A DNA stretch of 22,891 bases, from IMG/VR virus record IMGVR_UViG_3300017786_000157, positions 1 through 22,891 of that record; one strand, given 5' to 3'. A model generated the notes under the pieces. That model was given only the letters and a program-made list of their open reading frames with translations. It had not been told where the DNA came from and ran no database searches. Of this stretch, positions 1 to 22,891 are shown piece after piece. The translations under genes were made by a program, and so were the position numbers. This stretch comes from a virus. The stretch's first letter is position 1. Each line of letters begins with the position of its first letter.

Positions 1-135
1 GCCGCTAGTAATGATGAATGGGAAGCCACAAGCCTCCCGAAGTTCATCTAGTCTGTGGATAAAGTCCACGTTCATTTTATTTTCGCCGGTCTCTTGGCAG
101 TTAAAGTCTTCTAGTTTAAAGTATTTAAATTCCAT
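1..135 (-). CDS. N-terminal part of M15-family peptidase (probable endolysin), cut by window edge
   Basis: Reading back from the ATG at 133-135 gives 45 uninterrupted residues that run off the window. The start reads MEFKYFKLEDFNCQETGE and continues with a predicted helix containing HRLDELREACG and then FPFIITSG. This is the usual opening of phage M15 zinc D-Ala-D-Ala carboxypeptidase-like endolysins: an F-x-L-x-[DE]-F-x-C start, a helix with LDxLR, and a PFxIxSG strand just before the YR that leads to the zinc ligands. The catalytic His/Asp residues lie beyond the window and are not seen. The start codon shares one base with the stop of the giant upstream gene (TAATG), which suggests coupled translation. 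Its likely role is cleavage of peptidoglycan stem peptides at lysis, after the small holin-like protein at 14244-14417 opens the membrane. A virion-associated peptidase is the alternative. Confidence 0.75.
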   Translation of the reverse strand, partial: MEFKYFKLEDFNCQETGENKMNVDFIHRLDELREACGFPFIITSG

Positions 136-3100
136 TATGCTACGTTCCTTTGTAAATTAGCTTTAAGTGCTGCAACTGTACGCCCTGTAGATTTAGGTGT
201 TGGCTCAGTGTCTAACAAGCTAACTGGCTCACTTGCTGCTACAGTTTGTGCTTGTTCCGAAATAACTTCTCCGCCTTCAACAAACATCAACAACCCTCTA
301 TCAATATCCTTACGCATCTTGTCAGTAATTTTAAGAGTTGGAAGCTCAACAATGTCGGCATTTCGATTGTACTTAACCATTTTAATATCTACGCCATATT
401 TTTTAGCAAATTCTTTCTGCCAGATGTCTATTAAAGTTTTGTCATAAAACTCTAAAAACTTCTTACCCTCACCGGAAGCTATATCTTTGTTGTTTCGTAT
501 AGCTTGTAAGCGTCCAGTAGTTAAAGCAACTTGGTCGTAACCTTCTTCGGCTGCAATTTTCATAGCCTGTCGAAGACCTAAACCGCCCCACTGTCTATTC
601 TTTTTAAGTGGTAAAGTTGGAACTGCCAGTTCTTCGCTGTCAAAATCAAGCATTCCTGATGACTCATTGCTTCGTTTTATTTCTGCTTGAAGTTCAGGCG
701 AAAGCTGTTCATCGCTTGTTTGATATTGCTTACCTTTAGCTTTTTTAGATGCTTGCTGGTGAGCGTCTGACTGCACTTCATCAACTAATAAAGTTTTAGT
801 AAATGCGTCATCAGTTTCATCAATATCAGCTAATCGAATATGAGCTACTTGGTTTTTAAGTTGTTTATGGTGTGGATGCTCGTAGTCTGTACTTACTTTC
901 TTGTACTTGTTTTTTAGTGTTAGCACAACTTCACGATAGTTCTGAGTGTCTATATTCTCAAAAGCAAAAGTTAAGTGTTCATTTGCAGCATCAAAATCTG
1001 AGCCTCTATTAGAAGCTTTTTTAAACTCTTCAAACATTTCTTCAAACAATTCATCCCAAGCTTTTGGGTCATCTACATCAAGAAGACTGTCTAACATTTC
1101 TGCTTCAAAAGGTTTATTTTCTTCCAACCAGTAACTAAACGCATCTACCTCTTCGCCCTTGTCATTTATGTGTACAGGCATGTCATCCACAATTTCTAAG
1201 TCTACCGCTTTAGCACGACCTACATTAACATCAAAGTCAAAGTCGCTTTCTTTAAAGAACTGTTGAACTTCTTCTTTAGTAGTAGGCTTGTTATTACCAA
1301 ACCTTTCTTTAGCGCCTGTCCACTCAAGCTCGTCAGGAGTTATTTGTTTCTTTTCAAGTTGATTCAAAAACGATTGTCCGGGTTTTGGCTTACTACCCAC
1401 AAGTTCCTGCGAAGCTTTTTCTGCTTTGCTGTAGAACCCAGAAGCCTTCTTAGGTGCAAAAGCTTTTACAACTGCTTTAGCAATACTTCCTGCTGCAAAG
1501 TTATGTCTAGGGTCTTTTGAATCGAACTTAGTTGCAGTAACTAATTTAAACTGCTCTGGCTCAAAAAGAATGTAAGAGTGCTTAGATTGATTCTCAAAAC
1601 CAAATTCAACCTGATTAACATACTTAACAGAATCAAAACCATAAGATTTAATTTCATTTCGTAAATCAATGTTTATCTCGTTTTTCATTAGGTCTAATTC
1701 TATTTCGTCTACTAAAGACTCAACAGGTTTAGTTTCTAAATCTAAAGCACGTACACGTAACGCCTTCATCCGCTTAACAGAAGCGTCAGTTACTTTACCG
1801 CCAGACTTTTGAATATTACCTAGTAGCTCATTAACACCATCCAAAGACGCAAGAATTGCTTCAGCCTTCCAAGTGTCAGCTTGAGTTTCTCCTGCATACA
1901 TAAGAGGATTACGAACATTAATATAGCCTTCTTGAATTAAGTTTGTAGGCATTTCATAATCTTCGCCATATCTTTGCTTAGCAACTTTTTTAAGTTGTTC
2001 AAACTTTTCTTCGTATTCAGCTTTAGTAGGTTTTAAATCTTTAAATCCGTTGTACATTTTCTGAGCTGTTTCGCCAGTATACAAGTCAAATATCATATCT
2101 CTAAGCGTAATAGTATATGCAACACCCTCTGAACCAACATGTGTTGATAGCTCTCTTGCAAAAGGAAACGACACATTGTACTCGCTAGTTTTAAAGTTTC
2201 TAATAGAACGACGAATTATATCTTGAGTATCTGATTTTTCAACGTGCTTTTTCAAAGCTTTAATTCTTTGAGCTTCAGTTAAACTTGCGTCAGGCTTTTC
2301 AGTTGGGTTAAGCTTTGGAGCTTTAAACTTATCAAAGTTTACATTTCCTCTAGCTGCAATTTTAACAATCGCATCTCGTGCAACAATTGGAGCGCCTTCT
2401 GGTGAAAGCAAAGGTTCTCTATCTTTTAAAATGGCAGTTAAAAAATCGTGAGTGGCATCTAAACTTTCTTCATCAAACTTAGCTTCTTGCGCCTTAGTTC
2501 TTTCAACATCTGAAATTTTAATATTAAAGTCATCGAATGCGTCTTTAATACTTTGTATTTCGTTAGCCACTGAAGCTTTAACTAAATCTTTGCTTCCGCC
2601 CTCGTCTTTTATCTCTGAAATAGTTCTAAACGCTAAGATTTGGTCGTCGTTATAACCTAAGTCTTTTTGATATTGCTCTAATTTAAACGCAGCTTTTTCT
2701 ACATCACCAGTTTTTACAGCTTCTTGGAAATTTGGATTTGATTCTGCAAAATCTAAATCTCCTTTCTTAGCACCTATCATAGTAAAGACATTAGCTTCTG
2801 CAAGTTTAGCTGCGTTTTCTTGGCTTAGTTTAACTGAGCCTTCAGCAACGCCTAAACCTACAGAGCCTTCAATATTAGAAGCAACTTTATTTAAAGCACT
2901 TTTATTAACTAACCCCTTAGTAGAATTTTCAAGTGTTCCAAGAACATCACTAGCTAAAGGAACAGGCAGGCTTTCTTCAAGAGCTTTGTCGCCTCCCTTT
3001 TTAAACAAACTTTCAATAGCAGGAGCAACAGCTTTTGCAATTGCTGTGCCGCCAGCGTTTAGTTTAAGAGCTTTTTGCGGCTTATCAAAGTCTTCAATAA

Positions 3101-6100
3101 GACCACCAAAAATATCTCTTTGTGCTTTTCTTAAATTTCTTTTGTATCTATCAACAGTCGGCTCACCCAACATTTGCTTACCGAAGTAGCTTCCAGAAAT
3201 AACCGGGGCTTTGCCTCCTACAGTTGGAATAATTCCTTGTTGAATTAAACTTAAAGCATCAGAGGCTGCTGGGCCAAAAGGCATTGTAGCATAAGCCAAG
3301 TTACTTTGTGAGTATTTAGCCGCAGTCTTAGCACGTTGGAAACTGTCAAGCAATAAACCATTACCACCCCAACGAGCTATTGAAGCGCCTATAATTTCAT
3401 CTAAATCTTTATTACGCTCACTTTCACCACCAGTACGTAAGTAGTTAGTCCATCGAGCCATGCCAGTCATAATAGTTCCGGCAGCTACAATTTTACCAGC
3501 GTTACGTGTAGGAGCTTTAATAAGAGACTTAGCAGCACCCTTTAGTACGGTGTTGGTAAACGCCGCAGGATAACTAAGAAGTTGAAAAAATACAGCAGTC
3601 TTAGGGTTAGAAAACAGTAATGGCTTCAGTCCCGACATTGCAGTAGGCTGAAGAACTACAGAGTTTGTGTAACGTGCAACGCCGCCCAGTAAATCATTTT
3701 TGTAGAAATCATCAGTTCGTTTGGCTCCGTCATCAAACCACTTAACAGCCTGTTTAAAATCAATGCCTAGCTCAGCTAACTCGCCAGCAAGGATTTCACC
3801 ATCTTTATCTAAAGGTCTGCCTTTATAGCGTGTAGCAAGCTTTTCAATGTTTTCGTTTACAAGGGACTTGCCGCTTGAGTGAGAAACATTCTGTACAAAC
3901 TTAGTCCACTGGTCAAGCATGTTTAAACGGAAAAACTTATTACTAGCATTCTGCAAGCCTTCAGTCATCAGCTCGTCGCCTGCTAGTCTATCTCCAACCT
4001 GAGCAAGTGCTTGGTCTACGTGGATACTAAAGTCACGCATTTCTTTCAAAGCTTCGTTAGCTGTCAAGCCGTTTTTGTTCATTAGCTCTGACTCAAGGTC
4101 TTTAGTAATACGCTTGTGAGACTGCTGAATAGCATCGCCAAAACCTTTAACAGAATTACGGACACCCGCTTTCTGGATGTTTAAAAATACTTCTGTTAAA
4201 CTCGATACGGTTGCTAAGCCCAAAAGAGCTACACGGTTTACAAAACTATAAGCATCAACACCCACTTGAGTTTTTCTGCCGTAGCGTTCCATTCCTTCGC
4301 CGGTTGCTGAGCGATAAAGTTTTTCAATCTGCCGTTCAATCTTAGGAGTAAACTGTTCTCCTGATTCTTTCATTTCTACTTTAATTCGATTGATGTAAAA
4401 TCTTTTAAAGTCATCAAAGTTTCTTACACCTAATACTCGATGCTTAGCAATAGACTTACCTGCTTGGAAAGTGTAAGCATGTAAAGAACCAAGAACATCA
4501 GTGTTTAAAAATTCTTCAAACTGAGAATCGTCACCAATAGTATTAATTTTTCTTTTAGCACTAAAGAAGTGTCCACCACCACTGCCAGCATCTACTTGGT
4601 TTTTAACATCAAGCATATTTTTAACAGTTGCTTCAGCTTTAGCTCTAGTCATTCCTGCACTATCAATAAACTTTTGAACTAAACCCTCTTGGTTTTTTTC
4701 AATAGCGCTACGGCTCCACATACGTGGAATGTAGTTATCTTGGAGCTTGTCAATCACACGAATCTTTTTAAGCTTAACACCCATTTCATTATAAAGGTCT
4801 CTAACTTCTATAGCAGCTTTGTTAATTGCTGCGTTAGTTTCGTCATCAAAACCTGAGTGCTTGAGAGGCTTAGTGCTCCGCATACTTTTACTTAAAGCAT
4901 CATTAATATCTGTTGCAAGTTTAGTGTCCAACTTACTTAAAGAAAGAGAGTCTACAATAGAACGGAAACGCTCGTTGTACTTGCCAGTAACTTCACGCTG
5001 TACTTCAGACAAGTCTTTAGCTACTACCTCGTCTTGAATTTTATATTTAATACCAAACTCGTGACTTAATTTTTTCTGTAGTTGTGCGGCAGTCCCAGAA
5101 AACTTAGTTAGTGGAGACAGTACACCCGCTGCTTTGCCATAAAAGTTTCCGCTTAAATCAGAAGCTACTGTATATAAGGCTTGTTTAATTGCGTTTGTTT
5201 TCCCTGCAACAGTGGTTTCGTTGTTTGCAGCAGCCCTAATAGAAGCTAAGATTTCTCTTCTAGTTTTTTCACCACCACCAAGGTCATCAGCAAACTTTTT
5301 AGCTGCTGCGTCTAAAGCCTCATCATCCATATCAAAAGTACGTGCAGTCGCATCATCAGTACCGTTTACAGTTTTAGCTGTAGCACCTTCAGGGCCGCTA
5401 AGACGTAAAGCTTCATCTACTACAGAACCGCCAGACGAAGGAATCCACTCGCCTTCTATGCCTTCATCAAAAGCTTTAACAGCTTCTTCACGTTTTACAG
5501 GCAAAGCAGGCTCTGTAGATTCTCTAAAAGCTTTGTTGCCATGCTTAGAAGCCGCATACATACCGATACCTTTAGGTATAACATAGCCTAAAGTTCCACC
5601 TATAGCTCCGCTTATTACATTTGTTGCAACACTATAATCTTCTTCTTTCATAATGTCAGCAGAAATATCTAGCTCTTGCATCAAGTGCGAACCAACTACA
5701 CCGTGAGTTGCGCCATAAATAGTAGAAGCCTTAATAGGGTTTTTAGTTGCTGCCGCTACAGAAGCTGCAACAGCTCTTGATAAAGCCTTTTGGCCTGCTA
5801 CCTGTGCAGCTTTTCGAGCCGCAATAGTTGCTGCGGTTCCTGCGCCAAAAGTAGCCGTTCCTGACAACAACCCGCCAACAGTTGCAAGACCTTCTGGGCT
5901 AAAAATTAAATCAGCGCCATAGTCTTTAACCATGTCAAACTTTTCGCCAGCACCTGTAAGTGAAGCCTTGTCCCAACGAGACTTCATAACTCTGTAAGCT
6001 CTCTTAACATTTTCTGGGGCATCTTTTAATGAAGCTGCAAGAGACAGAGGCGCACCAATGCGGAATGTTAAATCACGCATATATTCAGCAGGGTCATCTG

Positions 6101-6341
6101 TTTGACCAGTAGTAGCTTGGTCTATAGCATAACGAGCTGCGCTTTGAGTCTCACCTAAATAATCGGTAAGAATTTCATAGTTATTAATAACTACTTCATC
6201 GTTTTCCCAATCTGTAACTGAATATTCTATTGGAACCATTTGATGTTCGCTGTAATATTCTTTTTGTTCCGCACTCATAGACTTATCTACTTTGCCGCCA
6301 GTTGCATTAAACTCTTCTGCATACTCTGAATATTTACCCAT
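135..6341 (-). CDS. Giant internal virion (ejection) protein with C-terminal ADP-ribosyltransferase-like polyvalent module
   Basis: 2068 residues, starting at ATG 6341 with AAAGGAT upstream, lying inside the end of the previous gene. Residues ~145-270 are Gly/Ala-rich and hydrophobic, like membrane-active stretches of ejected proteins. DNYIPRMW (535-542) and a helical core near 690-850 (VALLGLATVSSLTE, LDQWTKFVQNVS) resemble the middle of large T7 gp16-type internal proteins. The C-terminal third differs. Residues ~1385-1620 contain ARELSTHVGS (R1396, H1401), YINVRNPL, GFDSVKYVNQVEF (E1579) and YILFEPEQFK, the layout I know from ART-PolyVal ADP-ribosyltransferase-like domains. Residues ~1795-2025 contain NYREVVLTL, HIRLADID, DEVQSD (1854-1859), an AAEEGYDQVALTTG segment and ITDKMRKDIDRGLLMF, a second module often found in giant phage proteins. 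Inferred role: ejected with the DNA, forms part of the entry conduit and delivers effector domains. No transglycosylase motif is visible here; that activity sits in the preceding gene. Confidence 0.8.
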   Translation of the reverse strand: MGKYSEYAEEFNATGGKVDKSMSAEQKEYYSEHQMVPIEYSVTDWENDEVVINNYEILTDYLGETQSAARYAIDQATTGQTDDPAEYMRDLTFRIGAPLSLAASLKDAPENVKRAYRVMKSRWDKASLTGAGEKFDMVKDYGADLIFSPEGLATVGGLLSGTATFGAGTAATIAARKAAQVAGQKALSRAVAASVAAATKNPIKASTIYGATHGVVGSHLMQELDISADIMKEEDYSVATNVISGAIGGTLGYVIPKGIGMYAASKHGNKAFRESTEPALPVKREEAVKAFDEGIEGEWIPSSGGSVVDEALRLSGPEGATAKTVNGTDDATARTFDMDDEALDAAAKKFADDLGGGEKTRREILASIRAAANNETTVAGKTNAIKQALYTVASDLSGNFYGKAAGVLSPLTKFSGTAAQLQKKLSHEFGIKYKIQDEVVAKDLSEVQREVTGKYNERFRSIVDSLSLSKLDTKLATDINDALSKSMRSTKPLKHSGFDDETNAAINKAAIEVRDLYNEMGVKLKKIRVIDKLQDNYIPRMWSRSAIEKNQEGLVQKFIDSAGMTRAKAEATVKNMLDVKNQVDAGSGGGHFFSAKRKINTIGDDSQFEEFLNTDVLGSLHAYTFQAGKSIAKHRVLGVRNFDDFKRFYINRIKVEMKESGEQFTPKIERQIEKLYRSATGEGMERYGRKTQVGVDAYSFVNRVALLGLATVSSLTEVFLNIQKAGVRNSVKGFGDAIQQSHKRITKDLESELMNKNGLTANEALKEMRDFSIHVDQALAQVGDRLAGDELMTEGLQNASNKFFRLNMLDQWTKFVQNVSHSSGKSLVNENIEKLATRYKGRPLDKDGEILAGELAELGIDFKQAVKWFDDGAKRTDDFYKNDLLGGVARYTNSVVLQPTAMSGLKPLLFSNPKTAVFFQLLSYPAAFTNTVLKGAAKSLIKAPTRNAGKIVAAGTIMTGMARWTNYLRTGGESERNKDLDEIIGASIARWGGNGLLLDSFQRAKTAAKYSQSNLAYATMPFGPAASDALSLIQQGIIPTVGGKAPVISGSYFGKQMLGEPTVDRYKRNLRKAQRDIFGGLIEDFDKPQKALKLNAGGTAIAKAVAPAIESLFKKGGDKALEESLPVPLASDVLGTLENSTKGLVNKSALNKVASNIEGSVGLGVAEGSVKLSQENAAKLAEANVFTMIGAKKGDLDFAESNPNFQEAVKTGDVEKAAFKLEQYQKDLGYNDDQILAFRTISEIKDEGGSKDLVKASVANEIQSIKDAFDDFNIKISDVERTKAQEAKFDEESLDATHDFLTAILKDREPLLSPEGAPIVARDAIVKIAARGNVNFDKFKAPKLNPTEKPDASLTEAQRIKALKKHVEKSDTQDIIRRSIRNFKTSEYNVSFPFARELSTHVGSEGVAYTITLRDMIFDLYTGETAQKMYNGFKDLKPTKAEYEEKFEQLKKVAKQRYGEDYEMPTNLIQEGYINVRNPLMYAGETQADTWKAEAILASLDGVNELLGNIQKSGGKVTDASVKRMKALRVRALDLETKPVESLVDEIELDLMKNEINIDLRNEIKSYGFDSVKYVNQVEFGFENQSKHSYILFEPEQFKLVTATKFDSKDPRHNFAAGSIAKAVVKAFAPKKASGFYSKAEKASQELVGSKPKPGQSFLNQLEKKQITPDELEWTGAKERFGNNKPTTKEEVQQFFKESDFDFDVNVGRAKAVDLEIVDDMPVHINDKGEEVDAFSYWLEENKPFEAEMLDSLLDVDDPKAWDELFEEMFEEFKKASNRGSDFDAANEHLTFAFENIDTQNYREVVLTLKNKYKKVSTDYEHPHHKQLKNQVAHIRLADIDETDDAFTKTLLVDEVQSDAHQQASKKAKGKQYQTSDEQLSPELQAEIKRSNESSGMLDFDSEELAVPTLPLKKNRQWGGLGLRQAMKIAAEEGYDQVALTTGRLQAIRNNKDIASGEGKKFLEFYDKTLIDIWQKEFAKKYGVDIKMVKYNRNADIVELPTLKITDKMRKDIDRGLLMFVEGGEVISEQAQTVAASEPVSLLDTEPTPKSTGRTVAALKANLQRNVA

Positions 6342-6347
6342 TAATAC

Positions 6348-8813
6348 TTATCCTTTAAGTTGGTCTGCTAGTCTTGTAATATAGTCTCTAGTTTCTTTTG
6401 GAAGGTCTGCTTTGTCAGCTCCACTCTCAATCCATTCACGAGTTGCTCCCGGCCCCATGTTATATGCAGCAGCAGCATACTCTAAGTTACCGTCAAACGC
6501 TATATACATGGCTTTAAAGTATTCCTGACCTACACGAGTACGTTCTTTATCACTATCATCTTTAGCAGGTTTAATTCCATATCCCGGCTGTGCAAGAGTC
6601 TCAGGCATCACTTGCATCCTACCGAGAGCGCCTACAGGACTAACTGCGTCAGGGTCATTGTTACTTTCAATCATCGCTACAGCATCATACAGTTTTGTGT
6701 AGTCTTCATCAGAAGCATCTTCTGGCTTGACAAATGAAGCCAGTGGGTTGTCAGGAGTTCCAAAGTCACTTAATAAACTTTGAAGTTGCTTTCCTACCGG
6801 AGATGGGACTTCAGGTTTAAGTACGCCTGTTGTATTCTCACGAGTTCCCGGCGTACCTTTCCGGCCATATTTGTCACTATAAGCCTTATAAGCGTCGTCA
6901 TAGTCCTTTTTAAAGTCTTCTAGTCCTTTTTCGAAACGAGATAATTGCGGAGAACCTTTCTTATACACACTAGCGTTTAGCTGTTTTTCTCGTCTTTTAA
7001 CTTTTATAAGCAGTCTTTCAAGCTTAGCATAATCTTTATGCTGACCGTCGTGAAGGTTTTTACTTCTGCCGTATGTTGGAGCCTCACCTTCAGGCGTATT
7101 CAATCTATAAAACTCTGCTACAGAATATTTACCAGTTTTACCTACTGCATCAGTATCAGTATTAGCATCAGAAGTTGTAGTTGTAGTTGTAGTTGTAGTT
7201 TCAGTTGTAGTTGTATCTTCGGCAGCTTTCTGGTCTAAAATTTGAGCAGCGATGGTTACTTTATCGCCTATCTCAGGAACGCCAGTATACATGCTTGGGT
7301 TGTTAAGAATTTCTTCCATTATGTCTAGTGTTGTTTCAAGCTGATTACCGTCTACCATATCTCTAAAAAAGTCAAAACCTCTGGTTGCTTCGGCTTCGCT
7401 ATTTGGTGCTCGTAGCTTTTTAATAAATATATCACGCTCTTCTTTACCCATGTTGTTCAAAGCGTTATAAATTTTGTTGTCATCATTAACAAGCTTAGTA
7501 GCAATTGCTCGTTTGTTTGTTAGGTTCATGTCCTGCAACGCTTGTAAGGTTTCAAAAACATTACCCTGACCAATAGTATCAGGAGCAGTTTCGCCTGCAA
7601 TACGATTTAAAGCTACTTGACGATAAATCTTTCGGCCTTCATCTTCTGTTCCCATTCCTTGTCTTTCAAATAAAAGACCGGCAGCAACAGTCATTGAAGC
7701 AAATGCTTCCTGCTTTAATAAAAGTTGGGCTGCATACGCAGGGTCTCCCGACTTTATTGAGCCGTTAGATTCTACGTCAATTTGTTTTTCAAACATTGCG
7801 TTAATAGGCGCTGTAATAGCCCCTTGGTTGTTAAACTCAATAACTCCTTGCTTCACAAGATTAGCAGGCATTTTAGCTGCAACTTGAGCAACTGTAAGTT
7901 CTTCAGCATCAGAGACGCTTGAACTTTGTGAAACATTTCCTGACCCATCTAGTCGAACATAGGTTGTATTAGAGACTACATTTCCGTCATTATTTCTATA
8001 ATATGTTGTAGTTGGAATAACAGAAACGTCTATACTTTGCCCAAACATATCTTGACTTTTTATTGTAGTTACTTCGCCAGTTACAGTTGCAGGAACACCT
8101 GCGTCACTTGGCATATTTTTAGCAATGTAATCAGCAACATTAGCGTTCCGTGTTTTTCTCCAAGCATTTCCATAGTCTTCTTGATACTGCTTAGTTGAAG
8201 TGACCATATTGTCGTTGATTAAAGAATCTAAATCTGTATTGTCGTTTCCTGTTAGTCCTTTTACAAAAGGCATCACAAGCCCGGTTAGTGTTTTTTCAGG
8301 CGCACCACTTTTTATTTTGTCTTGATATTTGGCAGCACTACCCGTAGTTAAGTATTCTTTAGTAGCGTCAAAACGCTCATTAAGCGCAGCTACTCTTTTT
8401 TCTTCTAAGCTATTAACTGACTTGTTAAGCCACTTGTTGAACGTGCCTTCGTTGTAATTTCCTGTTGTTCCGTGAACCTTCTGCCACTGATTCGTCAACT
8501 CATCTGTCAACTGCTGTCGAGCCAAGCCTTCAACACCTACTCCATCATCTAAGCTTTTTTGATAAGCAGCTAAATCGTTATTGGCTTCTGTATAGCTTTG
8601 ACCCAAGAGCAGTTGGTTCTTTACCAACTCTTCATTGTTTAAAAATTCTTGGTGTTTAGAATTTGCTACATTTTGTGCTATGCCAAGAGCCGCATTAATA
8701 CCCACAGCTTTCCATGCGCCTTGTCTTGCTTTACGCTCGTTTGTTCTAGCAGTTTTTTCATTTTCGTCACGTATGCCCTGTAATAAAGACTCGCCGTATG
8801 TTGTTGAACTCAT
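6348..8813 (-). CDS. Internal virion protein with C-terminal lytic transglycosylase domain
   Basis: 821 residues, ATG at 8813 with AGAAGGA upstream. The last ~110 residues form a soluble lytic transglycosylase (SLT, goose-lysozyme-like) domain: AVAMIESNND with the presumed catalytic Glu at residue 716, then GALGRMQVMPETL, then AAAAYNMGPGATREWI near 780-790, ending in DYITRLADQLKG. These are the usual E-S, G-x-x-Q-x-M-P and A-Y-N-x-G motifs of the family. Residues 1-530 are mostly helical with no family I can name, and contain many Asn/Gln. A Thr-rich linker near 533-550 separates the two parts. Expected role: carried in the virion and cutting a local hole in the host cell wall during DNA ejection. 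In T7 this enzyme is at the N-terminus of gp16; here it is C-terminal and on a separate protein next to the gp16-like giant. Confidence 0.85.
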   Translation of the reverse strand: MSSTTYGESLLQGIRDENEKTARTNERKARQGAWKAVGINAALGIAQNVANSKHQEFLNNEELVKNQLLLGQSYTEANNDLAAYQKSLDDGVGVEGLARQQLTDELTNQWQKVHGTTGNYNEGTFNKWLNKSVNSLEEKRVAALNERFDATKEYLTTGSAAKYQDKIKSGAPEKTLTGLVMPFVKGLTGNDNTDLDSLINDNMVTSTKQYQEDYGNAWRKTRNANVADYIAKNMPSDAGVPATVTGEVTTIKSQDMFGQSIDVSVIPTTTYYRNNDGNVVSNTTYVRLDGSGNVSQSSSVSDAEELTVAQVAAKMPANLVKQGVIEFNNQGAITAPINAMFEKQIDVESNGSIKSGDPAYAAQLLLKQEAFASMTVAAGLLFERQGMGTEDEGRKIYRQVALNRIAGETAPDTIGQGNVFETLQALQDMNLTNKRAIATKLVNDDNKIYNALNNMGKEERDIFIKKLRAPNSEAEATRGFDFFRDMVDGNQLETTLDIMEEILNNPSMYTGVPEIGDKVTIAAQILDQKAAEDTTTTETTTTTTTTTSDANTDTDAVGKTGKYSVAEFYRLNTPEGEAPTYGRSKNLHDGQHKDYAKLERLLIKVKRREKQLNASVYKKGSPQLSRFEKGLEDFKKDYDDAYKAYSDKYGRKGTPGTRENTTGVLKPEVPSPVGKQLQSLLSDFGTPDNPLASFVKPEDASDEDYTKLYDAVAMIESNNDPDAVSPVGALGRMQVMPETLAQPGYGIKPAKDDSDKERTRVGQEYFKAMYIAFDGNLEYAAAAYNMGPGATREWIESGADKADLPKETRDYITRLADQLKG
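7173..7214 (-). repeat. Hexanucleotide microsatellite encoding a poly-threonine linker
   Basis: The plus strand reads as consecutive agttgt units (7173-7200), then a two-base break, then two more units (7203-7214). On the coding strand this is alternating ACA/ACT codons, giving a nearly pure Thr run with one Glu. Any gain or loss of a unit stays in frame and changes the linker by two Thr, so linker length could vary between strains. Confidence 0.85.
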
Positions 8814-8816
8814 TAT

Positions 8817-9437
8817 TTATTGTCCTTCTGATGGAGCCATTAGGCTAGGTTGCTGAGGAACTTCAGGTTCTACTGCTTCTTCTTCTACTGTAGGAGAAAG
8901 CAAACTAGGAACGCTAGGAAGGCTTTCCATGTCTTGCTCCATGTCTGGAGTTATAAAACCTCTAGGAAGAAAGTCTGAAGATTTTGCTGCTTTACGAAGT
9001 TTTTCTAATCTTTCTTCTTCCATCTGCACACCGAAAACTTTATCGTCTTCTTCATCTTCTTCATCATCAATTTTAAAATCTATATCTAAACGTTCAGCAA
9101 GTGCAATAAGCATATAAGCTAAAGGCTCAGCAAGCATAAGCATAAGGTCAGGATTTACATTTCCTTCTTGAAACTCTTGAAATAAAACGACTTGAACAAT
9201 CTGCATAATAGGTGTTTCATTGCTTAGAGCTTGCATTAAAGCGGGGTATATTTCTGCATCAGTCACATAAGTCCACAAGTATTGATTAGCTTCATGTACG
9301 TTTGTAAACTTTGGAGCTTTTTCATACGGTGCAGGAGAAGCAGGGTCACTAGTAAGCGACTGCCCCGGTATAGGGCCTTGCATAAGACCTCTTTCTTTGT
9401 TGTAATTTTCAATAGATACTTGCTGTTGCTTAGCCAT
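8817..9437 (-). CDS. Conserved phage protein of unknown function in the ejection-protein block
   Basis: 206 residues. The ATG at 9437 overlaps the end of the upstream gene by 8 bp and is preceded by a strong AGGAGG about 11 bases upstream. The central part (about residues 50-120) is helical and hydrophobic, with TDAEIYPALMQALSNE, QIVQVVLFQEFQEG and DLMLMLAEPLAYMLIALAER; it is followed by a very acidic run (DDEEDEEDD) and a Pro/Glu-rich tail. I recall the central block as a conserved pattern in marine podovirus structural clusters but know no function for it. Its place between two probable internal virion proteins is like that of T7 gp14, but I see no sequence basis for equating them. A virion component or an assembly chaperone are both possible. 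Confidence 0.75.
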   Translation of the reverse strand: MAKQQQVSIENYNKERGLMQGPIPGQSLTSDPASPAPYEKAPKFTNVHEANQYLWTYVTDAEIYPALMQALSNETPIMQIVQVVLFQEFQEGNVNPDLMLMLAEPLAYMLIALAERLDIDFKIDDEEDEEDDKVFGVQMEEERLEKLRKAAKSSDFLPRGFITPDMEQDMESLPSVPSLLSPTVEEEAVEPEVPQQPSLMAPSEGQ

Positions 9438-10704
9438 AAGCTGTACTTCCTCCTGCTTTAACTCTCATTTGCTGTTCATAAATATTAGCGCCATAACCAT
9501 AGTTGTTCTGCTGTAAAAACGCTGTTGGGTTTAAGCTCATCTGCATTGCCCTATCGTTAATCTCTGGTGACTGATAGCTTCCAGTACCTACGTCGATATA
9601 TTGAGCAGGGGCATTACTTGCAAAATATTCTTCTGGCTGCTCTATAATTCCTATTTCTTGAGAAAGTCGAGTTTTCGCGTCTTCCTCTACAACCCCCGAT
9701 ACCATGTCGATACCTTTATCTAAAGTTTCGTCTGCAACTGCTCGACCTAAAGTCCTTCCGTCTTTGAAGTCTGTAAATTGTTCTTTTACAGAGTCTAAAG
9801 TGTTCCCCGGTAAGTCTTTAATAAAGTTACCTGCTTTAGATAGTAAGCTGTTTGTACCGCCTGTAACTGGTTTCATTACTAGCTCAGCATCTGGTAAACC
9901 TCGTGCATCGAAACCTTCAGGCTTAAACGTATCAAACCCTGCATTTGAACCAGCCTGACTTGCGCCTGTTATGTTAGCAGGGCCTTCAATACCGCCTGTA
10001 GTGGGCGTAGTTACTAGCTCAGCATCTGGTAAGTCTAAAAGACTGCTTTTAATTTTTCCAATTCCTCCGGGAATACTATCCTTACCCATAATGTTTTGAG
10101 CATTATTTACAATATTTTGTTGCTTAGCTGTAAGAATTTTTTTAGCTTCTCCAAACTTTTCAATACCGTCGTTAAAGCTTTTAGTAATAGCGTTAATATT
10201 TTCATCAATTCCTGTCTGCACTGTACTCCAAGCAGACTTACCTGTTGATGAGTCTACAAAAAAACTATCAGAAGCTTGAGCAAGTTTAGGGAACATTGTT
10301 TCCATACCGGGGATTTTCTTTAACGCAGTTTTAGTAAACTCGCCTATAAAACTACTTACTCCATCAGTTACTGTTTTAAAAGCTGATGCTCCGGATTTTG
10401 CAAACTTAGCGCCCGACTCAAGAATTTTACCGGCTGTTTGTGCAATCTTACCGCCTTTAGCTAAAAACCCAGTTGCGCCTTTAAATGCCGCACCGACGGT
10501 AGCATTAAAACCTTTAGCTAACATCGCCCCTACTCCCGGCAACATAAAGCTTATAGCAAGCTGGCCTACAATACCAATCTTACCCATAAACTTACCAAAC
10601 GCCTTAAAGGCTGACTTTAAACCTTTGCCGATAGATTTAAACGCAGACTTAAATCCCTTGCCGATAGATTTAAAACCTTTTTTAATAGCTGAACCTAATC
10701 CCAT
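9430..10704 (-). CDS. Probable internal virion protein with amphipathic N-terminal repeats
   Basis: 424 residues, ATG at 10704 with AGGTGA upstream. Residues 1-45 are built from an 11-residue unit, FKSIGKGFKSA then FKSIGKGLKSA then FKAFGKF, rich in Lys, Phe and Gly. A hydrophobic Gly/Ala segment follows (GQLAISFMLPGVGAMLAKGF, ~47-66), and then further Gly/Lys/Ala helical stretches. This looks like a membrane-inserting or pore-forming module. The middle has two copies of LPDAELV followed by P-x-TGG (residues 225 and 270), and the C-terminus is Tyr/Asn/Gln-rich. I cannot name a family. Position and composition fit a protein packed in the capsid and ejected to help DNA cross the envelope. A head-tail or tail component is the alternative. 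Confidence 0.75.
   Translation of the reverse strand: MGLGSAIKKGFKSIGKGFKSAFKSIGKGLKSAFKAFGKFMGKIGIVGQLAISFMLPGVGAMLAKGFNATVGAAFKGATGFLAKGGKIAQTAGKILESGAKFAKSGASAFKTVTDGVSSFIGEFTKTALKKIPGMETMFPKLAQASDSFFVDSSTGKSAWSTVQTGIDENINAITKSFNDGIEKFGEAKKILTAKQQNIVNNAQNIMGKDSIPGGIGKIKSSLLDLPDAELVTTPTTGGIEGPANITGASQAGSNAGFDTFKPEGFDARGLPDAELVMKPVTGGTNSLLSKAGNFIKDLPGNTLDSVKEQFTDFKDGRTLGRAVADETLDKGIDMVSGVVEEDAKTRLSQEIGIIEQPEEYFASNAPAQYIDVGTGSYQSPEINDRAMQMSLNPTAFLQQNNYGYGANIYEQQMRVKAGGSTAYG
9876..10032 (-). repeat. 135-bp-spaced direct repeat in the 424-residue protein gene
   Basis: A 22-base identical block occurs at 9876-9897 and 10011-10032. It encodes the end of Leu-Pro-Asp-Ala-Glu-Leu-Val in both copies, and the Pro-x-Thr-Gly-Gly that follows is also shared. 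The segments between the copies have diverged, so this looks like an old in-frame duplication of about 45 codons. Confidence 0.75.
10625..10674 (-). repeat. 33-bp-period tandem repeat encoding the Lys/Phe/Gly 11-mers
   Basis: A 17-base block (ttgccgatagatttaaa on the plus strand) is identical at 10625-10641 and 10658-10674, exactly 33 bp apart, and a third diverged unit follows. It encodes FKSIGKG in both 11-residue units of the N-terminus of the 424-residue protein. Confidence 0.85.
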
Positions 10705-10725
10705 TTTATTTCACCTGTATTTTGT

Positions 10726-13700
10726 TTATTTAATAACTGTTGTTAGCCAAGTATTAGCATCATTAGCATCCTTGGCTGCAATCTTTTCATTACCAATGGC
10801 AGTAGCTAGTAGCTGAGCTTTACGTTGTTCTTCGTTTTCAAAAGACTGTCGAGTATAAGCGGCTGCATCACGCAACTGCTGCCAAACTTGAGTAAGCTCT
10901 TGAGAAGTTAAGTTGTAACTTATCTGAGCGTTCTGTTGGTTTGCTGCATTTTGAGCTGCGGTATCAGCTAAATTAGATTGCCGTCTCCACTGTATATTAG
11001 ACTGCTCAACAGCCTGTGCATTTGCTGCATTCCATTGGTCACGCTGAAAGTCTTGTTGCTCATTAAACTTTGCAATGTCTGTTTCAAGCTGTTGTTCAAA
11101 CTGGTCAGCCTGTAGTTTATTGCCTGCGTTTAAAGCTGCAATACGGTTCTTTTCAGTAGCGTTAAACTGCTCCCTAGCTGTATTAGCGCTTACATTATAC
11201 TGCTCTATCTGCACTCCAAGATTAGCCATAAACTGGTCTGCTTGTTGCTGACTAGAGGCGTTAAACTGAGCCGCTGCGTTCTGTGCTGACTGATTACTTA
11301 ACAAAGCTTGTTGATTTTGTTGAGCTGTTAAAACTGCTGATTGTTGTCTATTACTTAAATTAGCCATATCCATTTGCAAAAAAGACTGTGCATTTGTAAC
11401 TGCAAGTTTAGTATTCTTGTCAAGGTTCGCCATATCCATAGAAGCCATAGCGGTTGCTGTTTGTAGTGCAGCCTGTTGGTCAGCGCTAAATTTAGAAGCT
11501 GTCATGTTTTGCATAAACTTACTATTAGTTAATTCAACTTGCTGAGCTGCGTTAAACTTAGCTAAATCAATTCCAGCGTTAGTTTGTGCATTTACAACTG
11601 CTCTTTGTTGGTCAACATTTAACTGTGCAACATTCATCTCTGCTGCAATCTTACCCTGAAGTAAGTTAGTCTGCATACGTGTGTTAAGGTTAGCTAGTTC
11701 TGTTTGTTGAGCGTTGCTAAGATTTTCAGATGCTGCTTGGTTCTGAGCACTCAAGTTAGCTAGTCGCATTTGCTGGTCATTAGACAGGTTAGCCAAGTTC
11801 ATTTGCTGTTGGAAGCCTGCATTCTTAGCTAAGAAGTCTGCGGCAATCTGCTTGTCTTGAGCCGTAGCACTTTGGATAGCAGAAGCGTTTGCCTGAGCCA
11901 TTGGAATAGCACTTTGAATAACAGCGTTAAACAAAGCATCACGACCAACACTTGAAGCACTCATTCCTCGTCGAGCTAGGTTAGCTTCAACTTTAGCGAG
12001 AGCCGGTCTAGCCCATGCAGGAACTTCGCCATCTTCCATGCCAGACATAAGAGATTCCATCTGTACATCAATCAAAGCTTCTTTCGGAAGACCTGAAAGT
12101 GTAGTACGCACATCTTCAGGAAGGTCTTCCATTTCATCTGCAATAAGGTCTGGTTCGTCTGCAAGGCGATTAGCAATTGCGTCGTCTGATAAACCAGCAG
12201 CTTTAAGCTTTTTAACAGCTTTCTTTTTAGCATCTGCGCCTTGTATTGCTCGTTTCTGAGATTGATTATAGTCATACATACTCATAATTTCAGCAGCTTC
12301 ACCAGTAGCAGGTTCGCCTACAATAGCTTCACGTTCCTTAGCTTCAGCTTCTTTTGTTTCTTCTACAGTAGCTACTTTACCAGTCACTGTATTTACATAA
12401 GCACCCTCACTAGAGCTGTACTCAACTTCCCCTGCTTTTGCAGCCTCTTCAGCAAGTGTGTCTCTAGTAGCTGCTGTAGCTTTAGCGCCTTCTGAAAGCG
12501 TAGCGTCTTCTTGGGCTGCAATAGCTTTAGAGTCTTCTTCAATGCTTCCTTGCGCTGTTTTTACAGGGCGCATAGCAGAAGTTTTATAAAACTCTTCTAA
12601 CTCAGTTTCGTGTTGTGCTAAAGCTTCTTCAAATGCCGGAGTACCTCCTTTTCCTACAAAGTCTTTACGTAAAGGCTTTGGAGGCGGAACCCCAATTGTA
12701 GTCGCTTCCATACTAGAAGCTGTTACATCTGTAGGCTTAGAAACTTCTGTTTTAGACTTATAGTCAGCCAAAGCTGCCTCAAACTGGTGTTGAGACTCGT
12801 AATCTTGTCTTACAGGCTTCGCTGTCGTTTGAGCAGCTGTTACTGATTCAGCAGTAACTGTGTCATCTTCTGTTCTGGTTATCTCAGCACTGTCATTAAG
12901 TTTTTGAGTCTTAGAAACAGGTGTTATTGTGTTTTCTTTAGAAACAGTATCTACAGCTACTGTAGGAGCAGTAACGTCTGGGCCTGTTATTTCTATATCT
13001 GTAGGAGCTTCAGAATCTCTGCCTGATTTTACGGTTACATTCGCACCGCTTTCATCTACATTTCCTTCATTTCCTTTACCGTCTGGTAAACCCTTATCTC
13101 CTGTATTAGCCATATCATCATTCCCATCGCTGTCGTTATTATTATTACCGCCGCCGCTAGTTCCGTCACCAGTAGGGTTATCTATTTGGTTGTTTGTGTT
13201 GCCTTCTTCTGCGCCGCCTCTATCATGCCAAGTTCTAACAAAGTCATACATGTCTTCTTGATAATCTTGATATTCGTTGTTTCGAGTTTCCCAATCATCA
13301 TACGCAGCGTTAAATTCTGCGTCAGTCATGTTTTCAAATTGACTTTTATTTCTGTCTGGCTTACCCGGTCTTTGTTGAAACTGTAAAGGAGCTTCGTGGT
13401 CAATTTGTGTTCCACGAATAACAGTTCTTTGGTAGTCTCTTTCAAGTTTACTTACTTTACCATCGCCATCCATATCGTAGTAATCTGTAAAACTTTTTGC
13501 TGCTTGACCGCCTTCGCCGGGGCTTCCAAACGGCCCTTGGAAAGCAGGCATTTCAGTTCCAGTAGGTTTAAAGTCTACTGCGTTTTCAAAATCATCTGGG
13601 TCATAAGCAGGGTATTCAGGTTCTTCAGCAAACCCCGGCCCACCATAGTTAGGGCTTTCTGGGCCTTGGGCAGCTTCCCAAGCAGCTAAAGCTGTTCTAA

Positions 13701-14247
13701 ATGCTCCATAACTAGGATAATCATCAGCTGTGGGTCTAGGGTCTCCATTATTAAAAGTTGGAGCAGAGCTAGAACTTGTAGCTACTACTCCCTCTGAGTT
13801 GCCTTGCGCCGTGAGGTCTGGACTATCACCTTGAGCATCTTCCCACTGTTGTTTTACATCAGAAGGTAAATTATTAAGCGCATAATCTCCGGTTGTGTTT
13901 ATGTAATGTTCAGCAAAAGCCGTGTAATAATCATCTGCACTATCATAATCATTTACAGACGGAGCTGAGCCTGTTGGAGAAGCAGCCTTCTGAGGCTGTG
14001 ATGTAGATTGCTGAGCCGGTGTAGCCTTTAAGCTCATTTGTTGTGGTTGAGCTGTTGGAGGGTTAAGCTTAGAAGTAACAGCGTCTTGGTTTGCTGCATT
14101 GTTCTGGGTTAATTCAGCTTTTTCAGGGCCTGCAACGCCTGTACCCGGCTTTGGAGGATTAGCGGCTGCTAGGTTTTTTAGCGCTTCTGGGTCAAGCAAT
14201 CCACCTTCAGCTAATTTTTTGCGTAGATATTTACTAGCTCTACTCAT
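10726..14247 (-). CDS. Large virion protein with disordered N-terminus, EF-hand loop and long 11-residue-repeat helix
   Basis: 1173 residues. The ATG at 14247 overlaps the holin-like stop as ATGA. The first ~700 residues are Pro/Gln/Asp/Gly-rich and probably disordered. They carry several degenerate copies of a short helical motif of the form D-Y/F-x-S-x-x-x-F-x-x-A-L-A-x-Y/W-E (for example near residues 96, 178, 480 and 527), a canonical EF-hand loop DMDGDGKVSKLE (258-269) and an Asn/Gly/Asp run near 365-395. Residues 808-1126 are 29 gap-free 11-residue units (ANLSNDQQMRL, FNASSQQQADQ and similar), rich in Asn, Gln and Ala, which predicts a very long continuous alpha-helix or hendecad coiled coil. 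I know no precise function. Its place at the head of the ejection-protein block suggests an internal or conduit-forming virion protein; a tail appendage is the alternative. Confidence 0.8.
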   Translation of the reverse strand: MSRASKYLRKKLAEGGLLDPEALKNLAAANPPKPGTGVAGPEKAELTQNNAANQDAVTSKLNPPTAQPQQMSLKATPAQQSTSQPQKAASPTGSAPSVNDYDSADDYYTAFAEHYINTTGDYALNNLPSDVKQQWEDAQGDSPDLTAQGNSEGVVATSSSSAPTFNNGDPRPTADDYPSYGAFRTALAAWEAAQGPESPNYGGPGFAEEPEYPAYDPDDFENAVDFKPTGTEMPAFQGPFGSPGEGGQAAKSFTDYYDMDGDGKVSKLERDYQRTVIRGTQIDHEAPLQFQQRPGKPDRNKSQFENMTDAEFNAAYDDWETRNNEYQDYQEDMYDFVRTWHDRGGAEEGNTNNQIDNPTGDGTSGGGNNNNDSDGNDDMANTGDKGLPDGKGNEGNVDESGANVTVKSGRDSEAPTDIEITGPDVTAPTVAVDTVSKENTITPVSKTQKLNDSAEITRTEDDTVTAESVTAAQTTAKPVRQDYESQHQFEAALADYKSKTEVSKPTDVTASSMEATTIGVPPPKPLRKDFVGKGGTPAFEEALAQHETELEEFYKTSAMRPVKTAQGSIEEDSKAIAAQEDATLSEGAKATAATRDTLAEEAAKAGEVEYSSSEGAYVNTVTGKVATVEETKEAEAKEREAIVGEPATGEAAEIMSMYDYNQSQKRAIQGADAKKKAVKKLKAAGLSDDAIANRLADEPDLIADEMEDLPEDVRTTLSGLPKEALIDVQMESLMSGMEDGEVPAWARPALAKVEANLARRGMSASSVGRDALFNAVIQSAIPMAQANASAIQSATAQDKQIAADFLAKNAGFQQQMNLANLSNDQQMRLANLSAQNQAASENLSNAQQTELANLNTRMQTNLLQGKIAAEMNVAQLNVDQQRAVVNAQTNAGIDLAKFNAAQQVELTNSKFMQNMTASKFSADQQAALQTATAMASMDMANLDKNTKLAVTNAQSFLQMDMANLSNRQQSAVLTAQQNQQALLSNQSAQNAAAQFNASSQQQADQFMANLGVQIEQYNVSANTAREQFNATEKNRIAALNAGNKLQADQFEQQLETDIAKFNEQQDFQRDQWNAANAQAVEQSNIQWRRQSNLADTAAQNAANQQNAQISYNLTSQELTQVWQQLRDAAAYTRQSFENEEQRKAQLLATAIGNEKIAAKDANDANTWLTTVIK
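10870..11826 (-). repeat. 29 consecutive 33-bp (11-codon) hendecad repeats
   Basis: The encoded residues 808-1126 can be cut into 11-residue units with no insertion or deletion. The first part alternates ANLSNxQQ-type units with more variable ones (22-residue super-period: ANLDKNTKLAV, ANLSNRQQSAV). The second part has units that begin with an aromatic or hydrophobic residue followed by Asn and often end in Gln (FNASSQQQADQ, YNVSANTAREQ, FNEQQDFQRDQ, WNAANAQAVEQ). Nucleotide identity between units is low, so this is an old repeat kept at protein level. Confidence 0.85.
13441..13476 (-). other. EF-hand type calcium-binding loop within the 1173-residue protein
   Basis: The 12 codons give DMDGDGKVSKLE, with Asp at loop positions 1, 3 and 5, Gly at 6, Val at 8 and Glu at 12, which matches the canonical EF-hand loop. 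The residues before it (FTDYYD) and after it (RDYQRTV) are only a partial fit to flanking helices. There is one copy only, so it may be an isolated calcium-binding loop. Confidence 0.65.
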
Positions 14248-14417
14248 TTATTTTTCCCTTTAACTAAACCCTGAACTGTTTCAGATTCAAATATACGAAT
14301 CCCTAACCATACAATAGTGAAGACAGAAGCAATAGGCGGAAGCCAAGCTGCTAAGGCCATAACACCTGTGGATGCTGCTGCAATGTCTACTACTTCTTTG
14401 CCTTCTTCAACGGTCAT
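14244..14417 (-). CDS. Small holin-like membrane protein
   Basis: 57 residues from ATG 14417 to TGA 14244. It begins MTVEEGKEVVDIAAAST and has one strongly hydrophobic stretch, residues ~18-42 (VMALAAWLPPIASVFTIVWL and onward), then IRIFESETVQGLVKGKNK. AAGGAG lies about 7 bases before the start, overlapping the stop of the 85-residue gene, and the TGA overlaps the next ATG (ATGA). The acidic N-terminus, single membrane segment broken by Pro-Pro and basic tail, together with the WLPxIxxxFTIxWLGIRIxE pattern, match small putative holins I know from marine and T7-like phages. Expected role: inner-membrane pore formation that times lysis and gives the endolysin access to the wall. It is the only gene in this interval. 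Another small membrane protein is possible, but the tight operon position and the motif favour a holin. Confidence 0.78.
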   Translation of the reverse strand: MTVEEGKEVVDIAAASTGVMALAAWLPPIASVFTIVWLGIRIFESETVQGLVKGKNK

Positions 14418-14427
14418 GGATTACTCC

Positions 14428-14685
14428 TTAGTCTTCTTCAGCTTGAGATGCAAGATGAGCTGCATAAGCTGCAACTACTTCGCTTGTATGTACTGTTGCA
14501 CAGATGCCCTGTACTTCAGTTGATTCGCCGCTATAGTCGTCACCCGCTGAAATTACTTTGCGGTTAAAAGAACGTGTAAGTTCTACACCGTCTTCTTTTA
14601 CTACGGTTGCAGTACGAACCTGTACAGCTTTATACAGGCCTACTACTTCAATTTTATCTTCAATTGTTTCTTTTGTTAAACTCAT
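14428..14685 (-). CDS. Small conserved phage protein, function unknown
   Basis: 85 residues from ATG 14685, preceded by ACAGGAG about 7 bases upstream. The protein has a beta-rich core, IEVVGLYKAVQVRTATVVKEDGVELTRSF, then GDDYSGESTEVQGICATV and a helical end, TSEVVAAYAAHLASQAEED. I recognise the overall pattern as one seen beside tail-fibre and holin genes of marine phages, always without a known function. It lies directly between the fibre and the holin-like gene, and its TAA is part of the holin-like gene's ribosome binding site. A small virion or fibre-associated protein is plausible, but nothing in the sequence proves it. Confidence 0.8.
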   Translation of the reverse strand: MSLTKETIEDKIEVVGLYKAVQVRTATVVKEDGVELTRSFNRKVISAGDDYSGESTEVQGICATVHTSEVVAAYAAHLASQAEED

Positions 14686-14702
14686 TTGTTTTCTCCTGTC
14701 CG

Positions 14703-14722
14703 TACTTAGAATCCACTAAGTA
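14703..14722 (-). promoter_or_regulatory. Perfect 7-bp-stem hairpin between the fibre gene and the 85-residue gene
   Basis: The coding strand reads TACTTAG, a six-base loop (TGGATT), then CTAAGTA. It sits just after the fibre stop codon and just before the next ribosome binding site. No U-run follows, so it does not look like an intrinsic terminator. An RNA processing or stability element is more likely. Confidence 0.5.
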
Positions 14723-14725
14723 TAA

Positions 14726-17080
14726 TTAGTCTGCTATATAAGTGTGTGTAATAAATAAATCTGCAACGCCTTCGCTGCTTTCATCATCGTCTACTGCATT
14801 CCAGTTAATTGTTCCTAGACCACCAACATTTGTAGAGCTACTTAATATCATGTAGCTTGTATTTTCTGTGATTCTGCTTTGAATAGAGCTTCCATAATCA
14901 ATGCGTGTGCTTTCTACAGTCCCAACATGTCTAAATGATGGACTCAAATTAGCAGCAGCAAATGGAAGACCAGTAATATAAACATCATTGCTCCCAGTCA
15001 TGCCGGTTTTACTTACATTTATCACACGAATAGTTAAGTTTACATGCCTTCCGATTTTAGTGTAAACACCAGAAAGGTTTGATGCCCCTGCAACATTACC
15101 ACCAGAAGTAGCGTCTCGCATTACTGGAGTCCAACTTCCTTCTTCGTAATCGTCTAAAAGATTTGAACCGCTAGTACCGCCTAAATAAATACCCTCAGAT
15201 GTTTCAATTTTACCTACAACATCAAGAGTAGCACTAGGAGATGTTGTGCCAATACCTAAACGTGCATTGGGCGCATCCCACTTCATTTTAGTAACAGCAG
15301 AGCTATTATAGAAATTAAAATCACCATCACTAGCTACTTTGAACCTGAGAAGATTGTCTGTGCCGTTATTAGATTTAAACTCGATTGCACCGTGGCTAGT
15401 GTTGTTTCTAACTGTAGTCACAAAAGAACCGCCAACCTGTATTTGCTCAGTTCTTTGGTTTGTTCCGTCAGAGTCATTAAATTGGATTCTAGGAGTTGAA
15501 TCAGTCAGTGTAAGGTCGGCTCCGCTAATAACACCAGTAGCCCCAAGAGTAGTAAAGCTACCCGCTGCTGCTGTAGAGCCGCCAATCACTGTACCATCAA
15601 TTGCACCACCATTAATATCAGCAGTAGCAATTGTTCCGGTTGTAAATGTACCTGCTGCTGCTGTTGAGCCGCCAATTACTACGTTGTCTGCTGTACCACC
15701 ATTAATGTCAGCAGTAGTCAGTACGGAGCTTGCAAGAGTCACAACGCCTGTAGAGTCTGCAATAGAGCCTGCGGCAGTACCATCTTTAGCTTTAAGGTTT
15801 GTAACTTCAAGATTGGTTGTATCAACTGTTGTAGCGTTTGAAGTTGTTACAGTAGAAGTAGTACCGTTAATAGTGGTAAACGTACCTGCTGCGGCTGTGG
15901 AACCGCCGATAACTGAACCATCAACTGTTCCGCCATTAATATCAGCGGTGGTCAACACAGAGCTTGCAAGAGTCACAACGCCTGTGGAATCTGCGATAGT
16001 ACCAGCAGTTGAGCCATCACGAGCTTTAAGAGTTGTAACTTCAATTTGTGGAGTATCAATAGAAGAAGAAGCATTAACCGTTTGTGCGCCAACAGCGCCG
16101 GTTACAGTAGCGTTCCCTGTAATAGTTGCGCCTGTGCTAGTGGTCTCAAACTTTTTGCTGTTGCTGTAATATAAGTCTACTGAAGTTCCAAATACGCCGT
16201 ACGTAGTAGCGGCAGAAATTAAACTAATATTAGCAGCTCCCTGAACATATAAGTTACCTGTGCCAACATCCTTAACCCATGAGTTACTGCCGTCGTGGAA
16301 AATTTCAAGGTCTTCAGAAGCACCAAACTTTAACTTAACATCATCAGGAACAGACAAGCCGTTTGCATCTACAGTAAACTTCGTAGCTGCTGAAGAAGCT
16401 ACAGTAATTCCTGTTGAGCCATTAACTGTTAAACTTGTAGCTCCATTAGCACTACCCATAAGTATTTCGGCATCTGCCCTAACATATAAGCTACCAGTAC
16501 CGGCTTCTTTAATGTAAGAGTTACTTCCGTCGTGGTAAATAAGCAAGTCGTCAGAAGCTCCGAACGCAGCGTAAGCGTCATCGGCAAACTCAAGAGTGTT
16601 TTCACTTGAGTCCCAAACAACATTAGCTGCTGCACCAGTAAGTGTTAAGTCACCTGTAACCACGCCGGTTACAATATTTGTAGTTCCGGTGCCTGTAATA
16701 GTTGCTGCGCTTACTGTATCTAAGTAAGCATCTTTAAAGCGTACAGAAGATGTACCGAGGTCTACGTCACTGTCGGTTACAGGAACAATTGCTCCATCTT
16801 GAATGCGTACTTGCTCTACTGTACCGCTGCTTACTTGTACAAACAAACCAATTCGATTGTTAGTTGAATCAACTTCAATTTTATTTAGAAAGTCTTGGTC
16901 GCCAATCTTAGCAATGTTACCGCCTTCTCCTGCACCGCCATCGTGTTGGTGGCCTGTAGTTCCGCTGCTTGCGTATGCAAAAGCATTAAGAATCTGATTA
17001 AACTCATTGTTAAAAAGAGCCGCAGTAATGATGTTACCATCTGCAATTGTACTTTGTCGTGTATAGCTTGTGCCTGCCAT
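14726..17080 (-). CDS. Tail fibre protein with internal repeats
   Basis: 784 residues, ATG at 17080 with AGGAGA upstream that includes the end of the previous gene. The N-terminus (MAGTSYTRQSTIADGNIITA, then GHQHDGGAGEGG near 43-55) is the type that anchors marine podovirus fibres to the tail. The shaft is Thr/Ser/Gly-rich with two repeat families: an FGAS-[DE]DL-x-I-[YF]-HDGSNS unit (near 170 and 248) and a long IADSTGVVTLASSVLTTADI unit (near 355 and 433) continuing into VIGGSTAAAGTFTT, with a third, shorter copy near 480-512. A peptidase-like self-cleaving motif is not evident. The C-terminal ~145 residues start at LLDDYEEGSWTPVM and contain SGVYTKIGRHVNLTIRV, a module common at phage fibre tips that probably contacts the host receptor. 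Trimeric beta-rich fibre, host recognition. No fibre-assembly chaperone gene is seen. Confidence 0.88.
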   Translation of the reverse strand: MAGTSYTRQSTIADGNIITAALFNNEFNQILNAFAYASSGTTGHQHDGGAGEGGNIAKIGDQDFLNKIEVDSTNNRIGLFVQVSSGTVEQVRIQDGAIVPVTDSDVDLGTSSVRFKDAYLDTVSAATITGTGTTNIVTGVVTGDLTLTGAAANVVWDSSENTLEFADDAYAAFGASDDLLIYHDGSNSYIKEAGTGSLYVRADAEILMGSANGATSLTVNGSTGITVASSAATKFTVDANGLSVPDDVKLKFGASEDLEIFHDGSNSWVKDVGTGNLYVQGAANISLISAATTYGVFGTSVDLYYSNSKKFETTSTGATITGNATVTGAVGAQTVNASSSIDTPQIEVTTLKARDGSTAGTIADSTGVVTLASSVLTTADINGGTVDGSVIGGSTAAAGTFTTINGTTSTVTTSNATTVDTTNLEVTNLKAKDGTAAGSIADSTGVVTLASSVLTTADINGGTADNVVIGGSTAAAGTFTTGTIATADINGGAIDGTVIGGSTAAAGSFTTLGATGVISGADLTLTDSTPRIQFNDSDGTNQRTEQIQVGGSFVTTVRNNTSHGAIEFKSNNGTDNLLRFKVASDGDFNFYNSSAVTKMKWDAPNARLGIGTTSPSATLDVVGKIETSEGIYLGGTSGSNLLDDYEEGSWTPVMRDATSGGNVAGASNLSGVYTKIGRHVNLTIRVINVSKTGMTGSNDVYITGLPFAAANLSPSFRHVGTVESTRIDYGSSIQSRITENTSYMILSSSTNVGGLGTINWNAVDDDESSEGVADLFITHTYIAD
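15545..16025 (-). repeat. Imperfect repeats in the tail-fibre shaft
   Basis: Two long copies and one short copy of a Thr/Ser/Gly-rich unit lie in this interval. A block of about 26 identical bases recurs near 15725 and 15958 (contains gcttgcaagagtcacaacgc). The ADINGG and VIGGSTAAAG codons are also repeated near 15560-15610, 15640-15700 and 15885-15940. The pattern fits shaft growth by in-frame duplication or recombination. Confidence 0.8.
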
Positions 17081-17084
17081 CTAG

Positions 17085-18710
17085 TTATCTCCTGCCTGCG
17101 GGAACGTAATTAATATATAAACCATTAATAGTATATGGTGAAAGTTGGTCTTCGCTGCTAATTTTAAAGTTGCTTGAGTAAAAACTACCCTGAACTGTTT
17201 GGCGTAGTAGCGGGTTATCCGCTGAGCCAAAGTAAGCATCGTTAAACAGACTTACACCAAACTCTGCCGCCGAGCGAATAACCGGAAGAGTATAAATAGG
17301 CGGCTGTTGGATTCCTGTGTCTTCAAAGTCAAAAAGAACTTGAAGCTTTGGTTGTGCAAAGCCCACAGCAAATTTATCTGGGGTTGCTGATAGCTTAATG
17401 TACTGAGCAGTCTTACGTGTACCCATATCACCAAAGTCTAAGTAAGGTGTTTGGTAACGAGCGTTTACGTTTGCTGCTGAGCCTGCGTGTATAAAAGAAT
17501 TACCTGTATCGTGATTATATACGTAACCGTCACCATCGCCGTGTATTATTTGTTCAACGCCAGAATACAAAAAGCCACTATCTATTGCTGGAGCTTCAAT
17601 ACCTTGACACTCTGACCATTCAAAGCCTTGGCCTGTAAATGTACCGATAATGCCTTTAGATTCTGCCGGGCCGTTACTTGAGTTGTTGTAGTATAAACGA
17701 TACTGGGACTTAGAGCGCAGTACAACGCTGCTGATTGTAAAATTGTTTATGTTGTTTGAAATGTCACTTACAATACGTTGAATGTTTCTGCTTACAGAAG
17801 TCAGCTCAACATCACCAATACGTGCTGTGCCTGCTAGTGTTCGGATACCGTCAGGGCTTAGGAATACTAAGTCACCACCAATTTCCTGAATACTATTGCC
17901 GTCTAAGCAACCTACGTTCTTAGTGATAGGAACAATAGCTGCGTTTGTTTTGTCTTCCATGTTCACAAACTTATGGATGCTGTTCTGACAGAAGATAATG
18001 CAATCGCCTCGGAAGCTTTTAAGTCCTACTACTTTATCAGAAAGGACTACTTCATTAGCGCCTGAACCTGTAAAGTTATCTACTTCTAGGAGATGGCTGT
18101 TAGTAACTGTGTTAGGCTTTGCGGCTACGCCTGAAACTACTAAGAAGTTATTATGTATTGTACCTACTGTCGGCGCATCTGTTCCTGACACCGTAATCTC
18201 GGCGGCGAAAAATGTACGAGTATTTAAATCGCCTGTGCCTGTCATGTAAAAATAGTAAGGCTTGTTAGCTCCGTCGCATATAACTACTTCGCCGTATATG
18301 GACTTACTTCCTTCAAAAATAGAAATAGAAGACTGGCCTTGGGCTGTACGTGCAAGAGCTGAACGACCTGTAAAGGCTGTGTAGTTGTCACCACTACCAG
18401 CAACAGAGGCTCTGTTAATTTGCAACCAAGTTGCGCCATCATTACTGAAGTAAATATTTGTTCCGCTGCAAACGATTACGCCGTCTGCATAAGTCTTAAT
18501 GCCTAAAACAGCATTAGAGCTGTTAGGTCTTGCGGTGCTACCGCCACCGTAGTCTGTAAAGCCGTTGATACGGCGATAGCCGCCATCGGGGTCAACCTCA
18601 AAGTTCATTAACTCTGTGGCGATACCGGGCTGCTTGAGCATTTCAATCTCGCTGATGTTGGTGTTAAGACCACCCTTACACGAGAAACCAAACGGTTGGG
18701 AAGCTGCCAT
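17085..18710 (-). CDS. Tail nozzle/tail tubular protein B-like protein
   Basis: 541 residues, ATG at 18710 one base after the upstream stop codon, with only a weak GAG-type ribosome binding site, so translation is probably coupled. It opens MAASQPFGFSCKGGLNTNIS, then EMLKQPGIATELMNFEVDPD and GGYRRINGF, followed by beta-rich sequence (GVIVCSGTNIYFSNDG, FLSPDGIRTLAGTARIGDVE). This opening and the beta-rich, propeller-like body resemble the podophage tail proteins placed after the adaptor, namely T7 gp12-like tail tubular protein B or the P22 gp10-like stabilisation protein. It is shorter than T7 gp12 (about 794 residues). It follows the tail tubular A-like gene directly, as expected for a tail tube/nozzle pair. 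The family is likely; the exact subfamily is uncertain. Confidence 0.78.
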   Translation of the reverse strand: MAASQPFGFSCKGGLNTNISEIEMLKQPGIATELMNFEVDPDGGYRRINGFTDYGGGSTARPNSSNAVLGIKTYADGVIVCSGTNIYFSNDGATWLQINRASVAGSGDNYTAFTGRSALARTAQGQSSISIFEGSKSIYGEVVICDGANKPYYFYMTGTGDLNTRTFFAAEITVSGTDAPTVGTIHNNFLVVSGVAAKPNTVTNSHLLEVDNFTGSGANEVVLSDKVVGLKSFRGDCIIFCQNSIHKFVNMEDKTNAAIVPITKNVGCLDGNSIQEIGGDLVFLSPDGIRTLAGTARIGDVELTSVSRNIQRIVSDISNNINNFTISSVVLRSKSQYRLYYNNSSNGPAESKGIIGTFTGQGFEWSECQGIEAPAIDSGFLYSGVEQIIHGDGDGYVYNHDTGNSFIHAGSAANVNARYQTPYLDFGDMGTRKTAQYIKLSATPDKFAVGFAQPKLQVLFDFEDTGIQQPPIYTLPVIRSAAEFGVSLFNDAYFGSADNPLLRQTVQGSFYSSNFKISSEDQLSPYTINGLYINYVPAGRR

Positions 18711-18711
18711 A

Positions 18712-19482
18712 TTATACGAATCTCATTCTGTCATCAGTCATGTAAAAAGGAACAGGCTCAATAAGGTTAGAGCGCATACTGTCGAGTCCTTTCTTGTAGT
18801 CATCTAGTGCGAATGCTGCTGCTTGTGGGTTGTCTTTAAACTGCCAAATATAGTATCGAGCACGAGCAAGTAACACAGTAGAATACATCTCTGGGAATAC
18901 AATCTCGTCACCGAAGCTTACAAGCTTTGTAGGGAGGTTCCAAGCATAGAACCATACACGGTATACTTTATCTGGGATTGGGCTTAGGCCGAACTTACGT
19001 GCGTCTGGGCTACGTATAACTCGGTCTGGTTCGCCGTATGATTGTGTGTCTGCATCGTCTAAGTTCTCTCCGATGCGACGGAAGCTTTTCCACTCTTGGG
19101 TGGTTGTGAAGCGTAAGTTGTTGCCTGCGTAGGGTGCAGTTTCGCCTGCTACGCCTACTGTAGTAATATAAAAGTTATCCCAATCAATCGAGCCGTAGTC
19201 GTTTATAATGGAATCACTAGAAGCTTTTAGCTCGTAATAACGCTGTCCTGCAACTGTCTCCACATATACGTTACCGTACATAGGGTCAACTTCACCGCTT
19301 TCACCGGCAGACAGGAAAGGCCACTGAGGTTCTTGATTGATAATGTCAAAGTATGCTTTGTTGACAGAATCTTTAACGTGCGCCTGTACGCCAATAGCTG
19401 TAGAGAAGTTACCTGATTCAAGAGGTACTTCGTTCAGCTCTCGGAGAAGCTCATTGGTTAAGTCTAGGTAGGTTGTTGCCAT
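18712..19482 (-). CDS. Tail tubular protein A-like head-tail adaptor
   Basis: 256 residues, ATG at 19482 with AAAGG about 12 bases upstream. It begins MATTYLDLTNELLRELNEVP, with a helical N-terminus, and includes VKDSVNKAYFDIINQEPQWP, a beta-rich middle (GQRYYELKASSDSIINDYG) and the segment FRRIGENLDDADTQSYGEPD, and closes with a helix, VLLARARYYIWQFKDNPQAA. This is the pattern of T7 gp11/tail tubular protein A-like adaptors. It is longer than T7 gp11 (about 196 residues). Role: a dodecameric ring joining the portal to the tail nozzle. It is the first gene after the terminator that follows the capsid gene, in the same order as in T7. Confidence 0.85.
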   Translation of the reverse strand: MATTYLDLTNELLRELNEVPLESGNFSTAIGVQAHVKDSVNKAYFDIINQEPQWPFLSAGESGEVDPMYGNVYVETVAGQRYYELKASSDSIINDYGSIDWDNFYITTVGVAGETAPYAGNNLRFTTTQEWKSFRRIGENLDDADTQSYGEPDRVIRSPDARKFGLSPIPDKVYRVWFYAWNLPTKLVSFGDEIVFPEMYSTVLLARARYYIWQFKDNPQAAAFALDDYKKGLDSMRSNLIEPVPFYMTDDRMRFV

Positions 19483-19504
19483 AGGTTTTCTTGCCTTTGA
19501 ATTT

Positions 19505-19536
19505 GTTAAAAGATTGGGGGCCTTTTACAGCCCCCG
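19505..19536 (-). terminator. Intrinsic terminator after the major capsid gene
   Basis: On the coding strand GGGGGC (19535-19530) is followed by an 8-base loop and GCCCCC (19521-19516), then AATCTTTT. The six-base all-GC stem followed by a T-rich run is the classic form. It lies between the capsid stop and the adaptor start, the place where T7 has its T-phi terminator. Partial read-through would explain high capsid and lower tail protein expression. Confidence 0.8.
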
Positions 19537-19554
19537 CACTTATTTAGATACAAC

Positions 19555-20529
19555 TTAGTCTGTTACGTAGAACGCACCAACAAGTGCTTCAGGTCGCATA
19601 ACCTTAACACCGAATACGTGTAGACCACGGCAGATGTCACCAAAGCTGTCTGGGTCACGAATGACCTCAGTGCTAGTGATAGTCTGTGCAGTACAGATGG
19701 CTGACATGTGACCAGCCAGTACCTTACCAGTAGCGTTATCGGTGGGCGCAATGTTGTTAGACTTGTACATGCTAAAGCCACGCAGCTTACCAGAAGTAAC
19801 GAGACCGTTACGAATGGAGCCTGTGCCAGCATTAAAGTCAACAGACAGAAGCTTAGAGCCAGACTGAGACAATTGCTCATAGAAGTCTGGAGAAGCTACA
19901 AACCAACGACCTTCTTCGGGTACGTTCTGGTCGTCAAGCAGGCGAGCCATACGAGCCAGAAGGTCGAGTGGGTCAACACCAGTGCCGTCAGAACCAGTCA
20001 GGTCTACTGAGTTAGTAGCGTGAGCCATGGTTGCATCGGCAGTTGCACTGTCAGAACCAATAACGTGGTCTGGGCTAGAAGCAGAAAGACCTGCGAAAGC
20101 AGCAACGATTACAGCACTATCAAATGCGTCACGCAGAGCGTAAGCAGCAGATGAAGCAGCAACTTCTTTAAAGTTTACGTGAGACATAGAAGTTTCGATG
20201 TCGTCTACGATGAACTTGAAAGCGTTGGCTGAATCAACAACTAGACTAATTTCTTGGTCAGTCAGCTTAGTAGCAGTAGTGTCGCTACCACGAGTGTAGG
20301 CGCTAACGCTAATTACTGGCTCTTTAATGATTCGTACAGAATCACCGAAGGCAGAGATTTCACCTTCATAGTCAGTGTTAGTAATAGCTTCTGCTACAGA
20401 CGCTTTACGGAAGAAGTTAAGAACTTTCTTCGAGTAAATAGCTGGTAAGAAAAACGAATTAGTCTGTCCTGAGACAGAGTTCGCAAAGTTAGCATTTGTA
20501 TCTGTTGAGGGTTCGAAATATTGAGCCAT
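19555..20529 (-). CDS. Major capsid protein (HK97-type fold expected)
   Basis: 324 residues, ATG at 20529 with AGGAAA upstream. It starts MAQYFEPSTDTNANFANSVS, then YSKKVLNFFRKASVAEAITN, YEGEISAFGDSVRIIKEPVI, YTRGSDTTATKLTDQEISLVV and FKFIVDDIETSMSHVNFKE, followed by an Ala-rich helix (ASSAAYALRDAFDSAVIVAA). The GDSVRI, [ST]xxxYxRG and D-[DE]-[IV]-E/xxS elements are those of the capsid proteins of P22-like and marine podoviruses. The C-terminal half has GRWFVASPDFYEQL and the closing RPEALVGAFYVTD, typical of the A-domain and end of such proteins. It lies after the scaffold gene and before a strong terminator, as usual for the most highly expressed virion gene. Assembles the icosahedral shell. 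Confidence 0.92.
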   Translation of the reverse strand: MAQYFEPSTDTNANFANSVSGQTNSFFLPAIYSKKVLNFFRKASVAEAITNTDYEGEISAFGDSVRIIKEPVISVSAYTRGSDTTATKLTDQEISLVVDSANAFKFIVDDIETSMSHVNFKEVAASSAAYALRDAFDSAVIVAAFAGLSASSPDHVIGSDSATADATMAHATNSVDLTGSDGTGVDPLDLLARMARLLDDQNVPEEGRWFVASPDFYEQLSQSGSKLLSVDFNAGTGSIRNGLVTSGKLRGFSMYKSNNIAPTDNATGKVLAGHMSAICTAQTITSTEVIRDPDSFGDICRGLHVFGVKVMRPEALVGAFYVTD

Positions 20530-20565
20530 GATTATGTTTCCTATTATTTAAAAAGACAATTGTTG

Positions 20566-21354
20566 TTAAGCTACTACTCTGCCTTCCATGATGGCTGCGT
20601 CGATTTCTTTTTCATATTTATCGTACTGGGCCATAGACAGGGCAGCAATCTCCCTTTGTGACCATACTTTTGCTTCTTTAGCATCAATAGATTTTGTTTT
20701 GGTTGAAACCATATCCGCTGCTGAAGCTTTGGTCGAAGTTTGTGACTTCGCTACAGTACCTTGAGAAGTTTGTAAACCATTCTCTAACTTATATAAGTCA
20801 ATAGCTTTAACCGCTAAACCTACGTTATCTGGATTATTATACACCCAGTCTTGAATTGCTTCTGGCTGTGCTTTGGCCCAACCGTGGAACTCTTCACTTT
20901 GACGAATAGCTGCAAAGTCAGGATGCGCTGAAGCAAGCGTTTGCTCTGCTTCTTTTCGTGCTACTCTGGCTTCACGTTCGTCTAGTGTAGGGGTCTGTGC
21001 CGGTTCTAGTGCCTCTGCTTGTTGTTCAACATACTCGTGTGCAAGTTCTGCTTCAGTGTTATCCTCGTGACGTACGGCCTGTTCAACTTGCTGTGTCATT
21101 CGAGCTTCTGCTTGTAGTTCTTGTTCTTTCTGTTTGAACTCATTAATCTTAGAGTCGTAGTGTTTCTTTAGGTCATCGTATCGCTTTTTGTAGTTAGCAC
21201 TTTCTTCATCAGGGGCCTTTCGGGTGGCCTGACTAGGTTCGTGATAAACACCATCAGCACTTTGAAAAGGAGCGTCTTGTTCGCCGCTATATTCTTTTCG
21301 CATGTTGTATGGGTTTGCTACTTCTTCTTCTTGTATTTCTTGTACTTCGCTCAT
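20566..21354 (-). CDS. Capsid scaffolding protein
   Basis: 262 residues when started at ATG 21354, which has AAAGGAG with ideal spacing (about 7 bases). A longer reading from TTG 21387 adds 11 residues, but its codons encode that ribosome binding site, so I reject it. The protein is highly charged and helical: SEVQEIQEEEVANPYNMRKE, a coiled coil (NYKKRYDDLKKHYDSKINEF, KQKEQELQAEARMTQQVEQA), an acidic middle, and HPDFAAIRQSEEFHGWAKAQ followed by YNNPDNVGLAVKAID, and a C-terminal helix (WSQREIAALSMAQYDKYEKE). The coiled coil followed by the S/HPDF-x-x-x-x-x-S-x-x-F-x-x-W pattern is typical of podophage scaffold proteins. Role: internal scaffold for procapsid assembly, then exit or cleavage. It lies immediately before the capsid gene, as usual. 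Confidence 0.9.
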   Translation of the reverse strand: MSEVQEIQEEEVANPYNMRKEYSGEQDAPFQSADGVYHEPSQATRKAPDEESANYKKRYDDLKKHYDSKINEFKQKEQELQAEARMTQQVEQAVRHEDNTEAELAHEYVEQQAEALEPAQTPTLDEREARVARKEAEQTLASAHPDFAAIRQSEEFHGWAKAQPEAIQDWVYNNPDNVGLAVKAIDLYKLENGLQTSQGTVAKSQTSTKASAADMVSTKTKSIDAKEAKVWSQREIAALSMAQYDKYEKEIDAAIMEGRVVA

Positions 21355-21486
21355 GTCACACTCCTTTGGGGCTTGTCGTCTTTTCAAGGTAGCTATTCGA
21401 TTCGCGAGAAAGAATAGGGCTTGATACTACAAGGTGGCCTCTGGTTATTTTTAGGTATTAATAAGGGGCTGCGCTAACAGGTGGCC
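21355..21486 (-). promoter_or_regulatory. 132-bp non-coding gap with an imperfect direct repeat, candidate promoter region
   Basis: This is the longest gap without a gene in the window. On the coding strand AGGCCACCT occurs at 21487-21479 and 21440-21432, 47 bp apart, and each copy is followed by a similar stretch (AGCCCCTTATT and AAGCCCTATT), giving imperfect copies of about 28 bases. I see no convincing sigma-70 promoter or terminator. The place, just before the scaffold and capsid genes, is where podophages often have a late promoter. Confidence 0.4.
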
Positions 21487-22860
21487 TTATCGTTTGCGTA
21501 CGCTTGGCATTGCATTAGCCTTGAGCATCTGGTTATGCACTCCCATATCGGGGTCTTGCATTTCCATTAGCCCGGACATCACGCTTCCGCCTCCGTACTT
21601 TTTCATTAAACCGCCATCGTAAGCACGTTCTGCATCATCCATCATAGCCTGAAGCTTTTCTGTGCCTATCTGGTCAGTTGCTTTTCTGGTGAAAACAAAT
21701 TCACCATCCGACAACCTTGCGGGTATCGAATCTGATGTGCCTGTGCCGGGGCCTTTAACGGCTCCTTCACCTGCAAATTCTCCGGCTGTATCCATGATTT
21801 TATCAAAGATAGCACCTAATTTTTCATCGCCCTCTAGGGCTTTTAGTAAGTATGCTTGGTCGTCTGGGGTAAGAGACTCGTCCATAACATGCTCTGCATA
21901 CTCATCTTCCATTTCATCGTCTGGAAGTTGTGAAGCTTCTACAGCAGCTTTCTCATCTTCTGGGATGTTATCGTATGTATCAACTGGCTTTGAATCTTCA
22001 AGCAATGAACCGCCTTCTGCGTATCCAATAGCTGTTCCAGTTCCCGGAGCTACTATATCTGCCAATGGATTATCACGAGGAATGTTATTGTTGCTCGGCT
22101 CAATAGGGTCTGGGCCTTCTAGCTCTGAAATGCCGATGCTGCTTTCAGCGGCAGGGTCTTGACCCACAGCTTTGATTTTACCGCCATCAAACTTAGCTTC
22201 TCGTGAACTTTCTTCGTCCATTTTAACCATTGTTTGGAAAATAGTTTCATCACTAAACGTACTTTTAAACTGATTAAAATTCTTATCAATACGTGCTCGT
22301 TGCTTATCGTTCTTAGCTTTTTCACGCTCTGCATTATATTGTTTAGTCAGCTCCATCAAACGAACTACGTCACTGTCGCCGTCCATTTCACCGCCTTCGC
22401 TCTTAGCTTCACGCTCTTCATCGCTTGCAAACGCATTAAGCTTTTTAAAGTCATCATTAGCTAAAAGAGGCTTGGCCTCTTCATCCATTTGTGTACGGTG
22501 TAGGTCAGTAATAAACTCAGCGATAGACTGCTTAGACTCAACAACAGGCGTATCAGCTACTTCGCTTAAAGACTCCATGATGAACTGCTTGTCCATCTTT
22601 TTGTTTCCGCCTTGGAACTTAAAAGAGTTTACAAGCTTAGTAGTTTCTTTCATGTTAGACTCTACTACTTTTGGAGCTTCCATTGCTGCGCTGCCTTTTG
22701 TTTTAGATACAGCTTCTGCCATTTCTTCAAACTCTACAGGGGTTGTGCGTTCAGGGCCACGAGCAGCTACTACATCTTTACGAGCTTCAGACAACAATGA
22801 GTCAGCACCCTCTGCTGCTGCTTGAGCTACTGAGCCTACTGCGTATTTAATTTTTTTCAT
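21487..22860 (-). CDS. Probable virion structural protein between portal and scaffold, with SDSIPARLSDGEFV motif
   Basis: 457 residues, ATG at 22860 with AGAGGA upstream. The protein is acidic and helical: MKKIKYAVGSVAQAAAEGAD, then a long charged region (LMELTKQYNAEREKAKNDKQ), a low-complexity acidic region (DDEMEDEYAEH) and a C-terminal part with GPGTGTSDSIPARLSDGEFV (about residues 368-387), followed by FTRKATDQIGTEKLQAMMDD. That motif is widespread near the C-termini of phage tail and virion proteins, but I know no firm function for it. Four short Gly-Gly turns (SEGGEMDG, KFDGGKIK, YAEGGSLL, KYGGGSVM) are spread through it. It follows the likely portal gene and precedes the scaffold. A structural or assembly protein is likely; a second scaffold or core component is possible. 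It is not recognisable as a protease. Confidence 0.8.
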   Translation of the reverse strand: MKKIKYAVGSVAQAAAEGADSLLSEARKDVVAARGPERTTPVEFEEMAEAVSKTKGSAAMEAPKVVESNMKETTKLVNSFKFQGGNKKMDKQFIMESLSEVADTPVVESKQSIAEFITDLHRTQMDEEAKPLLANDDFKKLNAFASDEEREAKSEGGEMDGDSDVVRLMELTKQYNAEREKAKNDKQRARIDKNFNQFKSTFSDETIFQTMVKMDEESSREAKFDGGKIKAVGQDPAAESSIGISELEGPDPIEPSNNNIPRDNPLADIVAPGTGTAIGYAEGGSLLEDSKPVDTYDNIPEDEKAAVEASQLPDDEMEDEYAEHVMDESLTPDDQAYLLKALEGDEKLGAIFDKIMDTAGEFAGEGAVKGPGTGTSDSIPARLSDGEFVFTRKATDQIGTEKLQAMMDDAERAYDGGLMKKYGGGSVMSGLMEMQDPDMGVHNQMLKANAMPSVRKR

Positions 22861-22891
22861 TGTTGTTCCTCTTTTCTTTGTCTGGCTTCAA
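22857..22891 (-). CDS. C-terminal end of the upstream gene (portal candidate), cut by window edge
   Basis: Only the last ten codons are in the window: EARQRKEEQQ then TGA. The stop overlaps the next start as ATGA, the joining pattern used elsewhere in this operon, which is why I chose this frame. Another frame is also open for a short way (it would end NNNEKN), so the call is not certain. A charged, Gln/Glu-rich helical tail in the position before the scaffold cluster fits the end of a podophage portal protein, but there is too little sequence to show it. Confidence 0.5.
   Translation of the reverse strand, partial: EARQRKEEQQ

Follow-up and report, generated by a model that had tools for sequence, protein, structure and literature searches.

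A helix-prone, strictly 11-residue-phased repeat in HMO-2011-type podoviruses and its possible role as the wall of a DNA tube

Described helical systems and the array locus

Among described helical assemblies, untwisted barrels of the TolC type are built from helices that make hydrophobic contacts to either side, and tetrabrachion and other right-handed hendecad coiled coils show a long gap-free 11-residue periodicity with a single core stripe. The only relevant case of hendecads in phages that we found in the literature was the H protein of phiX174, a phage that crosses the Gram-negative envelope; H forms a decameric helical tube, 170 Å long, with 3 hendecads followed by 11 heptads, and 18 of the 23 inward positions of the tube are N, Q or R (PMC7354561). 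Long helical proteins are also known from T7 (gp14/15/16), P22 (gp7/20/16), Sf6 (gp12, a decamer tube) and Pseudomonas phage DEV (gp72/73) (PMC8954989, PMC4755594, PMC10925440). HMO-2011-type phages have been described as one of the most abundant marine viral groups, and those described are short-tailed (PMC9038755). The repeat-bearing protein examined here (the array protein) is nameless in the databases searched.

The window, by which we mean the whole stretch of DNA analysed (22,891 nucleotides), is a 22.9-kb viral contig without a DNA polymerase module. Its synteny is that of HMO-2011-type podoviruses, with MCP, tail, amidase-like, array and cassette genes (Table 1). Matches to the array protein by tblastn included HMO-2011, HTVC103P/104P/115P/033P, Roseobacter CRP phages, Vibrio CHOED, Aeromonas MQM1 and 1233, Pseudoalteromonas Slicky01, Sinorhizobium phiM6 and Rhizobium phages, and its entries in these relatives were always unnamed or carried an uninformative automatic name. 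At least 582 relatives were present in IMG/VR. A further 14 loci came from metagenome-assembled or single-cell bacterial genomes and are probably viral contigs; contigs L123-L136, binned as Campylobacteraceae, Flavobacteriales, Sphingobacteriales, Maricaulis and others, are probably for the most part mis-binned phage contigs. Scans of the array family against PHROG and Pfam found no family that covers the protein and no match to a tape-measure PHROG, and a sequence search of the PDB gave no match. The presence of its C-terminal motif in T4-like cyanophages was put to the test and was not confirmed in the phage collection.

Table 1. Features of the array gene and the adjoining cassette, with positions in the window
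Feature	Window positions	Strand	Basis or remark
Array-bearing ORF, 1173 aa	10726..14247	(-)	HMO-2011 gp25 / CHOED gp13 / HTVC103P gp59 family
EF-hand-like loop, canonical, residues 258-269 (DMDGDGKVSKLE)	13441-13476	(-)	
Conserved helical N-anchor domain, residues 741-797 (PAWARPAL..NLARRGMSASSVGRDALFNAVIQSAIPMAQ)	11857..12027	(-)	Alignment; AF2 helices, pLDDT about 80
16 stave-type hendecads, residues 808-983, consensus A-N-L-S/Q-x-E-Q-Q-M/A-D-L	11299..11826	(-)	Two hydrophobic edges, 22-residue super-period
About 10 F-type hendecads, residues 984-1093 (F-N-A....h-E-Q)	10969..11298	(-)	AF2: single continuous helix
Conserved non-array C-terminal domain, residues 1094-1173	10729..10968	(-)	Anchor profile from 1080
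Cassette gene 1, 424 aa	9430..10704	(-)	Lys/Gly-rich amphipathic N-terminus, one hydrophobic stretch; weak tape-measure PHROG match
Cassette gene 2, 206 aa, PIPGxSLT..PWExPP family	8817..9437	(-)	Adjoins array gene in 10 of 10 phage relatives examined
Cassette gene 3, 821 aa	6348..8813	(-)	C-terminal SLT transglycosylase, residues 708-802, window 6408-6692
Cassette gene 4, 2068 aa	135..6341	(-)	PHROG 7348

Phase and length of the array

The original prediction, made from the letters of the sequence, had divided residues 808-1126 of the 1173-residue ORF, which map exactly to window positions 11826..10870, into 29 gap-free units of 11 residues. Identity autocorrelation over the array segment gave z values of 4.2 at lag 11, 8.9 at lag 22, 4.6 at lag 33 and 7.4 at lag 44, with further peaks at lags 55 (z 4.0) and 66 (z 5.7), and lags 10, 12, 21 and 23 were depleted (z about -2 or below zero). 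The segment thus has a genuine period of 11 residues, above what chance would give. A super-period of 22 residues in the first half was confirmed, as was the change to F/Y/W...Q units in the second half, and about 26 of the 29 units were retained (16 stave-type and about 10 F-type). The last three (residues 1094-1126) were not, as they did not fit the stave profile and are sited within the conserved C-terminal domain. Fifteen of the 16 stave units at residues 808-983 scored positive on the family unit profile, and their consensus in the window itself is A-N-L-S-x-x-Q-Q-M-D-L.

Array length was measured across the family as the distance between separate N-anchor and C-anchor profiles, with the window as reference. 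In all 130 relatives the difference from the window was an exact multiple of 11, with 22 distinct lengths ranging from -154 to +781 residues, and a separate regular-expression measure also gave multiples of 11 (68 of 68). Since 15 of the 22 distinct lengths were odd multiples, the quantum is 11 residues and not 22. Given that at least 21 changes are needed, the chance of such steps is about 11 to the minus 21. Arrays in the family hold about 12 to 97 units, corresponding to about 19 to 158 nm as a single helix, and the longest runs for 1087 residues unbroken, with internal repeats of 55, 110 and 220 residues. The register set by the anchors was the best of the 11 in every one of 2462 sliding 44-residue windows, scored with a profile trained on the same family. 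In the rest of the gene the phase is broken by indels (ins5@740, del1@766), whereas ordinary small indels inside the array were absent in all 130 relatives. Homologues with a broken 11-residue frame, named beforehand as evidence against the array, were thus not found, and the gap-free frame is stronger than had been claimed. Among relatives with long arrays (L022:830-6892, L085, L087, L028, L027, L024, L023, L021) we also observed lengths rising by 110 residues, or 10 hendecads (+121, +231, +341, +451, +561, +781).

Recombination between repeats yields whole units, and some adjacent 110-residue blocks in the long arrays are about 60% identical, as expected if the steps of 11 were a structurally meaningless by-product of repeat duplication and loss. 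We regard this explanation as rather improbable, because the divergence of most units is too great for slippage and because recombination cannot purge ordinary small indels. With small indels elsewhere in the gene and none in the array, selection must remove them, and we read the phase lock as selected. The 11-residue quantum, exceptionless in 130 relatives, is an unusually clean structural constraint legible in sequence, and it would be so even without a conduit function.

Faces of the repeat unit

A Fourier peak at 11/3, which had been proposed as a check, failed to appear: its relative power was 0.1 over the array and significant in neither half. The significant peaks were at 2.2 residues (22.4 on the KD scale, against a shuffle 95% level of 8.6) and at about 2.75 residues. 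With one sample per residue, the frequencies 5/11 and 6/11 coincide, and 6/11 is the second harmonic of 3/11; the 2.2-residue (11/5) peak therefore points to two opposite hydrophobic edges per helix rather than to a single stripe facing lipid or a core. Part of the 2.75-residue peak stems from a conserved Gln, position 7, which is flanked by the two hydrophobic positions of one edge; a simple two-stripe picture leaves this peak unexplained. A beta-solenoid was considered as the source of the 2.2-residue peak and set aside on account of the lack of proline, 1% glycine, a high content of Ala/Gln/Leu/Met and the all-helix prediction.

Unit statistics were pooled from 93 non-redundant relatives comprising 33,604 array residues, of which proline made up 0.0% and glycine 1.1%. 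On an 11/3 wheel one edge of the stave unit is hydrophobic through positions 3/11 and the opposite edge through positions 1/5/9; charges occupy positions 6/10, and Gln/Ser/Asn/Thr occupy positions 4/8. The hydrophobic axis (136/316 degrees) and the charge axis (228 degrees) are separated by 88.6 degrees, with the N/Q/S/T centre at about 69 degrees, and 21 of 20,000 position permutations equalled this face pattern on all three measures. The second hydrophobic harmonic of the unit was 1.39 against 0.29 for the first. This wheel presupposes the pitch of an 11/3 helix; AF2 (below) speaks for a helix and leaves the pitch unaddressed. HMO-2011-type and related podoviruses thus conserve a repeat that is prone to form helix, free of proline and strictly phased at 11 residues; its unit, read on an 11/3 helix, combines two opposite hydrophobic edges with a charged face and an uncharged amide/hydroxyl face. 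Lipid-binding 11/3 helices have one hydrophobic face, and with a first harmonic so far below the second a membrane-active amphipathic helix like those of apolipoproteins or alpha-synuclein, raised earlier as an alternative, is very improbable, although the 11-residue repeats and the short hydrophobic C-terminal tails of most relatives would suit it.

An AF2 monomer run of residues 690-1173, with 60 relatives, gave an all-helical model without any strand at low confidence (pLDDT 71.9, pTM 0.37); a globular fold, named beforehand as evidence against the array, was not predicted. The F-type array was modelled as one helix (residues 1000-1111, 112 residues), and the stave helices were cut at the A-N-L-S motifs. 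These breaks may be artefacts of folding the protein alone without its partners; it is also possible that the kinks are real, the S/T/N/D-rich position 4 providing good helix caps. The array model was uninformative in Foldseek against the PDB (best E 1.2), and a search of BFVD returned homologues only, with TM under 0.35.

The predicted 112-residue helix, together with the one main hydrophobic face of the F-type half (35% of pooled hydrophobic power at 11/3), would suit a few-stranded long rod, that is, a trimeric or tetrameric right-handed coiled coil whose length is free to drift and which could serve as the needle of a tail, the shaft of a tail fibre or a whisker on the head, and a shaft would tolerate the wide length variation. 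The core of such a rod needs one stripe and an 11/3 peak, however; with stripes on two opposite sides and 6% of its power at 11/3, the stave half differs from tetrabrachion-type coiled coils with their single stripe, and the array as a whole departs from the canonical right-handed hendecad form. A receptor-binding C-terminal domain is absent, the unit profile was unmatched by the P22 needle and the T7 fibre, and the array gene adjoins a putative ejection cassette. We consider a rod of this kind unlikely. An alpha/beta coiled coil (beta-layers from nonad or hexad insertions) was rejected, as all length changes are multiples of 11 and the consensus differs from the aliphatic-A-T-K-polar-D/E motif (PMC4786415).

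The family unit profile, with family composition removed, was used to score 12 control proteins (phiX174 H and 11 helical or phage proteins). Only H stood out on every scoring, over its crystallographic hendecads (residues 151-183), with best windows at 141-173 (full alphabet) and 145-177 (reduced alphabet) and all of them within residues 126-190. Its reduced (grouped) score of 22.9 was reached by 0.5% of 600 phage ORFs and by none of 200 shuffles. Placed in the family register, Q151/Q162/Q173 of H fall on position 8 and Q158/Q169/Q180 on position 4, the predicted lumen face. H (PDB 4JPP) and the array share, position by position, the hendecad pattern A-x-M/L-Q/S-x-E-x-Q-x-E-I/L, and in H amide side chains line the lumen face (PMC7354561), as predicted for the array. 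The two differ in that H continues with heptads after 3 hendecads and the array family has about 12-97 hendecads, and in that the array family, unlike H, belongs to dsDNA tailed phages. A profile-profile comparison by hhalign (A2 against H) indicated no homology (probability 0.4%, E 0.16). On this short stretch of one protein, the array and H are alike in design, perhaps by convergence.

No match to the unit profile was obtained for the P22 portal, gp26 (needle), gp7 and gp16, for T7 gp14, gp15 and gp17, or for TolC, whose barrel type likewise has two-sided hydrophobic contacts. The P22 scaffold, T7 gp16 and P22 gp20 reached the level of 2.7%, 1.5% and 3.3% of background, respectively, each in one of four scorings.

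Neighbouring genes and a possible DNA conduit

The array gene lies immediately upstream of a conserved four-gene cassette, and the order array gene, 424-like, 206-like, 821-like and 2068-like is kept in most relatives with enough flank. Residues about 700-970 of cassette gene 4 resembled 'particle internal protein' and virion proteins of Pseudomonas and Vibrio podoviruses. Gene order, sizes and the muralytic domain suggest that the four-gene block is a probable ejection cassette; in this it brings to mind those of T7, P22 and DEV, small-middle-giant sets that end the structural module and include a transglycosylase domain (PMC8954989, PMC10925440). The array protein itself, from its gene neighbourhood, would be a virion protein. 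Sequence homology between the cassette and the T7/P22 ejection proteins was not detected, with no match in profile comparisons of cassette gene 3 with T7 gp15 and P22 gp20 or of cassette gene 2 with T7 gp14, and the unit profile was unconvincing in those T7/P22 proteins tested. Compared with T7 or P22 the array protein appears to be an extra component, having no evident counterpart there.

For the product of cassette gene 2, AF2 modelled residues about 31-120 with confidence as a helical core (pLDDT over 90). Foldseek of this model gave no match with E under 2.6, scans against PHROGs and Pfam gave nothing useful, and the best fold match on a second look (Z 5.8) was an unrelated ligase, from which no role could be read. 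In cassette gene 3 a Thr-rich linker precedes the SLT domain, and the gene is shorter in most relatives (about 400-760 aa), where the SLT enzyme may be absent or located elsewhere.

We propose that many copies of the array could stand side by side as parallel staves, their hydrophobic stripes sealing edge to edge, and would close into a wide barrel or tube of alpha helices; like the tube of phiX174 H, it would have its charges on the outside and Gln/Asn/Ser facing the inside. Gain or loss of a whole 11-residue unit would keep all stave faces and lateral contacts aligned, and the restriction of length changes to steps of 11 would follow from this. The protein would be carried in the virion, as gene order suggests, and used at ejection with the neighbouring proteins; these steps, and its part in a conduit for DNA across the envelope, are less certain than the barrel. 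As a structure, a multi-helix barrel or sheet is our best reading, with roughly even odds. Helical staves of a wide barrel serving as a DNA conduit are our best overall reading, to which we give a probability of about 0.4.

The original prediction had likewise proposed the staves of a trans-envelope DNA conduit, on the argument that one helix of this length would be enough to span a Gram-negative envelope. The two-edged unit and the hendecad match to phiX174 H favour the staves, but the length argument does not hold across the family. No fixed envelope gap accommodates arrays that range from about 12 units (about 19 nm) to about 97 units (about 158 nm), the longest of which exceed any envelope, and this is the strongest objection to a conduit. 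Either the tube extends beyond the envelope, or only part of the array is straight, or the protein has another role such as filling or ordering the head.

The last of these would be a protein packed in the head, as a core protein or one that spools DNA, or else a ruler of the tape-measure kind, its helices folded into hairpins. Weak matches of the neighbouring genes to 'tape measure' and 'internal virion' PHROGs, the repeated breaks of the stave helix in AF2 and the 110-residue steps of the long arrays, as expected of paired 55-residue arms, are all consistent with it, and tail tape-measure proteins are likewise long helical proteins of the virion module that change length stepwise. Single-unit and odd-multiple changes are common, however (15 of 22 lengths), and would upset paired arms, and in contrast to tail tape-measure proteins the array occurs in phages whose described members are short-tailed, with no long tail to measure (PMC9038755). 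This too seems unlikely to us.

Should the array indeed form the wall of a tube, amide-lined hendecad staves would have been put to use for DNA passage a second time, independently, and the design rule could be tested on natural variants of about 12 to 97 units in length. The fullest form of the conduit reading, in which an unnamed tailed-phage family builds from 11-residue quanta an amide-lined alpha-helical DNA tube that resembles phiX174 H by convergence, exceeds it several-fold to tens-fold in length counted in hendecads, and is tuned in length by whole-unit steps between related marine phages, is tentative and on balance somewhat doubtful.

Outside the array, the N-terminal region of the protein is rich in Pro/Thr/Glu and probably disordered. 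The EF-hand-like loop in this region (Table 1) is not conserved, being present in only 2 of 130 relatives (the window and L002), and it has no part in the mechanism. HMO-2011 gp25 (L035:14269-16389) has an extra C-terminal stretch of ~60-70 residues (VYGEGDPRWYAFRIWLKYKAPKW...) beyond the array domain, an extension absent from the other aligned relatives. Most array proteins end in a short hydrophobic or amphipathic helical tail of variable sequence (e.g. L039, L038, L043, L068), some with glycine zippers such as ALGGLLGTFIG, and this tail is possibly a docking or membrane-contact peptide.

Follow-up and report, generated by a model that had tools for sequence, protein, structure and literature searches.

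Between the presumed tail fibre gene and the presumed ejection-protein block of the virus record IMGVR_UViG_3300017786_000157 lies a reading frame of 57 codons. The question raised by this locus is whether the encoded protein serves in host lysis, as was proposed in a first-pass annotation which considered the frame an overlooked, holin-like gene. The window analysed here is the whole IMG/VR virus record, a genome fragment of 22,891 bases, whose capsid protein is closest, among GenBank phages, to that of Pelagibacter phage HTVC115P (53%), the value for HMO-2011 being 44%. A 9.5-kb part of the window, compared by megablast with GenBank phages, matched none of them, records of the same genome possibly having been left out of this comparison. 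The features on which the following rests are:

1..135, minus strand: first 45 codons of an M15-type endolysin gene, cut by the window end (PHROG match and identity to record G005)
6348..8813, minus strand: presumed ejection protein of 821 aa, carrying a transglycosylase SLT domain, PF01464 (PHROG and Pfam scans)
10726..14247, minus strand: downstream 1173-aa gene, presumed start of the ejection-protein block (role inferred from position)
14244..14247, minus strand: ATGA stop/start overlap of the 57-aa gene and the 1173-aa gene (sequence)
14244..14417, minus strand: gene of the 57-aa holin-like membrane protein, ATG to TGA (read from the sequence; conservation)
14271..14297, minus strand: motif R-I-(Y/F/W)-E-x-x-T-V-Q at the membrane exit, codons 41-49 (R41, I42, E44 and T47 invariant in 49 of 49 members)
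14298..14384, minus strand: uncharged hydrophobic stretch, codons 12-40 (two predicted helices, with a break at W25 beside the invariant P27)
14424..14429, minus strand: Shine-Dalgarno sequence AAGGAG, with the ATG 6 nt on (read directly)
14428..14685, minus strand: upstream 85-aa gene of PHROG 6228, unknown function (PHROG match)
14726..17080, minus strand: 784-aa presumed tail fibre gene, upstream (role by position)

The reading frame, its conservation and its neighbours

The frame, read from 14417 down to 14244, translates to MTVEEGKEVVDIAAASTGVMALAAWLPPIASVFTIVWLGIRIFESETVQGLVKGKNK and ends in TGA. Its AAGGAG overlaps the TAA stop codon of the upstream 85-aa gene, and the ATGA at its other end is made up of the next gene's ATG (14247-14245) and the TGA of the 57-aa gene (14246-14244), so that the complete frame with its own ribosome-binding signal and the overlap, as described in the first-pass annotation, was borne out by the sequence. 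On reading the sequence no dual start was seen within the gene, and a promoter and terminator scan of positions 14000-15000 returned counts close to the shuffle mean. As the window holds 104 frames of at least 40 aa and frames of this size are common in it, a frame of 57 codons proves nothing by itself, and conservation decides.

One IMG/VR scan with the single sequence as query yielded 109 confirmed relatives, 80 of which were kept, and a profile scan yielded at least 597, 80 of them kept. Bacterial genomes contributed 29 loci, and 28 once L114 was set aside: its hit to the family profile (E=6e-5) lacks the RIxE motif and was judged fortuitous. For 40 non-redundant sequences pN/pS over a 44-codon core is 0.22, and each of the other sense frames contains stops in 39 of the 40. 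The 49-member alignment holds D11, P27, W37, R41, I42, E44 and T47 invariant, whereby Q49 varies once. To judge from these comparisons, the 57-aa frame is a real gene under purifying selection, and conservation in related phages, on which the first-pass annotation had staked its proposal, was found. The description of the gene as overlooked did not stand: the window comes without annotation to compare, and in GenBank phages 4 of 50,697 records match at E<=10 (the fourth, P19250A, with E=0.1 from the window protein and 1e-7 from another member), all four copies being annotated CDSs called 'hypothetical protein', hence the gene lacks a name but had not been overlooked. Among the open-access literature returned by the terms searched, no paper was recognised as being about the family.

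As to the neighbouring genes, the endolysin start (135 to 1) matches PHROG 894 'endolysin' (E=4.7e-10) and is identical in 45 of 45 residues to a complete 119-aa protein in G005. The 1173-aa protein matches no PHROG and, above cut-off, no Pfam family, while the PHROG matches of the 784-aa protein are to unknown and virion structural proteins. Relatives of the PHROG 6228 protein occur in 68 GenBank phage records, chiefly from Prochlorococcus, Synechococcus and Pelagibacter phages, whose genomes range from about 36 to 210 kb. A presumed tail protein of 541 aa (17085-18710, minus strand) matches PHROG 5107 'amidase' (E=1.2e-84), and HMO-2011 carries a gene called amidase in a position like that of the 541-aa gene; this label may be an old annotation error, Pfam showing no amidase domain in the 541-aa protein.

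The predicted membrane protein

Residues 12-40 are uncharged in the window protein and in 45 of the 49 members. The Kyte-Doolittle hydropathy peaks at 1.85 (19 residues), but the unweighted Hessa-scale sum does not fall below zero, the best 19-mer reaching +3.0 and the best 15-mer +0.9; central prolines account for this positive sum, and membrane insertion is hence likely, not certain. AlphaFold2, given 49 sequences, predicts helices at 3-24, 26-43 and 46-54 (mean pLDDT 86, pTM 0.47). The mean net charge amounts to -2.1 at the N-terminus and +1.7 at the C-terminus (residue 41 to the end), the C-terminal charge being the higher one in 44 of 49 members and equal in four. As looked for in a holin, the protein is thus small with at least one membrane segment, by hydropathy only, and carries a hydrophilic, basic C-terminal tail. 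If the chain crosses the membrane in one pass, its acidic N-terminus would lie outside and its basic C-terminus inside; a short two-helix hairpin instead of one kinked pass is possible, and both fit. Of the single membrane segment claimed earlier, the segment is supported by hydropathy and by the AlphaFold2 helices, whereas the Hessa sum is unfavourable.

Comparison with known holins and other families

The first-pass annotation had suggested a search of holin profiles, and no such profile recognises the protein. The window protein has no PHROG or Pfam match at E<=1, and NCBIfam returned only NF006749 (E=0.057), far below that model's cut-off. Among 27 members the best PHROG match was phrog_16835 'membrane protein' (E=0.0048), and holin profiles gave just one match to PF06946 (E=0.043) and one to phrog_4237 'holin' (E=0.053); of 49 members, none matches a PHROG named holin. 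The PF11351 profile matches neither the window protein nor any of the 27 members, the PF11351 matches in 40 records being genes other than the 57-aa homologue. A structure search of BFVD at E<=10 matched no viral predicted fold, and a PDB sequence search gave two matches (E 0.28 and 0.43), both to unrelated proteins. The 57-aa protein is holin-like by context, with no convincing match to a named holin family in Pfam, PHROGs or NCBIfam.

A positional counterpart considered was T7 gene 17.5 (NC_001604), an annotated type II holin which, like the protein described here, is a small membrane protein encoded shortly after the tail fibre and ends in a basic tail, with 67 residues as compared to 57. 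Membership of the 57-aa gene in this family, with a T7-like position, would explain the similar size and slot, and 33-36 columns can be aligned at 22-27% identity. However, no significant sequence or profile similarity was found: profile-profile comparison with the T7 family (hhalign) gave a probability of 0.8-2%, six of 100 column-shuffled T7-family alignments scored the same or higher, and the next genes in T7 are terminase and spanin, whereas a presumed ejection gene follows in the window. Based on a scan of 80 loci (41 unique proteins) and the column shuffles, membership was rejected and is to be regarded as very improbable.

Two further families share the neighbourhood. Proteins of PF11351/phrog_3427 (GTA_holin_3TM, TeaA-type) are found in common lysis neighbourhoods and often adjacent to the 57-aa gene, but are larger (about 120-140 aa), are soluble in their N-terminal part and have several membrane segments, and hence constitute a separate, co-occurring family. 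DUF7940/phrog_1356 'holin' is likewise a small membrane protein of lysis cassettes and co-occurs in PP438421 and L100, but has a separate profile and is present besides the 57-aa family rather than replacing it.

Gene neighbourhoods in viral genomes

The reading that the protein serves in lysis derives from the family's neighbours in other loci. Among 82 non-redundant viral loci, an M15 or GH24 hydrolase lies within 2.5 kb in 18, a PF11351-type gene in 29 (15 of them within 40 nt) and a phrog_2524-type membrane gene in 10 (seven within 40 nt), the distances of the latter two types being taken between stop-to-stop frames. In L028, L035 and L036 about 0.5 kb separates the homologue from an M15 endolysin akin to that of the window. 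PHROG 6228 loci without the 57-aa gene served as control, with a different redundancy key resulting in 107 instead of 82 viral loci. A hydrolase or PF11351-type gene within 2.5 kb was counted in 52/107 loci against 6/49 controls (p=7e-6), in 65/107 against 6/49 with the phrog_2524-type added (p=6e-9), and hydrolases alone in 23/107 against 4/49 (p=0.04), related loci not being independent. In its fairest form, with full 2.5-kb flanks on both sides and 12 control loci, the control is weak, the counts then being 23/52 against 2/12 (p=0.11) and, with the phrog_2524-type added, 29/52 against 2/12 (p=0.02); none of the searched genes is nearby in 23 (or 29) of the 52 fully flanked viral loci.

A single '3TM holin family' comprising both the PF11351-type and the phrog_2524-type genes was rejected. 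The two profiles share none of 79 frames and align over 20 columns, and phrog_2524 accordingly counts as 'unknown function', the sole link being a sub-cut-off Pfam match in L108 (17.9 bits as compared to 24.8).

As for the GenBank phages, the homologue of PQ867840 lies beside a lysozyme gene and that of PP438421 beside a DUF7940 'putative holin' and a lysozyme, while P19250A has no annotated lysis gene beside it; in PQ867840 and P19250A a different gene, located elsewhere, is annotated 'holin'.

Two other genes recur at these loci. A gene of about 340 aa (N-terminus near QFYILTS) directly follows the homologue in L003-L005, L007, L008, L023, L025 and L027, where it separates the 57-aa gene from the next large one; it is absent from the window, and by a DGDD stretch its product looks like a glycosyltransferase. 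A protein of 142-157 aa with a C-terminal hydrophobic segment is encoded near the homologue in 19 of the 82 non-redundant viral loci (directly upstream in L006, L008, L009, L029 and others); for its L008 copy the PHROGs gave no match and Pfam just DUF4826 below cut-off, and it is possibly another lysis component.

Lysis cassettes in bacterial genomes

The bacterial loci were judged prophage-like from their neighbouring genes. Since GC-rich bacterial loci yield spurious ORFs, endolysin candidates were chosen by eye before the Pfam scans, which were run on the 19 of 28 loci with such a candidate, none having been seen by eye in the other nine (L087, L091, L094, L096, L099, L104, L107, L110 and L111). 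In 16 of the 28 loci, the product of a gene one to two places downstream of the homologue matches a peptidoglycan hydrolase of Pfam with a score above the curated cut-off, the types being:

GH24 after the homologue: L088, L092, L093, L100, L101, L103, L106, L112
GH108 after the homologue: L089, L098, L105, L113
M15 after the homologue: L086, L095, L108
Muramidase after the homologue: L102

The remaining scanned loci gave a CHAP match below cut-off (L109), DUF5675 (L090) and no match (L097). DUF5675 directly follows the homologue in L081 (14317-14739) and L090 (5216-5629), in the position held by the endolysin in other loci, and may be a cell-wall enzyme.

Five loci (L089, L092, L098, L101 and L106) show the order homologue, endolysin, i-spanin-like gene with an N-terminal membrane segment and overlapping o-spanin-like lipoprotein gene, and L105 shows the same order with no o-spanin found, the spanin-like calls being made by inspection and not by profile matches. 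In L098, for instance, 4 nt are shared between the homologue (4968-5168) and a GH108 endolysin (5165-5770); next come the i-spanin-like protein (5788-6216) and the overlapping lipoprotein (6047-6382), and the genes upstream of the homologue lie on the opposite strand. No other holin candidate was seen in any of these six loci, and five of the six cassette genomes gave no DUF7940 match, that of L106 having one match outside the locus. The endolysins of the spanin-bearing cassettes possess an N-terminal hydrophobic segment, whereas by inspection those of L045 and L093 lack one. In the lysis cassette of phage lambda the genes are ordered S-R-Rz/Rz1. The 57-aa family occupies the S position in the six prophage-like loci; the likeness is one of position, and unlike in lambda the window's endolysin is distant and no dual start was seen.

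The split arrangement in the lineage of the window

In the window the M15 endolysin starts 14.1 kb from the 57-aa gene, and the wide separation of about 14 kb described in the first-pass annotation recurs in relatives: an M15 endolysin was matched in 17 of the 40 relative records searched, and in 11 of these 17 (G002-G005, G007, G008, G012, G031, G036, G037 and G039) it lies 11-21 kb downstream. Three records (G021, G023 and G024) have it within 1 kb of the homologue, and two (G020 and G032) have it upstream, the placement in G014 depending on the circularity of the record. By inspection, G020 and G032 (L209 and L210) carry the M15 endolysin directly before a terminase large subunit-like gene.

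In six records (G007, G008, G012, G014, G031 and G036) the M15 endolysin has a PF11351 match no more than 2 kb away. G005, the closest long relative, has no PF11351 match; there, three proteins follow the endolysin (214, 271 and 158 aa, an N-terminal hydrophobic segment being present in the third) and then a 123-aa protein, which is 72% identical to the phrog_2524 protein of L029 and represents a phrog_2524-type membrane gene 1.9 kb past the endolysin. Given these membrane genes near the endolysins of relatives, the window probably stops short of the gene for a further membrane protein, itself a candidate for the holin; this point, missed in the first-pass annotation, is the chief amendment to it.

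A probable function in lysis

Taken together, the 57-aa protein is suggested to act at the holin step of host lysis, a reading which we consider fairly probable on genomic grounds. According to the mechanism proposed, the small protein would accumulate in the cytoplasmic (inner) membrane late in infection, oligomerise there and, at a set time, let the endolysin reach the cell wall, whereby membrane insertion, hole formation and timing are all inferred. In this phage a further membrane protein, whose gene would lie close to the endolysin and outside the window, may share the job. The designation as likely lysis timer was hence retained in part: a conserved small membrane protein does occur in lysis neighbourhoods elsewhere, but it is no more than a candidate holin or timer, and second candidates exist in relatives.

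Within this reading, the pore-forming holin itself is a serious possibility, if short of an even chance, and the six cassettes without any other candidate argue for such activity. A role as co-holin or antiholin partner of another holin is rather less likely, and the frequent PF11351 neighbours argue for it in those loci; wherever a PF11351 or DUF7940 gene adjoins the 57-aa gene, the former encodes the better candidate for a holin. The most specific form of the partner role, to be held with the same reserve, would be that of an antiholin or co-holin which binds a TeaA-type PF11351 holin in the membrane and sets or delays its trigger. A precedent is found in ICP1, where TeaA (PF11351) is a demonstrated holin with the antiholin ArrA: TeaA, expressed ectopically, lowered the proton motive force signal and was triggered by dinitrophenol, and the authors detected ArrA homologues, among organisms with TeaA homologues, in vibriophages only (PMC7182436). 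The abundance of PF11351-type genes close to the homologue is consistent with such a partnership, as are the six split-arrangement records with PF11351 near the endolysin and the phrog_2524-type gene of G005, which stands there even though PF11351 has no match. Against it speak the six prophage-like cassettes, the about 17 kb between homologue and phrog_2524-type gene in G005, and phrog_2524 itself, being without known function and linked to PF11351 by that one match only. Moreover, ICP1 is not among the four GenBank phage records with a homologue.

That the protein has no part in lysis is a little less improbable than the partner role. Other small membrane proteins occupy or adjoin the same slot in HMO-2011, HTVC115P, HTVC103P and CRP-345, with the endolysin elsewhere in HMO-2011 and CRP-345, and the slot alone is therefore not indicative of a holin. 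As a function outside lysis, a membrane protein of the ejection module was considered, such as one that anchors the internal virion proteins or helps in their assembly, translated from one message with the 1173-aa gene. Such a role would account for the ATGA overlap with the presumed ejection gene and for the other small membrane proteins filling the slot in HMO-2011-like phages; however, the family adjoins endolysins in many prophage-like loci with no ejection-like gene needed, and the homologue of MW202697 is located two genes before the terminase, which leaves this role improbable.

A broader proposal can be formulated, albeit as a doubtful one: the 57-aa protein, marked by its invariant D-P-W-RI-E-T signature, might be the so far missing and widespread partner which, in marine phages, sets the trigger of the larger, TeaA-type holins (PF11351). 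The pair would then have been split around the ejection block in some lineages, including the present one, while in some alphaproteobacterial prophages the small protein would act alone as the holin.

Implications

Lysis timing sets the burst size of marine phages. The family identified here counts hundreds of members in uncultivated viruses, yet is covered by no Pfam, PHROG or NCBIfam profile, and with a family profile, genes in many genomes that are now called 'hypothetical' could be labelled as coding for a probable holin-step protein. The frequent pairing with PF11351 offers a testable candidate regulator of those holins outside vibriophages; beyond the missing profile and this pairing, the findings amount to ordinary lysis-gene annotation. 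The 57-aa gene is a member of a widespread, unnamed family often located among genes for host bursting, and its protein is hence probably part of the switch that sets when the cell bursts.
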